The position numbers and the translations under genes are program-made. 64,000 nt of DNA from Flavobacteriaceae bacterium (lineage in GTDB: Bacteria > Bacteroidota > Bacteroidia > Flavobacteriales > Weeksellaceae). This document shows positions 1 to 64,000 of this stretch, one piece after another (the first letter of the stretch is position 1; every line of letters begins with the position of its first letter). The stretch covers positions 1 through 64,000 of the forward strand of contig JAGLAZ010000005.1 of NCBI GenBank assembly GCA_018260565.1. The letters are read 5' to 3'. A model generated the notes under the pieces. It was not told the origin of the DNA. It did no database searches and worked only from the letters and a program-made list of their open reading frames with translations.

Positions 1-23
1 AAATTTAATATTATAACTGTATT

Positions 24-374
24 TTGTGTCCAGAAATTAATTACGCTATTAGGGGAATTGGTCATCTTACAAGGTTGAGAAAAGCTTTTCAAGCACAAGT
101 TCCCGACTGGGTTCCAGGTGACAAGGATACTACGGTAGTGCTATCTGGCTACGCGGAAATAGGCCTGGGTACAGCGATGCTTGTAGCGCCCAAAAAACAT
201 AAAAGAAGCATCGGGAATTTGCTCGCTTTATTTTATATTTTAATTTTTCCAGGAAACATATCCCAATGGTATAACAAAATTAACAGTTTCGGTTTAGATA
301 CAGATAAAAAGCGATTTATTCGTCTTCTATTTCAACCTGTTTTAGTTTTTTTAGCTCGATACAGTACAAGATAA
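24..374 (+). CDS. DoxX-like membrane protein, 5' end missing or frameshifted
   Basis: The protein resembles small DoxX-family membrane proteins. It has the family's GIGH-type segment near the N-terminus, a loop rich in charged residues, a glycine-rich second helix (about residues 39-56) and later hydrophobic segments. The first transmembrane helix expected before the GIGH segment is absent. In this frame a TAA at 6-8 closes the reading frame, and only a TTG at 24 is available as a start. A different frame is open from base 1 and encodes a hydrophobic stretch. It would join at about 49-58, by the GGGG run, if one base were missing. The window edge prevents a decision. The next gene starts 8 bp downstream, so they are probably cotranscribed. 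Confidence 0.5.
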   Translation: MCPEINYAIRGIGHLTRLRKAFQAQVPDWVPGDKDTTVVLSGYAEIGLGTAMLVAPKKHKRSIGNLLALFYILIFPGNISQWYNKINSFGLDTDKKRFIRLLFQPVLVFLARYSTR

Positions 375-381
375 ATTCATT

Positions 382-2763
382 TTGAGAAAAAAATATCTAA
401 TACCGCTATTAAGCTTTTTCCCAGTTCTTATAATTTCACAAACTGGTAATATAAAAATAGAAGTTCGTGATCTTATTTCTAAAAAACCCATTGCAGCACA
501 GGTAGACACAGATAGCCTATCAGCAGCAGGAGAAGGATATGTGCTGCTAGAAAATATTGCCGCCTCTACTCGTGATTTTAAAATTAAAGCTGAAGGTTAC
601 AAACCTGAAACTTTGTACGGAATTCAGATATTACCGAATCAAACCTTAGTTTTTCAGGTAAATTTAAGCAAAGAAGAACAAGAATTAAAGGAACTTGTAA
701 TTCGAAGAAATACATTTAAAAGCACAGCTGAAAGTCCTGTTTCTTTGCGAACACTTACCAGCGAAGAAGTCCAGAAAAATGCCGGTAGCAATAGAGATAT
801 TTCAAAGGCAATGCTTTCATTACCCGGCGTGGGAAGCATTGCAACATTTCGGAATGACTTATTTATACGTGGTGGTAGTTCATCTGAAAATAAATTTTAT
901 GTAGATGGAATTGAAGTTCCTATAATAAACCATTTTCAAACACAAGGTGCGAGTGGCGGTCCAAGAGGACTACTAACCATTGATTTTATTAAAAATGTTG
1001 ATTTCTACAGCGGCGCTTTTCCTGCAAAAAGAAATGGAATCCTTTCGAGTCTTTTTGAATTCAATTTAAAACAAGCGAGGGCAAAGAAATTAGGCTATAA
1101 GATAGTCGCTGGTTTAGATGACATCCAGCTTATGGCTGATGGACCCATATCAAAAGATGAATCTTGGAGCGGCCTAATTTCTCTTAGAAAAAGCAATTTA
1201 CAGCTTTTATTTAAGGCGATAGGTCTACCATTTCTACCAAGTTATTATGACAGTAATGTAAAAATTTCAAAGAAATTTCAATCTGGGGATGAACTTTATT
1301 TGCTTTTTCTAGGTGCAATAGATGATTTTAAATTTAATCTTGATGCTAAGAAAACACTTGAAAATCAAACAATTATAGACCGTCTGCCCATTGCTCCACA
1401 ATGGAATTATACCATTGGTACGGGGTATCGGCATGCTGCAAATAATGGAAATTGGCTACTTGTCATTAGCAGAAATATGCTGGATAATAAGGCAACAAAA
1501 TATTATAAAAATATAGAAAAACCTGAGAATCTTCTTTTACAGTACCACTCTCAGGAAATAGAAAACAAAATTAGGTTTGACAGGACTTTTAATATCAATT
1601 CTTTCCAATTTTCTGCAGGTTCTCACCTTACTTTTTCAAAATATTATAATAACTCTATAATTAAATCTGTTAGCCAGAATGCATTAAATTTTGATGCATA
1701 TGACTCCCAACTCGATGTATTTCATTATGGTCTATATGGCCAAATGAACTCTAAGGTGCTGGACGGAAAGATGGATATTTCTATTGGTTTACGAACTGAT
1801 GCCGCGGACTATAATAGCGAAACGAGAAATATTGTAAACCAAATATCACCTAGAATTGCCATTAGATATCCACTAAAACATGGATTTGCAATCAATATGA
1901 GTGCTGGTATTTTTCACAGTTTGCCACCTTATACTGCTTTTGGATATAAAGAAAATAACATCTTTATAAACAAAAATACCTTACGCTATATTCAGAATTC
2001 TCAGTTGGTAATTGGTACAGAATATAATTTGGATTCCAACATTCGCTTTACATTAGAAACTTACTATAAAAACTATAAAAACTACCCTTTTTCTGTTCGG
2101 AATCAATTATCTCTCGCGAATCTGGGAGGGGATTTTGGAGTCATTGGAAACGAGCCACTTCGTTCCGATGGGACTGGGAAAACGTATGGGATAGAATTTT
2201 TAGCTCAAACAAGATCAACTCAAAATTATTACGGAATATTAGCTTATACTTTTGGATTCAGTAAATTTTCTAATGCTATTGAAACATTATTGCCAAGTGC
2301 TTGGGATAGCCGACATATACTTAGTTTGACCGGTGGGAAGTATTTAGCTAAGAATTGGAATATAGGAGCAAGATTTAGATTGCAAAGCGGATACCCAGAA
2401 ACACCCTATGACTTAGGTAGATCTGCGTTAGTACCTGTTTGGAACATTAAAAATGGGCCTGTAAGTAATTATAATTTATTAAATACCCAGCGAGGAAATA
2501 CAGTGCATCAACTTGATATCCGAATTGAGAAAAAATTTATTTTTAAGAAATGGCAAGCTACTCTATATTTAGATATTGTGAATGCATATGGATCTCAAAA
2601 TCCCTCTAGCCTCCCTGTAGTAGTGCTGGCTCGTGATGCACAGGGCAATGGTATCATAGAAAACCCTTCAGCTTCAGTAGCTTCTCAACGTTATCAACTC
2701 AACACTGCCGATTCTGATAGAGTAAGACCACTGCCCTATTTTGGAGTGATTTTAGATTTTTAG
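382..2763 (+). CDS. TonB-dependent outer membrane receptor
   Basis: This is a 793-residue outer membrane receptor for TonB-energised uptake; the substrate is unknown. A signal peptide covers about residues 1-20 and ends in an SQ-type cleavage site. A carboxypeptidase-regulatory-like beta sandwich follows (about 22-95), then the plug domain (about 105-215) with LFIRGG and FYVDGIEVP motifs, then a long beta-barrel ending in phenylalanine. The TTG start is chosen because it gives a complete signal peptide and lies 8 bp after the preceding stop. The small lipoprotein gene downstream may encode a partner. The plug is well conserved but nothing in it identifies the ligand. Confidence 0.9.
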   Translation: MRKKYLIPLLSFFPVLIISQTGNIKIEVRDLISKKPIAAQVDTDSLSAAGEGYVLLENIAASTRDFKIKAEGYKPETLYGIQILPNQTLVFQVNLSKEEQELKELVIRRNTFKSTAESPVSLRTLTSEEVQKNAGSNRDISKAMLSLPGVGSIATFRNDLFIRGGSSSENKFYVDGIEVPIINHFQTQGASGGPRGLLTIDFIKNVDFYSGAFPAKRNGILSSLFEFNLKQARAKKLGYKIVAGLDDIQLMADGPISKDESWSGLISLRKSNLQLLFKAIGLPFLPSYYDSNVKISKKFQSGDELYLLFLGAIDDFKFNLDAKKTLENQTIIDRLPIAPQWNYTIGTGYRHAANNGNWLLVISRNMLDNKATKYYKNIEKPENLLLQYHSQEIENKIRFDRTFNINSFQFSAGSHLTFSKYYNNSIIKSVSQNALNFDAYDSQLDVFHYGLYGQMNSKVLDGKMDISIGLRTDAADYNSETRNIVNQISPRIAIRYPLKHGFAINMSAGIFHSLPPYTAFGYKENNIFINKNTLRYIQNSQLVIGTEYNLDSNIRFTLETYYKNYKNYPFSVRNQLSLANLGGDFGVIGNEPLRSDGTGKTYGIEFLAQTRSTQNYYGILAYTFGFSKFSNAIETLLPSAWDSRHILSLTGGKYLAKNWNIGARFRLQSGYPETPYDLGRSALVPVWNIKNGPVSNYNLLNTQRGNTVHQLDIRIEKKFIFKKWQATLYLDIVNAYGSQNPSSLPVVVLARDAQGNGIIENPSASVASQRYQLNTADSDRVRPLPYFGVILDF

Positions 2764-2838
2764 AATATTTGTATTAAATTTTTGTTATAAAATATTTTTT
2801 GCATAAAGTTTGTAAACTTAAAACAAATCATAATTAAA

Positions 2839-3408
2839 ATGAAAAAAATTTTTATTGCAATCTCTTTGATTTGTGGAACTGCACCAATCCTTTTTTTAAA
2901 TTCTTGTGATCGTGTGAAGGAAGCTGTAGAAGACATAAGTGTACCTGTACCTTTTCCTATTACAATGGATTTTACCACGGAAATTCCTTTTGCAACCGTA
3001 AGTACTACTAGTTTTTTAAAATATCCGGAAATTACAATGGATATTGATACAGATGCTAAAATAAAGGAAAAATATCCAAAATTATCCATCGATAATCTTA
3101 AAAAGGCTACAGTAACTGCTTTGAAAATAGACCTTTTAAGTTCAACCTTAACAAATGACTTAACTGCTATAGGTGGTGCAAGAATGTATTTAAGAGCTCC
3201 AGGTCTGGAGGATAAACTGGTTGCTGAAATATATAATAATACATCTCCTTCAACCTTAGTATTTACTACGAAATCTGATGTGGATATTGCACCCTATCTT
3301 AAATCTAAAAAGAATTCTCTTATTCTTGAAGTTCAAGGGAAAAAATTAGCTTTGGATAAATTTAATATTAAGATTACTCCTACATTTAAAATTGAAGTAG
3401 GTCTTTAA
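2839..3408 (+). CDS. Conserved hypothetical lipoprotein
   Basis: The N-terminus is a type II signal peptide with lipobox FLNSC, giving Cys23 as the lipidated residue. The remaining 165 residues are rich in Thr, Ser, Asp and Ile, alternate hydrophobic and polar residues, and look like an all-beta domain without catalytic motifs. I do not recognise a characterised family. It lies 75 bp after a TonB-dependent receptor on the same strand and is followed by a strong terminator, so a shared transcript and a role at the cell envelope are plausible inferences. Function unknown. Confidence 0.75.
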   Translation: MKKIFIAISLICGTAPILFLNSCDRVKEAVEDISVPVPFPITMDFTTEIPFATVSTTSFLKYPEITMDIDTDAKIKEKYPKLSIDNLKKATVTALKIDLLSSTLTNDLTAIGGARMYLRAPGLEDKLVAEIYNNTSPSTLVFTTKSDVDIAPYLKSKKNSLILEVQGKKLALDKFNIKITPTFKIEVGL

Positions 3409-3426
3409 AAATTTAATTGATATATA

Positions 3427-3461
3427 AAAATACCGTCTCAGGCATGAGGCGGTATTTTTTT
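3427..3461 (+). terminator. Rho-independent terminator after receptor and lipoprotein genes
   Basis: A 13-bp stem with one G-T wobble (AAATACCGTCTCA paired with TGAGGCGGTATTT) closes a four-base loop and runs into a T tract. It lies 19 bp after the lipoprotein stop codon. Confidence 0.9.
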
Positions 3462-4139
3462 ATGAATTTTTATATATAAATAGTATTCTTTATTAATTTT
3501 ACTTTCAAAATCGCGTAAGAACATTACAATTCAGGAAAAACGCAATTTTAATTTATTCAGTAAAATTAAAATAATAATTTTTTAAAGGTATATCTATGTG
3601 AAACCATGCAATTCAATTTATTCTCGCAAAAGTAGTCGTTGCTTTTTGTAAGGCTTATCCTTAAAATGTGATAGTTTCAGTCAAAACTTTCCATGTTATA
3701 GCATAATTAATTTCAATAACAAATTAATCAAAGAAATCTATATACCACTTGTTCTTAAAATAGTTTGGCTTTTTTACTATAAATTAATTAGTATTAGTAT
3801 TTGATTTTGAAACAAATCCAATATTTGTTTTTAAAAATGATTTATTAAAAGAATTTATTTTAATAAATGCCTCATCAAAAAATTTGACTTCCTGAGGCTT
3901 AATATCTAGTACCATTATATTTTTTCGTTGTTAATCCTCTTTATTTTGTCTCAAACTAATTTTATACTAGAACCTATTAGTTTAGCAATACGATTGTAAT
4001 AATAAAATAACAGTGAATAAGAAAATATTTTTTTCATTCCTATATTATTAACTAACCTAATTTTTGAAAAATAAATTAGGGCAAAAAACTCATAAGTGGA
4101 ATAAATATTTTAAATTTAAAACTTTGACAATTAAGATTT
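3462..4139. other. AT-rich intergenic region without a confident gene
   Basis: About 680 bases are very AT-rich with many stops in all frames. I found one small minus-strand open frame (3784-3915), listed separately. There is also an 8-bp hairpin near 4055-4080 (CCTAATTT / AAATTAGG) without a T tract; it could weakly end the acyl-CoA dehydrogenase transcript. Nothing else is recognisable. Confidence 0.6.
3784..3915 (-). CDS. Possible 43-residue peptide gene
   Basis: ATG at 3915-3913 opens a 43-codon frame ending in TAA at 3786-3784. The bases before the ATG are A-rich, as is usual for ribosome binding in Bacteroidetes. The peptide is rich in Phe, Lys and Asn, starts with an acidic/amphipathic half and ends in a Ser/Asn/Thr-rich tail. 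It has no signal peptide and no double-glycine leader motif. I do not recognise it. It could equally be a chance frame in AT-rich DNA, so the call is tentative. Confidence 0.2.
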   Translation of the reverse strand: MVLDIKPQEVKFFDEAFIKINSFNKSFLKTNIGFVSKSNTNTN

Positions 4140-5270
4140 TTATTTAATAATATCTCTCCCGATAACTAATTTTTGGATTTCGCTAGTTCCTTCACCAATT
4201 GTACATAACTTGGAATCGCGGTAAAACTTTTCTGCTGGGAAATCTTTAGTATATCCATATCCTCCAAATATCTGGACAGCATTATTTGCAATTCTTACAC
4301 AGGCTTCAGAGGCAAATAACTTGGCCATAGCTCCGGCAACAGTTACTTTTTCTTTGTTATTTTTTAGATCTGCGGCTTTACGAATTAATAAATCTGAAGC
4401 TTCTATTTCCACTGCCATATCTGCTAACATAAAATTAACAGCTTGAAACTGCGCTATAGCTTGCCCAAACTGATAGCGCTCCTTGGCATATTTTTTTGCT
4501 GCTAAATAAGCACCTCTCGCAATACCTAAACTTAAAGCAGCAATAGAAATTCTACCTCCGTCTAAAATTTTCATCGCCTGCTTAAATCCTTCACCCACTT
4601 CGCCTAACCGCTGAGCATCAGAAACTCTTACATTATCAAAAATAAGTTCCGCAGTTTCAGAGGCACGCATACCAAGTTTATTTTCTTTTTTACCCGAACT
4701 AAAACCTGCCATACCTTTTTCTAAAACAAATGCTGTGGAATTATTTTTTGCACCTTTCTCGCCAGTTCTAGTCATTACCACTGCATAATCTCCAGATATT
4801 GCATGGGTTATAAAGTTTTTTGCTCCATTAATAATCCAATCATTACCCTCTCTTACAGCAGTAGTACTCATTCCTCCAGAATCAGATCCTGTATTATGCT
4901 CGGTAAGTCCCCAAGCACCTATTACTTTTCCACTTGCAAGATTAGGTAGGTATTTTCTTTTTTGTTCTTCGTTTCCAAATTCCAATATATGATTAGTACA
5001 TAATGAATTATGTGCAGCTAATGACAATCCTATGGAAGGATCTACTTGGGATATTTCATCCAAGACACTTACATATTCTTGATAGCCTAAACCACTACCA
5101 CCATATTCCTCAGGAACTAAAATTCCCATGAATCCCATTTCTCCCAATTCATGAAATAATTCTACAGGGAAAGTTTGTGCTTCATCCCATTCCATAATAT
5201 AGGGACGAATCTTTTTTTCTGCAAAATCCTTAGCAGTTTGGGAAATCATTACGAGATTTTGGTCGCTCAT
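4140..5270 (-). CDS. Acyl-CoA dehydrogenase
   Basis: This flavoprotein oxidises acyl-CoA to trans-2-enoyl-CoA, passing electrons to electron-transfer flavoprotein. The 376-residue length and three-part layout are typical: N-terminal helices (1-115), beta domain with WGLTEHNTGSDSGG (about 118-133), and C-terminal helices including a QIFGGYGYTKDFP segment. Glu360 in the GEGTSEIQK motif sits where the short/medium-chain enzymes have their catalytic base. Chain length cannot be read from sequence; a short- or branched-chain substrate is likely. It is alone on its strand, divergent from the superoxide dismutase gene. Confidence 0.92.
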   Translation of the reverse strand: MSDQNLVMISQTAKDFAEKKIRPYIMEWDEAQTFPVELFHELGEMGFMGILVPEEYGGSGLGYQEYVSVLDEISQVDPSIGLSLAAHNSLCTNHILEFGNEEQKRKYLPNLASGKVIGAWGLTEHNTGSDSGGMSTTAVREGNDWIINGAKNFITHAISGDYAVVMTRTGEKGAKNNSTAFVLEKGMAGFSSGKKENKLGMRASETAELIFDNVRVSDAQRLGEVGEGFKQAMKILDGGRISIAALSLGIARGAYLAAKKYAKERYQFGQAIAQFQAVNFMLADMAVEIEASDLLIRKAADLKNNKEKVTVAGAMAKLFASEACVRIANNAVQIFGGYGYTKDFPAEKFYRDSKLCTIGEGTSEIQKLVIGRDIIK

Positions 5271-5384
5271 TCGGATAAATTTTAGTTCGTAAATATATCA
5301 AATTTTTGTATGCATAGGATGGCATTTATAATCTTTTTATTTGATTGTTCCCATGGCTTCAACCATTCACTAGAGTAATATGCC

Positions 5385-5415
5385 TTGTATATTCTCATTA
5401 TATCACTTACATTTA
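5385..5415 (+). promoter_or_regulatory. Candidate Bacteroidetes-type promoter for superoxide dismutase
   Basis: TTG at 5385-5387 and TACATTTA at 5408-5415 are separated by 20 bp. This fits the TTG / TAnnTTTG housekeeping promoter except for the last base. Transcription would start near 5422, 28 bp before the ATG at 5450, which also supports that start over the in-frame ATG-like codons upstream. Confidence 0.45.
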
Positions 5416-5449
5416 TAAAAGTATAATCTTTAATAAAAATAACAAAATC

Positions 5450-6451
5450 ATGATAAGTAGACCTATAATAACTAAAAGCGTTCTCTTAAGCGCAGCCCTA
5501 TTTTCTATAGGAGTACAAGCACAATTTAAACAAACACCTCTTCCATACTCGTACAATGCATTTCCCAATGTAATAGATGCGGAAACCATGGAAACCCATT
5601 ATACTAAGCATGCCGCTGGCTATGTAAGCAAACTGAATGCTGCTATAGCTAATACTCCACTAGAAAAGCAAAGTATGGAAGCGATTTTAGCCAATATCTC
5701 TTCTCTTAGCACAGAAATTCGTAATAATGCTGGTGGCCATTATAATCATGAACTATACTGGAAAATGCTAAACGCTGGAAATCCTATTTCCATGAGCGAA
5801 AATTTAAAAAATGAGATTATAAAAGAATTTGGAAGTATTGAAGGATTAAAATCTAAAATGGCAAAAGCCTCTGCAGATCAATTTGGAAGCGGATGGGTTT
5901 GGCTTATTGTCAGTCCTGAGAAAAAACTATTAGTTACCTCAACTCCAAATCAAGATAATCCACTAATGGATGTAGTACCAGTAAGAGGTATTCCTATTAT
6001 TGGGATTGATGTTTGGGAGCATGCCTATTATTTAAAATATAAAAATAAGCGCGCAGACTATTTTGATGCGGTATTCAATATATTAAATTGGCAGGAAATC
6101 TCATCAAGATTTAAGGATGCATTAGGAACGAATTCCGAAGAATGGGAAAGTTTAGAAAAATTCCATGAGGTAATGGCAGCCACATTTCATCCTGTAGAAA
6201 AAGGTAATTATTCGCCTTTAAAGCTACGGGCAGGAGAACTTGCAAAGCGTGCAAAAGAACTACAGAATTCTGATATTCCTTCTTCACAAAACAAGACGAA
6301 GTTAAAGGCAAGCATCCAAAAATTAATTATGCAAACCGATTTATTAGAAAAAAGAGTTAAGGCCAAAGCAAAAGATGCGGAACTTAAATCATTGATTACA
6401 AATACACATAATATATTCCATGAGATTATGGGATTGTGTAAAGAAAAATAA
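5450..6451 (+). CDS. Exported Fe/Mn superoxide dismutase with C-terminal helical domain
   Basis: The enzyme converts superoxide to peroxide and oxygen. The ATG at 5450 is chosen because it gives a signal peptide (about residues 1-25, ending VQAQ). Metal ligands are His50, His100, Asp187 and His191. GGHYNH around 95-100 and Gln168 in NQDNP are manganese-type signatures. The dismutase domain ends near residue 225. About 105 further residues follow, which ordinary dismutases lack. They are predicted helical and carry His239, Met242, His247, His320, His324, Met327 and Cys330 near both ends, resembling a metal- or haem-binding four-helix bundle. The mature protein should act outside the cytoplasmic membrane. 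Confidence 0.9.
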   Translation: MISRPIITKSVLLSAALFSIGVQAQFKQTPLPYSYNAFPNVIDAETMETHYTKHAAGYVSKLNAAIANTPLEKQSMEAILANISSLSTEIRNNAGGHYNHELYWKMLNAGNPISMSENLKNEIIKEFGSIEGLKSKMAKASADQFGSGWVWLIVSPEKKLLVTSTPNQDNPLMDVVPVRGIPIIGIDVWEHAYYLKYKNKRADYFDAVFNILNWQEISSRFKDALGTNSEEWESLEKFHEVMAATFHPVEKGNYSPLKLRAGELAKRAKELQNSDIPSSQNKTKLKASIQKLIMQTDLLEKRVKAKAKDAELKSLITNTHNIFHEIMGLCKEK

Positions 6452-6461
6452 ATTGTCAATT

Positions 6462-6490
6462 AAAAAGCCTCTATTAAAGGAGGCTTTTTT
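6462..6490. terminator. Bidirectional terminator between sod and purF
   Basis: AAAAAGCCTC and GAGGCTTTTTT form a stem flanked by A and T tracts on both sides. It can end both the plus-strand dismutase and the minus-strand purF transcript; its 3' edge touches the purF stop codon. Confidence 0.85.
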
Positions 6491-7935
6491 TAAAATATTT
6501 CTTCTTCACTATTTGGAGATACAGGATATTTACCTGTGAAACATCCAAAGCAATGATTGGTACTTCCCAAAATTTCAGCCAAATTTTCCAAACTAAGAAA
6601 AGCTAAACTTTCCACACCTAAATATTCTCTTAGCTGTTCAGTATTCATATTAGCAGAAATAAGATCATCTTTTCTAGGTGTATCTATTCCTAAAAAACAA
6701 GGAGCTATTATTGGTGGAGATACACTTCTAAAATGAATTTCTTTAACACCGCACTCACGAAGAATTTTTACTAATCGGCGAGATGTAGTCCCTCTAACTA
6801 TGGAATCATCTATTATGACTACCCTTTTTCCTCGAATTTCTTCTACAATGGGATTAAGCTTTAAATTTACTACCCTTTCTCGCATTTCTTGCGAAGGAAC
6901 GATGAAGGATCTTGCTATATATCTGTTTTTAATCAAAGCTTGACGGAAAGGTATCCCAGAAACCCTACTAAATCCAATGGCTGCGGGAACTCCACTATCC
7001 GGTACACCAATTACTAAATCCGCTTCTACTGGGGCTTGCTCCCAAATTTTCTCTCCACTTTTTTCCCGAATATGATGGACAGATATTTTTTCCAATGAAG
7101 TGTCTGGCCGTGAGAAGTAAATATATTCAAAACTGCAAAGTCTTTGTTTAGATGGGGCTTCTACTTGGAAAGTTTGATACCCAGGTTCCCTAGAATTGGT
7201 AAATATAATTTCTCCAGGAAGGACATCTCTCTCATAGGTAGCGCCTACAGCATCTAGCGCAACAGATTCCGATGCACAGACGATACCTCCTTCTGGCAAT
7301 CTACCAATTAATAAAGGACGGATACCATTAAAATCTCTAAATGCAAAAAATTTATTTCGTGTCATACCTACCACGGAAAAAGCACCTTGTATCTTAAGCA
7401 TTGTAGCAGATATGGCTGCACGCAAACCTAAATCAAGATTTTTCTGGATTAATCTTAAAATCACTTCTGAATCTGATGTTGCACGAAATACAACACCTTC
7501 TTTTTCCATTTCCTCTTTTAATTCTTTGGCGTTGATAAGATTACCATTATGTGCAATTGATAGAATTATTTGATCATATTCATTTTTTGCGAAAAAAGGT
7601 TGAAAATTGAATTTTTTCTTATCTCCTGCTGTGGTATATCGGGTATGGCCTATTACCCCATTTCCCATAAATTCCTCAGGATTTTCTATGGAACGGAAAA
7701 CATCCAATACCAATCCTTCCTCCTTAATATTGATCATCTTTCCGTCCTTCATTACGGTAATTCCGCAAGCTTCCTGGCCACGATGTTGCAAGGCAAATAG
7801 CCCAAACTGAGATAAGCTGAATGTATCCACATTCTCATCAGAAAATAAACCTAAAATTCCACATTCTTCCTGAATAGAGTCGAAAGGGGATTCTTTTTTA
7901 AATATATTTCTTTGGTAAAAATCCGTTGATTGCAT
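6490..7935 (-). CDS. purF: Amidophosphoribosyltransferase
   Basis: This enzyme catalyses the first step of purine synthesis: PRPP and glutamine give phosphoribosylamine. The N-terminal nucleophile hydrolase half starts after a propeptide; Cys25 (EECGILG) becomes the catalytic N-terminus after cleavage, as in the Bacillus-type enzyme. The phosphoribosyltransferase half has the PRPP loop VVIIDDSIVRGTTS. The NHCFGCFTGKYP motif near the C-terminus supplies cysteines for the structural iron-sulfur cluster of this subtype. Length (481) is normal. purC lies 36 bp upstream on the same strand, so the two probably form a purine operon. Confidence 0.97.
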   Translation of the reverse strand: MQSTDFYQRNIFKKESPFDSIQEECGILGLFSDENVDTFSLSQFGLFALQHRGQEACGITVMKDGKMINIKEEGLVLDVFRSIENPEEFMGNGVIGHTRYTTAGDKKKFNFQPFFAKNEYDQIILSIAHNGNLINAKELKEEMEKEGVVFRATSDSEVILRLIQKNLDLGLRAAISATMLKIQGAFSVVGMTRNKFFAFRDFNGIRPLLIGRLPEGGIVCASESVALDAVGATYERDVLPGEIIFTNSREPGYQTFQVEAPSKQRLCSFEYIYFSRPDTSLEKISVHHIREKSGEKIWEQAPVEADLVIGVPDSGVPAAIGFSRVSGIPFRQALIKNRYIARSFIVPSQEMRERVVNLKLNPIVEEIRGKRVVIIDDSIVRGTTSRRLVKILRECGVKEIHFRSVSPPIIAPCFLGIDTPRKDDLISANMNTEQLREYLGVESLAFLSLENLAEILGSTNHCFGCFTGKYPVSPNSEEEIF

Positions 7936-7971
7936 TGGGTATTAATTGATCTGCTATTAATTGCTTATATG

Positions 7972-8691
7972 TTAAGCTTCAAGTTTAGATTTAAGCCTTT
8001 CATAAATTTCAACATAAGCTTCTGTTACAGATCCTAAGTCTCTCCGGAAACGATCTTTGTCTAATTTTTTCATGGTTTCTTTGTCCCAAAGACGACAAGT
8101 ATCTGGTGATATTTCATCAGCCAAAATGATTTCTCCGGAAGGAAGTTTTCCCAATTCTATTTTAAAATCAACTAAAATTATTCCTATTTTATCAAATAAT
8201 TGAATTAAAAGAGAATTTACTTTATCTGCAATAGCATAAAGTTCTTTTAGTTCTTCGTAGGTGGCAGCACCTAAAAATACTGCGTGATGATCATTTATTA
8301 AAGGGTCACCCAATTCATCTTTTTTATAACAAAGATCAAAAATTACAACGGGAGACTTAGTACCTTCCTCTACTCCCAGCCGCTGCGCCATACTGCCTGC
8401 AGCATAATTTCTTACTACCATTTCAAGAGGAATGATATCTACACGTCTTACTATTTGTTCTAGATCACTTACTTGCTCTACCAGATGGGTAGGTATTCCC
8501 TTTTTTTCTAAATAATTAAAAATAAGGCTAGTTATCTTATTATTTAATTCTCCTTTTCTTTCGAAACTTCCCTTCTTTTGGGCGTTAAATGCCGTAGCAT
8601 CATCTTTAAAATAAACTAAAACATGGTCTGGGTTTTCCGTAGCAAAAATTTTTTTTGCTTTCCCTTCATATAATAATGTCCTATTTTCCAT
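7972..8691 (-). CDS. purC: SAICAR synthetase
   Basis: Phosphoribosylaminoimidazole-succinocarboxamide synthase joins aspartate to CAIR using ATP in purine synthesis. The 239-residue protein shows the family's start (YEGKAKKIF), the ATP-binding [13 protein letters not shown] segment, the VVRNYAAGS motif and the [12 protein letters not shown] signature near the C-terminus. It is followed by purF on the same strand. No purine riboswitch is visible in the 70 bp before its start. Confidence 0.97.
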
Positions 8692-8762
8692 GGATTGTGG
8701 TAATTGAAAATTGGTTGTAAGTGGTATTGTTTATTTCCTTACAATTCCTATAATTGAATATG

Positions 8763-9044
8763 TTAAATTGAAGTGATGGAAGTATCTTTGTATTGTACAT
8801 CATTTGAGACTTCTCTTATGCTTGTAATTTCCGGAGCGAATTCTTTAATGGTAGTTTCTACTCCGAATTTCATTGTAGAAAAACTCATAGGGCAAGAAAT
8901 ACAGTTTCCTATCAATCTTACCACTACTTCAGGAGAATTGATAGCTATAAGTTCTATATCCCCGCCATCTTTATTAAGAAAAGGCCGTACTCTTTCCAGA
9001 GCATTTTCTATTCTTTTTTCCAAGGGTAAATTTTCTATGCTCAC
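8763..9044 (-). CDS. NifU-like iron-sulfur scaffold/carrier protein
   Basis: This 93-residue protein is a stand-alone NifU C-terminal (Nfu-type) domain. Such proteins carry an iron-sulfur cluster between monomers and deliver it to targets. The cluster motif is CxxC at Cys48 and Cys51 in GNCISCPMS. The GGDIELI segment near residues 27-33 is also typical. It starts 12 bp after the stop of the Mrp-type ATPase gene, itself an iron-sulfur carrier, so the two are probably coexpressed for cluster delivery. Confidence 0.9.
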   Translation of the reverse strand: MSIENLPLEKRIENALERVRPFLNKDGGDIELIAINSPEVVVRLIGNCISCPMSFSTMKFGVETTIKEFAPEITSIREVSNDVQYKDTSITSI

Positions 9045-9056
9045 GGTGCCTCTATT

Positions 9057-10157
9057 TTAGTTTGATTGAGGAGAACAACCTCGTAAATTTGTAATTTTTA
9101 CTGCCTGACTGGGCGGTAAGTTTTTATTTCTTACCATAAGGCTTTCTAGCATACTTAAGCTAATATTTTCATACAGGTTTGCAGCAACAGAATTTTCTTG
9201 GAGTGCTATTGGGCGACCGATATCTGCAGCTTCTCTAATACCAGTAATTATTGGCAGCTCTCCTAGAAAAGGAATATCCACCTCTTCGGCCATTCTTCTT
9301 GCTCCTCCATTTCCGAAAATGTAATATTTCTTTTCAGGGCTATCTTCAGGACTGAAATATGCCATATTTTCTATTAGACCTAATACAGGAATCTGAATAG
9401 AATCCATTGTAAACATCGCTATACCTTTTTTAACATCGGCCAGTGCTATTTCTTGAGGTGTAGATACTATTACGGCTCCAGTGACTGGTACTTCCTGAAT
9501 AATACTCAAATGAATATCCCCTGTTCCGGGTGGAAGATCAATTAATAAAAAATCCAATTCTCCCCATGCGGCATCCCGGACCATCTGATGTAACGCTTTG
9601 CTAGCCATTGGACCACGCCATACAACAGCTTGATTTACACCACTAAAATATCCAATACTTAAAATTTTTACTCCATAACTTTCTACGGGAACCATCGCAG
9701 CTTTACCATTTAAAGTTGTGGATAATGGTTTAGCTCCTTCTGTATCAAACATCTTTGGAGCAGAAGGACCATAAATATCGGCATCCAGAAGACCTACTTT
9801 AAACCCCATTTTCACTAAAGACACAGCTAAATTGGCAGCGACAGTGGATTTTCCTACTCCACCTTTACCAGAAGCAATGGCAATAATGTTACTGATTCCT
9901 GGAATATTCTTCCCTTTAATAGGTTCGGCGGCAGAGGGGTCCGGAGCAGTTATATGAAGTTTAAGATTAAAATTTTCTCCAAAAGCATTTTTAAAAGCTT
10001 GCTGCATAGCAACTTCTAATTTTTTTCTTTCATGAAGTGCTGGTGAGTGGGCTACCATGTCCAGTACCACTTCATCACCAAAAATTTGGATATTTTTAGT
10101 TAAATCAACTACTTCACACTCCTTTAAAAAGTCAAGAATTTGTTCTTTTTGTATCAT
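9057..10157 (-). CDS. Mrp/ApbC-type iron-sulfur carrier ATPase
   Basis: A cytoplasmic P-loop ATPase of the Mrp/NBP35 family that binds and transfers iron-sulfur clusters. An N-terminal MIP18-like (DUF59) domain spans about residues 1-80. It is followed by the deviant Walker A motif GKGGVGKST (about 97-105), DADIYGPS and [10 protein letters not shown]. The CxxC often found near the end of this family is not present in that form here; a single Cys lies in the terminal [10 protein letters not shown]. The partner is the NifU-like gene immediately downstream. Confidence 0.92.
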
Positions 10158-10227
10158 GTTTTGATTACCTCGTTACTGGAATTAATCCTTATAATTTATG
10201 AATGTGAAGATAGTGAATTTAAATGAA

Positions 10228-11466
10228 TTATACCTCCGCTTCTAGTTCTCCTTCCCATTTAGAAACTGCTGATGTAGCTAAGGCATTCCCTAAAACATTG
10301 GTCATACTTCTTCCCATATCGCAAAAATGGTCTATTGGTAAAATAAGTGCGATACCCTCAGCAGGAATATTGAACATACTACATGTAGCTACTATAATTA
10401 CCAAACTTGCTCTTGGCACTCCAGCAATACCTTTGGAAGTCAGCATTAATACCAAAAGCATCACAATTTGTTCGCCCAAATCCATGTGGACTCCATACAT
10501 CTGAGCAATAAAAATAGATGCGAATGTCATATACATCATACTGCCATCTAAATTAAATGAATAGCCCAAGGGTAGAATGAAGGATACTACACGTTTATTA
10601 CACCCAAAACGCTCCAATTCCGTAACTAATTTTGGAAATACAGCTTCTGAACTTGTAGTAGAAAAGGCAATAAGCAAAGGTTCTTTAATTCTTTTAAGTA
10701 GTGAAAATAATCTCTTTCCTAAAATAAAATATCCTACTATCAATAGCACTAACCACAGAACTATCAATGCGAAAAAAAAGGAAACTAAATAAAATACGTA
10801 GGTGCTAAAAATTCCGAGACCATTAGTAGCTACCACAGCAGCTATAGAGCCTAAGACACCCAAAGGAGCAACCCACATGATATAACCTACCATTTTTAAT
10901 ATAGCATGAGCGATGATATCAAATAACTGGATTACTGGTTTGGTGTATTCTTCCCCTAAAGAAGCCAAAGCGATTCCAAACATAATGCTAAAAACTACTA
11001 TCTGAAGAACCTCATTTGTAGCAAAAGCTTCAAAAAGGCTTTTAGGGACTACATGATTCACAAAATCCGGAAGAGAAAATCCTTTTGTATTACTAATAAT
11101 CTCTTCACTACCAGACAAAGTCTTTGTAATATGAGAATGTGCACCAGGCTGTAACAAATTAACGAAAAACAACCCTATAAATAGAGATACTAATGAAGCT
11201 ATTATAAACCAAAGCATGGCTTTACCTCCTACCCTGCCTATCATTTTAATATCACTCATTTTAGCAATACCCACTACAAGAGTAGTAAATACCAAAGGTG
11301 CAATAATCATCTGAACAAGACGGATAAATACTGTACCTAATAATTTTATTTTGGACGCAAAATTATCAGCATCATCAGGAAAAAACTTATTAACAAATAA
11401 ACCCAAACCTACACCAAGTAAAAGACCTAAAATTATTAGGTAAAAAAGTTTGTTCCCTCCTTTCAT
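10228..11466 (-). CDS. Dicarboxylate/amino acid:cation symporter (DAACS family)
   Basis: An inner-membrane transporter of the GltP/DctA/EAAT family that takes up acidic amino acids or C4-dicarboxylates with protons or sodium. The 412 residues form about eight helices and two re-entrant loops. Visible family features are the serine-rich hairpin IAFSTTSSEAVFPKL, the FILPLGYSFNLDGS motif and MTNVLGNALA near the C-terminus. The substrate cannot be assigned with certainty. It is a single gene transcribed away from the BON-domain genes. Confidence 0.93.
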   Translation of the reverse strand: MKGGNKLFYLIILGLLLGVGLGLFVNKFFPDDADNFASKIKLLGTVFIRLVQMIIAPLVFTTLVVGIAKMSDIKMIGRVGGKAMLWFIIASLVSLFIGLFFVNLLQPGAHSHITKTLSGSEEIISNTKGFSLPDFVNHVVPKSLFEAFATNEVLQIVVFSIMFGIALASLGEEYTKPVIQLFDIIAHAILKMVGYIMWVAPLGVLGSIAAVVATNGLGIFSTYVFYLVSFFFALIVLWLVLLIVGYFILGKRLFSLLKRIKEPLLIAFSTTSSEAVFPKLVTELERFGCNKRVVSFILPLGYSFNLDGSMMYMTFASIFIAQMYGVHMDLGEQIVMLLVLMLTSKGIAGVPRASLVIIVATCSMFNIPAEGIALILPIDHFCDMGRSMTNVLGNALATSAVSKWEGELEAEV

Positions 11467-11505
11467 TCTGAAAAATTTTTACAAAGATAAACAATTGAAA
11501 AAGCC

Positions 11506-11535
11506 TTGTTTATTTAAAATATTTAATTAAATTTA
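11506..11535 (+). promoter_or_regulatory. Candidate promoter for the BON lipoprotein gene
   Basis: TTG at 11506-11508 is followed after 19 bp by TAAATTTA at 11528-11535, close to the Bacteroidetes consensus TTG-N19-TAnnTTTG. The predicted start site is about 14 bp before the ATG. Confidence 0.45.
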
Positions 11536-11555
11536 CCCTACAAAAGTTAAAACTT

Positions 11556-12053
11556 ATGAAAAAATTTATTGCCATTGCAAGCATTGCTCTTATGGTTTCT
11601 ACCGCTTCTGTATCTTGTAAAAAAGGCCCTACTGATGCAGAATTACAGTCTCAAGCTACCACTGTAGTAACCTCCGTTCCAGGAGCTTCTGTGGAGGTAA
11701 AAGATGGCCAAGCCCACCTAAGCGGTACTTTTGCGGATGCACAAAGCCGTGATGCCGTTATTGCACAACTAAAAGGTGTAAAAGGTATTAAAGACGTACA
11801 TGATATGACTACCATTGCACCAGCTGCTCCAGCTGTATCCACTGCTCCTGTAAATACTTCTTCAGCTCAAAACAGTGCTGTTCTTCAAAAAGTAAAAGAT
11901 GCTTTGAAAGATTATCCATCTGTACAAGCAAGTGAAGTAAATGGTGAACTTGTAATTACGGGAAAAGTTTCGCAAACACAAGCTAGAAGCATCCGCCAAT
12001 CTGTAGATGGACTCAACATTAAAAATGTAAAATATAACTATACAGTAAACTAA
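11556..12053 (+). CDS. Lipoprotein with two BON domains
   Basis: The signal peptide ends in a lipobox (SVSC, Cys21). Two BON-type domains follow, about residues 28-85 and 108-164, joined by an Ala/Pro/Ser/Thr-rich linker. Each has the pattern of a short helix, a strand with VxDGxxxLSG or VNGELVITG, and a helix followed by IKDV/IKNV. BON domains bind phospholipid membranes or peptidoglycan-associated partners and often serve in envelope stress. The following gene starts 5 bp downstream and also has a BON-like domain, so they form one operon. Confidence 0.88.
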   Translation: MKKFIAIASIALMVSTASVSCKKGPTDAELQSQATTVVTSVPGASVEVKDGQAHLSGTFADAQSRDAVIAQLKGVKGIKDVHDMTTIAPAAPAVSTAPVNTSSAQNSAVLQKVKDALKDYPSVQASEVNGELVITGKVSQTQARSIRQSVDGLNIKNVKYNYTVN

Positions 12054-12058
12054 TTACT

Positions 12059-12472
12059 ATGACAGAATTATCACAAAAATACAATAGTGTAGTTGCGGCT
12101 GCACAAAATGCTGGAATTCAAAATCTTCAAGTTTCTGAGCAAGAAGGAAAACTTTATATAAAAGGTGAAACTTCCCAAAATAGTGCTAAAGAAGCTGTAT
12201 GGGATGCTTTGGCGTTGTTAGATCCAAATTTTACATCCAGCGACATCAATATTGATGTGGAGGTAAATCAAAATTCTGGAAATCAATTGGTAGTATCTAC
12301 CGAGGATTCTTCCCTAAATGTAAGAAGTACTCCAGGCACAGATGGTGATATAGTAGGTAAAGCAGAGCGCGGAAGCACTGTGACTTTAGTAGAGCAATAT
12401 TCTTCAGAATGGTATAAAATCCGTACCGCTGATGGCGTTGAAGGATATGCTTTTAGCAGATATTTAAAATAA
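12059..12472 (+). CDS. BON-like and bacterial SH3 domain protein
   Basis: The 137-residue protein has an N-terminal BON-like domain (about 1-70; EGKLYIKGETSQNSAKEA resembles the strand-turn-helix core). A C-terminal SH3b domain follows (about 75-137; SLNVRSTPG, GKAERGSTVTLVE, EWYKIRTADGVEGYAFSRYL). SH3b domains usually contact peptidoglycan, yet no signal peptide is visible. The layout recalls the cytoplasmic BON-LysM protein YgaU/Kbp with SH3b in place of LysM. It is translationally close to the preceding BON lipoprotein and followed by a strong terminator. The exact role is unknown. Confidence 0.82.
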   Translation: MTELSQKYNSVVAAAQNAGIQNLQVSEQEGKLYIKGETSQNSAKEAVWDALALLDPNFTSSDINIDVEVNQNSGNQLVVSTEDSSLNVRSTPGTDGDIVGKAERGSTVTLVEQYSSEWYKIRTADGVEGYAFSRYLK

Positions 12473-12491
12473 ATTTTTGTATTAAATTTAT

Positions 12492-12520
12492 AAAACCTGC
12501 TTGAAAGAGCAGGTTTTTTT
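12492..12520 (+). terminator. Terminator of the BON-domain operon
   Basis: AAAACCTGCT and AGCAGGTTTT pair around a six-base loop and are followed by eight T residues, 20 bp after the SH3b gene stop. Confidence 0.9.
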
Positions 12521-13005
12521 TATTAAATTTTTGGGGTTAATTTTTTATTAATTAGCTTTTTAATTGCTTTGATTATTATAAACGCAATCAAGTATAAAAA
12601 ATAACCAATTTGACAAGTTAGTTTTTAAGATTTTATCTTTTACAGTATTATTGTTAATTAAAAGAATCGCTTTTTATCACAAATGTTTTGCCAATCAATG
12701 GTGTGTTTAATTTTATAGTGTAACAATAAAACTATAGTAATTAATTTACTATTTAAATATTTTTATTCTTTTTGGCAAAGGAATTAAGGCTGTTTTTACT
12801 TGTATATATTATTTAATTTTATGTGTGCCGATTTAGAAACTTTAAATATACTTTTATACTCCGCTTCCTTTTATCCACTGGAGCGAGCAACATGCTCGAG
12901 CATACAACAATTATATATACCCAAAGCAATAACTTTTTTTGTAGTTTTAACATAATATGACACGAGCGTAGCGCACTCACAAGCGAGGGGTAGAGTATAG
13001 AATCC
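12521..13005. other. Gene-free spacer with inverted repeats at its right end
   Basis: About 485 AT-rich bases lie between two convergent genes. No open frame is convincing. The right end (12855-12999) is different in composition, with GC-richer words. It contains a 6-bp hairpin CGAGCA-ACA-TGCTCG (12884-12898) and a nested outer pair: TATACTC plus CGCTT at 12855-12866 against AAGCG at 12981-12985 and GAGTATA at 12993-12999. It may be a decayed repeat or mobile remnant, or the terminator region of the minus-strand lipoprotein gene. Confidence 0.45.
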
Positions 13006-13677
13006 CTATTCGTACTGTACTTCCACTTCTACCACCTTTCCAGTTTCTCCATCCATTTTATAGATTACGGGTATATAAGCCGATGGCTCTCCAATTTTTG
13101 GAAAATTTTCCGGAGTATTTGGCCTACCGTTAAATATTGTAATGAAATATTCTTTAATTTTTTCATCAAACTGTATTTCAAAAGTCGGTCGTTGATCTTC
13201 ATCAAATCTGCCCTTACCTGTTGAAATATTGATTATTTTCTTCTGTTCCAGAAATTTTAAAACATCTTCTGGTTTTATCTTTCCGAATTTTTTGTTTTCA
13301 TCCACTTTCTCTACATTCCCGTTTTCATCATAATACTCAGAGGTGTCCATTTTTGTTTTTTCTCCTATGTAAATCTCCCTCTTCTTAATGTTACCGTTTG
13401 CGTAATATTCTTTGTAAATCGTTTCGAATGATTGCAGAGGCATTATTTCCTTTAGTACGCCGCCCTTTTGGTTATCAAAATCAATCATGGAGATGATCAC
13501 ACCATCTTCTTTAGTCACTGAATTAGACCCATAGTTGGTTTTTCTATATATATCAAAGTCAAATTTTTCCGCAATTTTCTTATCTTTTATTTGTTTGCTA
13601 GTGCTGCCTTTATCCTGACCATTGCAAGAGCTTAATGCCAATATTAAAAAGAAAATAACAATTGATTTTATTTTCAT
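13006..13677 (-). CDS. Hypothetical lipoprotein with MORN-like segments
   Basis: A type II signal peptide ends at ALSSC (Cys18). The body contains a MORN-like stretch (YYANGNIKKREIYIGE, then YYDENGNVEKVDE), followed by a mixed domain rich in charged residues and ending in EVEVQYE. I do not recognise a characterised family; proteins of this kind are common and variable in Flavobacteriia. It stands alone between two long spacers, which fits an accessory gene. Confidence 0.7.
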   Translation of the reverse strand: MKIKSIVIFFLILALSSCNGQDKGSTSKQIKDKKIAEKFDFDIYRKTNYGSNSVTKEDGVIISMIDFDNQKGGVLKEIMPLQSFETIYKEYYANGNIKKREIYIGEKTKMDTSEYYDENGNVEKVDENKKFGKIKPEDVLKFLEQKKIINISTGKGRFDEDQRPTFEIQFDEKIKEYFITIFNGRPNTPENFPKIGEPSAYIPVIYKMDGETGKVVEVEVQYE

Positions 13678-13911
13678 TATTTATAGTTTTATTTTAGTTT
13701 TACTTTGTGAGCTTCTTGTAAAACTAATTTGTTATTCTATTCCTTTAAATTAAATCAAATTTCAAACTCAATAGTAGTTTCTCGGTTTATTAAAATCAAA
13801 AAAAGTTAGGTTTTTACCTGAGATATCTTGTATAGTATAATTCCTTGTATTAAAAACAGATATTTCTACCAGTTCTTTTAATTCCTTAAAAAAAAAATAA
13901 AATAAGAATTC

Positions 13912-14484
13912 TTATAGACCTGAATAAAAATCTTTAATATGTCGTTCCAATTCGGGATAAAAATTAGCAAAATAGGGTTCGCAGTTTTTATAACTATCTA
14001 TTAATTTTTCAAGCGCAACTTCTTTATCAGGGACATACTTACATCTTGAGAGCATGTTGTTCATACTTTTGATAATACCAGTTTCATAACGGAGAGAGAA
14101 TAAAATATCTTCGGAAATAAAAAATGGTACCATCTTTTTTAAAATAGAAGGAAATAAATTTCTATTTTTAATCCAAATCGCATAGGTGGTATCCGCATGT
14201 ATGCGTAAGTTATTAATATCCAGACTGTTGGCTAAAAAATAATCGTATATTAAATCCAGAAATACTGGCGCATATCGTCCGACTGCCGGATATAATTCTT
14301 CTCTCGCTAAATAATTTTTTTCATGATGATCGGTAAAATTATCAATCTCTCTGTGGAGTTGTATTCCTTTTTGTATTTCGGAAGAAAACGATGATCTATC
14401 TATAGTCCCTAGATAATCCTCTAGCAAATTCCCAATTACCTGACCTTCAGAATAACTTAAAAGGCTATGTGCAAGGACATTCAT
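13912..14484 (-). CDS. Acyl carrier protein phosphodiesterase-like protein
   Basis: The 190-residue protein matches the AcpH/YajB (DUF479) family, which removes the phosphopantetheine arm from acyl carrier protein. Family features are the NVLAHSLLS start, GNLLEDYLG, the GIQLHREIDNFTDHH metal-site segment (about residues 41-55) and FLDLIYDYFLA. The role in flavobacteria is inferred from the family. Its start overlaps the radA stop by one base (TAATG), so it is translated in the same operon. Confidence 0.85.
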   Translation of the reverse strand: MNVLAHSLLSYSEGQVIGNLLEDYLGTIDRSSFSSEIQKGIQLHREIDNFTDHHEKNYLAREELYPAVGRYAPVFLDLIYDYFLANSLDINNLRIHADTTYAIWIKNRNLFPSILKKMVPFFISEDILFSLRYETGIIKSMNNMLSRCKYVPDKEVALEKLIDSYKNCEPYFANFYPELERHIKDFYSGL

Positions 14485-15839
14485 TAGTTGAATAGATAAT
14501 CAGCCAATTGATCTATTTTATTTATAGCTGCTACCTCAATACCAAATTTGGATGGAGATAGGGTATTAAGACCTGAGACAAATATTTTTTCATAACCCAT
14601 TTTTTCAGCTTCGGAAATGCGTTGGTCTATATGAGACACAGGGCGAATTTCCCCACTAAGCCCTACTTCACCACAAAAACAATATTTTTGAGAGATGGCC
14701 ATATCTTCATTACTACTTAATATAGCAGCTATTACAGCCAAATCTAAGGCCGTATCGTCAGTTTTTATACCACCTGTAATGTTGAGGAACACATCTTTAG
14801 CACCTAACAAAAAGCCGGCACGTTTTTCCATTACAGCTAGTAACATATTAAGGCGTTTGGCATCATAGCCAGTGGAACTGCGCTGCGGAGTCCCATAAAC
14901 TGCCGAACTAACGAGTGCCTGAACCTCAAGTAAAAGTGGTCGGTTCCCTTCTTGGCTTACCACAATGGCATTTCCAGAGAGGTCTTCCAGTTTTTTGGTG
15001 ATAAGAAGTTGGGATGGGTTTTTTACTTCCCTTAATCCGTGATTTACCATCTCAAAAATTCCAATTTCCACTGTACTTCCAAACCTATTTTTTCCGGCAC
15101 GGAGCAGGCGGAAAATATGATTCCTATCCCCATCAAAATTCAGCACCACATCCACCATATGTTCCATCACTTTTGGACCTGCAATTTGGCCGTCCTTGGT
15201 GATATGTCCTACTAAAAATACTGGAATTTGGAATGATTTTGCAAAAGAAATAATCTCGTTGCTACATTCTCGGATTTGGGAAACGCTTCCTGGAGAAGAA
15301 TCTAACAATTGGGAATGTAAAGTCTGAATGGAATCAATAATTATAAAATCTGGAAGCATTTTTTTGGCAGCCTGTAGGATTTTTTCCAGAGAAGTCTCAG
15401 TAAATAGATAGCAGTTGGGATTTTGCACATCTGTTAATCTATCTGCACGCATTTTTATCTGGGATGCACTCTCTTCTCCAGAAACGTATAAGACTTTTTT
15501 AGCCATCTTTAAGGCTAATTGTAAGAGTAAGGTAGATTTGCCTATACCAGGTTCTCCTCCTATAAGGCATACTGATCCCAATACTATACCACCTCCCAAC
15601 ACTCTATTTAGTTCTTGAGAGGGTGTTATAATACGCGGTTCATCACCTGTTTCCACCTCAATAATATTGAGGAGTGTTTTCTTTACTTTTACAGTATCGG
15701 AAAAGACGGTTTTCTCCTTTTTATCAACTATTTCTTCCACCAGGGTATTCCAAGCACCACACTCTTTGCACTGGCCGTGCCATTGGGAATGTTCAGCGCC
15801 ACATTTTTGACAGATATAAGAGGATTTTACTTTAGCCAA
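14484..15839 (-). CDS. radA: DNA repair protein RadA
   Basis: RadA is a RecA-related helicase that drives branch migration in recombination. Domains in order are: an N-terminal four-cysteine zinc finger (CQKCGAEHSQWHGQCKECG, about residues 9-27), the Walker A motif GGEPGIGKSTLLLQ (about 89-102), the RadA-specific KNRFG motif, and a Lon-like C-terminal domain (about 275-451). Length (451) is normal. It lies 2 bp after the cytochrome gene and overlaps the acpH-like gene. Confidence 0.97.
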   Translation of the reverse strand: MAKVKSSYICQKCGAEHSQWHGQCKECGAWNTLVEEIVDKKEKTVFSDTVKVKKTLLNIIEVETGDEPRIITPSQELNRVLGGGIVLGSVCLIGGEPGIGKSTLLLQLALKMAKKVLYVSGEESASQIKMRADRLTDVQNPNCYLFTETSLEKILQAAKKMLPDFIIIDSIQTLHSQLLDSSPGSVSQIRECSNEIISFAKSFQIPVFLVGHITKDGQIAGPKVMEHMVDVVLNFDGDRNHIFRLLRAGKNRFGSTVEIGIFEMVNHGLREVKNPSQLLITKKLEDLSGNAIVVSQEGNRPLLLEVQALVSSAVYGTPQRSSTGYDAKRLNMLLAVMEKRAGFLLGAKDVFLNITGGIKTDDTALDLAVIAAILSSNEDMAISQKYCFCGEVGLSGEIRPVSHIDQRISEAEKMGYEKIFVSGLNTLSPSKFGIEVAAINKIDQLADYLFN

Positions 15840-15841
15840 AA

Positions 15842-16231
15842 TTACTTTTTATAACCTATGATTTTCTCCGCCATTTCTTTCGCTTGTTCTTCCGTAATGC
15901 TGGGATGTGGAGGCATAGGTACATTTCCCCAGACTCCTGAACCTCCATTTTTTATTTTTATGGCTAATGCTTCTATATTCTCTTTGGATAAAGGATATTT
16001 CTTTGAGATTTCGGAAAAACTTGGGCCTGTCATTTTTGTATCAGAAGCATGACATGAGGCACAATCTTGGCCACTAAATGATAAATCAACCTTTACTTCA
16101 GGTTTTTTTAAAGATTCGGTATAATCTGGAAATGCAGGTACTTGATCTACAGCGTCGTTTTTTTTCTCTGGATTACAAGAGCAATTCAGGAATAATATCC
16201 CAGATAAAACTATGGCTAGAAGTACTTTCAT
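15842..16231 (-). CDS. Small c-type cytochrome, probably a lipoprotein
   Basis: A signal peptide with cysteines at 17 and 19 (LNCSC) suggests lipid attachment. The haem-binding motif is CASCH (Cys57, Cys60, His61), and Met106 in VPMPPHP is the likely sixth ligand, as in cytochrome c551-type proteins. It should shuttle electrons in the periplasm or at the membrane. A lipoprotein gene lies 5 bp upstream and radA directly downstream; the link to radA is probably only transcriptional. Confidence 0.9.
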   Translation of the reverse strand: MKVLLAIVLSGILFLNCSCNPEKKNDAVDQVPAFPDYTESLKKPEVKVDLSFSGQDCASCHASDTKMTGPSFSEISKKYPLSKENIEALAIKIKNGGSGVWGNVPMPPHPSITEEQAKEMAEKIIGYKK

Positions 16232-16236
16232 TTTAC

Positions 16237-16494
16237 CTACTTTCTAGCAGAATCACTTTTATTTAACGTAACACCTCCTACTTCAGGACCTTGATTTACA
16301 CTCGCTTTACTTGTGGAGGAAGCATTTGCCGAATCTGCATCAGGTACTTTAGCTATAGCCTCCTTTTTTAGTTCCAATTTCGGTTCTTGCATCATTGTAT
16401 TACTGTCTTTAAGAGAATTTTGTTCTTTTTTAGAACAAGACATTATACTAACCGTGCATACTAATAAGACTCCTATTTTTGAAAAGTTTTTCAT
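16237..16494 (-). CDS. Small hypothetical lipoprotein
   Basis: The ATG at 16494 is preferred because it gives a compact signal peptide and lipobox (SIMSC, Cys20); a longer in-frame extension would place nine residues before it. The 65-residue mature part is low-complexity, rich in Ser, Lys, Ala and Glu, with no recognisable domain. It probably heads the operon with the cytochrome, radA and the acpH-like gene. Confidence 0.65.
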   Translation of the reverse strand: MKNFSKIGVLLVCTVSIMSCSKKEQNSLKDSNTMMQEPKLELKKEAIAKVPDADSANASSTSKASVNQGPEVGGVTLNKSDSARK

Positions 16495-16559
16495 ATTTTT
16501 AATTTTAACAAATATATGCAAGGTTTGAGTTTATTTTTACAATCTCATTATAATTCTAA

Positions 16560-17153
16560 ATGAAAAAAGTCTGTTTTGTAGATTCTTATGATAGTTTTAG
16601 CCAATCTATTGTGGCATTAGTAGAATCATGTGGCGTTGCGGTTGAAATATTACATAATTCAAACACTCAATTATTAAAGGATATTAGTAAAGAATATTCA
16701 CATATGATAATTGGTCCTGGTCCTGATTTGCCAAAAAATTCTGGTTTTTTGTTAGATACTATTGAGGTTAATGTAGGAAGATTACCCATTTTAGGAATAT
16801 GCTTAGGCCATCAAGCCATTGCAGAATTTTATGGAGCATCACTTATTCCACTTCCAAAACCTATGCATGGAAAGATAAGCAGTATAAATATTGATACTAA
16901 TTCAAACAGCTTAATTTGTAAAGGTATATCTAGCCCTGTCTTAGTAGGTCGTTATAACAGCTGGACAGTAGATTTTTTAGGGTGTAATACTAAAGAATTA
17001 AAACTTTATAGTGCCGATGATGGTAGCATTATGATTTTGGAACACAAAAAAGATACTGCCTATGGTGTCCAATTTCATCCAGAAAGTATGATGACAGAAA
17101 ACGGAAAAGATATGATGTTAAATTTTTTACATTTACAAACGCATGAAAAATAA
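16560..17153 (+). CDS. Class I glutamine amidotransferase, TrpG/PabA-like
   Basis: The 197-residue protein has the catalytic triad of anthranilate or aminodeoxychorismate synthase component II: Cys81 in GICLGHQ, His172 and Glu174 in FHPES. It should release ammonia from glutamine for a chorismate-using partner. No trpE or pabB neighbour is present, so PabA (folate) or TrpG (tryptophan) cannot be separated. Two features are somewhat divergent: it opens VCFVDSYDSF where the usual motif has IDNYDSF, and YNSW replaces the usual YHSL. It overlaps lipB by 11 bp. Confidence 0.85.
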   Translation: MKKVCFVDSYDSFSQSIVALVESCGVAVEILHNSNTQLLKDISKEYSHMIIGPGPDLPKNSGFLLDTIEVNVGRLPILGICLGHQAIAEFYGASLIPLPKPMHGKISSINIDTNSNSLICKGISSPVLVGRYNSWTVDFLGCNTKELKLYSADDGSIMILEHKKDTAYGVQFHPESMMTENGKDMMLNFLHLQTHEK

Positions 17154-17886
17154 AGAAATTATCTTCCAAGATTTAGGTCTATTAGCATATTCAAAAGCCT
17201 TTGCTATCCAACAGAAAAAAATGGATGAAATCATCAGTTTAAAAATGAAAAATAGAAATATTGATGATGAAAAAGAAAAGGAAAAAACGCCAAATTATTT
17301 CTTTTTTGTAGAACATCCTCACGTTTATACCTTAGGAAAAACTGGGAAACCCGCTCATTTACTTATTACAGAGGAAAAACTTAAGGAAATTCAAGCAGAA
17401 TTTCATCAATCCAATCGTGGTGGTGATATTACCTATCATGGTTTTGGTCAGATCGTGGGATATCCTGTATTAGATTTAGACAATTTTTCCAGTGATATTC
17501 ATTTATATATGAGAAATTTAGAGGAAGTCATTATAAGAGTTTTATCCGATTATGGCATAACTGGGATGAGAAGCGAAGGTGAGACCGGTGTTTGGCTGGA
17601 TGTAAATTCGCCAAAGGCGCGAAAAATTTGTGCTATGGGGGTAAAAACTTCCAAATGGGTGACTATGCATGGTTTTGCTCTCAATGTAAATACGGATTTA
17701 TCTTACTTTAATCATATAGTCCCTTGTGGAATAGTAGATAAAGGTGTTACTTCACTACAGAAAGAATTGGGCAAATCTTTTTCAATTGATGAAATTTCCC
17801 TTTTAAAAACCAAAATAAAACAATATTTTCAAGATGTCTTTCAGGCCGAATGGAAGGACTATAGTAAAAGCGAAATTAAACTCTAA
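17143..17886 (+). CDS. lipB: Octanoyltransferase LipB
   Basis: LipB moves octanoyl from acyl carrier protein to the lipoyl domains of 2-oxoacid dehydrogenases, the first step of protein lipoylation. Family motifs are HPHVYTLGK, RGGDITYHGFGQ, KICAMGVK with the catalytic Lys, and HIVPCGI with the catalytic Cys. A Lys/Glu-rich insertion of about 20 residues lies near positions 30-50. The start overlaps the amidotransferase gene and the stop overlaps the convergent gldG stop by 4 bp. A possible client is the E1-type dehydrogenase system at 49.6-52 kb. Confidence 0.95.
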   Translation: MKNKEIIFQDLGLLAYSKAFAIQQKKMDEIISLKMKNRNIDDEKEKEKTPNYFFFVEHPHVYTLGKTGKPAHLLITEEKLKEIQAEFHQSNRGGDITYHGFGQIVGYPVLDLDNFSSDIHLYMRNLEEVIIRVLSDYGITGMRSEGETGVWLDVNSPKARKICAMGVKTSKWVTMHGFALNVNTDLSYFNHIVPCGIVDKGVTSLQKELGKSFSIDEISLLKTKIKQYFQDVFQAEWKDYSKSEIKL

Positions 17887-19568
17887 ACACTATATTTTCT
17901 TTTTTTCCAATACATTGAAAAAAGTCCAAATATAATAAAAAGGATAGTTGGAAAACCTATTAACCAAAAATAGATGGAACTCTTGCTTTCAGTAATTTTA
18001 TTTTGGTCTAATAATCGTGAAGCTAAAGATTTTTTCTTAAGGTCAGAGAATTGTTCTTGAGATAATAGCCAATCCACCGTATTTAATAAAAATTCTTCAT
18101 TTCCATACCGATCATCACTGCCTACTTCAGTACCCAGTGGTAGAGGTTTACCTTTATACACCTTGTTTCGGGCCAAATCTGCATCTGCGATGACTACCAT
18201 TTTATTTCGCGTAGAATTAGCTTTAAAGTCAGGAAAACTACTAGCTTCAGATCTACCAGCATACGCAGAAGTAAAGTTTCCTTCAAGACTTAGAGCAAGA
18301 ATTTTTGGCTCGCTTGGTTTTTCTCTCATCGCGATACTATCCACACTCGCTATTTCATTTAGGTCTATAAATGAAGGCAAGGTTTTTACTAAGGTTTTCT
18401 CACTACTTTGATATAATATTTTTGGCTGAATATTCTTTCTTTTTAAAACCTCAATAGAGCCAGAAAATTCAAATTTTACAGGGGAAAGATTTTTAGTAAT
18501 TGGATTTTCACCATCAGAAATACCTAAAGGAAAATAAGGCCAAGGTAATTTCATCATTTGTGGATTTCCACCTACTTCTCCAGCTACAATGTTAATTTTT
18601 GCATACTGGATAAGATCCTTTACAAGATTAGGCTGAATCCTAACACCATATGCAAAAAGTAGGTCCTCCATTCCATGCTCTTGGGGAAATGCTGTAATTT
18701 TAGGAGATCTTTTGAGTGAATCCATTTCCGCATTTACTGGATCTATCATATAAAGTGCCTTTCCTCCGTGCATTAAGAACTGATCCAAAATAATTTTTTC
18801 TGAATCCTGAACCTTCAGCCTTGGTTTAGCCATAATCAGTAGCGAGGCTTGTTGCATTTTAGGCCAATCCTCTAGACTAAGCGTGGTATTATTTCTAGGG
18901 ATGATAGGATATGGGCTATATTTCCCACTTAATGCCCTCATAAAGGTAGTAAACTCTTGGATTCCAAGTTCGTCATGATTTACAATTACTGCTATCGCAG
19001 GCTTTGATTTTTGCTGAACATCATAGAGTGCTGAAACTACTTTATACTCTAATGACTCCTGAGAAGCTGACATTTGATCTGCAGGAGTGGCAAAATTCCC
19101 ATTCTCCAAAACTGAGATAACTTGTCTTTTTTCTCCAGATTTAATTTCTATATAAGGATAGAATACGGTCTCTGAAACCTTACCATCTTCATATTCAGGA
19201 AATACTTGTGCAGACATTCCTTTCGAGGCCATCTGAGACTGAGAAAGTCCGGCCTTTATTGGATTTATTATTTGAAATTCGACTTTATTCTGAATTTGAG
19301 ATATTTGGGAAAGACTATACTTTATTTCATTTTGAAACCTATCCATCTCTGCGGGAAAGTTACCTGCTAAAAATAAAGTTACTTGGGTAGTTTTAGGAAT
19401 TTTAGCAACAAAGGATTTTGTTTTTGGTGAAAGACTATAACGCGAATCATCTGTACAATCTATTTTACCCCAATTAAAATGCAAACCTCCAAAACCGAGT
19501 GCAATTATTAATGGTATTAAGGGTAAAAATTTGGAAAGAGATGTATTACTAGGTTGGTTCTCTTTCAT
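17883..19568 (-). CDS. gldG: Gliding motility ABC transporter accessory protein GldG
   Basis: GldG works with GldF and the ATPase GldA in an ABC complex required for gliding in Flavobacterium. The protein has an N-terminal membrane helix (about residues 12-32), a large periplasmic domain of the ABC-type uncharacterised transport (DUF4350/Gld) fold, and a C-terminal helix followed by KKRKYSV. The start at 19568 overlaps the gldF stop by one base (TAATG) and gives the usual short N-terminus; a 28-residue upstream extension inside gldF is rejected. gldA is not in this window. Confidence 0.92.
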   Translation of the reverse strand: MKENQPSNTSLSKFLPLIPLIIALGFGGLHFNWGKIDCTDDSRYSLSPKTKSFVAKIPKTTQVTLFLAGNFPAEMDRFQNEIKYSLSQISQIQNKVEFQIINPIKAGLSQSQMASKGMSAQVFPEYEDGKVSETVFYPYIEIKSGEKRQVISVLENGNFATPADQMSASQESLEYKVVSALYDVQQKSKPAIAVIVNHDELGIQEFTTFMRALSGKYSPYPIIPRNNTTLSLEDWPKMQQASLLIMAKPRLKVQDSEKIILDQFLMHGGKALYMIDPVNAEMDSLKRSPKITAFPQEHGMEDLLFAYGVRIQPNLVKDLIQYAKINIVAGEVGGNPQMMKLPWPYFPLGISDGENPITKNLSPVKFEFSGSIEVLKRKNIQPKILYQSSEKTLVKTLPSFIDLNEIASVDSIAMREKPSEPKILALSLEGNFTSAYAGRSEASSFPDFKANSTRNKMVVIADADLARNKVYKGKPLPLGTEVGSDDRYGNEEFLLNTVDWLLSQEQFSDLKKKSLASRLLDQNKITESKSSIYFWLIGFPTILFIIFGLFSMYWKKRKYSV

Positions 19569-20305
19569 TATCCAAGTTGTTTTTGTGATTGAAGGGAGGA
19601 TTTTGCTAAATAGAGAAATCCATATGTGAGTAATGCAAAATATAAAATGCACGGTATATCAAATATTCCTTTAGCAAAATTTTGATAATTAGAAAATAAG
19701 CTGATATTACGGAGAAACACACCAATTCCCGACTGAAAATAGGATGATGCAATGTAATACAGTCCAAAATATAAGAGGAAACATAGTCCTATAGCTACTA
19801 TTATAGACACAATGCTATTAGGGCTTATAGCAGAAGCCCAAATACCGATCGCTGAGAACACTCCCATTATACCTATACTACCTATAATATTTGCTAAAAT
19901 TACTCCCCCATCTATATTTCCGTAAGGGATCGCGAGAGTATATAACATTCCAAAATAAAGAAAAACTGGAAGTAAAAACAAACAGGAGACAATCCATATG
20001 GCAAAGAATTTACCCGCTACTATCTGTAAACTGCTTATAGGCTGTGCAAAAAGCCAATGTAATGTGCCCGTAGTTTTTTCTTCTGAAACACTCCGCATAG
20101 CCAAAGCAGGTATTAAGACTGAAAGAATCCAGGGAAATAGATTAAAAAACGATTGTAAATCTGCAATTCCTGCCTGAAGAATATTAAATCCTGATTTAAT
20201 TATAAGGAGCCCGATACCACATAATAGTACAAATGCTGCTGCCAAAAACCAAGCAAATCCTCCGGAGAATAATTGCTTAATCTCCTTAATAAATATCGCT
20301 TTCAT
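19568..20305 (-). CDS. gldF: Gliding motility ABC permease GldF
   Basis: The 245-residue protein has six hydrophobic segments of an ABC-2-type permease. It shows the family signature in the second loop (PALAMRSVSEEKTTGTLHWL) and a start inside the membrane-proximal KEIKQLFSG segment. It overlaps hemJ by 4 bp upstream and gldG by one base downstream, so translation is coupled. It forms the membrane channel of the GldAFG complex, whose substrate is unknown. Confidence 0.93.
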   Translation of the reverse strand: MKAIFIKEIKQLFSGGFAWFLAAAFVLLCGIGLLIIKSGFNILQAGIADLQSFFNLFPWILSVLIPALAMRSVSEEKTTGTLHWLFAQPISSLQIVAGKFFAIWIVSCLFLLPVFLYFGMLYTLAIPYGNIDGGVILANIIGSIGIMGVFSAIGIWASAISPNSIVSIIVAIGLCFLLYFGLYYIASSYFQSGIGVFLRNISLFSNYQNFAKGIFDIPCILYFALLTYGFLYLAKSSLQSQKQLG

Positions 20306-20865
20306 GTTTTTTTCTTTTTAGAATTTACTAATTTAACGATCATGAAAACTAAAAGAAATATCCCTAATAAACCTGAAACGATTTCTTTCCAATTATCTAT
20401 AAAATTTGATTTTAAAATAACGACAAATACAATGGAAAAAAGTAATAGTGTAGCTACTTCATTCAATTGACGCAAGCAATAACTGTTTTTTTTCAGATGA
20501 TTGTCAGTGCTTGCACTAATCTTTTTTACGGTATTATAACACCAGAAATGATAAGCAAAAAGTCCAAGTAATAAGGTCAGTTTTATATGAAACCAATTTT
20601 GCCGAAGCAAGTCTGGTTGCATTAAAATCATTGTAATTCCAAATACAAGCATAAGAATGAAAGCAGGAACTGTAATAATGTTCCACAACTTTTTTATCAT
20701 GATCTTATACTGGTTTTGCAATATTTTTTTGGCCAACTCACTTTCTACAAACTCTGGTTGTGCTGTTTCGCGGAAGTATACAAATAAGCGAACTAAATAA
20801 AATATTCCGGCAAAATAACTTACCATGAATATTATATGCAACGCTTTAATTATTAGATATACCAA
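20302..20865 (-). CDS. hemJ: HemJ-type protoporphyrinogen IX oxidase
   Basis: This integral membrane protein of the HemJ/UPF0093 family oxidises protoporphyrinogen IX to protoporphyrin IX in haem synthesis. His10 in IKALHIIFMVSYFAG is the conserved N-terminal histidine. The other signature is the CLRQLNEVATLLLF segment with Arg-Gln-Leu-Asn-Glu. Four or five hydrophobic helices are visible, and the tail is Lys-rich. Its stop overlaps the gldF start by 4 bp, and kbl lies 2 bp upstream. Confidence 0.9.
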   Translation of the reverse strand: MVYLIIKALHIIFMVSYFAGIFYLVRLFVYFRETAQPEFVESELAKKILQNQYKIMIKKLWNIITVPAFILMLVFGITMILMQPDLLRQNWFHIKLTLLLGLFAYHFWCYNTVKKISASTDNHLKKNSYCLRQLNEVATLLLFSIVFVVILKSNFIDNWKEIVSGLLGIFLLVFMIVKLVNSKKKKT

Positions 20866-20867
20866 GT

Positions 20868-22070
20868 CTATTTTTTACTAATCACACCAAGCTCTGAACC
20901 CACCTTGATAAAGGCTGCAATGGCTACATCCAAATCTTCTCTTGTATGAGCTGCTGATAATTGCACACGGATGCGGGCCTTGGATTTTGGTACTACGGGA
21001 AAGAAGAAACCGATAACATAAATACCTTCCTCCATTAACAATTCTGACATCTTCTGTGCCAATGGCGCTTCATATAACATAACGGGAACAATAGCCGCAT
21101 TACCATCTGGAATATCGAAGCCAGCATCCAGCATTTTCTCCCGAAAATATGCAGCATTATCCATAACCTTTTGGGCACCAGAAGAGTCATTGCTTATCAT
21201 ATCAAGAACCTGTAAAGACGCACCTACAATAGCAGGCGGTAAAGAATTACTAAATAGATACGGCCGAGATTTTTGGCGTAACATATTTATTATCTCCTTT
21301 TTACCAGTAGTATATCCGCCAAGTCCACCACCCAGCGCTTTACCTAAAGTTCCGGTGAGTATATCTATTCTGCCTTGTACACCGCACAATTCTGGTGTTC
21401 CTCTTCCTGTGGCTCCTAAAAATCCTGTTGCATGGCAATCATCTACCATTACCATAGCTTCATAGGATTCCGCTAAATCACAAATTCCAGAGAGATTTGC
21501 CACAATTCCATCCATCGAAAATACGCCATCTGTAACGATAATGATATTCCTTTTACCAGAATTCCGAGCCTCTTTTAGTTGAACTTCAAGATCTGCCATA
21601 TCATTATTTTTATAACGATACCGTGCCGCCTTACAAAGCCTTACACCATCAATAATACTTGCATGATTCAGTTCATCTGATATTATGGCATCCTCTTCAC
21701 CAAATAATGGCTCAAATATTCCACCATTGGCATCAAAACAAGCTGCATATAAGATAGTATCTTCTGTTCCTAAAAAATCAGCAATGGATTTTTCTAACTT
21801 CTTGTGAATATCCTGAGTTCCACATATAAATCTCACAGAACCCATACCGTACCCATGAGTTGACATAGCATCAGATGCAGCTTCTATAACTTTAGGATGG
21901 TCTGCTAATCCTAGATAATTATTAGCACAAAAATTCAATAACTCCTTCCCATTCGCTATAATCTTGGAAGATTGTGGCGAACTAATAATTCTTTCTACTT
22001 TATATAAGCCCTCATCCTCAAGGGTTTTAAGATTATTTTGTAATGTAGTAATAAATGACTGTGAGATCAT
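20868..22070 (-). CDS. kbl: Glycine C-acetyltransferase (2-amino-3-ketobutyrate CoA ligase)
   Basis: A PLP enzyme of the alpha-oxoamine synthase family that splits 2-amino-3-ketobutyrate with CoA into glycine and acetyl-CoA in threonine breakdown. Visible motifs are FCANNYLGLADHP, the DELNHASIIDG segment, VDDCHATGFLG and the PLP lysine in GTLGKALGGGLGGY (about residue 245). The length (400) is typical of Kbl. The partner threonine dehydrogenase is not in the window. Related enzymes (serine palmitoyltransferase, BioF) are less likely given the motif match and length. Confidence 0.9.
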   Translation of the reverse strand: MISQSFITTLQNNLKTLEDEGLYKVERIISSPQSSKIIANGKELLNFCANNYLGLADHPKVIEAASDAMSTHGYGMGSVRFICGTQDIHKKLEKSIADFLGTEDTILYAACFDANGGIFEPLFGEEDAIISDELNHASIIDGVRLCKAARYRYKNNDMADLEVQLKEARNSGKRNIIIVTDGVFSMDGIVANLSGICDLAESYEAMVMVDDCHATGFLGATGRGTPELCGVQGRIDILTGTLGKALGGGLGGYTTGKKEIINMLRQKSRPYLFSNSLPPAIVGASLQVLDMISNDSSGAQKVMDNAAYFREKMLDAGFDIPDGNAAIVPVMLYEAPLAQKMSELLMEEGIYVIGFFFPVVPKSKARIRVQLSAAHTREDLDVAIAAFIKVGSELGVISKK

Positions 22071-22076
22071 AAAATG

Positions 22077-24011
22077 TTATTTTTTAATAAAGGGATATGA
22101 AGTAGAATCTATGTAAAGAATATACTTTCCAATTGCAAGATTTTTAACCTCAATTCTATTATTTATATTAAGGATATCCTCACGGATAAGTCTTCCAGAA
22201 GCATCAAAAATTTGAAAATTACCTTTCTTCGGCATGCCTTTTATTTCAATAAATTCAGTTGCAGGATTAGGATATATTTGAATTTCAGTATTTGCATCTA
22301 TGTCTTTTACACTTAAACCAGCCTCATATAAAACTTGGGCGTTTTTTGTGAGTATCTGCCTTTCATAATTAAATTCTACAGAAGCTACCGGAAAGCCTAA
22401 ATCTTCAAAATAATATTGATTATTTACTGTATTCCAAAGTTTATAATATTTTATTTGACCACCAGTCCCTGTAATTTTTATAGGTAAAGGCATTTGAAAA
22501 TAGGCTACAGAAGGATGACTTTGAGTCTGTGTAACCAAAAGGGCGATTTTGGAATTAGTTGCGTTAGGTTTATATTTAATAGTATATACAGGATACCCCT
22601 CACCATAAAACCATTGATTCAAGAAATTAGTAAAATCAAAACCGGAAGTGCTTAAAAAAGAATTTTTTAGATCTGTAGTAGAGGCAAATCCGTATGCATA
22701 CTGGGGAGTGGAATGGTAGGCTTTTAAGGAATTGTAAAACTGTGTTTCACCTAATATCCATTTCATCATGCGTACAAGGTAACCACCTTTAGCATAAGTT
22801 AACCTTCCAGAAAATATTCTATTAATATCAGACAACTGTGAATCTGGAACATATACACTACCACTTGTAGCACTTGTTACATTATTGATTTGATTATCTA
22901 AATAACTCATAAACTGTGCCTGTGTAAGCAATAATTTTTCCTGTACCACATGCTCACCAAACACGGCAAATCCTTCATTTAACCAGATATCATTCCATGT
23001 CCTACAGGTCACCTTATCACCAAACCACTGGTGAGCCATTTCATGGGCAACAACGTTTTTATTCCAGCCACTCATAGAAGACATTGTCTGATGCTCCATA
23101 CACACACCTTGATAATTATATTCCATGTGCCCGTATTTCTCGTTTCTAAAAGGATAAGGACCAAAAAATTCCTCAAAAGTTGCCATTGCATTTTTCGCCC
23201 ATTGCAAATTAGAATTGATGGTAGCACTGCCTGCTGTAGACGGATATAGATAATTTACATAAGGAAAGGGAGGGTTACCCATCACATCATTGGACACGGT
23301 AAAAGTGCCTAAGGAAAATGCTATAAGGTAAGTAGCTATAGGATATGAACTTTTCCAAAAAGTAGTTTTCTGCCCGTTCCCTAAATCAATTTCCGACTGA
23401 AGGACTCCATTACCTGCAACTCGATAAGAACTTGGTGCAGTAATAAGCATATCGACACGCTCCACTTTATCAGTAAGACTTTGTTTCGTAGGGAACCAAT
23501 CTTGTGCACCATAAGGCTCACTTAATGTACTGATAGAAGGACCTGCACTGGGAAAACTTTGATAAAAAGCATCATTAGCGTTTGATGGAACACCTTGATA
23601 TTTTATTTCTAAAGAATCTTTTATATTAGGAACTAGACTAGATGGAAGATTTATCTGAATTTCATGGGTGGCCAATTGTAAAAAATTTACCGGGCTCCCG
23701 TGATAGTTTACTTCTGTAACGCCCAATTCATTCGTTAAATCAAAATAAATAGTATTTAAGGTTGAAAGGGGCTTAAAGTGAGCCGTCATTTTTCCTGTAA
23801 CATAATTTTGATCTGGGCTTAGATTCAGCTCAATTCGCTGATATACTAAATCATAATTAATGGTATTAGGATTTATTTCAGAAATTGCAACCCTCTGTTC
23901 AGAGGCTTTAGCTTCTCTATTTACTAAAAATTCGGAGTCTACATCATTATAATTTTGGGAATAACCAAATATTATTGAAAAGACTAATAAGAAAGTAGAA
24001 AATTTTACCAT
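22077..24011 (-). CDS. Secreted M1 family metallopeptidase with type IX sorting tail
   Basis: A gluzincin aminopeptidase. After a signal peptide (starting at the ATG at 24011, ending FGYSQ) come the beta-saddle domain and the catalytic domain with HEMAHQWFGDK and the second-shell Glu in WLNEGFAVFGEH, the HExxH-18-E zinc site. The last 75 residues form a type IX secretion (Por) sorting domain, beginning IQIYPNPATEFIEI and ending in a short basic tail. It should be exported and attached to or released from the surface. A start seven codons upstream is rejected because it precedes the signal peptide. Confidence 0.93.
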   Translation of the reverse strand: MVKFSTFLLVFSIIFGYSQNYNDVDSEFLVNREAKASEQRVAISEINPNTINYDLVYQRIELNLSPDQNYVTGKMTAHFKPLSTLNTIYFDLTNELGVTEVNYHGSPVNFLQLATHEIQINLPSSLVPNIKDSLEIKYQGVPSNANDAFYQSFPSAGPSISTLSEPYGAQDWFPTKQSLTDKVERVDMLITAPSSYRVAGNGVLQSEIDLGNGQKTTFWKSSYPIATYLIAFSLGTFTVSNDVMGNPPFPYVNYLYPSTAGSATINSNLQWAKNAMATFEEFFGPYPFRNEKYGHMEYNYQGVCMEHQTMSSMSGWNKNVVAHEMAHQWFGDKVTCRTWNDIWLNEGFAVFGEHVVQEKLLLTQAQFMSYLDNQINNVTSATSGSVYVPDSQLSDINRIFSGRLTYAKGGYLVRMMKWILGETQFYNSLKAYHSTPQYAYGFASTTDLKNSFLSTSGFDFTNFLNQWFYGEGYPVYTIKYKPNATNSKIALLVTQTQSHPSVAYFQMPLPIKITGTGGQIKYYKLWNTVNNQYYFEDLGFPVASVEFNYERQILTKNAQVLYEAGLSVKDIDANTEIQIYPNPATEFIEIKGMPKKGNFQIFDASGRLIREDILNINNRIEVKNLAIGKYILYIDSTSYPFIKK

Positions 24012-24043
24012 TAAATTATTATATAATGGCAAATATAAAGAAA

Positions 24044-25525
24044 TTAAAGCTCTAAAGCAGGTTCTAATAGTTGCTCAATTTTAGTTTTAGCTTGGTCCAC
24101 ACTTCCTTTATAATTATTAAATAAAACTGAAAAGGTATACATCTTTCCAGAGTAGGTTTTAATATATCCGGCAAGAGTTTTAACACCATTTAATGTCCCT
24201 GTTTTGGCAAAGATTCTTCCTTTCGCTGGGCTGCTTTTAAACATATTTTTTAAAGTGCCACTTTCTCCAGCTGTGGGTAATGTTTCAAAGAAATCCTTAT
24301 AATATTTTTCTTTCATAAGCTTTCCTAAATATTTAGCTTGAGAGAGAGGTGTTATTTTATGGCTTCTGCTAAGCCCACTTCCATCAACATAAACAAGACT
24401 GGTAGTATCAAAACCGTTATTTTTAAGATGTTCCATTACAGCAAGTCTACCTTTCTCTAGATTATAAGAGCCTTTAATAAAATACCCATTTACTTTAAGA
24501 ATGGCTTCAGCGAAGGCATTATCAGAGCGGAGATTGGTATAGGTCATTATTTCATGCAGGGAGGGTGATGAATATTTAAATAGCGAAGTTCTGGCAATTC
24601 CTGTATTTTCTACAAGTCTAGTCTCCACAGAATTGGGTACAGCAATTCCTTTTTTGCTAAGTTCAGTTCGTACAAGTTTAGCTAAATATTCAGGTGCACC
24701 AGGCATGGTTGCAGTCAGGTTGCCACCAGGAAATTCTTCTGTATAAACCATTTTATCTGTATGAGGTGAAACATAGTAATACCGCTTCACTCCTGGAGAA
24801 AATTTTAAAAATTTCGTTAGTAATTTCTCCTTAGATGGGATCGTATTACTCGTATTTCCTGATGGCAAGAAATAATTTTTATATTCCATCCAAACAGTCT
24901 CTTTCGGAAGCTCCGCAATAGGATAATCTTTAAAGACAGCTGTCTGTACTACAATTTTACCGTTAATCTTTTTGATTCCAGCTGTTGCAACTGCATTTGC
25001 AAACTGACCTGCCAGAGCAGCATATCCAGATGCACCTGCTTTTCCCGTTCCGAGACTAGGGTCTCCACTACCAATGATGTACAACTCCCCATTTAAAGTA
25101 CCATCTGCAGCAATTTCTCCCGAATAATCCATCTGAGTTACCCATTTATAACCAGCTCCTAATTCTTGTAGGGCTGTTTCAGTGGTGAGTATTTTGGTAG
25201 TAGATGCGGGAACAAGAGGAGAATTTTCGTTATAATTCACTACAATTTTATTTTTTTGTGGATCATAAACTACAAAGCCCCAATTAGCACTTTTTAAAAC
25301 AGGATCTGAAGCAGATTTTGTAATTCGCTCCATCATCACATCATAAGGACTGAGTGGTTTAGGAGGTAGCACCGGAGGAACATCTTTCGGCTTTTCCGCG
25401 CTTGTTTCTACGCCTTTACCTGGTAGTTGCAATGACATACCTTGGGAATAACCAAAATTTATGAAGCTTAAACTACTAATTAACAATGACTTATATATAT
25501 AGGGCGCTAAAATTCTGAATGACAT
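24044..25525 (-). CDS. dacB: D-alanyl-D-alanine carboxypeptidase/endopeptidase (PBP4, class C)
   Basis: This periplasmic penicillin-binding protein trims or opens peptidoglycan cross-bridges. A signal peptide ends near residue 28. The active-site motifs are SxxK in PASTTKI, SDN in the TNLRSDNAFAEA segment, and KTG in FAKTGTLNGV. The large insertion between SxxK and SDN is typical of PBP4-type enzymes. A Pro-rich linker (VPPVLPPKP) follows the signal peptide. It is transcribed with the peptidase gene downstream. Confidence 0.93.
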   Translation of the reverse strand: MSFRILAPYIYKSLLISSLSFINFGYSQGMSLQLPGKGVETSAEKPKDVPPVLPPKPLSPYDVMMERITKSASDPVLKSANWGFVVYDPQKNKIVVNYNENSPLVPASTTKILTTETALQELGAGYKWVTQMDYSGEIAADGTLNGELYIIGSGDPSLGTGKAGASGYAALAGQFANAVATAGIKKINGKIVVQTAVFKDYPIAELPKETVWMEYKNYFLPSGNTSNTIPSKEKLLTKFLKFSPGVKRYYYVSPHTDKMVYTEEFPGGNLTATMPGAPEYLAKLVRTELSKKGIAVPNSVETRLVENTGIARTSLFKYSSPSLHEIMTYTNLRSDNAFAEAILKVNGYFIKGSYNLEKGRLAVMEHLKNNGFDTTSLVYVDGSGLSRSHKITPLSQAKYLGKLMKEKYYKDFFETLPTAGESGTLKNMFKSSPAKGRIFAKTGTLNGVKTLAGYIKTYSGKMYTFSVLFNNYKGSVDQAKTKIEQLLEPALEL

Positions 25526-25603
25526 AAGCCAAATTTAGAACTTTCTATTTTTTCCAAAGCCGTAAATGGCCCAAATATTATCCTAAAAGCTGTTAAAAAG
25601 CTG

Positions 25604-28072
25604 TTAAATATTGACAAATATTTGTAAACTTATACTTTTATAGCTAGTTACTTCTTGTAAAACTTTCTGCGCCGCAAGTATGCAGGCTCGCACTTTTTTA
25701 TGACTCTTTCCTTGAGGTATCTTAATTAATATCTGTTCCATGTACTGAAGATTGATTCTGGAAACTGCCGCCGGTGCAGGTCCTAAAACCCATTCAGCAG
25801 GAAGGCCTTCATCCAATATCATTGTATTGGCAAAAAACTGAGCAGCACGCTGTATTTTATCTTGCTTCCGGTGTTTAAAAATAATTTTTATTATAGAAGT
25901 GTAGGGTGGATATTCATATTTTTTTCTATCCTCCAGAAGATACTCAAACCATTCTTCATAGGGTTTATGGAGAGCTTGATAGAGATACTTTTCTGGTGAA
26001 TAAGTTTGAATTATAAGTTTTGCTGAATGAGTACCAAATGCAGAACCCCTCCCCAACCTTCCGGCGAACTGGGTAATTAATTGATAAGCTTTTTCTTCCG
26101 CACGAAAATCTTGGAAATGCACGAGACTGTCAGCACGAGGAATGATTCCCAATGCTATGTCCGGGAAATCCAATCCTTTAGTTATCATTTGCGTACCTAA
26201 AATAATTTTTACCTCCTTATTTTTAATCTTGTCATAGGCATCTTCATAGGCATTCTTCCTTTTTAAGCTATCTGCATCCATACGCAAGATGGTTTCGCTT
26301 GGAAAAATAGATTGAAGCTCTTCATAAACTTGCTCTATGCCAATACCTCTGGTACTTAAACTTTCTGATGTACACTTTGGGCAGCGTATGGGTTTGCTGG
26401 CTTTTTGACCGCAATAATGGCATTTCAATTCGTTTGTTGTTTTGTGATAGGTCATCACCACATCACAATTGCTACAAAATGCAACATAACCACAAGCTAA
26501 ACATTCAACAAGTGATGCATATCCTCTTCTATTATGAAGTAGCATTATTTGATTTCCCTCACCAAGCACTTTTTCCATTTCTAATTTAGTGCTATCTATT
26601 ATTAGAGTTTCAGACAATAGATTTTTTTGATTAATCTGATTTTTTAAGTCAACAGTTTCTATTATCAATGGCTGATGCTTAATAAAGCTTTCATTAAGTA
26701 AAATTAAGTTATCTTTCTTATTTACAGCACTATAAAAGTCTTCAACTCTAGTAGTAGCTGAACCCAATAAAGTTGGAACATTACTAAGTTTAGAAATCAT
26801 TTTTGCTGTTTGTATTCCATCGAAGGCTAAAGTGCTAGCTTCAGATTTATACTGGGTGTCATGAGATTCATCTATAATAATAATATCAATTTTCTTGAAG
26901 GGAAGAAATAAAGAATTTCTAGTACCTATGAGAAGCCGTATTTTATTTGCTATTAATTTTCGCCAGATTTCAACTCGTTCAAAATCTGTAAGCCTATTGT
27001 GAAAAAAGGCTACCGATCCTGGAAAAAGGACTTCCAGGCGCTGCACCAATTGTTTATTTAATGAGATTTCTGGAACTAATAAAATACCAGTTCCCTCATC
27101 CGTAATTTTTTGGGTCAATTGTTCCAGATAGATATGAGTTTTACCCGCTCCTGGCACTGCCTGTAGAATTTGTATTCTCTCATTTTCCCAATTGGTCAGA
27201 ATATCTTCCACGCATTTCATTTGCTCTAGAGAAAGTTCGGGTATATCCTGCTTTTCTCCGGTGTAAGATGAAAGTCTATCCTTTTCTAATGAGAACTCTT
27301 CAATTATATTTTTTTCTACCAATGATCGTAATTGAGCATTACTGGATCCTGTTATTCCAAGAATTTCAGCCTTTTTATAAAATTCGTTGGGTGTCTCTAC
27401 CTGTTTTTCATAAATCTTTAAAAATATTTCTTTTTGTTTCTTGGCTTTGTTTAAAATTTGGATAGCTCTCTGTGCCTGTTCTGTCTGGGTAAATACATCA
27501 CTAAGCCTTACATATTTTACCTCTTTAATACTGTATTTTTCGGCAATTTTTTCCTCAATTTTAATGAGTTTATAGCCTATTAATTGATCTATAGAAGGAA
27601 TTATCCATTTTCTGGGTAAAAATTTCTCAATATCTACAAGATTTAAACTTTGGCGTACTTGCAGTGCTGATAGAAGAAGTTTTTCTTGTTCCGTTAAATC
27701 TATATTCTCAGGAACAGCATCACTCAAAAAAGAAATATAGGTTTCACTTTGTAATTTAAGAGAGCCTGGCACCGTTTGCCGATAAAGATCTCCAAGAGGT
27801 ATTATAAAATATTGTGAAACTACCGACCAAATCTGTAATAAATTTTCAGGTATTATTGGAGTTACATCTAAAACAGATATAATTTCTTTAGGTTTATAGT
27901 TTTCAGGAGTCCTACTGTGCAGACTGAAAACTATTCCAGTATAGATTTTTTTTCCTCCAAATGGTACCAAAACACGGGACCCAATCCTGCACTGTTCCCT
28001 ATATTCCAAGGGTATATAGTAAGAAAAAGTCCCCTGCAAAGGCAGAGGAAGTATAATTTCTGCGTACTCCAA
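25604..28072 (-). CDS. priA: Primosomal replication helicase PriA
   Basis: PriA reloads the replisome at collapsed forks. The 822-residue protein shows the 3'-DNA-end-binding N-terminal domain (1-105), Walker A AVPGAGKTHIY (about 306-316), a DESH Walker B box (IIIDESHD) and two zinc-binding clusters (CLACGYVAFCSNC and CHYCG...CPKC). The helicase motif QFAGRLGRG follows. It starts 4 bp after the proline dehydrogenase gene stop, so they share a transcript. Confidence 0.96.
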   Translation of the reverse strand: MEYAEIILPLPLQGTFSYYIPLEYREQCRIGSRVLVPFGGKKIYTGIVFSLHSRTPENYKPKEIISVLDVTPIIPENLLQIWSVVSQYFIIPLGDLYRQTVPGSLKLQSETYISFLSDAVPENIDLTEQEKLLLSALQVRQSLNLVDIEKFLPRKWIIPSIDQLIGYKLIKIEEKIAEKYSIKEVKYVRLSDVFTQTEQAQRAIQILNKAKKQKEIFLKIYEKQVETPNEFYKKAEILGITGSSNAQLRSLVEKNIIEEFSLEKDRLSSYTGEKQDIPELSLEQMKCVEDILTNWENERIQILQAVPGAGKTHIYLEQLTQKITDEGTGILLVPEISLNKQLVQRLEVLFPGSVAFFHNRLTDFERVEIWRKLIANKIRLLIGTRNSLFLPFKKIDIIIIDESHDTQYKSEASTLAFDGIQTAKMISKLSNVPTLLGSATTRVEDFYSAVNKKDNLILLNESFIKHQPLIIETVDLKNQINQKNLLSETLIIDSTKLEMEKVLGEGNQIMLLHNRRGYASLVECLACGYVAFCSNCDVVMTYHKTTNELKCHYCGQKASKPIRCPKCTSESLSTRGIGIEQVYEELQSIFPSETILRMDADSLKRKNAYEDAYDKIKNKEVKIILGTQMITKGLDFPDIALGIIPRADSLVHFQDFRAEEKAYQLITQFAGRLGRGSAFGTHSAKLIIQTYSPEKYLYQALHKPYEEWFEYLLEDRKKYEYPPYTSIIKIIFKHRKQDKIQRAAQFFANTMILDEGLPAEWVLGPAPAAVSRINLQYMEQILIKIPQGKSHKKVRACILAAQKVLQEVTSYKSISLQIFVNI

Positions 28073-28076
28073 AGGA

Positions 28077-29252
28077 TTACAATATTGATATGTTTCTACG
28101 CTTCATTTCAGTTGCAATAAGCCCAAGTTCTCTCCCAGTTTGGCCCGCTACACTCGTATTTTCTTTTGCACGGCGGGTAAGATAAGGAATAACATCCTGT
28201 AATTTTCCGTACGGTAAATACTTAGTGGCATTATAGCCAGCATTACCTAGATAAAAAGTAATATTATCACTCATACCATACAGCTGGCCAAAAAATATTT
28301 TGCTGCTATGGGGAGCTACGTTCATTACCTCCATTTTGTTTATAATAAGTTCTGTGCTTCTCTCATTGTGTGTTCCATAATATACAGATAGAATATCCTT
28401 ATGATCCAGTGCTAATTCTGCAGCTGCATTATATTGATCGTCAGTGGCTTCTTTTGTAGGCATAATAGGGGAAGCATATCCCATTATTGTGGCTCTATTG
28501 CGCTCTTTTTCCATATATGCTCCCCTTACAAATTTATATCCTAAGAAATAACCCATTTCTTTGGCCTGCGCAATTTCAGTCTGTATCCAATCTAACCGAT
28601 CCGTACGGTAAAACTGAACGGTATTCCATACGATAGGTTTTTCTTTATTATATTTCTGCATCATCTCTCGCGCAAGGTCATCTGCTGCATCTTGCATCCA
28701 AGATTCTTCAGCATCTATCATGACAGGTACTTGTAGCTTGTGCGCCAGCTTACAAACCTCCTCATACCTCGATTTTACGCGTTCCCACTCCTGCTTCTCC
28801 GTTGCAGTTAGGGGTTTCTTTTTACCCACTAATTCATATAAATCAATTCTTCCAAATCCTGTAGGTTTAAACACTACAAATGGAATTTCCTTCCTTTTTG
28901 ATGCAAATTCTATATTGGTTATAATTTCACGAAATGTTTCCCAAAAACTTTCTTCCGTTTCGGCACCTTCTTTAGCATAATCAAAAATGCTACTTACATG
29001 ATGCTCATATAATTTTTCTACAATAGGAACAGCTTTTTCACGCGTTTCACCACCACAGAACTGAGTATACATGGTATTTTTAATAATAAAATCTACACCT
29101 GGAAGATTATTTTTAATACTAAATTGAAGAAAATTAATCCCTAAATTACTTAAGGTTGGATTTTGAATTGATTTAAAAAGTAAATAGGCTTTTTTTAATT
29201 CAAAATTAGATTTTAATGAGAATGCGAGTTGCGTATCATTAAATATTGACAT
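28077..29252 (-). CDS. Proline dehydrogenase
   Basis: An FAD enzyme that oxidises proline to pyrroline-5-carboxylate. The 391-residue single-domain form has the beta/alpha-barrel motifs: GKKKPLT region, MIDAEESW, YKFVRGAYMEKER and the C-terminal YLPYGKLQDVIPYLTRRAKEN, which holds the substrate-binding YxxRRxxE pattern. The partner P5C dehydrogenase is not nearby. Proline oxidation feeds glutamate and the respiratory chain. Confidence 0.94.
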   Translation of the reverse strand: MSIFNDTQLAFSLKSNFELKKAYLLFKSIQNPTLSNLGINFLQFSIKNNLPGVDFIIKNTMYTQFCGGETREKAVPIVEKLYEHHVSSIFDYAKEGAETEESFWETFREIITNIEFASKRKEIPFVVFKPTGFGRIDLYELVGKKKPLTATEKQEWERVKSRYEEVCKLAHKLQVPVMIDAEESWMQDAADDLAREMMQKYNKEKPIVWNTVQFYRTDRLDWIQTEIAQAKEMGYFLGYKFVRGAYMEKERNRATIMGYASPIMPTKEATDDQYNAAAELALDHKDILSVYYGTHNERSTELIINKMEVMNVAPHSSKIFFGQLYGMSDNITFYLGNAGYNATKYLPYGKLQDVIPYLTRRAKENTSVAGQTGRELGLIATEMKRRNISIL

Positions 29253-29278
29253 GAGGTAAATTTTAGCTAAATTAAAGA

Positions 29279-30166
29279 TTAATATATAAATTTAAGGATG
29301 GCAGGTAAAAGAATAGCCATTATTCCTAAGGGGATCATTAAGCGTAAAATCTGATAGGAAAAATAGATAATCTTAGGTTTGGGATTCAGCCTAATTAGTA
29401 TACTAACAAGTAAAAAAATCCCCAAAGACAATACAAGATATTGTGCTAAAGTATCTGGTAAAAATTTTTGTACATTATTATAACAAAGGCCAGCACTGAA
29501 AACAGGGAAAATAATAGGCAGAATATTTCCAGCAAAAACCTTTTCTTTATTAAGATGTACTACATTCAATTTATAATCCACTAAATTCTCTTTTAAATAG
29601 TGAATTCCGTACAGCATAGTTGTAAGATGAAATCCTAAAAAAAAGACTCCCCAACTGGTAACTGAATACCAATAACATAATATAAAAAAAGGGAAAATAG
29701 TAAGAAGACAGTATAACAACAGCCGCTGAATCTTATTAGAAGGTTTCTTATGGCTATAGTACCATAACATCACCTGAAAAAATACAATTAAAATAAAAAG
29801 TTTCGGTGAGCATATCAGCGCAAAAACCAGGGATATTAAATTCAGAAAAATATATAAATATAAAAATCTCGAAATTTTGAGAAAATTTTGAATATAAAAA
29901 CGAATTGGCCTCAGTTTTTTATCTACTTCTGCATCATACAACTGATTTACAATCCCGCCGGCCATTAAACTGGTTACACAACAAAATATTATATAAAATA
30001 AATCCTTAGAACGAAATGATGGAAGCTGATAATTATTGATAATAACAGCGGCTGCGTATAATCCCAATCCTAAAAGTAATACGCGAACCAACTTTACAGC
30101 CAATAGAAAGGCCAACATCAGTTTTCCAATTCTATTAATTGAAAATCGAGCGCCTTGAGGTATCAA
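29279..30166 (-). CDS. UbiA-like prenyltransferase family membrane protein
   Basis: The 295-residue protein has about eight transmembrane segments and the first Asp-rich motif of UbiA prenyltransferases in NQLYDAEVDKKLRP (NxxxDxxxD), where Mg-prenyl diphosphate binds. The second motif is degenerate: KENLVDYKLN stands where DxxxD is expected. It may therefore be an active enzyme with unusual specificity, or a derived member. It lies 10 bp after the GHMP kinase gene, which makes isoprenoid precursors, so a role in an isoprenoid product such as a quinone or pigment fits the context. The substrate is unknown. Confidence 0.7.
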   Translation of the reverse strand: MIPQGARFSINRIGKLMLAFLLAVKLVRVLLLGLGLYAAAVIINNYQLPSFRSKDLFYIIFCCVTSLMAGGIVNQLYDAEVDKKLRPIRFYIQNFLKISRFLYLYIFLNLISLVFALICSPKLFILIVFFQVMLWYYSHKKPSNKIQRLLLYCLLTIFPFFILCYWYSVTSWGVFFLGFHLTTMLYGIHYLKENLVDYKLNVVHLNKEKVFAGNILPIIFPVFSAGLCYNNVQKFLPDTLAQYLVLSLGIFLLVSILIRLNPKPKIIYFSYQILRLMIPLGIMAILLPAILKFIY

Positions 30167-30176
30167 AATATTAAAT

Positions 30177-31115
30177 TTAAAAGCGGTAGATTACTTCTTT
30201 CTTAAATCCTGAAAGCATTTTTTCCGCTTTTTCATAATCTTCGGTGAATCCTAAAATGTAGCCTCCACCGCCACTTCCACATAATTTAAGATAATACGCA
30301 TTGGTATCTAAACCTTTTTTCCAAGCAGAAAACACGATTTCTGGAATCATAGGACGAAAATGAACATATACCCACTTGCTAAGACTTTTAAGATTTTTAA
30401 AGAAAGGATTCATATCCTTTTTCAGGAATGCTTCTATGCATGCGTTATTATATCGAATAAATTCATTTTTTAAGGTATTTCGGAAACCTTCTTTTTTCAT
30501 TTTTTCGAAAAATATCTGAACCATAGGTCCTGTTTCTCCACTTGATCCTGAATCTAAAAGAAATATTGCTCCCTTTTTCTCAACTTCAGACTTGGTATCT
30601 TCATTAAGCGTTATTTTATCTAAAGAATCTTTATTTTCTATCAAAATAGGAAAGTTCATAAAACATATCAAGGGATCTATACCAGAGGATGTCCCATGGA
30701 AAAAACTTTCCATAAGCCCAAAAACTTTTTTAAGTTCTTTTAATTGATCTTTTGATATATCAGAAGGATTCCAAGATGTATATGCATATCTGACATATAC
30801 GGCAGCTACTAAAGCTCCAGAACTACCTATACCGTAACCTTGTGGAATATTGCTATCGAAATACAAACCAGAATTGATATCGGATTTTAACAATTGTACA
30901 TCTATACCATATCCTTCGGGAAACGAAATAGACATTAGATAATCTGCGAATTTGGATAAATTCACATTACTTTCTGTTTGAAAATTATCAAAAGTATCTG
31001 CAAATTTTAGCGTTCCTTGGTAATAACTGTATGGTAAAGTAAGGCCTTGCGAGTTTTCTATCAACCCATATTCTCCAAAGAGTAAAATTTTAGCGTAAAA
31101 AAGTGGGTTTGCCAT
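30177..31115 (-). CDS. GHMP kinase, mevalonate-kinase type
   Basis: The protein has the GHMP kinase layout: start with AKILLFGEYG, the ATP-loop SNIPQGYGIGSSGALVAA (GLGSSAA type), and the C-terminal GSGGGGYILGF. The best fit is mevalonate kinase or a related mevalonate-pathway kinase, since Flavobacteriia make isoprenoids from mevalonate. The ATG at 31115 is chosen because it begins the conserved core; the open frame extends upstream only by running through the tRNA-Ala gene. The UbiA-like gene follows at 10 bp. Confidence 0.8.
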   Translation of the reverse strand: MANPLFYAKILLFGEYGLIENSQGLTLPYSYYQGTLKFADTFDNFQTESNVNLSKFADYLMSISFPEGYGIDVQLLKSDINSGLYFDSNIPQGYGIGSSGALVAAVYVRYAYTSWNPSDISKDQLKELKKVFGLMESFFHGTSSGIDPLICFMNFPILIENKDSLDKITLNEDTKSEVEKKGAIFLLDSGSSGETGPMVQIFFEKMKKEGFRNTLKNEFIRYNNACIEAFLKKDMNPFFKNLKSLSKWVYVHFRPMIPEIVFSAWKKGLDTNAYYLKLCGSGGGGYILGFTEDYEKAEKMLSGFKKEVIYRF

Positions 31116-31135
31116 AGCGGAGGCGATAAAAAATG

Positions 31136-31212
<77 letters not shown>

Positions 31213-31238
31213 TGCGCTGCGAATATACCAAATAATTT

Positions 31239-32033
31239 CTAAATAGCCACTGGTGCCGAAATCGCTGGATGATGCTGATATTTTATCAGTTCAAAATCGG
31301 AATAGGTAAAACCAAATATATTTTTAACCTCTGGATTAATTTTCATTTCTGGCAGCGGAAATGGGCTGCGTGAAAGTTGAGTTTTAACTTGTTCTAAATG
31401 ATTTAAATAAATATGAACATCCCCAAAAACATGCTGAAACTTACCAGGTTTTAAGCCACAAACCTGAGCAACCATCATAGTGAGAAGAGCATAAGATGCA
31501 ATATTAAAGGGTACACCCAAGAAAACATCCGCACTCCTCTGGTATAGTTGACAACTTAATTTTCCCTCTGCTACGTAAAATTGAAATAAAGCATGGCAAG
31601 GTGCTAGAGCCATTTTAGGAATATCTCCTACATTCCATGCGGAAACCATGAGTCTTCTGCTATCTGGATTGGTCTTAATATCATTAATAAGCATGGAAAT
31701 TTGATCAATAGTCCCTTGATCTTTTGTTCCCCAGCTACGCCACTGAGCACCATAAACGGGTCCCAAATCCCCATTGCTATCTGCCCATTCGTCCCAAATT
31801 TTTACACCGTTTTCTTTAAGATATGATATATTAGTATTTCCACTTAAAAACCACAATAACTCATGTATGATAGATTTTACATGAACCTTTTTGGTAGTTA
31901 TCATCGGGAAACCTTTTTCAAGGTCGAATTCTAGTTTTTCCCCAAATAAAGAAAGTGTTCCTGTACCTGTACGATCTTCTTTCTGGACACCTTCAGTTAG
32001 AATTTTCTGAAGAAGATCAAGATAATTTTCCAT
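31239..32033 (-). CDS. thyA: Thymidylate synthase
   Basis: ThyA methylates dUMP to dTMP with methylene-tetrahydrofolate. The 264 residues match the short E. coli-type enzyme. Cys146 in [12 protein letters not shown] is the nucleophile; the dUMP-binding [18 protein letters not shown] and [12 protein letters not shown] motifs are intact. It follows the pRiA4b-ORF3-like gene by 6 bp on the same strand. Confidence 0.98.
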
Positions 32034-32039
32034 TTTAGT

Positions 32040-32585
32040 TTAGTATTGATCATCCATAGAGGAATCTAAATTATCGTAATCATCCACGGAATCAAATTCA
32101 TCCTCCAATACGATATCATCATCTAAATCCAAATCCATACCCAAATCATCTAAAGGAACAGCAGATATTGCATTGTCCTTTACTGGTGGCTTTAGCGGTA
32201 GAACTCCAAATCGATATATGGTCTGAGGATATTTAGCGGTTGCTTTTTCGGTAACTTCCCCAGTGTATTCACAGAAAAATTCCCATAAATCCAACATACC
32301 ATATTGGAATTGTAATTTATCTCCTAAGTCTTGAAAAATTTCATCTATATAAATATCTGCCATGGTTTCCCCATCTCCATCATCACTCATATCTTCTAGC
32401 GGAATGGTTTTCAAAATTTCGCCATTATCATTAAAGGCATTAAATAAAGAAAGCTCATCTGGTGGGAGTGAAAAAGCTTGTTGGATAGCCTGATGTAAAT
32501 TCCAAAGTGTCTGCTTGTCCCGAATTTCAATATCACGAAAGACATCTTCTTTAGAATCAAAAATTACTCGGATTTTAAATACCAT
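32040..32585 (-). CDS. pRiA4b ORF-3-like protein with acidic tail
   Basis: Residues 1-125 resemble the plasmid pRiA4b ORF-3-like (IS1096 TnpR-like) family: FKIRVIFDSKEDVFRDIEI, then TLWNLHQAIQQAF, and a YGMLDLWEFFCEY segment. The function of this fold is unknown. About 40 residues at the C-terminus are almost all Asp, Glu, Leu and Ser, giving a strongly acidic tail that could bind basic partners. It sits 6 bp before thyA. Despite the family name there is no sign of a mobile element here. Confidence 0.72.
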   Translation of the reverse strand: MVFKIRVIFDSKEDVFRDIEIRDKQTLWNLHQAIQQAFSLPPDELSLFNAFNDNGEILKTIPLEDMSDDGDGETMADIYIDEIFQDLGDKLQFQYGMLDLWEFFCEYTGEVTEKATAKYPQTIYRFGVLPLKPPVKDNAISAVPLDDLGMDLDLDDDIVLEDEFDSVDDYDNLDSSMDDQY

Positions 32586-32658
32586 AATAGATTGGAAGAG
32601 AATATGGCCTCTTCAGAAGGACAAAGATAAGATATTAGGTCAAAAATGAAATCAAAAT

Positions 32659-33702
32659 TTATTTTCCTGGTACAGCAGGCAATGTAAAATGGAATTTAGT
32701 ACCCTCCAAATACACGCTTTCTGCAGATATAGTCTGGTGATGTGCTTCCAGGATGTGTTTTACTATTGCGAGGCCTAAGCCACTACCTCCTTCCCTTCTC
32801 GTCCGGCTACTTTCCACGCGGTAAAATCGTTCAAATATTCTGCTTAAGTTTTCTGATTTTATACCCATACCGTTATCTTCTACAGATATAACTACAAGCT
32901 TAGTTATTATATTGGTACGCACGATGATACTCGGATTATCGCGTTGGGCATAATGAATTGCGTTTGCAGTGAGATTTAATAAGACCTGAAAAATTTTATG
33001 TCTATCGGCTCGTACAAAAATTTGCGTATTTGGTGAATCTAAAATTAATTGAGCATTGGTTTGCTGCGCCTCTCCCTCCAGTACTTCAAAAACCTCTTTA
33101 ACTACTTGATTAATATCAAAGTTTTCTTGGTGAAGAACGATCTCACCTGCCTCGAATTTATTAATCATATCTAGATCACTCACCACGGTAAGGAGTCTAT
33201 CAACTGATTTTGTAATCCGGAACAAGTATTTTTCTAAAATTTCAGGATCCTCCGAAGCGCCTTCTAACAAGGTATCTGCATAGCCCTGAATAGCAAATAA
33301 AGGGGTCTTGAGTTCGTGTGCTACATTTCCTACATATTCCTTTCTATAGGATTCCAACTCCTTCATAGATATCAACTGGCTATTCTGTCGTTGGGTGATA
33401 CGGGACACTTTCTCCCCTACTTCCATTAAATTTAAACTGGATAGTGAATCAGGCCTTTTGAAAAAATGCTGCGGCAAGAATTTGCTTATTTTTTTTAATT
33501 GTCTTTTACTAAAGATTTCAAATAATCTGTGAAGTATCAGATAATTGATAACTTGAACCAAGATTATAGCGATAATAATAAATATCCATAATTCCCACCC
33601 TAAATTTAGATAATTTCTGCAATATTCTATAAACAAGGCCACGAGAAACATGGCTATAGATATAGTGATACTTGCGATAAGGGGAATTCTTTTTACTTTC
33701 AT
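32659..33702 (-). CDS. PhoR-like sensor histidine kinase
   Basis: Two transmembrane helices (about residues 9-28 and 37-60) leave almost no periplasmic sensor. The kinase core has the H-box with His129 (NVAHELKTPLFAIQGYAD), N-box (LLNLTANAIHYAQ), G1 box (VEDNGMGI), F-box and the glycine-rich GGSGLGLAIVKH. Minimal-sensor PhoR proteins detect phosphate through the Pst transporter and PhoU, so this architecture fits phosphate sensing; the assignment is an inference. The start overlaps the regulator stop by one base (TAATG), which couples translation. Confidence 0.9.
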   Translation of the reverse strand: MKVKRIPLIASITISIAMFLVALFIEYCRNYLNLGWELWIFIIIAIILVQVINYLILHRLFEIFSKRQLKKISKFLPQHFFKRPDSLSSLNLMEVGEKVSRITQRQNSQLISMKELESYRKEYVGNVAHELKTPLFAIQGYADTLLEGASEDPEILEKYLFRITKSVDRLLTVVSDLDMINKFEAGEIVLHQENFDINQVVKEVFEVLEGEAQQTNAQLILDSPNTQIFVRADRHKIFQVLLNLTANAIHYAQRDNPSIIVRTNIITKLVVISVEDNGMGIKSENLSRIFERFYRVESSRTRREGGSGLGLAIVKHILEAHHQTISAESVYLEGTKFHFTLPAVPGK

Positions 33703-34382
33703 TAGCGCATAGTAAGCTTATAACCAATACCTTTCAAAGTTTCTATAGATCCCGCGCCTAATTTTTCTCTCAACCTACGAATATGTACGTCTATAGTACG
33801 CTCTCCTACAACCACATCATTTCCCCATACTTTTTCTAGTATTTCCTCTCGTTTAAACACTTTATCTGTATTGGAAGCTAAAAGATATAGAAGATCAAAT
33901 TCTTTTCTTGGTAGTATAAATTCTTCATTTTCTCGTTCAACTCGAAAATTATCTCTATTGATTTTAAGATCACCAATGCTTAAGATTCTAGATTGCTCCA
34001 CAGTTTTTATAGATAGCTGCAGCATCGCATTAATTTTAGAAATGAGGACTTTAGGCTTAATAACTTTAACTACATAATCATTAGCTCCTGCTTCATATCC
34101 TGCAAGATGAGTAAACTCCTCACTTCTAGCGGAAAGAAAAATAACTAAAGTATCCTTAATCTCTGGGGTATTTCGGATTTCCTGACACGTTTCTATGCCA
34201 TCTTTACCAGGCATCATCACATCGAGAAGGATAAGATCTGGCCGAACCTTTTTTGCGATTTCTAAGGCATCATCGCCATTATTGGCGGTAAAGACTTCGT
34301 AATTTTCTTTTTTAAGATTATACGCAATAATCTCAATTACATCCGGTTCATCGTCTACCAAAAGGATTTTTTTACCCAACAT
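33702..34382 (-). CDS. PhoB/OmpR-family response regulator
   Basis: The receiver domain has the acidic pair Asp10-Asp11 and the phosphoacceptor Asp54 (LLDVMMPGKDG), Ser84 and Lys106. The residue after Lys106 is Val107 where most receivers have Pro, an unusual change in the K-P switch. The winged-helix DNA-binding domain (about 130-226) carries EVFKREEILEKVWG-type and RTIDVHIRRLREKLG motifs. It pairs with the kinase downstream and probably binds the repeat array at 34456-34535. Confidence 0.93.
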   Translation of the reverse strand: MLGKKILLVDDEPDVIEIIAYNLKKENYEVFTANNGDDALEIAKKVRPDLILLDVMMPGKDGIETCQEIRNTPEIKDTLVIFLSARSEEFTHLAGYEAGANDYVVKVIKPKVLISKINAMLQLSIKTVEQSRILSIGDLKINRDNFRVERENEEFILPRKEFDLLYLLASNTDKVFKREEILEKVWGNDVVVGERTIDVHIRRLREKLGAGSIETLKGIGYKLTMR

Positions 34383-34410
34383 TATAATTGCTTTTTATTG
34401 CATGAATTTT

Positions 34411-34418
34411 CAAAGGTA
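34411..34418 (-). promoter_or_regulatory. Candidate -7 element of the phoBR-like operon
   Basis: Read on the minus strand, TACCTTTG matches the Bacteroidetes TAnnTTTG -7 box exactly. It lies about 28 bp before the regulator's start codon. The -33 region is a T-rich stretch without a clear TTG. Confidence 0.5.
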
Positions 34419-34455
34419 CAGTAAAGGATTTGCATTAAAAATAAACACCTAAGTC

Positions 34456-34535
34456 TTAACATTGCGTTCACATTACATTAGAGCCCGTAACAATTTCTTA
34501 ACATTTATTTCACATTACAGTAAACGCTTTTAACA
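34456..34535 (+). promoter_or_regulatory. Phased PHO-box-like hexamer array
   Basis: Six hexamers of the form (T/G)T(A/C)ACA lie at 34456 TTAACA, 34467 TTCACA, 34487 GTAACA, 34498 TTAACA, 34509 TTCACA and 34530 TTAACA. The steps are 11, 20, 11, 11 and 21 bp, so all sit on one helical face. The blocks 34454-34477 and 34496-34519 are a 24-bp direct repeat with 21 identities, offset by 42 bp. The tandem TT(A/C/T)ACA pattern with 5-bp gaps matches known PhoP boxes of Bacillus. The array reads toward the TonB receptor and lies between it and the phoBR-like operon. A T-rich TTTCTTTG at about 34547-34554 could be the activated promoter. Confidence 0.65.
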
Positions 34536-34554
34536 TGAGAAAATTTTTCTTTGT

Positions 34555-34732
34555 GCATTGAAATTAGGCTCGTAGAAAGGAAATTTAAAATTAACTATTG
34601 GATAAGCTATCCTAAGGTGAACTTTTTAAACTCTCGATACTCTAGCTTATTAAAAACTTTATATTTTAAACAAGTTAGGAATTATAAGTTCTTGTTTACT
34701 ATAAATATCAATTAGCGTCAAAACAAAAAATA
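34555..34732 (+). other. Long 5' leader of the TonB receptor gene
   Basis: If transcription starts just after the TTTCTTTG box, about 170 AT-rich bases precede the ATG. They hold no open frame, no recognisable riboswitch and no clear hairpin beyond short AT-rich pairings. Confidence 0.35.
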
Positions 34733-37531
34733 ATGCGTAAAACATTTTGTAAAAGTATCTTGGTACTGTCCATGTTCGCTGGCTGCGGATTAGCTTTAGC
34801 ACAATCCAATGTCATTGAAGGTAGGGTACTAGATGAAAAAGACAATACCCCAATATCTGGAGCCACTGTAAAGGTAAATGATAAGGAAGTAAAAACTGAT
34901 ATACAAGGTTATTACTCTATACCATTGGAACCAGGTTCTAATTATTCCATTACTGCTTTTACAAATGGATATAGTAGAAAAGAGATTGGTGAGGTGACTC
35001 TGAAGCCTCAGGAAAATACCCATCTTGATATCTTACTTAATAAACCTACCAGTTCTGAGCTAGGTGAAAGCAATATAAAAGAAGTTGTAATCCGTTCTAC
35101 GGCTCGAAGAGAAACAATAGCCTCTACAATCAGTCTTCAAAAAAACTCAGCAGTAGTTTCTCAGGTGATCGGCGTGGAAGCTATAAAGAGATCTCCAGAT
35201 AGAAATACGGGTGAAGTTTTAAAGCGTGTATCTGGTGTGAGTCTTTCTGAAGGACGCTATATTGTAGTAAGAGGATTATCTGATAGATATAACCAAGCAA
35301 TGCTTAATGGCATCCAGCTTTCAAGTACAGAACCCGATAAAAAAACTTTTTCTTTTGATCTATTTCCTGCCAGTGTAATAGAAACTTTGGTAATAAACAA
35401 AACTTTCATCCCAGAATATACTGGAGAATGGGCAGGTGGACTTATCCAAGTAAATACTAAAGATATTCCTACTAAAAATTTCTTTAATGCACAGATTGGA
35501 GTGGGTGGAAACTCAATCACATTAAATAAAGAGTTTTTAGTAAACCAAATAGGGAAATATGATTTCTTAGGAATAGATGATGGTAGTAGAAAACTTCCTG
35601 CAAACTTCCCTGCAAGAAATGCGTTCAGCGTCTTAGACAGTCAACAAAAAACTGCATTAGGAAAAGAATATGTGAAAAACTTTGGATATGATAAGATTGG
35701 ATATCCAGAAAATGTAGGTTTACAGTTCGACGGTGGTTTTAATACCAAGGTATTTGGTAAAGATGTTGGCGTAATTGCAGTTTTAAATTATAGCAATAAT
35801 AAAAGAAGAACGGAAACTGAAAACCGTTTTTTTACTATCAATGGTCTAAAGTCTGATGTAAACTTTGATTACGATACAGAGAAATACAGCAATGATATTA
35901 TTCTTGGAGGATTATTAAACTTTGCAATCAAGCTTAATAACAGTAATAAGATTTCCATTAAGAATATTATTACCAATAATTCAGTAAATCATGTGTCCCT
36001 TCGTACAGGAAAAGATTTTGAATTTGATCCAATAAATGGTACTAACATTCTTGCAAGAGAAGTAGGATTTAAAGAAACTACTTTCTATAATTCCACCATT
36101 ACTGGTAACCATAAACTTGATGATTCAGGTAGTTTATCTTTAAACTGGTATGGTAGTTTTGGGATATTAGATCAATATATCCCGCAGCTTCAGCGTTTAC
36201 AGTACAACCAAGCAACTAATGTAGCTGGTAATCCATACATCGCATTACTTTCCAGTGGTTTATCTCAAAAATCCGGTAGTTTCTTCTACTCTACCTTAAA
36301 TGATTACTTATATAATGGTGGTGGAGATATAGCTAAAACTTTCACCGTTGGAGATAAAAAACAAACGGTTAAAGGAGGTTATTTATTTCAAGTTAAAGAC
36401 AGAATCTATAATTCCCGACCGTTCTCAGCAAAATTAGAAGGCTATAATTTTGGATTATTAACGCAACCTTTCGAAACTATTTTTGACGCTTCCAACTTTG
36501 GAGCTGGGAAATTTAGCTTTGATGAAATATCTGGTAATCAATACCGATATATAGCCAATACCATTTTAAATGCAGGTTATATTCAGTTCGATAATAATAT
36601 TACGGATAGATTAAGAGCCGTTTGGGGATTACGAGTTGAAAACTTTGACCAAGTGGTAGGTAGTGTGAAAAAGAGTGACTCCCGTCATGTGTATTCTAAA
36701 GTTACAGATTATATGCCTGCCATAAATCTAACGTATAAGATCAATGATAAAATGAACTTTCGTGCAGCTGGATCTCAGACTGTAGTTCGTCCTGAATTTA
36801 GAGAGCTATCTCCTCAGGCTTATTATGATTTTGATTTAGGAGCTACCCTTATTGGTAATAAAGCTTTACAAAGAACTAAAATTACCAATGCAGATATACG
36901 ATATGAGTACTATCCAAGACAAGGCGAGATTCTATCTTTAGCGGCTTTTTATAAAAACTTTAAAAATCCTATCGAACTTTATTTTAATCAATCCGGAGCT
37001 GGTACCAGTAATACATTTAACTACCTAAATGCCGATAAAGCTGATGCATACGGACTAGAATTTGAGTTTCGACGCAAATTGGATTTTTCTGATATGATGA
37101 AGAATTTTACATTCGGAGGTAACGTAGCCTATATTAACAATAAAGTAACGGATGCTGCTACCAATGTGGATCGCCCTATGCAAGGACAATCTCCTTATAC
37201 TGTGAATGTATCCTTACAATATGATTCAGAAAGTGCAGGATTATCATCTACTTTATTATTTAATATGATAGGAAGAAGAATTCAATATGTAGGAAATGAT
37301 CAAGTACCACCTATTTGGGAAGCTCCAAGAGCATTATTGGATTATCAGATAGCTAAAAAGATTTGGAATAAAAAAGGAGAAATCAAATTAAATATTTCCG
37401 ATATCTTAAATCAAAGAGCCAAATTTTATCATGATTTAAATGATAATAAGAAATATGATGATGCGGATGCACTCGCTATTCGCAGAAATACAGGAACTAA
37501 CGTGAGTCTTACTTTAGGCTACAACTTTTAA
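34733..37531 (+). CDS. TonB-dependent receptor, candidate phosphate-regulated
   Basis: The 932-residue protein has a signal peptide (about 1-23, ending LALAQ) and a carboxypeptidase-regulatory-like domain (about 27-105). The plug follows (about 135-245) with EVLKRVSGVSLSEGRYIVVRG-type motifs, then a beta-barrel ending in TLGYNF. It should import a large or scarce substrate with TonB energy. The substrate is unknown; the hexamer array upstream and the divergent PhoBR-like pair suggest phosphate-containing compounds. The lipoprotein gene 29 bp downstream is probably its partner. Confidence 0.9.
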   Translation: MRKTFCKSILVLSMFAGCGLALAQSNVIEGRVLDEKDNTPISGATVKVNDKEVKTDIQGYYSIPLEPGSNYSITAFTNGYSRKEIGEVTLKPQENTHLDILLNKPTSSELGESNIKEVVIRSTARRETIASTISLQKNSAVVSQVIGVEAIKRSPDRNTGEVLKRVSGVSLSEGRYIVVRGLSDRYNQAMLNGIQLSSTEPDKKTFSFDLFPASVIETLVINKTFIPEYTGEWAGGLIQVNTKDIPTKNFFNAQIGVGGNSITLNKEFLVNQIGKYDFLGIDDGSRKLPANFPARNAFSVLDSQQKTALGKEYVKNFGYDKIGYPENVGLQFDGGFNTKVFGKDVGVIAVLNYSNNKRRTETENRFFTINGLKSDVNFDYDTEKYSNDIILGGLLNFAIKLNNSNKISIKNIITNNSVNHVSLRTGKDFEFDPINGTNILAREVGFKETTFYNSTITGNHKLDDSGSLSLNWYGSFGILDQYIPQLQRLQYNQATNVAGNPYIALLSSGLSQKSGSFFYSTLNDYLYNGGGDIAKTFTVGDKKQTVKGGYLFQVKDRIYNSRPFSAKLEGYNFGLLTQPFETIFDASNFGAGKFSFDEISGNQYRYIANTILNAGYIQFDNNITDRLRAVWGLRVENFDQVVGSVKKSDSRHVYSKVTDYMPAINLTYKINDKMNFRAAGSQTVVRPEFRELSPQAYYDFDLGATLIGNKALQRTKITNADIRYEYYPRQGEILSLAAFYKNFKNPIELYFNQSGAGTSNTFNYLNADKADAYGLEFEFRRKLDFSDMMKNFTFGGNVAYINNKVTDAATNVDRPMQGQSPYTVNVSLQYDSESAGLSSTLLFNMIGRRIQYVGNDQVPPIWEAPRALLDYQIAKKIWNKKGEIKLNISDILNQRAKFYHDLNDNKKYDDADALAIRRNTGTNVSLTLGYNF

Positions 37532-37560
37532 ACAAAATTCAATTTTTAATTAATAATAAA

Positions 37561-38976
37561 ATGAAACTAAAATTCTTATTCTTCACGATTGTTGCAGGTA
37601 TCGCTGTTACATCTTTAGACTCTTGCCGTAAGATTGAAGAAGATGGCCAAGTAATTAATCAGCCTACCATAGGAACTAGTCCTACAGTAGAAAATACAAT
37701 TCTTACTGGAAAGATTTCCTCAAATCTTACTTTAAAAGCTAATACTACTTATAAATTAAGAGGTTTGGTATATGTTACCAATGGTGCAACTCTTACAATT
37801 GAGCCAGGTACTAAAATTGTTGGTGAAGCTGACAAAAATGGTGGTCTTATTATCACAAGAGGTGCAAAAATTAATGCTGAAGGAACTGCTTCCAACCCTA
37901 TTATTTTTACTTCTGAAAAACCTAATCCTAAAAGAGGTGATTGGGCAGGTGTAGTGCTTTTAGGAAAAGCCCCTGTAAACACTTCTTACAACGGAACTGC
38001 TGGTGTTGGTGAAATGGAAGGAGGTGTTAATGATGCTGATGGTAATGGACTTTACGGTGGTACAGATGCTGCTGATAACAGTGGTGTTCTTAAATATGTA
38101 CGTATAGAATATGCAGGCTATGCATTTTTACCAGATAAGGAAATTAACGGTCTTACTTTCGGTGGTGTAGGTAATGGTACCAAAATAGATTATGTAGAAG
38201 TTGCATATGCTAATGATGATAGCTTTGAGTGGTTTGGTGGAACTGTAAACTGTACTCACCTAATCGCTTATAAAGGATTAGATGATGATTTCGATACTGA
38301 TAATGGTTATTCAGGGAAAATCCAATTCGGTATTGCTGTAAGAGACTCTCAAGTAGCTGACGTTTCTGGATCAAATTCTTTTGAATCTGATAATGATGCT
38401 AATGGATCTTCATTAAATCCTCAGACTTCTGCGGTATTCTCCAATATGACAGTCATTGGTCCAGTACAAACAGGTAATACTACTGCAATTAACACTTTAT
38501 TCCAAAATGCGTTACAGATAAGAAGAAATTCTTCTATTTCTATCTTTAATTCTGTGTTTATGGGATATCCTACAGGTCTTTATATAGATGCTACTAAAGG
38601 TTCACCAACTGATATTAACATTACTGCAAACAAGTTAGTATTCCAAAACAATATTTTGGCTGGGATGACAACTCCATTAAAATATGGACCTTCCACAAGT
38701 ACGCCAACTTCATTTAGTACTGCTGCTCTTCAAACTTGGTTTGATGGTTTAGGAAATACAATTTTAGCAAGTACTGCAGATGTAAAACTGGCTAATGCTT
38801 ATGCTCCAGCCGGAACTACACCTAACTTCTCTCCTGCTTCAGGATCACCTCTTCTTAGTGGTGCTACATTTACTCATCCTTACTTAACTTCAGGATTTAC
38901 TTCTGTAGCTTATAAAGGAGCTGTGAAAGATGGTGCTGATTATTGGTATGCCGGTTGGACTAACTTCAACCTATAG
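37561..38976 (+). CDS. Surface lipoprotein, predicted parallel beta-helix
   Basis: A lipobox (SLDSC, Cys22) follows the signal peptide. The 450-residue mature part has repeating short strands and Gly/Asn turns (TLTIEPGTKIVGE, INAEGTASNPIIFTSE), as in right-handed beta-helices. Asp-rich loops (VNDADGNGLYGGTDAADN) could bind calcium. Asp/Asn-rich segments recur in the middle. No catalytic motif is recognised. Its position directly after the TonB receptor resembles receptor-lipoprotein pairs in which the lipoprotein captures the ligand, but this is inference. Confidence 0.8.
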   Translation: MKLKFLFFTIVAGIAVTSLDSCRKIEEDGQVINQPTIGTSPTVENTILTGKISSNLTLKANTTYKLRGLVYVTNGATLTIEPGTKIVGEADKNGGLIITRGAKINAEGTASNPIIFTSEKPNPKRGDWAGVVLLGKAPVNTSYNGTAGVGEMEGGVNDADGNGLYGGTDAADNSGVLKYVRIEYAGYAFLPDKEINGLTFGGVGNGTKIDYVEVAYANDDSFEWFGGTVNCTHLIAYKGLDDDFDTDNGYSGKIQFGIAVRDSQVADVSGSNSFESDNDANGSSLNPQTSAVFSNMTVIGPVQTGNTTAINTLFQNALQIRRNSSISIFNSVFMGYPTGLYIDATKGSPTDINITANKLVFQNNILAGMTTPLKYGPSTSTPTSFSTAALQTWFDGLGNTILASTADVKLANAYAPAGTTPNFSPASGSPLLSGATFTHPYLTSGFTSVAYKGAVKDGADYWYAGWTNFNL

Positions 38977-38996
38977 TATTAATCAATTAATAAATA

Positions 38997-39027
38997 AAAA
39001 ACCATCCTTAACGGGATGGTTTTTTTA
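38997..39027. terminator. Bidirectional terminator between lipoprotein and hemL
   Basis: AAACCATCC pairs with GGATGGTTT around a short TTAACG loop, with A and T tracts on both sides. It serves the plus-strand lipoprotein gene and possibly the minus-strand hemL. Confidence 0.85.
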
Positions 39028-39040
39028 TTGTTCTTACTAT

Positions 39041-40321
39041 CTAATATTCTAATTTTTCCATTGCTTCTAAAGTTTTTGAAATTTCTTCTTCGGTAATATC
39101 TTTAGATATAAACCAAGTCTCATATCCGCTTGGAGGTAAATAAATTCCTTCCTTAAGCATGTGATGAAAAAAGTGATTAAAGAGGCTATGATTTGCCTCT
39201 GAGGCATCTTTAAAATTAGAAACCGAAGAAACTTGGAAAAATAGACTCATCATACTCCCCTTCCTATTAATGGTATGGGGAATATTTTTTTGGTTTAATA
39301 TTGAACCCAATCCAATAGCAAGCTGACTTGTAGAATTTTTCAGTTCCAAATAGATAGTTGGATTATCTCGAAGAATTTCCAAAGTTGTAAGTCCAGCAGC
39401 CATTGCAATGGGATTACCACTGAGCGTACCAGCTTGATATACATCCCCAATAGGTGCCAAATGATCCATGATTTCAGATCGCCCAGCAAACGCACCCACA
39501 GGTAAGCCACCACCAATCACTTTTCCATAACAAACCAGATCTGCCTCAACATTATAAACCTCTTGAGCACCTCCAAAAGCTAACCGGAAGCCCGTCATCA
39601 CTTCATCAAAAATTAATAAAGCTCCGTTAGTACTACATATTTGTTTAAGATGCGTAAGAAAATTATTTTCAGGTAACACACATCCCATATTTCCCGCCAC
39701 AGGTTCTACAATAACAGCAGCTATCTCCCCGTGATTTTTTTCAAATAAACTAAGTATTTGTTCGATGTTATTATAATCTGCGAGTAAGGTGTCCTTTGCT
39801 GTACCTTGTGTAACGCCAGGAGAAATCGGCATCCCGAAAGTGGCAGCACCACTACCAGCAGAAATTAGGAAAGAATCTGCATGGCCATGATAACATCCTC
39901 GGAACTTAATTATTTTATCCTTACCGGTAAATCCTCTGGCCAGACGAATAGCACTCATACAAGCCTCCGTACCGCTGCTAACCATTCGAATTTTATCTAT
40001 ACCCGGTACACCTTCAACAATAACTTTAGCAATTTCAGTTTCCAATTCGGTAGGTGTTCCAAAACTGAAACCTTTTTCTGCTTGTTTTTTCACAGCTTCT
40101 ACTACGGCCTCGTGAGCGTGGCCTAAAATAGCGGGGCCCCAGCTATTAATATAATCCACATACTTTCTACCATCTTCATCCCAAAGGTAGGCGCCTTTCG
40201 CCTTTTTGATAAATACGGGAGTTCCTCCTACTGAATTAAACGCACGAACCGGGGAGTTTACACCCCCCGGAATATAATTTTTGGCCTCTGCAAATAGTGC
40301 AGAGCTTCTTTGATATAACAT
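39041..40321 (-). CDS. hemL: Glutamate-1-semialdehyde 2,1-aminomutase
   Basis: A PLP enzyme that converts glutamate-1-semialdehyde to 5-aminolevulinate, the C5 entry to haem. The 426 residues show the family start ([19 protein letters not shown]), [28 protein letters not shown] and the PLP lysine in [17 protein letters not shown]. It begins with a one-base overlap with the preceding glucosaminidase stop (TAATG). Haem synthesis is also represented by hemJ at 20.3 kb. Confidence 0.97.
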
Positions 40322-41394
40322 TATTGAAGTATTAAAACGGTTCCTGCAGCTGGTTCTTGCCCAGGATAAATTTTATTTTTTTGATAAATTTTTGAAACTT
40401 TTATTCCAAATTTCTGCGCAATAGCATACATGCTATCTCCTGCCTCTACAGTATATGAATCTGCTGTTGCCTTATTTTTTTTATTTTCTAAAAATACTAT
40501 TTGATTTTCATGAAGAATTGGGGAAGTAATCTCATTAATCTTCATAAGACTTGTAGAAGGAATTTTGTATTTATTAGCTATTAATTCAATATCTAATTCT
40601 CCCGGTGATATAAAATATTTAATTCCTCCATTGGGATGATTCCTAACGATTATAGAATTCAATACATCATATCTAGATTGTGCTGCTGTATTTCTAGTTA
40701 GTTCTGGAATTTTTGCTACGGTATTTTGAGATTTAAAATTGGTTGCAATGCTTATAGATGATTTTCCTTTACCATTTTTCGATACTTTATCCTCCTCTAC
40801 TTTAGCAATAAATGTAGGGTCATTTTTAAGTTCAGGATATTTTTCTAAGAGTAGAGAATTTATTGATGAAGAACTTGCAGTATCAAATTCATATAGTTTT
40901 AAGTCTTCAATCTTTTTAATAAGCATGGCTGCATATTTGGGATGGGTGGCATACCCACAAGTTTTTAAACCGTTGGACCATGCCTTATAATCCGTAAGTG
41001 GTAGTTTAAATAAACTTTGATAGTATGGCCTGTTAGTAAGAAATAGGCTATGATCCTCGTAAGAATCTTTAACATTATCATAGACTCGGAAGCATTCATT
41101 GGGTAAATCATCTGAATGTAACAAGGTTTTTCCTGTCCAGTTCTCCTTACACTTTATGCCAAAATGATTTTTCCCTTCTTGCGCGAGATGGCTTTGGCCT
41201 CCGCCAGTTTCAATGATTCCCTGCGCTAATGTTATTGAAGCTGGAATTTTATATTTTTCCATCTCCTCCACGGCGTAAAGTGCAAATTTTTGAATATATT
41301 GTTGGTCATTAGTCCATTGCTGGCAGTATAAAAATCCGCCTTGTATCAAAAATGCTAAACTGACTAATTTTTTTTTCGAGATGCGTATACTCAT
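40321..41394 (-). CDS. Secreted glucosaminidase with LysM domains
   Basis: A signal peptide (about 1-25) precedes an endo-beta-N-acetylglucosaminidase domain (about 28-160: [17 protein letters not shown] with the likely catalytic Glu, then GKNHFGIKC). A linker and two LysM-like peptidoglycan-binding regions follow, a divergent one at about 260-312 and a clear C-terminal one ([18 protein letters not shown]). It should cut peptidoglycan glycan strands during growth or separation. It is in a five-gene minus-strand cluster with hemL and the PLP enzyme. Confidence 0.9.
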
Positions 41395-41418
41395 ATTTTT
41401 AATTTTGGAAAAACTTCT

Positions 41419-42294
41419 CTACCTTCCCTGCAAACCGCCGGTATGAATAGCTAAAATTTTGCTTCCGTTCTTATACCTTCCCTCTTCAATATCTTGCAAT
41501 AAAGAAGCGAACATCTTAGCGGTGTATACCGGTTCTAAAGGAATTGAATAATCTTTGTCAAAAATATTAATTATTTTTTCAATAGCCATATGCTTTTTGG
41601 CATACCCTCCCCATCTAGCATCTCGTACTTCTATTTGATCGAAGTTCACTGGATTCAGCTCCTTTATGGTACTTAAAATAAGATTATTCGTAACCACTTG
41701 ATAGCCAATATATTTTTGATTTTTGTTTAAAAGTTGTGAGTACCCGGCCAAACTACCTCCTGTAGCACTTGCTGAGCAAAGGTGAGTGAAATTTGTAAGA
41801 TCTAATGCTTTCAAGAAGTTAAATCCTTCTAAACATTCTAAACTTGTACCACCTTCGGGTATCCAATAGGCATCTGGTATGAATGATGAAACACGTCTCT
41901 GGAGTTCGTCTTTATTTCTATATGCTTCTCTACTTACAAAAAGAAAATCCATCCCTTTGTTTTGCGCTAATCTTAAAGTTTTACTCTGAGCGGTATTATT
42001 GGCAAGCTCTTCTCCTCGAATGATGCCTAAGCTAGCGCAACCTAAAATTTCCGCTGCGGCTGCACCAGCGGCAATATGGTTACTATAGGCACCTCCAAAT
42101 GTTATTAATCGAGGCTTATTACTAGTGGATAGTCGTTTAATTTTTTCTAGGTGTCCATAAAGTTTACGCAACTTGTTCCCGGAGATTTCAGGATGATTTT
42201 GGTCTTCTCTCATTATCCAGAGTTCAATATTAAGATCTGGAAAATGAGTTAGAAATTGTATTTTCGGAAATTGGTAAAATATATCCTGGTCCAC
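41419..42294 (-). CDS. PLP-dependent deaminase, ACC deaminase/D-cysteine desulfhydrase family
   Basis: A fold-type II PLP enzyme of 291 residues. The PLP lysine lies in EISGNKLRKLYGHL, the phosphate/substrate loop in GGAYSNHIAA, and the glycine-rich loop in SASATGGSLAG. The C-terminus carries IHTGGLQG. The family includes 1-aminocyclopropane-1-carboxylate deaminase and D-cysteine desulfhydrase; specificity cannot be read from the sequence. D-cysteine desulfhydrase activity is the more common one for such stand-alone bacterial copies. Confidence 0.85.
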   Translation of the reverse strand: MDQDIFYQFPKIQFLTHFPDLNIELWIMREDQNHPEISGNKLRKLYGHLEKIKRLSTSNKPRLITFGGAYSNHIAAGAAAAEILGCASLGIIRGEELANNTAQSKTLRLAQNKGMDFLFVSREAYRNKDELQRRVSSFIPDAYWIPEGGTSLECLEGFNFLKALDLTNFTHLCSASATGGSLAGYSQLLNKNQKYIGYQVVTNNLILSTIKELNPVNFDQIEVRDARWGGYAKKHMAIEKIINIFDKDYSIPLEPVYTAKMFASLLQDIEEGRYKNGSKILAIHTGGLQGR

Positions 42295-42306
42295 TAGGTG
42301 ATAAAA

Positions 42307-42633
42307 TTATAGATAGCGCAAAAAAGAATATAAGGGTCTAGTTTCTATGTAATTCTCCACTGCTTCATTATCATAAGCTTCCCTTTCAAATGATATAGCT
42401 CTATATGCAAGATAGGCATCTTTAAGTTTTAACCAATGCATAAAATATTCTAAAAAATACCACATATAAAAAGGTATTATTAGGAGTTCCAACTGTTGTC
42501 TAAGATGTATTCTTTCATGCTGAATAAGTCTTATATTCTTTTTATCCTTTATATTTCTCATTAATATAAAAGGAAATACTGCCATGGCTCGAATTTTGGA
42601 CTTTTTAAGGAGATTTTGGCATACAATTATCAT
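42307..42633 (-). CDS. Small conserved protein with HExxH motif
   Basis: The 108-residue protein contains LIQHERIHLRQQ, an exact HExxH zinc-binding pattern, followed 20 residues later by a hydrophobic aromatic helix and then FEREAYDNEA, which recalls the ExxA/D third-ligand segment of gluzincins. It is too short for a typical protease domain, so it may be a minimal zinc metallopeptidase or a non-enzymatic member. No signal peptide is clear. It lies 12 bp before the PLP enzyme gene. Function unknown. Confidence 0.7.
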   Translation of the reverse strand: MIIVCQNLLKKSKIRAMAVFPFILMRNIKDKKNIRLIQHERIHLRQQLELLIIPFYMWYFLEYFMHWLKLKDAYLAYRAISFEREAYDNEAVENYIETRPLYSFLRYL

Positions 42634-42652
42634 TCGGTAAATATAATATTAT

Positions 42653-42835
42653 ATGAAAAAATTCAGCAGTGCCCTTATTGAAAATGAAGATTTTTATTAT
42701 TCCGAGTTAGGGTATAAAGTATTCACCGAAAAATACCATCTAAAAAGAGGGTATTGCTGTAAAAGTGGATGCCGGCACTGCCCCTACCATTATGATAAAA
42801 GTACGGATACCTTTAAAAATAAAAACAAAAGTTAA
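42653..42835 (+). CDS. DUF5522-type Cys-rich small protein
   Basis: A 60-residue protein with the compact cluster GYCCKSGCRHCPY (Cys at about 34, 35, 39 and 43, plus His42), matching the DUF5522 family that is widespread in Bacteroidetes. The cysteines may bind zinc or an iron-sulfur cluster; the role is unknown. It begins 19 bp from the divergent HExxH gene and is followed at 15 bp by a DUF4136 lipoprotein gene. Confidence 0.8.
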   Translation: MKKFSSALIENEDFYYSELGYKVFTEKYHLKRGYCCKSGCRHCPYHYDKSTDTFKNKNKS

Positions 42836-42850
42836 CAAATAAATTACCCT

Positions 42851-43375
42851 ATGAAAAATTTCCTTATTCCTTCTCTTTTTGCATTACTTTTAAGTGCTAC
42901 AAATTGTAGTCCTTTTATGGTAAAATCTGATTTTGCCGCAACAGAGAATTTTAATAACATCCGCACATATAAAATACGTATGGATGATCTTAAACTCAAT
43001 GATATAGATAAAGATAGAGTCTTAAACGAGATTTCAAAAAACCTTCAAATGAAAGGCTTAAATGTATCTAATACTCCAGATATCATTGTAGATGTGAAGG
43101 CACAGCACAAGAAAATTCGGGATATTCAACAAAATAATCCAATCGGAATGTGGGGATGGGGAGGACCCTACGGCTGGGGCGTAGGTGTAAATAGAACCTT
43201 CGCTACAAATTACAATCAAGGCTCCTTAATTATAGAATTTCGTGATGCCAATACCCAAAAATTGGTATGGCAAGGTATAGGGGAAGGCTTAAATGTTGAT
43301 AAGCCATCAACGAAACAAAAACAAATTCCTATTCTAGTAGAGCAAATTTTGAAACAATATCCGCCATCAAAATAA
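42851..43375 (+). CDS. DUF4136 lipoprotein
   Basis: A lipobox (SATNC, Cys19) follows the signal peptide. The 155-residue mature domain matches DUF4136: a start of SDFAATENFNNIRTY, a Gly/Trp-rich segment (GMWGWGGPYGWGVG) near the middle, and GSLIIEFRDANTQKLVWQG. These are outer-membrane lipoproteins of unknown function. A terminator follows directly. Confidence 0.85.
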   Translation: MKNFLIPSLFALLLSATNCSPFMVKSDFAATENFNNIRTYKIRMDDLKLNDIDKDRVLNEISKNLQMKGLNVSNTPDIIVDVKAQHKKIRDIQQNNPIGMWGWGGPYGWGVGVNRTFATNYNQGSLIIEFRDANTQKLVWQGIGEGLNVDKPSTKQKQIPILVEQILKQYPPSK

Positions 43376-43380
43376 AGATA

Positions 43381-43405
43381 AAACCCTGTATTCAGGGTTT
43401 TTTTC
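43381..43405. terminator. Bidirectional terminator between DUF4136 gene and broken oxidoreductase
   Basis: AAACCCTG pairs with CAGGGTTT around a four-base loop (TATT) and runs into a T tract. The minus-strand pseudogene stop lies just beyond. Confidence 0.85.
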
Positions 43406-43406
43406 A

Positions 43407-44456
43407 TTAAAAACCTCTTTCATACTGAATTGGAATGGTTGTAGGATAGTTCATTTTATTCGCATAACGTAGAGGTAAATAAGGATCTCTTAATAGTAGC
43501 CTACCCATAAAAATAAGATCTGCCTGATTTTTCTGAAGTATTTCTTCAGCCTGCTGCATAGTATTTATCATACCTACTGCAGCAGTTGCAATATTAGAAT
43601 TTGCTTTTATCAATTCCGAAAACCCCACTTGATACTCATCAAATAAAGAAATTTTTGCGTTTTGAATGTTGCCACCAGAGGAAACATCTATTAAATCAAC
43701 ACCTATTGCATTTAATAGTTTAGCTAAAGCAATACTCTCCTCTATATCCCAACCACCTTGAGCGTATTCGGTTGCAGAAATTCGAACAAACAAAGTAATA
43801 TTTTTTTTATAATCGGATAGTATACGCTCACAAATGTTAAGTACAAGTTTACTTCGTCCTTGTAGATTACCTCCATACAGGTCGGTTCGGGTGTTAGATA
43901 AAGGCGAAAGAAAAGTATGCAACAGATATCCGTGTGCTGCATGGATCTCTATCACATCAAAACCTGCTTCTAATGCCTTTTTAGCCGCCTGATAAAAATC
44001 TTCCTCTATTTCAGCAATCTCTTTTATACTTAACATTTTGGGGATGGGCATTGATTCTTTATATGCAATCTCTGAAGGACCCACCACTTCCCAAGCTTCA
44101 TTTTTGGGTAAAGGAATATTATTTCTAGTACTCCCTTTCCTACCTGAATGTGCCAGCTGAATTCCAACTTTTGCGTCGGAATATCTTTTAATATTGTTAA
44201 TTAAGTGAGCAAAGTTTTCTTATTGACTAATATTCCAAATTCCTAAACATTCCGGTGTAATTCGGCCTTCTGGACTCACTTCAGTCGCCTCTACCATTAC
44301 CAAACCAACACCTCCAATGGCACGAGAAATATAATGCTGATGATGAAAATCGGTAGTATTTCCATTCTTTGCAGAATACATACACATTGGAGATAAGACT
44401 AGGCGGTTTTTTAACTCTAAAGAACCCAAGCTAAAGGGTGAAAATAATAAATTCAT
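43407..44456 (-). pseudogene. YqjM-like NADH:flavin oxidoreductase with one in-frame stop
   Basis: The frame encodes an old yellow enzyme of about 350 codons. The N-terminal part ([20 protein letters not shown] with PMCMYSA) ends at a TAA at 44222-44220 (codon 79). The same frame then continues without a shift: VGIQLAHSGRKGS, IEIHAAHGYLLHTFLSPLSN-type, and a C-terminal FMGRLLLRDPYLPLR. All other catalytic regions look intact. AAA to TAA is the simplest cause. The start at 44456 gives the usual N-terminus; 15 extra upstream codons are possible. The product is probably a non-functional 78-residue fragment. It is also possible that the downstream part is made from an internal start. Confidence 0.85.
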
Positions 44457-44502
44457 ATAAGGATGTACGGGAGAATTTTTATCTTCACAAATAAAATACA
44501 TT

Positions 44503-44994
44503 TTGAAAGAACTTTCACAGCCAATAAAGTATCAAAGCTTTGATATTCAATCTTTACCTGAATCTGAAAAACTGTTATTTGAAAAAGCAAAAATAACTCG
44601 TGAAAAAGCCTATGCTCCGTATTCAAAATTTTATGTGGGTTGCGCCATACAGTTGGATAATGGTGAAATAATCATGGGTAATAATCAGGAAAATGCGGCT
44701 TATCCCAGCGGAACTTGCGCTGAGCGTACAGCCGTATTTTACGCAAACAGTAGATATCCTTCTATAAGAATTGAAAGCATCTGGATAGTAGGCGGACCAA
44801 TGAGTTCCGACGAACATTTGCAAGATTTTCCACCAGTCCCTCCTTGCGGAGCCTGCAGGCAAGTCCTTTTGGAATATGAGCAACTTCAAGAAAAACCCAT
44901 CCAAGTCTTTTTTTCTAATCTTTACGGAAATGGCATATTGGTATCTTCTGTTCAGGATTTATTGCCCTTTTCTTTCGGAGCATCTTATTTATAA
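44503..44994 (+). CDS. cdd: Cytidine deaminase
   Basis: Cdd deaminates cytidine and deoxycytidine to uridine forms in pyrimidine salvage. The zinc site is CAERTAVF (Cys and catalytic Glu) and PCGACRQVL. The start is a TTG at 44503, as no ATG lies before the conserved [13 protein letters not shown] region; the upstream bases are A-rich. Length (163) is somewhat long because of an N-terminal extension. Its coding end overlaps the leader of the cobalamin riboswitch region. Confidence 0.93.
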
Positions 44995-45009
44995 AATTAG
45001 GTTACATTT

Positions 45010-45165
45010 GCAACAAGCTTTAGGAAACAGGGAATCAGGTGAAAAACCTGAGCTGTCCCCCGCAACTGTAATATGCAAATAAAGTTTTTAGCAAAATACC
45101 ATTGCCTTAGGGTGAGAAGGTGCTAAAAATGCATAAGCCAGGAGACCTCTTCCTATAGCGTAAAC
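45010..45165 (+). ncRNA. Cobalamin riboswitch
   Basis: The conserved core is present in order: ACAGGGAATCAGGTG, CCTGAGCTGTCCCC, then CGCAACTGTAAT, and the B12 box GCCAGGAGACC at about 45137-45147. The CAGGTG/CACCTG-type helix (TCAGGTGAAAAACCTGA) is clear. TACATTTG at 45003-45010 matches the Bacteroidetes -7 box and may start the transcript. The ATG of the B12 receptor gene lies 29 bp after the riboswitch, so translation is the likely control point. Confidence 0.95.
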
Positions 45166-45193
45166 CAAACTTTCGGAGGAAAAGATTGGGCTT

Positions 45194-47023
45194 ATGAAGA
45201 AAAAATATATCATTATCCTAGCGTATAGCGCAGGCCTTTTCCTATGCCGAAGCCAAATTAAGGTTTTGGACACTTTGGCAATTTCAAGTGTTTACCAAGA
45301 TTTAAAGCAATCTGAATCAATTCAAAAGATTTCCTTACATCCTAACTTAAAATTGGCAATTCTGCCTAGCAATCAAATAAAGGCAAATACTACTGCCTTT
45401 CTACGAGAAAATAGCCGAGGTGGAGTAACCAGCATTTCCTATAGAGGGACTACGGCCAGCCAAACGAATGTGCTGTGGAACGGTCTCCCCTTAAATTCCT
45501 TATTACTTGGCCAAACAGATTTCAGCACATTATCGAGTGGAATGTATGATGATGCTGAGCTATTTCCCGGAGGTTCTGCATTCGGTAGTGGATCTATAGG
45601 TGGCAGCATTGAAATAAAAAATAATTTCAATAATAAAAAAGGCTTTCATGCTGATGTTTTAGGTCAATATTCTAGCTTTAAAACTAAAAAAAACATAACA
45701 AGATTTGATTACAGGAATGATAAATTAGCTATCTTTTCTATTCTGGATGTAGAATCAGCAGAAAATGAATACAGTGTTCCTTCAAAAGCTTATATTAACA
45801 GAAATGGAGACTTCCTTCAAGAGAATTTTCAACTCGGAGTAGGGGTCCCATTAAAACCAGATAATTCTTTTAAGCTGGAAGTGTACAGCCAATTTTACCA
45901 AAGGAAAAGAGGCTTTCCCATCTTTTTTATAGAACAAAGCAAACCATATTTTCAAGACATCGGGACTCGAAGTATTGCCCATCTTTACCTTTCAAAAGAA
46001 AAATGGAGCGGAACAGTAAGCCTAGGTAATACTCAGGAAGCCTATTCCTATTTCCCTGACAGAAATAAGAATTTTAATTATCCTGGTGCCGCTTCTCAAC
46101 TATTTATTTCTACTGATGAGAAGTGGCAAGTTTTGGACGGGGTTAAATTATTTAATGTAAATCAAATCCAAATACAATTCGCGCGAGAAATTGGTGGTAA
46201 TAAAGGAAATGTTCATCGCACTTTATACGCTCCTCTTGTCGGCATAGAAATTTCAAAACTGAAAAACATCAATTTTATAGGATATATTAAAAAGGAATGG
46301 ACAAGCACAGGAATGGATTCACCCATCTTGTATAGCGGAGAATTAGATTTTTCTGTACTTACACATTGGAAACTTATTGCAAGAGTGGGTAAGCAATACA
46401 GGAATCCTACCTTTAATGATCTTTATTGGAAGCCAGGCGGAAATCCTAATTTAGCTCCAGAAAATGGAATAAAAAAAGAACTCTCAATAGGTTATAAAAA
46501 CAAAAGTCTTGGATTCCATATAGCAGGATATACCCAAGATATTCAAGACATGATTCGCTGGATACCAACTACTTCCGGATATTATGCACCAAAAAATGAA
46601 ACTTCCGTAAAGATTCAAGGTATAGAATTTTTAGGTGATGCTTCTCTAACTCTGGGCAAATGGAGCCTTCAACAACATATAGGTTTTAATTATGTTAAAA
46701 GTAAAAACGGCCTTACCGGATTTCAATTAGCTTTTATTCCTACGACGACAGCCATATCAAATACTCAGGTACTATATTCCAATTGGGGCTTTATCTTTAA
46801 TGCAAGATATTCCACTGACATTCCACTGGAAGAATCTGATGCAGTAATCAAAAAATTAGACCCTTATTTTAATGCGAGTTTGGGACTTAGCAAAGAATTT
46901 CCGGCTCTAAAAATGAGAATTTCCGGATACTGTGATAATCTTACTAATGCTGTACAAAGCACAGTGGAAAATTACTTTTTACCTCTTAGAAATTATTCAA
47001 TACAAATACGTTTTACCTTATGA
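45194..47023 (+). CDS. btuB: TonB-dependent vitamin B12 receptor
   Basis: The 609-residue protein has a signal peptide (about 1-19) and a plug domain (about 45-145: VTSISYRGTTASQTNVLWNG, then GGSAFGSGSIGGSIEI). A 22-strand-type barrel follows, ending in IQIRFTL. It lacks the N-terminal carboxypeptidase-like domain of the other receptors here, as expected for BtuB. The riboswitch directly upstream assigns the ligand to cobalamin. The stop overlaps the next gene by 4 bp (ATGA), coupling the two. Confidence 0.93.
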   Translation: MKKKYIIILAYSAGLFLCRSQIKVLDTLAISSVYQDLKQSESIQKISLHPNLKLAILPSNQIKANTTAFLRENSRGGVTSISYRGTTASQTNVLWNGLPLNSLLLGQTDFSTLSSGMYDDAELFPGGSAFGSGSIGGSIEIKNNFNNKKGFHADVLGQYSSFKTKKNITRFDYRNDKLAIFSILDVESAENEYSVPSKAYINRNGDFLQENFQLGVGVPLKPDNSFKLEVYSQFYQRKRGFPIFFIEQSKPYFQDIGTRSIAHLYLSKEKWSGTVSLGNTQEAYSYFPDRNKNFNYPGAASQLFISTDEKWQVLDGVKLFNVNQIQIQFAREIGGNKGNVHRTLYAPLVGIEISKLKNINFIGYIKKEWTSTGMDSPILYSGELDFSVLTHWKLIARVGKQYRNPTFNDLYWKPGGNPNLAPENGIKKELSIGYKNKSLGFHIAGYTQDIQDMIRWIPTTSGYYAPKNETSVKIQGIEFLGDASLTLGKWSLQQHIGFNYVKSKNGLTGFQLAFIPTTTAISNTQVLYSNWGFIFNARYSTDIPLEESDAVIKKLDPYFNASLGLSKEFPALKMRISGYCDNLTNAVQSTVENYFLPLRNYSIQIRFTL

Positions 47024-48078
47024 AAAAACACATCTCCATTGCCTTTTTAGCAATATTCAGCTTGGCAGTTACATCTTGCCGAAATGATTCTTCCGAACCC
47101 ATGCGTACTCCGGGAAAATATGAAAACGGAATCCTTATAGTAAATGAAGGAAAACCTGATACACCTGTCGCAGAAGTTGATTTCTTGTCCAACCAAAGCA
47201 ACACTTTACAGAGTTCTATTTACAAAGCAGAAAACAATACTTCTTTAGGTAATATTCTTCAAGATATTGGGTTTAAAAATGATAATGCATATTTAGTTCT
47301 AAACATCCCAAATAAAATTGAAGTAGTAAACCGATATGATTTTAAAAAAATTAAAACTATCAGTGAAAAAGTAGATAACGCACGCTACATTGCATTTGCA
47401 GAAGGTAAAACCTTTGTTACTTGTCAAGATTTTTACACATTTAGAAAAATTAATATCTATGGCACAAACGATGAGTTTAAAAAAGAAATTTCACTTCCGC
47501 GATATGCAGAAAAAGTAGTTTCTGCGGGAGGTAAAATTTATATTCAATCAGATGGTGTTACATATCCTGCCCCTAATTACGTTCCAACATCAACTGGAAA
47601 TACCATTAGCGTATTAAATCCTATTACTGAAAATATAGAAAGCACTTTAACTGTAACAAGTGGAGAAATTATTCAAGATTTAGAGGTTTACGCGGATAGA
47701 GCTTATGTACTTACCTCCACGGCCACTGGATCTTCTTTTTACAGCATATCTCCAACAGGTAATACAATAACTAAAACATCTTTACCAGACATTGCCGGTG
47801 CTAATGACTTAAGCATTGATAATAATATTGTTTACATAAAAAATGATGCAAATTTTATTTTTAAAGCAAATCTTGGAACAGTACAAAGTATAAGTTCATG
47901 GATGAATTTAGGCACTACTGGGTATGTGTATGGTATGAATGTGATAGAAAACAATCTGTATGTATCCCTTCCAAATTCACTCGGGCTTAGCGTTACAAAA
48001 GTGTATGATGTAAATACAAAAGCCTTAAAAAACACCTTATCTAACGGCTACTTCACTAGCAAGTTCTTTAAGAACTAA
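47020..48078 (+). CDS. Beta-propeller surface lipoprotein, BtuG-like
   Basis: The signal peptide ends in VTSC (Cys20). The 330-residue domain has repeated four-strand units (NGILIVNEG, VVNRYDFKKIKTIS, KTFVTCQDFYTFRKINIY, GKIYIQSD, ENNLYVSLP), the pattern of DUF5074/YncE-like seven-bladed propellers. In Bacteroides such a propeller lipoprotein, BtuG, captures vitamin B12 with very high affinity for BtuB. Here the gene overlaps btuB by 4 bp under the same riboswitch, which is strong context for the same role. Sequence alone does not prove B12 binding. Confidence 0.85.
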   Translation: MKKHISIAFLAIFSLAVTSCRNDSSEPMRTPGKYENGILIVNEGKPDTPVAEVDFLSNQSNTLQSSIYKAENNTSLGNILQDIGFKNDNAYLVLNIPNKIEVVNRYDFKKIKTISEKVDNARYIAFAEGKTFVTCQDFYTFRKINIYGTNDEFKKEISLPRYAEKVVSAGGKIYIQSDGVTYPAPNYVPTSTGNTISVLNPITENIESTLTVTSGEIIQDLEVYADRAYVLTSTATGSSFYSISPTGNTITKTSLPDIAGANDLSIDNNIVYIKNDANFIFKANLGTVQSISSWMNLGTTGYVYGMNVIENNLYVSLPNSLGLSVTKVYDVNTKALKNTLSNGYFTSKFFKN

Positions 48079-48096
48079 CCGAATAAAAATTCAATA

Positions 48097-49548
48097 TTAA
48101 GAAGGCTCTGAAAATTTCAGGGCCTTTGCTTTTTCAAAAACAAATTTTTTGGCTGCTTCATATTCATTCGGTATAACACCTTCTAAAATAGCTTCCCTTA
48201 CTTCGTTTTTTAGAACACCTATTTCCTTTCCAGGTTTCAGCCCAAACCAATCCATGATCATTTCTCCTGTAACAGGTGTCTGAAAATTTTTAATTTGGTC
48301 ACGCGCTTCCACTTCTTGGATTTTAGTGTAGGCATGGTCGAAATTTTTGAGATATTGTAGCTTTCTCTGTTTATTTTTGGTCGTAATATCTGCCCTGCAT
48401 AATTGAAATAGATCATCTAAATCTTGCCCAGCATCTGCCAGAAGCCTCCGTAATGCAGAATCTGATGCATCATCAGTTACCAAAGCTATTGGGCGTGAAG
48501 AAAGCATTACCAGTTTACTCACATATTTAAGTTCCGTTCCTAAAGGCATGCGCATCCTTTTAAAAATTTCTTTAGCCATTTTACTGCCTAAAAACTCGTG
48601 ACCATGAAAAGTAAAACCAATACCTGGAATGAATTTTTTCGTTCGTGGTTTTCCTATGTCATGTAAAAGTGCAGCCCATCTCAGCCATATATTTTCCGAT
48701 GAAATTGCTACATTATCAAGAACTTCTAAAGTATGCCAAAAATTTTCCTTATGAGACTGACCATCTACCTCTTCTACACCCTCCAAATCTGAAAGTTCTG
48801 GTAAAAAATAACGTAGAATTCCAACTTGCTGCAATAATCCTATCCCTACTGAAGGCTTTGGAGAAGCCATAATTTTTTGAAATTCCTCTGTTATTCTTTC
48901 AGGAGTAATAATAAGAATACGCTCTGCATTATCATGTATTCCTTGTAATGTTTTAGGTTCAATAGTAAAATTAAGTCTTGAAGCAAACCTTATGGAGCGC
49001 AACATACGCAAAGGATCATCACTAAAAGTCTCCACAGGAACTAAGGGGGTTCTAATGATACCATTTTTTAAATCTTCTATACCATTGAAAGGGTCTATAA
49101 TAGTTCCGAAATCTGAATCATTCAGAGAGATAGCCAAAGCATTGATAGTAAAATCTCTACGCTTTTGGTCATCTTCCAAAGAACCTTGTTCTACAGTAGG
49201 ATTTCTGGTTTCTGGGCTATAACTTTCTTTTCGAGCACTAACAAATTCAAAATCAATTCCTTTATATTGAAAGTGAGCTGTACCGTATGTTTTAAATACG
49301 GAAAGTTTAGATTTTGGAGCTATTTTTTTTTGTATTAAAGTTGCCACCAATTCAGCATCTCCTTCAGTAACAAAATCAATATCTGAGGCAAGCTTATTAG
49401 GGTTTAGAATGAAATCCCGCACATAACCGCCAATAATATATAAGCTAAACTTATTTTCTTTTGCGATCTGAGCGCAATCTAGTAAAATGTTAAATTGGGG
49501 AGCACTTTCAATATTCCAAAGGGATATTTTGTTTCTCAAATCTTGCAT
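48097..49548 (-). CDS. tRNA nucleotidyltransferase (CCA-adding) / HD domain protein
   Basis: The 483-residue protein has the class II nucleotidyltransferase head (YIIGGYVRDFIL, SDIDFVTEGD with the metal Asps), the RRDFTINALAI motif that selects the nucleotide, and a C-terminal HD domain (AALLHDIGKP, then FHGHEFLGS). Bacterial CCA enzymes and poly(A) polymerases share this plan. Because both tRNAs in the window lack an encoded CCA, a CCA-adding enzyme is needed, which supports that assignment. Confidence 0.9.
   Translation of the reverse strand: MQDLRNKISLWNIESAPQFNILLDCAQIAKENKFSLYIIGGYVRDFILNPNKLASDIDFVTEGDAELVATLIQKKIAPKSKLSVFKTYGTAHFQYKGIDFEFVSARKESYSPETRNPTVEQGSLEDDQKRRDFTINALAISLNDSDFGTIIDPFNGIEDLKNGIIRTPLVPVETFSDDPLRMLRSIRFASRLNFTIEPKTLQGIHDNAERILIITPERITEEFQKIMASPKPSVGIGLLQQVGILRYFLPELSDLEGVEEVDGQSHKENFWHTLEVLDNVAISSENIWLRWAALLHDIGKPRTKKFIPGIGFTFHGHEFLGSKMAKEIFKRMRMPLGTELKYVSKLVMLSSRPIALVTDDASDSALRRLLADAGQDLDDLFQLCRADITTKNKQRKLQYLKNFDHAYTKIQEVEARDQIKNFQTPVTGEMIMDWFGLKPGKEIGVLKNEVREAILEGVIPNEYEAAKKFVFEKAKALKFSEPS
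48102..48127 (+). terminator. Terminator of the cobalamin operon, inside the end of cca
   Basis: AAGGCTCTGAAA pairs with TTTCAGGGCCTT (12 bp, one wobble), followed by TGCTTTTTC. It lies 24 bp after the lipoprotein stop. The stem overlaps the last codons of the convergent minus-strand cca gene, so one sequence serves as terminator and coding sequence. Confidence 0.7.
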
Positions 49549-49556
49549 AAAAGGGC

Positions 49557-51986
49557 TTAAAGAGCAGGAAATCTTTTGGGATTGGCATCGTTAAATACTG
49601 TGTAAATCCTTTCTACCATATCATCTACGGAAGGTTTACTAAAATAATCCCCATCACTAGCATATGCAGGTCGGTGATTTTTGGATGTTATTGTTATGGG
49701 TGCAGAATCAAGATGCGCATATCCTCCCTGTTTTTCTAAGATGTGCTGAAGTATATAAGCTGATGCTCCACCTTCTACATCTTCATCTATGATTGCAAGC
49801 CTATTAGTTTTAGCTACACTTTCCACAATTTCATGAGATAAGTCAAATGGCATAAGCGATTGTATATCAATTACCTCCGCATGTATCCCCAAATTTTCCA
49901 GCACGATTGCTGCTTGCATTACAAGCCTCCATGTAGAGCCATAAGTCACTAAAGTAATATCACTACCCTCTTTGGTAACTTCTATTTTACCTAAGGGAAA
50001 ACAAAAATCACCATAATTCGCAGGTTCTTTTTCTTTTAGACGATATCCATTTAGGCACTCCACCACGATAGCAGGATCATCGCCTTTTAGTAACGTATTA
50101 TAAAAACCTGCTGCGCGCGTGAGATCTCGCGGGACAAGAAAGTGTACGCCTTTAATATTATTTAAAATACCCGCCATAGGACTTCCAGAGTGCCATATTC
50201 CTTCTAATCTATGTCCTCTTGTACGGATGATTAAAGGAGCTTTTTGACCGCCTTTGGTTCTATATTGTAAAGTAGCCAAATCATCACTCATACCTTGGAG
50301 ACAGTATAATACATAATCCAAATATTGAATTTCGGCTATAGGGCGTAAACCTCTCATAGCAAGCCCTATTCCTTGACCTAAAATAGTTGCTTCACGGATA
50401 CCTGTGTCAGCAATGCGAAGTTCACCATATTTTTCCTGTAGACCTTCTAAACCTTGATTTACATCACCGATTTTACCTGTATCCTCCCCAAATATTACTA
50501 CTTGTGGATATTTTTCTAAAATTTTATCGAAATTATTTCGAACCACAATTCGTCCATCTACATCCTCCGCATTATCCTTATACTCGATGGCTATAGGCTG
50601 TACCTGTAATGGTGAATAGAGTGATTCCGAATGTAAGTGGCTGGAATAATTGTCATTTTCCACTTCCATTGCCTCCTGTAAAACTGTTTGTAGTTGCTTT
50701 CGGTCAGCAGAGGTATCTCCTGCAGTAAAGAGTAATAATTGCCTTGCTGCATGGAAAACGTCTCTTTTAGTGGTAGCAGATTGATTTTTATAGGCCTTTA
50801 CAATTTCCTCTGCACTAGAATTAATTGTGCTACAGTTTTCTAAGGCTGAACTGAATTTATTTTTTACCATTTGAAGGCTTTCCTCATACGCTTCAAAAGC
50901 AGCTTTTTGTTCTGATTTAACTTGTTTTTTTGCATCCGAATCAATTGCAGATAGCTCAAATTCGCTGGCAATTATTTCTTCCTGTTCGCCTACTTTTAAG
51001 CGATAATCTAAAATCCATTGTCTAAATTTAACTAACCCGTCAAACTCTGACTCAAAGCTCATTCTAATTTCGTCCTTATACCGCTCATGGCTACCAGAAG
51101 TACTATGGCCCTGGGGCTGTGTAACTTCTTTTACATGAACTACCACAGGAATGTGCTCAGCTCTGGCAATGGCATCCGCATTGGCATAGGCTGATAAAAG
51201 TGCCGGATAATCCCACGCACGTACACTTATTATCTCACATCCTTCGTTTTGCCCATCCTTTCTTTCAAATCCAGATAGCATCTCACTAATATCCGCTTTG
51301 GCGCGCTGTTTATCTGTAGGAACAGAAATACCATACCCATCATCCCAAATGGAAACTATCATAGGGACTTGCAAAGCACAAGCGGCATTCAAAGTTTCAA
51401 AAAAATGTCCTTCCGCAGTACTGGCATCGCCAATAGTACCAAAGGCTACTTCATTTCCCTTATTTGAGAAAATTTCAGCACCCGGGATATCTAACTTTTT
51501 GTATAAAGAAGAAGCCTGAGCAAGACCCAAAAGGCGCGGCATTTGCCCGGCAGTTGGGCTAATATCAGAACTAATATTTTTGGATTCAGTTTGATTTTTC
51601 CATTCACCATTTTCATCTAAAAAACGAGTTGCAAAATGGCAGTTCATCTGTCTGCCAGCACTTGCAGGCTCTCTTTCCACATGAGTGTCAGCATACAATT
51701 GAGCGAAATAAGATCGTGGCGATATAGCACCTATTGCAAGGGCAAATGTCTGATCTCTATAATATCCAGAACGCCAATCACCATTACGAAAAACTTTCGC
51801 CATGGCAATTTGAGGAAGTTCTTTACCATCTCCTACTATACCAAACTTTGCTTTACCTGTAAGTACTTCCCTACGAGCCAACATACTCATTTCACGGGAT
51901 GTACGCGCAAGACGATAATCTTCCAATATGCTGTTTTTAAAGTCTTCAAAAGAAACTTCTTGATTTTTAATATAGTTAGTGCTCAT
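49557..51986 (-). CDS. Fused alpha-beta E1 component of a 2-oxoacid dehydrogenase complex
   Basis: An 809-residue thiamine-diphosphate enzyme that decarboxylates 2-oxoacids; the fused form is usual in Bacteroidetes and most resembles branched-chain 2-oxoacid (2-oxoisovalerate) dehydrogenase. The E1-alpha half (about 1-400) has the ThDP site GDASTAEGHFFETLN. The E1-beta half (about 470-809) has VVIFGEDTGKIGDVNQGLEG and RIADTGIREATILGQGIGLA. E2 and E3 are not nearby. It is downstream of the polyprenyl synthase and upstream of cca. Confidence 0.9.
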   Translation of the reverse strand: MSTNYIKNQEVSFEDFKNSILEDYRLARTSREMSMLARREVLTGKAKFGIVGDGKELPQIAMAKVFRNGDWRSGYYRDQTFALAIGAISPRSYFAQLYADTHVEREPASAGRQMNCHFATRFLDENGEWKNQTESKNISSDISPTAGQMPRLLGLAQASSLYKKLDIPGAEIFSNKGNEVAFGTIGDASTAEGHFFETLNAACALQVPMIVSIWDDGYGISVPTDKQRAKADISEMLSGFERKDGQNEGCEIISVRAWDYPALLSAYANADAIARAEHIPVVVHVKEVTQPQGHSTSGSHERYKDEIRMSFESEFDGLVKFRQWILDYRLKVGEQEEIIASEFELSAIDSDAKKQVKSEQKAAFEAYEESLQMVKNKFSSALENCSTINSSAEEIVKAYKNQSATTKRDVFHAARQLLLFTAGDTSADRKQLQTVLQEAMEVENDNYSSHLHSESLYSPLQVQPIAIEYKDNAEDVDGRIVVRNNFDKILEKYPQVVIFGEDTGKIGDVNQGLEGLQEKYGELRIADTGIREATILGQGIGLAMRGLRPIAEIQYLDYVLYCLQGMSDDLATLQYRTKGGQKAPLIIRTRGHRLEGIWHSGSPMAGILNNIKGVHFLVPRDLTRAAGFYNTLLKGDDPAIVVECLNGYRLKEKEPANYGDFCFPLGKIEVTKEGSDITLVTYGSTWRLVMQAAIVLENLGIHAEVIDIQSLMPFDLSHEIVESVAKTNRLAIIDEDVEGGASAYILQHILEKQGGYAHLDSAPITITSKNHRPAYASDGDYFSKPSVDDMVERIYTVFNDANPKRFPAL

Positions 51987-52040
51987 TTTAAAATAAGTGG
52001 TAGGTGCAAAGATAAATATTTGATGCTGGAATGGTAAATG

Positions 52041-53021
52041 CTATATTTTCCTTTCCACAACATAATCCAACATAAGTTCCAAACTTTTCCTCGCATCATT
52101 ATCAGGAAAACGGTAAAGTAGATTTCTCGCATCAGTTTGGAATTCTTTCATTTTGTTGATGGCATAATCTAAACCACCACTATCTTTAACAAAAGAAATA
52201 AGTTCACGAACCCGCGTTTTGTCTGTATTAAATCGTTTAACAGTAGTCAAAAAGTATTTTCGCTGTGCTGGTGTAGCAATAGATAGTGCATAAATGAGTG
52301 GTAAGGTCATCTTTTTCTCCTTAATATCTATCCCAACTGGTTTTCCTATAATTCCAGGGGATAAATAGTCAAATAAATCATCCTTTATTTGAAAGGCTAT
52401 ACCAGTTTTGGTCCCAAATTCCTGCATTGTTTTTTCCTGTTCCTCATTTGCTTTTCCATTGGAAATTAGGCCAATGCGACAACATGCTGAAATAAGTGTA
52501 GCGGTTTTTTGCCTAATAATTTCATAATACACATTTTCCGTAATGTCCAGCTTCCTAGATTTTTCCAATTGCAATAATTCTCCTTCTGCCATTTCCCGAA
52601 TGGTATTGGAGACGATACCTAAAGAATCAAAATCTTGATGATCAATAGCCAAAAGAACGGACTTTGATAATAAATAATCCCCTACAAGGACTGCTATTTT
52701 ATTTTTCCAAAGTGCATTAACTGAGAAAAAATTTCTTCTTCGGAAACTTTCATCTACCACATCATCATGAACTAAAGTTGCCGTGTGAATCAGCTCAATC
52801 ATGGATGCCCCTCTGTAGGTTTTTTCAGTAATTTCTCCTAATAATTTAGCACATAAAAAAACAAACATCGGACGCATCTGTTTTCCTTTTGTATTTACTA
52901 CGAAAAGTAAAACCCGGTTTAGTAGTGGCACACCACTATTCATAGACGCTAAAAACTTATCTTCAAAAAGTTTCATTTCCGCATCTATTGGGCGGCGTAT
53001 GTCATTAACAATATTACCCAA
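52041..53021 (-). CDS. Polyprenyl diphosphate synthase
   Basis: A trans-prenyltransferase that elongates isoprenoid diphosphates, probably the quinone side chain. The first Asp-rich motif is VHDDVVDESFRRR (DDxxD) and the second is FQIKDDLFDY. The 326-residue length and the SKSVLLAIDHQDF region fit octaprenyl/solanesyl-type synthases. Chain length is not read from sequence. It is in a minus-strand run with the gene at 53 kb and the E1 gene. Confidence 0.93.
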   Translation of the reverse strand: MGNIVNDIRRPIDAEMKLFEDKFLASMNSGVPLLNRVLLFVVNTKGKQMRPMFVFLCAKLLGEITEKTYRGASMIELIHTATLVHDDVVDESFRRRNFFSVNALWKNKIAVLVGDYLLSKSVLLAIDHQDFDSLGIVSNTIREMAEGELLQLEKSRKLDITENVYYEIIRQKTATLISACCRIGLISNGKANEEQEKTMQEFGTKTGIAFQIKDDLFDYLSPGIIGKPVGIDIKEKKMTLPLIYALSIATPAQRKYFLTTVKRFNTDKTRVRELISFVKDSGGLDYAINKMKEFQTDARNLLYRFPDNDARKSLELMLDYVVERKI

Positions 53022-53026
53022 AACAG

Positions 53027-53908
53027 TTAGTTGGATTTTTGAGTAATTCCATCCTTATTAAGCTTATTATAAGGGACAAAATATAAGGCAGCATCTACTT
53101 TAAAAGGTGTTTTTTTAAATTTTTCAGCTGAAATATACAGGCCATCCTCATTGGCAGCTACACCCTCCACTTGACCAATACCGGTAGACATACCAATAAA
53201 CCAAGTAGTAGGATTGATAAGCTTTCCTTGCTCTAATGAATAGTGCGTGAGATATACATTAGCGCCACGGGAATAGCCAACCATCCATACCAAGTTTTTA
53301 AATTGGGTGGCATCAGTTACTACATAAGGTAGTTTAATAGTTTCTACTAAAACTGGATAAGGGCTATTACCTTTTTCTAAAATCAAGGTATAGTGCCTCA
53401 TTTGGCCAGTATTCCAAGATTTAGAGAATAAATGAGCTGTTTTATTTTGTACAATCATTGCTTCCAAATCATAATCATGATTTTGATGCAAAGGTTCCGT
53501 AGGCTGATCCTTATACTTTAATGAAAAGGCCTCCGCATTTACTTTATCTTCAGCTAGTTTATAAATAGTAAGATCTTTTCTTTTCCCGGAATTATTCCCT
53601 ACATCTCCGATATACAAATTTCCCTCTGAATCACTTGAAACTATCTCCCAATCTACATTTTGGAAAGGCATTTTAAATCTTTTTTCTACTAAACCTGTTT
53701 TTTTATTTAATGTATATAATATAGGCTCATTTCCACTGTCATTTATGGTATACAGTTCATTATTAACAAGCGTAAGTCCACTGGTTTCTTTAATTTCATC
53801 AGACAGATCCGCAATTTTATAATTTTTTATTTTAACATTATATATATTTTGGGAAAGAAGAATTCCCGATATGAGCAAACCCACTATGTTAAAGAATTTT
53901 TTGTTCAT
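53027..53908 (-). CDS. Predicted exported beta-propeller-like protein
   Basis: The ATG at 53908 is preferred because it gives a signal peptide (NKKFFNIVGLLISGILLSQN). Repeated segments such as ELYTINDSGNEPILYTLNKKTG, NLYIGDVGNNSGKRKDLTIYKL and GLYISAEKF look like propeller blades. The GNNSGKRxDLTIYK pattern is shared with a group of bacteroidetes proteins of unknown function. No catalytic motif is visible. A 32-residue extension toward rlmN is open in frame but runs into rlmN's end. Confidence 0.7.
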   Translation of the reverse strand: MNKKFFNIVGLLISGILLSQNIYNVKIKNYKIADLSDEIKETSGLTLVNNELYTINDSGNEPILYTLNKKTGLVEKRFKMPFQNVDWEIVSSDSEGNLYIGDVGNNSGKRKDLTIYKLAEDKVNAEAFSLKYKDQPTEPLHQNHDYDLEAMIVQNKTAHLFSKSWNTGQMRHYTLILEKGNSPYPVLVETIKLPYVVTDATQFKNLVWMVGYSRGANVYLTHYSLEQGKLINPTTWFIGMSTGIGQVEGVAANEDGLYISAEKFKKTPFKVDAALYFVPYNKLNKDGITQKSN

Positions 53909-53954
53909 AAAAATAAAATAAAAACCACCAATACTCGGCAGGTACAAAAGTAGT

Positions 53955-54986
53955 TTAAAGATTTTTGTTGGCAAGTTGTCCACAGGCAGCATCAATATCT
54001 GCACCCCTGCTTCGCCTAACAGTAACTGGTATATTGTTTTTTTCTAAAGCACGAATATATTGAGCTTCTGCGTCTATATTTCTCCTTGCAAATTTACCTT
54101 CTCCAATGGGATTGTATTGGATGATATTGACTTTAACCATAACATCCTGGCAAAAATCTAAAAGTGCTTCTATATCTTCTTTTCCATCATTAATGCCACC
54201 CCAAACACAATATTCCAAAGTAATGATAGAGCCAGTTTCCCTATGCCAGTAAATAAGAGAATTTTTAATTTCTTCCAATGAGAAAGCCTTAGAAAAAGGC
54301 ATAATATCATTTCTTTTATGTTCAATTGCAGAGTGGAGAGAAAGTGCAAGATTTACCCTCAATTTTTCGTCTGCAAGTTTCATAATCATCTTAGGAATTC
54401 CACTGGTACTTACCGTAATTCTCCTAGGAGACATTGCAAGAGCTTTAGGATCAGAAATTTTCCGTATAGCCTCTACCACATTGGGAAAATTCATCAGTGG
54501 CTCGCCCATTCCCATAAATACAATATTGGATAAAGGTCTTCCCGTAAATTCTAGTGATTGGCGGTGAATTAAGACTACCTGATCCACGATTTCTGCAACT
54601 TCTAGGTTTCGCATTCTTTTAAGTTTTGCAGTCGCGCAAAATTCACAATCCAGACTACAACCTACCTGGGAGGACACGCAAGCTGTGGAACGCTCCGAAG
54701 TAGGAATCATTACACTTTCCACCATAAAGCCATCATGCAGCCGTACTGCATTCTTTATGGTACCATCCTTACTAATCTGTACTTGATGGATTTCAGCAGG
54801 ATTAATATCAAAATGAGAAGTGAGTTTTTTTCTTAATTCTAATGATAGGTTTGACATTTCCTCAAACGAGCGGGCATTTTTGGCCCAAATCCAATCATAA
54901 ACCTGCGAGGCACGAAAAGATTTTTCACCGAAAGAAACTAAAGCCTCGGTAAGTTGCTCTATTGATAATTTTCTTAAATCTGTCAT
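53955..54986 (-). CDS. rlmN: 23S rRNA/tRNA adenine C2-methyltransferase RlmN
   Basis: A radical SAM enzyme that methylates C2 of A2503 in 23S rRNA and A37 in some tRNAs. The cluster cysteines are in CSLDCEFCAT (CxxxCxxC). Also visible are STACVSSQVGCS, the FMGMGEPLMNF motif and the C-terminal GADIDAACGQL with the second catalytic Cys. Length is normal (343). Confidence 0.96.
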   Translation of the reverse strand: MTDLRKLSIEQLTEALVSFGEKSFRASQVYDWIWAKNARSFEEMSNLSLELRKKLTSHFDINPAEIHQVQISKDGTIKNAVRLHDGFMVESVMIPTSERSTACVSSQVGCSLDCEFCATAKLKRMRNLEVAEIVDQVVLIHRQSLEFTGRPLSNIVFMGMGEPLMNFPNVVEAIRKISDPKALAMSPRRITVSTSGIPKMIMKLADEKLRVNLALSLHSAIEHKRNDIMPFSKAFSLEEIKNSLIYWHRETGSIITLEYCVWGGINDGKEDIEALLDFCQDVMVKVNIIQYNPIGEGKFARRNIDAEAQYIRALEKNNIPVTVRRSRGADIDAACGQLANKNL

Positions 54987-55029
54987 GGCCTATATGATAA
55001 GCGGACATGAAAACATGTCCGCCGATAAT

Positions 55030-56079
55030 TTAAAGAATAAGCATCGCGTCTCCGTAGGAGTAGAACTTATATTTTTCCCTGATGGCTTCTTCATAGGCAT
55101 GCATAAGGAAATCTCTACCTGCAAAAGCAGCTATCATCATTACTAAAGTGGATTTAGGAGTATGAAAATTAGTGATCATAGAAGAGGCTATGGCAAAATC
55201 ATAAGGTGGATAGATGAATTTATTGGTCCATCCATCATATGTAGATATTTTTCTATTCGTAGAAACAGTTGTCTCAATTGCTCGCATAGTAGTAGTACCC
55301 ACTACACAAATTTGTTTTCCCTCTTCTACCTTAGAATTTATTTTATCCGCATTTGCTTGATCTATAATGGCCTTTTCAGATTCCATTTTATGTTTGCTAA
55401 GATCTTCTACTTCTATGGGATTAAATGTTCCTAATCCCACATGAAGGGTAACTTCTGCAGTCTCTATGCCCATAATCTCCATTTTCTTCAGCATATGTTT
55501 ACTGAAATGAAGACCTGCTGTAGGCGCTGCTACGGCACCTTCATGTTTTGCAAATATAGTCTGGTAACGCTCTGCGTCCTCAGGTTCTACTTCTCTTTTA
55601 ATGTACTTAGGAAGCGGTGTCTCACCTAATTCTTTTAATTTGTCACGAAATTCTTCATAAGAACCATCAAATAAAAATCGAAGGGTACGTCCACGGGAGG
55701 TCGTATTATCTATTACCTCTGCAACTAAGCTTTCGTCATCAGTGAAAAACAACTTATTCCCGATTCTAATTTTTCTTGCAGGATCTACTAAGACATCCCA
55801 CACGCGAGTTTCGGCATCCAATTCTCTTAACAAGAAAACTTCAATTTTAGCTCCTGTTTTTTCTTTTTTACCATAAAGACGAGCTGGAAACACCTTAGTA
55901 TTGTTCATTACAAAAAGGTCTCCCTCATTATAATAATCTAATACATCTTTAAATTGGCGGTGCTCGATACGTTGTTCTTTACGGTGAAGTACCATTAGGC
56001 GTGCCTCATCACGGTAATCTGCAGGCCTATCAGCTAAAAGCTCTTCAGGGAGCACAAAGTTAAAATCAGAAGTTTTCAT
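55030..56079 (-). CDS. queA: S-adenosylmethionine:tRNA ribosyltransferase-isomerase
   Basis: QueA transfers and rearranges the ribose of SAM onto 7-aminomethyl-deazaguanine in tRNA during queuosine synthesis. The protein has the family landmarks [24 protein letters not shown] at the N-terminus (seen in segments), [17 protein letters not shown] and [14 protein letters not shown]. The 349-residue length is normal. No preQ1 riboswitch is visible upstream. Confidence 0.97.
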
Positions 56080-56143
56080 ATAGATTTTTTAAATTACGGT
56101 TTAAAAAATTAAGTTTGCAAAGATACGATAGTTTTTGACTAAA

Positions 56144-56650
56144 TTAAATACTAATATTACCTTCTACTCCATCTGAACCATCAGATTTCTTTCCTGTGGC
56201 AATTGCAGCTGCGAAACTAAGGAAACTAACTAATTTACCAGCCTTTGTATCCCAATAATAGCATGATTCTGGGCTAACTCGTATAATACTCACCTCTGGG
56301 TCGTCCTTACCATCAAACCAAGCATTTGCCATAAAAGACCATTTATCTTCAATTGTTTTTCTATCAGTATATATATGTGCTTTTCCATAAACACTTAAAT
56401 ATTCAGAATCAGAATTATTCATAAATATCAATTGGACGGCATGGTCTACCGATATATCTTGATTTTTAATGCTTTCTGAATTGCTAATAAACCATAGGTT
56501 TCCCTCAGAATCTGTCTCCTGAAGTGACATAGGGCGAGTATCAAAAGGTTGTTTGTCCAATTGTGTACAGAACATACAGATTCTTGCTTTTTCAGAAAGT
56601 TCTTTAAGTTTCAATACTCCTTCTTCTTTAGCTAAATTTTCTAATGACAT
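56144..56650 (-). CDS. Pyridoxamine 5'-phosphate oxidase-fold stress protein
   Basis: A 168-residue protein of the general stress protein 26 group with the FMN-binding split-barrel fold: RICMFCTQLDKQPFDTRPMS, GNLWFISNSES, and VQLIFMNNSDSEYLSVYGKA. Such proteins bind flavin or haem and protect against oxidative stress; the reaction is not known. It is not the PdxH enzyme, which has a different C-terminus. It stands alone, upstream of queA. Confidence 0.82.
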   Translation of the reverse strand: MSLENLAKEEGVLKLKELSEKARICMFCTQLDKQPFDTRPMSLQETDSEGNLWFISNSESIKNQDISVDHAVQLIFMNNSDSEYLSVYGKAHIYTDRKTIEDKWSFMANAWFDGKDDPEVSIIRVSPESCYYWDTKAGKLVSFLSFAAAIATGKKSDGSDGVEGNISI

Positions 56651-56715
56651 AGGTAAGATTTTTAAGGATATAAAGATACAATTTAATACTTTGCAGAAAA
56701 TATAGAATCCTTAGA

Positions 56716-57027
56716 ATGATTAAACTAATAGTTACGGCTATCGTTGCCTATCTACTCCAAAGTATGCTGCCTGGAGTAGCATTTCAAAGCATTGTATCAA
56801 GCCTACTTTTTTGCGTGGTATTAGCTTTAATAAATACCTTTATCAAACCTATTTTGGATATCATTGGTATGCCACTCAGCATAATAAGCCTTGGCTTATT
56901 TCAACTTGTAATTAATGGAGCCGTTATTCTATTGGCGGATCACTTTGTACCTGGTGTAGAAATTAATGGTCTAGGAAATGCCATCATTTTCAGTATTGTT
57001 TTAAGTGTAATTGGGTGGTTTTTTTAA
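56716..57027 (+). CDS. Phage holin family IV-like membrane protein
   Basis: The 103-residue protein has four hydrophobic helices with the family pattern VVLALINTFIKPILDIIGMPLSI (in parts) and VINGAVILLADHFVPGVEING. Despite the name, chromosomal members are general small membrane proteins of unknown function; no phage genes are present here. It ends soon after the last helix, slightly short of typical members. The S9 peptidase starts 10 bp after its stop. Confidence 0.82.
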   Translation: MIKLIVTAIVAYLLQSMLPGVAFQSIVSSLLFCVVLALINTFIKPILDIIGMPLSIISLGLFQLVINGAVILLADHFVPGVEINGLGNAIIFSIVLSVIGWFF

Positions 57028-57037
57028 TTATTTAACT

Positions 57038-59038
57038 ATGAAAAAATTCAAATATGCCTTACTTGGCTTCCTCTTTTTACTTCAAAGTATGACTGGACAA
57101 CAAAAGAAACCTATGACACCTCAAGATTTACTGAGTCTCAATCGTCTAAGTATACTTGCGGTTTCCCCAGATGAAAACCAAATCTTGTATAAAATTTCCA
57201 GTCCTGATGTTATAACTGAAAAAAGTGAAACATCTTTTTATCTGTTAGATACTAAAGGCAATAAAATCCAGCGGTTTAATACCGACCATAAGGCTATTTT
57301 TCAATGGGATGAACAGGGTTTGTATGCTGATGAAGATGGGAAAATTTATCTTTCTAAAGATTTAGGTAAAACATGGTTACAACTATTTGACATTAAAAAT
57401 GCTGATAACTTTAAAGTTTCTCCTGATGGTAATTCCATTGCTTATTCCAAAAATATATCCTTAGAAAAAGTATTAGGTAAAGAAAAATATCCAGAACTAA
57501 AAAACGCTACGGCTCAAATATATACGGATCTGGATCATAGGCATTGGGATACATGGAAAGATGGCACATACCAACACATTTTTATTTCTACTAAAAACAA
57601 TAAAAAGGAAGTTGAAATTTTAGCTGATAAAAAATACGACAGTCCACAAAAACCTTTCGGTGGTAGTGAAGATTTTGTATGGTCTAAAGATTCAAAGTCT
57701 TTATTCTTTGTGACAAAAGAAAAATCTGGAGCAGAATATGCTAAAAGTACGAATACCGATATTTTCCAATATAATCTTTCCACAGGTGAATTAAAAAATA
57801 TCACAAAAGGAATGATGGGGTATGATATTAGCCCAAAACTTAGCCCAAATGGAGATTATTTAGCATTTCTTTCTATGAAAAGAGACAGATATGAAGCGGA
57901 TAAAAACGATATCATAATTCTTAATCTCAAAACGAATAGGAAAATTAATTTAACTCAAAATTGGGATGAAAGTGTTACAGGAGATTTAATTTGGACGCCC
58001 GATGGTAAAAATATACTTTTTACTGCCGCACAAGGAGGAACAAAAAATCTTTATATAACTTCCAGTTCTAACCCTGGTGTAACGAAACTTTTACAAGGAA
58101 AATTTGACTGTAACGATATCATTTCATCTACCAATGGAAAAATATTTTTTACAAGAACAGATTTCAATCATACTGCAGATCTATTTTCCTATTCCACTAG
58201 CGAAAAATCTGTTACTCAACATACGGACATTAATAAGGAAAAATATGCTGCTCTATCTCCTAGCAACTCTGAACTCGTAATGGTAAAATCCACCGATGGA
58301 AAAGATATGGGCGTTTGGATGATCTTTCCACCTAATTTTGACTCAAATAAAAAATATCCCACACTTCTTTATTGCCAAGGTGGTCCACAATCTGCCCTTA
58401 CCCAATTTTTCTCCTATAGATGGAACATGGCACTAATGGCTGCACAAGGCTATATTGTAGTGGCTCCCAACCGCAGAGGTATGCCTGGATGGGGAACTTC
58501 TTGGAATGAAAGTATATCCAAAGATTGGGGTGGGCAGCCTATCCGGGATTACCTTTCGGCTACAGATTATGCCGCGAAATTACCTTATGTAGATGCTTCC
58601 AGGATGGCGGCAGTAGGTGCAAGTTACGGTGGATATTCCGTTTTTATGCTTGCCGGTCTTCATGAAAATAGATTTAAATCATTCATAGCACACGACGGTA
58701 TTTTTGATTCCCGATCTTGGTATCTTAATACGGAAGAACTTTGGTTTGCTAATTGGGATTTAGGTTCACCTTTTGATAAACCTTTGCCAAAAGCCTATAC
58801 AGATTTTAACCCTATTAGTCATATAGATAAATGGAATAAACCTATCATGATAGTTCAAGGTGGCAAGGATTTTCGAGTTGGTTTTGAACAAGGTCAAGCA
58901 GCATTTCAAGCGGCAAAATTAAAAGGATTGAAATCAAAATTCGTGTATTTTCCAGATGAAAACCATTGGGTTTTAAAACCACAAAATTCTATGGTATGGC
59001 AAAATGAATTCTTCGAATGGCTGAAAGAAACATTGTAG
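57038..59038 (+). CDS. Secreted S9 family peptidase (prolyl oligopeptidase type)
   Basis: A signal peptide (about 1-22, ending MTGQQ) begins at the ATG at 57038. A beta-propeller domain (about 30-390) precedes the alpha/beta-hydrolase domain with the nucleophile in GASYGGYSVFM, the Asp in IMIVQGGKDFRV and the His in PDENHWVL. The layout fits dipeptidyl/acylaminoacyl peptidases of the periplasm. A 9-codon extension upstream overlaps the holin-like gene and is rejected. Confidence 0.92.
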   Translation: MKKFKYALLGFLFLLQSMTGQQKKPMTPQDLLSLNRLSILAVSPDENQILYKISSPDVITEKSETSFYLLDTKGNKIQRFNTDHKAIFQWDEQGLYADEDGKIYLSKDLGKTWLQLFDIKNADNFKVSPDGNSIAYSKNISLEKVLGKEKYPELKNATAQIYTDLDHRHWDTWKDGTYQHIFISTKNNKKEVEILADKKYDSPQKPFGGSEDFVWSKDSKSLFFVTKEKSGAEYAKSTNTDIFQYNLSTGELKNITKGMMGYDISPKLSPNGDYLAFLSMKRDRYEADKNDIIILNLKTNRKINLTQNWDESVTGDLIWTPDGKNILFTAAQGGTKNLYITSSSNPGVTKLLQGKFDCNDIISSTNGKIFFTRTDFNHTADLFSYSTSEKSVTQHTDINKEKYAALSPSNSELVMVKSTDGKDMGVWMIFPPNFDSNKKYPTLLYCQGGPQSALTQFFSYRWNMALMAAQGYIVVAPNRRGMPGWGTSWNESISKDWGGQPIRDYLSATDYAAKLPYVDASRMAAVGASYGGYSVFMLAGLHENRFKSFIAHDGIFDSRSWYLNTEELWFANWDLGSPFDKPLPKAYTDFNPISHIDKWNKPIMIVQGGKDFRVGFEQGQAAFQAAKLKGLKSKFVYFPDENHWVLKPQNSMVWQNEFFEWLKETL

Positions 59039-59529
59039 ACAGAATACATTCATTCTCTCCTGTTATTTTTCAGGAATCTCAAATATTGATCCTCGGTTCT
59101 ATGCCGGGGATTTAGTCTTTAACAAAAAATGAATATTATGGACATCCACAAAATGGATTTTGGAAGATATTATTTCAAATTTTCAATGAGAAAAGAAATC
59201 TTATTTCCCTAAGTTATAATGAAAGGCTTGATTTTTTACAACATAACAAATTAGCAGTTTGGGATGTATTAGCCTCTTGTGAGCGTATAGGAAGCACAGA
59301 TTCAGCCATAAAAAAAGAAATACCGAATGACATTCCTGGATTATTACAAGCATATCCTAATGTAGAACGCATATTTTGTAACGGTCAAAAAGCCCATAAA
59401 TCTCTTGTAGAACACCATGGAAATGCTATTTTAGAATATAATGTAAAGGTATTGCCTTCTACTAGCCCATTACATACTCTATCTTTAGAAAAAAAAGTGG
59501 AAGAATGGAAAAAGATATTATCCAAATAA
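59017..59529 (+). pseudogene. DNA-deoxyinosine glycosylase-like gene with one in-frame TAG
   Basis: Starting at ATG 59017 (overlapping the S9 gene by 22 bp), the frame reads SFSPVIFQESQILILGSMPG, meets TAG at 59113-59115 (codon 33), and continues in frame with SLTKNEYYGHPQNGFWKILF, LAVWDVLASCERIGSTDSAI and VLPSTSPLHTLSLEKKVEEW to TAA at 59527. These are the motifs of the uracil-DNA-glycosylase-fold hypoxanthine (deoxyinosine) glycosylase group. The usual residue at the stop position is Lys or similar, so AAG to TAG would explain it. The rest of the protein, about 137 residues, is undamaged. Confidence 0.85.
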
Positions 59530-59531
59530 AA

Positions 59532-59557
59532 AAACAGCCCTAAATAAAGGGATGTTT
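59532..59557 (+). terminator. Weak terminator after the glycosylase pseudogene
   Basis: AACA-CCCT and AGGG-TGTT form an imperfect stem with a G-A mismatch around an AAATA loop. No strong T tract follows, so termination is uncertain. Confidence 0.35.
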
Positions 59558-59558
59558 G

Positions 59559-59632
59559 TGATCGCGAAGGGATTCGAACCCCTAACCGTCGGAGCCGAAA
59601 TCCGATATTCTATCCAGTTGAACTACGCGACC
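59559..59632 (-). tRNA. tRNA-Arg (TCG)
   Basis: The minus strand forms a full cloverleaf: acceptor GGTCGCG against CGCGATC, D-arm with GTTCAACTGGATAGAAT, anticodon stem TCGGA/TCCGA around loop TTTCGGC (anticodon TCG), and T-arm AGGGGTTCGAATCCCTT. The discriminator is A and CCA is not encoded. Confidence 0.95.
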
Positions 59633-59640
59633 ATTATACG

Positions 59641-61428
59641 TTAAAACTTAACTTGTAGTCCTCCACCGGCTTGAATTCCTAAATTAGGATATCCTTCCCA
59701 ATTCTTTTGGACACTATTAGTTAAATTTTTACCGCTTGCGAAAATACTGAAATTTTTGTTGATGTTAAACAGTATTTCTGCATATACATCTGCATAGCCA
59801 GGAATTTTATTTGCAGCTATAGTACTATTTATATTACTAAGTCCAGGTGAAGGGTAGTTTTTTTCAATATTTAATGACCCCTTTCTCACACCTAAAAATA
59901 ATCCACCCAATTCTAATGTAAGCCTGTCGGATAGGAATTTAGTTTCTATACTGAGACTACCCTTAAAGTTTGGCTCATAAAGCATATCAGATAAATACTC
60001 CGTAGAAAATTGCCTAAAATTTAGACTGGATTTTACACTGATATTAGATTGGATGGGTATCTCTAATAAGGCTAAAATATCCGTAGTTTTTACATTATCA
60101 TATAAAACATCAAATGCATTTCCCAACGAATAAGGAATTTTTCCATTTACAGTATTAGGCAATGGAAGAAAGAATATAGGAAGATCATTTTGATATTTGT
60201 AACCAATACTTATATCATAGATAATTCTTTGCTCTAGATTTCCACGAAGACCCAATTTAGTAATGATAGGGCTTCTGGTAGGGCGCAGTTCTACATTTGG
60301 AAGGATGAAAGGATTTATTTGATATAAAGAGGTTATTGTGGTGGTGGAAACGTCTCCCGAAACAGATGCATACAGTTCATTTCCTGAAGATATTTGCGCA
60401 TTTATTCCTATTTCTGGAGCCCACATAAAGCTTGGAAATTTGTAAGGTTTATCAGTATAGGAACTTACTGGGACATTTATCTCTGCCTTAATTCCGTAAA
60501 ACTTAGCACCCACATAAGCTTTCATAGTACCAGTTTGGAAAGATATCTTGGGACCAGCATATCCAAAGCTGGAACGGCTTTCTGTAGTAGAATTAGCTTT
60601 CAAAATAGAACTAAAAATCTCACCTCCTGCCATGATACCCGCTGTAAGCTTATATTCTGGGAAAACGGAAATTTGCCAAGCGCCTATATTGGTGTGAGCA
60701 GCAACTACATATTCCGATCCTGAAAATAAATTAGTATGGGTTTCTGCCTTAAATTTGGCATTTTTAACTATGGAAGATTGTTCATTTTCATAACGAACGC
60801 CAACATATAGATTATTGAGGCCTGTTTTATTATCTATTTTGTAAGATTCTGGAAAAGATGAGGCATTATACAATGATGAATCTCCATAATATCTATTTCT
60901 AATTCGGGAAAAACCTGCTTCCGCAGCCCATTCGGATTCTGAATTATTACTACCAGCATAAATTGCTGCGTTGGAATTTTGAGAAGAGGAATTCAGCCAT
61001 CTACTATTTCCAAAGCCATCAGAACTTAGGTGGTTTAGCCTTGCTCCCAGTATCATTTTACCATCTAAAACATCTTGATTGGCATCTGCGTGAAGCGACC
61101 ATGTGATATAATTTCCAAAATATAAAGAGGCATATTTTCTGTATGCCTCTTTGGCAAAACTAGGTGCTAAATCTTCCTTTTCAGGATTGGTAGTTTTAAA
61201 ATCTGAAATTGCTGGAATATCTTCGATGGTGTAAGAAACCTCTTCTTTTGGTTTATTTTCCGGAGTGAATGGATTATTTATTTCCTTTTTAGGTTTAAGT
61301 TTTGGAATACTTTTGATTTCTTTATCCACTTTCCCCGGTATAATGAGTACCTCTTCTTTTATTTGAGAGTATGCTGTTGCATAGGAAAGAATACCTATTA
61401 CAATGAGGCTTTTATATGACATCTTCAT
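59641..61428 (-). CDS. Outer-membrane beta-barrel protein
   Basis: A signal peptide ends near residue 21 (ATAYSQ). It is followed by a Lys/Pro/Glu-rich segment (about 30-70), then about 500 residues of alternating strands typical of an outer-membrane barrel, ending in GGGLQVKF. Late segments (FASGKNLTNSVQKNWEGYPNLGIQAG, seen in parts) resemble the C-terminal strands of TonB-dependent receptors, but no plug domain is present. It follows the TPR gene by 2 bp on the same strand, so the two may form an envelope complex. Function unknown. Confidence 0.8.
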   Translation of the reverse strand: MKMSYKSLIVIGILSYATAYSQIKEEVLIIPGKVDKEIKSIPKLKPKKEINNPFTPENKPKEEVSYTIEDIPAISDFKTTNPEKEDLAPSFAKEAYRKYASLYFGNYITWSLHADANQDVLDGKMILGARLNHLSSDGFGNSRWLNSSSQNSNAAIYAGSNNSESEWAAEAGFSRIRNRYYGDSSLYNASSFPESYKIDNKTGLNNLYVGVRYENEQSSIVKNAKFKAETHTNLFSGSEYVVAAHTNIGAWQISVFPEYKLTAGIMAGGEIFSSILKANSTTESRSSFGYAGPKISFQTGTMKAYVGAKFYGIKAEINVPVSSYTDKPYKFPSFMWAPEIGINAQISSGNELYASVSGDVSTTTITSLYQINPFILPNVELRPTRSPIITKLGLRGNLEQRIIYDISIGYKYQNDLPIFFLPLPNTVNGKIPYSLGNAFDVLYDNVKTTDILALLEIPIQSNISVKSSLNFRQFSTEYLSDMLYEPNFKGSLSIETKFLSDRLTLELGGLFLGVRKGSLNIEKNYPSPGLSNINSTIAANKIPGYADVYAEILFNINKNFSIFASGKNLTNSVQKNWEGYPNLGIQAGGGLQVKF

Positions 61429-61430
61429 TT

Positions 61431-63995
61431 TTAAAGTGCGTATAGGTTTTTTAAGGAGCGTGCTTGTTCTACGATCTCAGGATATTCCGTGAAATTTTCT
61501 ATAATCTGGCTCAGCGTGTATTTAGTTTGAAATTTATCTTTTAAGGCCCAATAATTTTTAGCCAATAGTACCAAAGCAGATGCTCCCCAAATGCCTTGTT
61601 CAGGAAACTTTTCAGCTATAGTGAAAATTGTGCTGTTGCTTGCTTTATATTCTCGGCTTTCGGCTTGATATAGAGCCTTGTTATATAAAGCCTCCGCAGC
61701 AACTGCAGAAATAGAGGATTTCTCTAAACTTTTAAATAATTCTCGAGCAGCACTCTTTTTACCAGATTCATATAAAGTTCTGGCTTCAACTACTTTAACG
61801 AAATCTTGATAGGCCGCAACGACACCGATATTTTTAACTTTATCCAATAAAAGAGAGGTATTACCTGTGGAAGACCTTGTTAAAACGCTTGTTTTTATTT
61901 GCTCTCCTAAAGCGTATTTTCTCAGTTGGGCTGAATTAGCATTTTGTAATTTCTGCAAACGATGTGCTTTTTCCTCAATGGCGTTTTCAGATATTGCATT
62001 TTGATACAGCCAAAGGTTTGCTGCATCATAGTATGGGTTCTCCTGCGTTGCTACTTTTTCAAAATATGTTTTTGCAGAACTGGGGTTTTTAAGTTGAGAA
62101 TGCACTTGAGCCAGTTGATGCAAAACAAAATAATACGATTCTGAGTTTGGAGAAGTTTTCTTTTCCAAATTTTCATATTGAGCTAAAGACTCCGTATATT
62201 TTCCTTCGTTATATAACTGTTGTGCAGCAGCGAGTTCTAATTCTTGTATTTCTGTTTTATCTGTGTCCCATCCTTTAGAAGAAGCAAATTCCTGTAAACC
62301 TGAGATATTTTTTTGTCTTGTAAAAATGGTTTTTGCTGCATTCAGGATTTCAGTAGAATATCCGGAATTGAGTTGATTATCTGCAATAGAATTTAGCAAA
62401 TTCACAGCTTGAGCAGTGCTTCCTAATTCCTGTGTATTTATTGCAGTTTGTAATCCTGCCATCATTACAGGGTAGGTGTTTTGCGTATTATTTTTAATGC
62501 GTTCTAGCGTAGCATTACTTTCTGTATATTTTCCTAAAGCTGTTTGAGCTTTTGCTAAACCAAATATAGCCTCCACGGTATAATTACCTGCAGAAAAGGT
62601 ATTTAAATATTTTGTAAACTCACTTTCCGCTTTGCTATATTCTGCGTCTGCTAAAAATGCTTCACCAATTTTATATTCTGCGTAGTCACCTGAAGACTTT
62701 TCATATAAGGATATAGCTTCATTAAAATTCCCTTGATAAAACTGAGAATCTCCTAGCCTTAAAGCCGCCTCATTAGAGTATTGTGATCCTGAAACTTTTA
62801 CTAAATTAAGATAATTGTCGGCCTCTTTCCATTGCTTATTTTTTAGATATGCTAATCCCAGATTATAATCTAATCGACCATCCTCTAGTTCAGGTATAGC
62901 TACTGCATCTCCATTTTTCACTTTTAAATATTGAAGAATAGCAGATTCATAATCATTTTTTTCAAATGCAATCTCACCTAAATAAAAATTGATTCTCGCC
63001 TTTTGATTTATGTCCGATGCAGCCACGGAAGTTTGATGCTTTTTCAAATAAAGTTCTGCTTCCGCTATTTTACCGTCTTGTAAACTTTGAATAGCTTTTA
63101 TAAATGTAGCTTCTCGATAAGCATTTTTTATGGTTTCATCCATAGAAGGAAGTTCTTCCATTGCGGAAATACTTTTCGCTAAATCTCCATTATATAGATA
63201 TGTTTTTGCTAATAAGGTTTTTATTTCAGGGTCATTAGGATAGTTTTCACTGTACTTTAATAGAACATCTTCATTGGCCTCAAAAGGATTTCCTATATCA
63301 TAGCTTAATTTTGCATACTGTCGTAAAGATTTTTTGGGAATGTCTGGGTTTCCACCATCCGTTGCTCCCATTTCATAGGCTTTTTTATAAGCTGCCATAG
63401 CAGCTTCTTTTTGTGGTGGAGAAGATTGCAAATATGCGTTCCCTAATTGAAAATACGCATTTTGCCCAAACTTATTTTCAGCAGATGTTATTTGATTATA
63501 ATATTGTACAGCCGCTTCATATTGACCCGCTTTTGCATTTACATAACCTAATTGATACAGCATAGCATAGCTTGGGGTTTGTCCTGATTTTTCTATCTCT
63601 TGTGCATAAGATGTAAGGTAAGGTAAAGCTTCGGAAAATTGATTTTGAGTAAATAAGCTTTCTCCAACGATTTTATTCAGCTCGGATTTCATTTTTCCAT
63701 CAGGGTAAGTTTCCAGATATTTTTTAGCTAAAGAACTAGCCTCTGAATATTCCCCGCTATTGTAGGCCATTTGAATAAAATAAGGCTGCACAATTTTGTC
63801 ATATTCAGGCGTTTGAGGTAAAGATTGAAAATACTTTTTTGCCTCATCTGTATTATTTTCCAAATAAGCGAGATGGCCGAGCATATATGCTGCTCTATTT
63901 CTTTTAACATCATCTTGAGACTGTAATGCCTCCCGAAGTGCACTTTTAGCCTTATCATTATTACCTTGCATAAAACCTGCATAGCCCAAACGCAA
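61431..63995 (-). CDS. Large tetratricopeptide repeat protein, 5' end outside the window
   Basis: At least 855 residues are made mainly of TPR units (for example YLGEIAFEKNDYESAILQYLK, AALRLGDSQFYQGNFNEAIS, LYEKSSGDYAEYKIGEAFLA) across the whole length. The frame is open through the last base of the window, so the true start lies beyond 64000; the first usable TTG is not taken as the start. TPR arrays scaffold protein complexes. The barrel gene 2 bp downstream is the likely partner. No known family member is identified. Confidence 0.85.
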   Translation of the reverse strand: MRLGYAGFMQGNNDKAKSALREALQSQDDVKRNRAAYMLGHLAYLENNTDEAKKYFQSLPQTPEYDKIVQPYFIQMAYNSGEYSEASSLAKKYLETYPDGKMKSELNKIVGESLFTQNQFSEALPYLTSYAQEIEKSGQTPSYAMLYQLGYVNAKAGQYEAAVQYYNQITSAENKFGQNAYFQLGNAYLQSSPPQKEAAMAAYKKAYEMGATDGGNPDIPKKSLRQYAKLSYDIGNPFEANEDVLLKYSENYPNDPEIKTLLAKTYLYNGDLAKSISAMEELPSMDETIKNAYREATFIKAIQSLQDGKIAEAELYLKKHQTSVAASDINQKARINFYLGEIAFEKNDYESAILQYLKVKNGDAVAIPELEDGRLDYNLGLAYLKNKQWKEADNYLNLVKVSGSQYSNEAALRLGDSQFYQGNFNEAISLYEKSSGDYAEYKIGEAFLADAEYSKAESEFTKYLNTFSAGNYTVEAIFGLAKAQTALGKYTESNATLERIKNNTQNTYPVMMAGLQTAINTQELGSTAQAVNLLNSIADNQLNSGYSTEILNAAKTIFTRQKNISGLQEFASSKGWDTDKTEIQELELAAAQQLYNEGKYTESLAQYENLEKKTSPNSESYYFVLHQLAQVHSQLKNPSSAKTYFEKVATQENPYYDAANLWLYQNAISENAIEEKAHRLQKLQNANSAQLRKYALGEQIKTSVLTRSSTGNTSLLLDKVKNIGVVAAYQDFVKVVEARTLYESGKKSAARELFKSLEKSSISAVAAEALYNKALYQAESREYKASNSTIFTIAEKFPEQGIWGASALVLLAKNYWALKDKFQTKYTLSQIIENFTEYPEIVEQARSLKNLYAL

Positions 63996-64000
63996 AAGAT

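Follow-up and report, generated by a model that had tools for sequence, protein, structure and literature searches.

A tandem 11-bp repeat array between a phoB-like gene and a TonB receptor operon is very probably the PHO box of a flavobacterial PhoBR system

The PhoP box of Bacillus subtilis consists of TT(A/C/T)ACA repeats, and the PHO box of Escherichia coli replaces the −35 element. E. coli PhoB binds direct 11-bp units, arranged head to tail before the core promoter, where the activator touches sigma; the Streptomyces PhoP box reads GTTCACC (PMC4415409). In Bacteroides fragilis, PhoB binds directly to the pstC promoter, carried on a 512-bp fragment, and is needed for its expression (PMC3547664). 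The closest described cluster is the low-phosphate cluster of Flavobacterium johnsoniae, composed of Fjoh_0543 (phoR), Fjoh_0544 (phoB), Fjoh_0545 (receptor, domains pf07715/pf13715/pf14905) and Fjoh_0546 (lipoprotein FII), whose log2 changes at low phosphate are 0.76 (p 0.056), 3.1, 8.0 and 9.9 respectively, i.e. an induction of approximately 2^8 to 2^10 for the receptor and the lipoprotein (PMC8115612). The term 'Pho box' is absent from the main text of that paper (PMC8115612). A pectin-lyase fold has been reported for Fjoh_0546. No definition of a Bacteroidota PHO box was found in the open-access literature; an earlier description in a subscription paper is possible.

The window, i.e. the whole 64-kb stretch of DNA analysed, carries a similar cluster, with the following features. 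The consensus used for the −7 boxes is TAnnTTTG (PMC9723704).

32659–33702, minus strand: phoR-like sensor kinase, 347 aa
33702–34382, minus strand: phoB-like OmpR-family response regulator, 226 aa
34411–34418, minus strand: predicted phoB −7 box, TACCTTTG, a perfect TAnnTTTG, 45 bp from unit 1
34456–34472, plus strand: upstream sub-array of the putative PHO box, units 1 and 2, TTAACA-N5-TTCACA, in most of the family 44–46 bp away from the phoB −7 box
34487–34514, plus strand: downstream sub-array of the putative PHO box, units 3 to 5, GTAACA-N5-TTAACA-N5-TTCACA
34520–34525, plus strand: degenerate unit GTAAAC within the −33 region, 30 bp before TTTG; family form (T/G)AAAC
34530–34535, plus strand: hexamer TTAACA, 20 bp upstream of TTTG, with low conservation in the family
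34546–34554, plus strand: predicted receptor −7 box, TTTCTTTGT, compared with TAnnTTTG
34733–37531, plus strand: TonB-dependent receptor, 932 aa, matching Fjoh_0545 in domains and gene order
37561–38976, plus strand: lipoprotein, 471 aa, with the gene order and lipoprotein character of Fjoh_0546 (form FII)

The best NCBIfam models for the regulator are those of PhoB, yet its scores stay below the curated cut-offs (210.1 bits against TIGR02154, cut-off 296.2; 188.5 against NF053854, the Bacteroides PhoB model, cut-off 270). The kinase best matches PnpS/WalK/PhoR-type models, likewise under cut-off. The receptor contains Plug, CarboxypepD_reg-like and beta-barrel domains. For the lipoprotein, neither Pfam nor NCBIfam yielded a match, and no PDB sequence matched significantly. 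Matches to the regulator were obtained in 57 of the 59 genomes searched, its own included, the weaker ones being other response regulators. Among the matches listed, its own genome holds only one close PhoB-like regulator, followed by a receiver-only protein (46%) and a full-length one (32%). The orthologues of phoB adjoin pst in three genomes (G042, G045 and G049), a linkage expected of a functional PhoB orthologue.

An earlier note on this DNA had described a six-unit array of hexamers, and all six words were recovered (34456 TTAACA, 34467 TTCACA, 34487 GTAACA, 34498 TTAACA, 34509 TTCACA and 34530 TTAACA), with the claimed steps of 11, 20, 11, 11 and 21 bp. The 24-bp repeat with an offset of 42 bp was also reproduced, 21 of 24 positions being identical from start 34454, and 20 of 24 if the repeat is started one base earlier. 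Counted from the TTTG of the receptor −7 box, units 3, 4 and 5 lie 63, 52 and 41 bp upstream. Five of the units stand as described, but the sixth hexamer falls in poorly conserved columns; what is conserved instead is GTAAAC at 34520, which keeps the 11-bp register. The hexamer at 34530 is possibly an extra proximal unit confined to this species; units at 19 bp, close to its 20 bp, occur in other Pho promoters. The steps, proposed as multiples of about 10.5 bp, are in fact 11 bp inside the sub-arrays, with a flexible 19–21 bp between them. Most units of the window match the Bacillus-type TT(A/C/T)ACA, but the unit is looser and closer to TT(A/C)A(C/T/A)A, forms such as TTAATA, TTCATA and TTAAAA being found in the family.

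The array was compared with chance expectation within the 350-bp gap between the regulator gene (33702–34382, minus) and the receptor gene (34733–37531, plus). The gap contains six [TG]T[AC]ACA words against 0.86 expected (p ~0.0002, 5,000 dinucleotide shuffles). Moreover, when the five-unit layout 0/11/31/42/53 was scored with a matrix derived from other genera, the array reached 31.8, a value equalled by none of 20,000 dinucleotide shuffles of the gap (maximum 26.4), and the second-best independent place in the window scored 16.5. The bare 17-mer is not enriched when mismatches are allowed: with at most two it matches the window 14 times against 12.7 expected, and the genome scan for TTAACA-N5-TTCACA suggested in the earlier note, with at most one mismatch, returned 25 matches against 20 in the reversed control. 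A genome-wide scan thus needs the −7 register added to the pattern.

The motif is kept together with the genes in the orthologous phoB–receptor gaps, whereas its loss there had been named in the earlier note as a refutation. Of the 29 other phoB loci in the family, 20 have units at about 0, 11, 30–32, 42 and 53, and the receptor TTTG at 93–96 bp. Column conservation across the family places the degenerate unit (T/G)AAAC at +33 to +37 from unit 3, in the 11-bp register. On the other side, the phoB −7 box lies 44–46 bp from unit 1 in most loci, with variants at 67 and 35 bp (approximately +22 and −10), and its distance to the upstream pair stands out with z ~10. Across 78 named phoB loci the spacing of 11 bp gives z 12 on the receptor-facing strand and 6.1 on the other; the next-highest spacing is 8 bp (z 4.1, receptor-facing strand). 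In four genomes (G003, G008, G011 and G031) phoB and the receptor are apart. There the array has stayed with the receptor, its third unit 42 bp from TTTG; the upstream pair has mostly stayed at phoB and is still found there after the receptor moved away in L036, L045 and L041. These split loci fit a two-sided operator. One further locus (L051, genome G035) carries a unit of about 90 bp in about two copies between phoB and the array, which is displaced to about 320 bp.

Other Pho promoters were analysed with a matrix trained solely on phoB-side units, the genome of the window being left out. Upstream of pstS in 12 genomes, triples of units spaced 11 bp apart reach z ~10 on the sense strand and 5.9 on the opposite one, and other spacings do not exceed 2.2. 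A −7 box was then picked in each promoter blind to the units, and unit scores were taken by distance. Across 22 promoters, comprising 12 of pst, 6 of receptor-phytase, 2 of lipoprotein and 2 of MauG-PhoX genes, the units peak at 19 (z 5.6), 30 (z 11.6), 41 (z 15.1), 52 (z 8.9) and 63 bp (z 4.2) upstream of the −7 TTTG. Shifted by +1 bp, smaller shoulders appear at 31 (z 4.6) and 42 (z 4.9), and positions 7 and 76 show isolated weak signals. None of the 22 is orthologous to the phoB gap, so that common descent cannot account for the way the gene sets agree; relatedness does inflate the z-scores of the phoB set and of pst promoters that are orthologous to one another, but not the agreement between unrelated promoters. 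The same peaks at 19, 30, 41 and 52 bp recur in pst clusters class-wide (37 promoters, 20 loci from other families; z 5.7, 6.8, 12.2 and 8.7). A lack of enrichment at pst, phoH, phosphatase or similar genes would have refuted the earlier note; the matrix and register tests show the motif to be enriched before operons of the pst, phytase and PhoX types. Three hallmarks of a PHO box are found, namely 11-bp direct repeats, a position upstream of phosphate-starvation genes and a fixed placement relative to the core promoter.

The register was absent from 19 promoters belonging to the remaining genes of the window. A partial enrichment did appear among genes near phoB; it presumably comes from other Pho genes of the cluster, and distant arbitrary regions were therefore chosen as the control instead. 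Of 78 promoters taken from such regions in related genomes, a single one scores at least 9 (the window array scores 13.5 and the pst promoter of the same genome 11.5), and offset 41 still shows a weak z of 3.3. The pst promoters of L124 and L129 and the phytase promoter of L323 do not fit the register, and no well-placed array was found at the FI-type lipoprotein paralogues. Measuring distances to strict TAnnTTTG boxes in the named loci left a histogram with too few entries to be of use. With a receptor-type pattern in two Flavobacterium genomes, 1-mismatch matches were at noise level and were set aside; two of the four exact matches are the phoB–receptor gap and two lie near housekeeping genes. 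Three likely low-phosphate promoters (L322, L324 and L326) carry TTCG instead of TTTG in the −7 box (TAGCTTCG, TAGTTTCG and TACTTTCG), possibly a weaker, activator-dependent variant.

In front of the pst operon of the window's genome (contig C4), TTAATA-N5-TTCATA precedes TAACATTG by 41 and 30 bp. Scanning this genome with a first register pattern gave no perfect match, and pst was among the three matches with one mismatch. A second pattern gave two perfect matches, the window array and a site on contig C37 before a T9SS-type protein. With up to two mismatches the two patterns gave 18 and 31 matches, against 6 and 23 in the reversed control, and most two-mismatch matches are probably due to chance. 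The C37 site (L403, C37:1107–1162, minus) comprises TTCACA, TTCATA, GTAATG and GTAACA at 52, 41, 30 and 19 bp from TATTTTTG; the protein downstream has 287 aa and a T9SS sorting tail, and belongs to no other family. A two-mismatch match at about 99.3 kb on contig C5 consists of four 11-bp units before a lipoprotein with weak resemblance to PhoX, followed by a MauG-like protein 34% identical to the MauG of the Flavobacterium PhoX operon; a lipoprotein/PhoX-MauG arrangement is induced by low phosphate in F. johnsoniae (Fjoh_2477; PMC8115612). The gene of the C5 lipoprotein (L432, start at about 99290, minus, outside the window) has an in-frame TGA at codon 109 in a frame that runs to codon 488, which may reflect a pseudogene, an assembly error or recoding. 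Before another TonB receptor, a candidate for a further Pho gene, TTAACA-N5-TTAAAA lies at 41 and 30 bp from TTTG (L391, C17:6589–6633, minus). On contig C45 the start of a Cas9-like protein (MKTILGLDLGVSSIGWALV; L386) was noticed beside a chance-level motif match.

Taken as a whole, PhoB, the regulator of phosphate starvation, very probably docks at the repeated TTAACA-like words. Comparison of sequences gives us high confidence that the array serves a flavobacterial PhoBR system as its PHO box, with binding, activation and autoregulation as its presumed functions. The earlier reading of the site as a PHO box bound by PhoB is thus supported, the binding being predicted. When phosphate is exhausted, phosphorylated PhoB would occupy the tandem 11-bp units (TT(A/C)A(C/T)A plus 5 bp) head to tail. 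The downstream sub-array (units 3 to 5 and the unit at 34520) is helically locked to the receptor −7 box. Because the array ends with a unit in the −33 region, PhoB most likely replaces the −33 element; as this position resembles that of the E. coli box at −35, activation is likely to proceed by PhoB touching the sigma factor. PhoB would thereby recruit RNA polymerase to the receptor-lipoprotein operon. The upstream pair, inverted and locked to the divergent phoB −7 box, most likely lets PhoB boost its own synthesis; such autoregulation is probable, and its positive sign is presumed. More broadly, we consider it likely that a single PHO operator code is used class-wide in the Bacteroidia, namely TT(A/C)A(C/T)A every 11 bp, starting 8 (mod 11) bp upstream of TTTG, together with a two-sided version at phoB that locks the divergent promoters in separate registers via the flexible 19–21 bp step.

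Other origins of the array were weighed against this reading. TTAA-like words are frequent in AT-rich gaps and the bare 17-mer with mismatches occurs at chance level, so that low complexity or chance periodicity of the intergenic region could be invoked. We give this next to no credence, since no shuffle attains the layout score, 11 bp is the dominant spacing, the −7 register is common to non-orthologous promoters and the controls are nearly clean; the shuffle and cross-promoter tests led to its rejection. It is also improbable that another OmpR-family regulator binds the array and that its presence at Pho genes is incidental. Recognition of tandem repeats is common to OmpR-family regulators, further response regulators are encoded in the same genome, and the regulator misses the PhoB cut-offs of NCBIfam, but the arrays follow the Pho gene set (pst, phytase, PhoX), they adjoin the phoB-like gene itself in most genomes, and the genome offers no second close PhoB-like regulator among the matches listed. 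A more serious possibility, although we regard it as the less likely one, is that the array serves the receptor operon only, the phoB side being passive or repressed by PhoB, which would be compatible with the PHO-box reading. The units do face the receptor and are inverted relative to phoB, and phoB induction in F. johnsoniae is modest (log2 3.1). However, the pair holds its 44–46 bp to a near-perfect phoB −7 box (variants about +22 and −10 bp, z ~10), and it mostly remains with phoB after the receptor has left.

A PHO box with a fixed register would matter in the Bacteroidota, where the TAnnTTTG promoter is unusual and few regulator sites are defined. It would give a simple rule for predicting phosphate-starvation genes from sequence, including the secreted phosphatases and receptors relevant to phosphorus turnover in soil, sea and gut. 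In the genome of the window the register-aided scan yielded the pst operon, the window array, the T9SS-type secreted protein and the lipoprotein-MauG operon. Moreover, the register offers a way into the interplay of activators and the sigma factor in Bacteroidota.

Compared with known systems, the flavobacterial array shares with the E. coli PHO box the 11-bp direct repeats in front of the core promoter, whereas the core is CTGTCAT there and TT(A/C)A(C/T)A here; it also differs in the TAnnTTTG promoter, in arrays of two to six units and in the 19/30/41/52 register. The PhoP boxes of Bacillus and Streptomyces are close in unit sequence (TTAACA/TTCACA; GTTCAC) and in their 11-bp tandem spacing, but here the phylum and the promoter are others, the fifth and sixth positions are looser, and a TonB receptor-lipoprotein operon is the neighbour. 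Like the B. fragilis system, this one would place a Bacteroidota PhoB at pst promoters; there the binding was shown on a 512-bp fragment, and the passages on it state no site sequence (PMC3547664). The F. johnsoniae PhoBR cluster (PUSIV, Fjoh_0543–0546), strongly induced at low phosphate, has the same order phoR-phoB-receptor-lipoprotein and the same receptor domains (PMC8115612), and the addition to that knowledge is the cis site. What is probably new here is a PHO box adapted to the Bacteroidota promoter.
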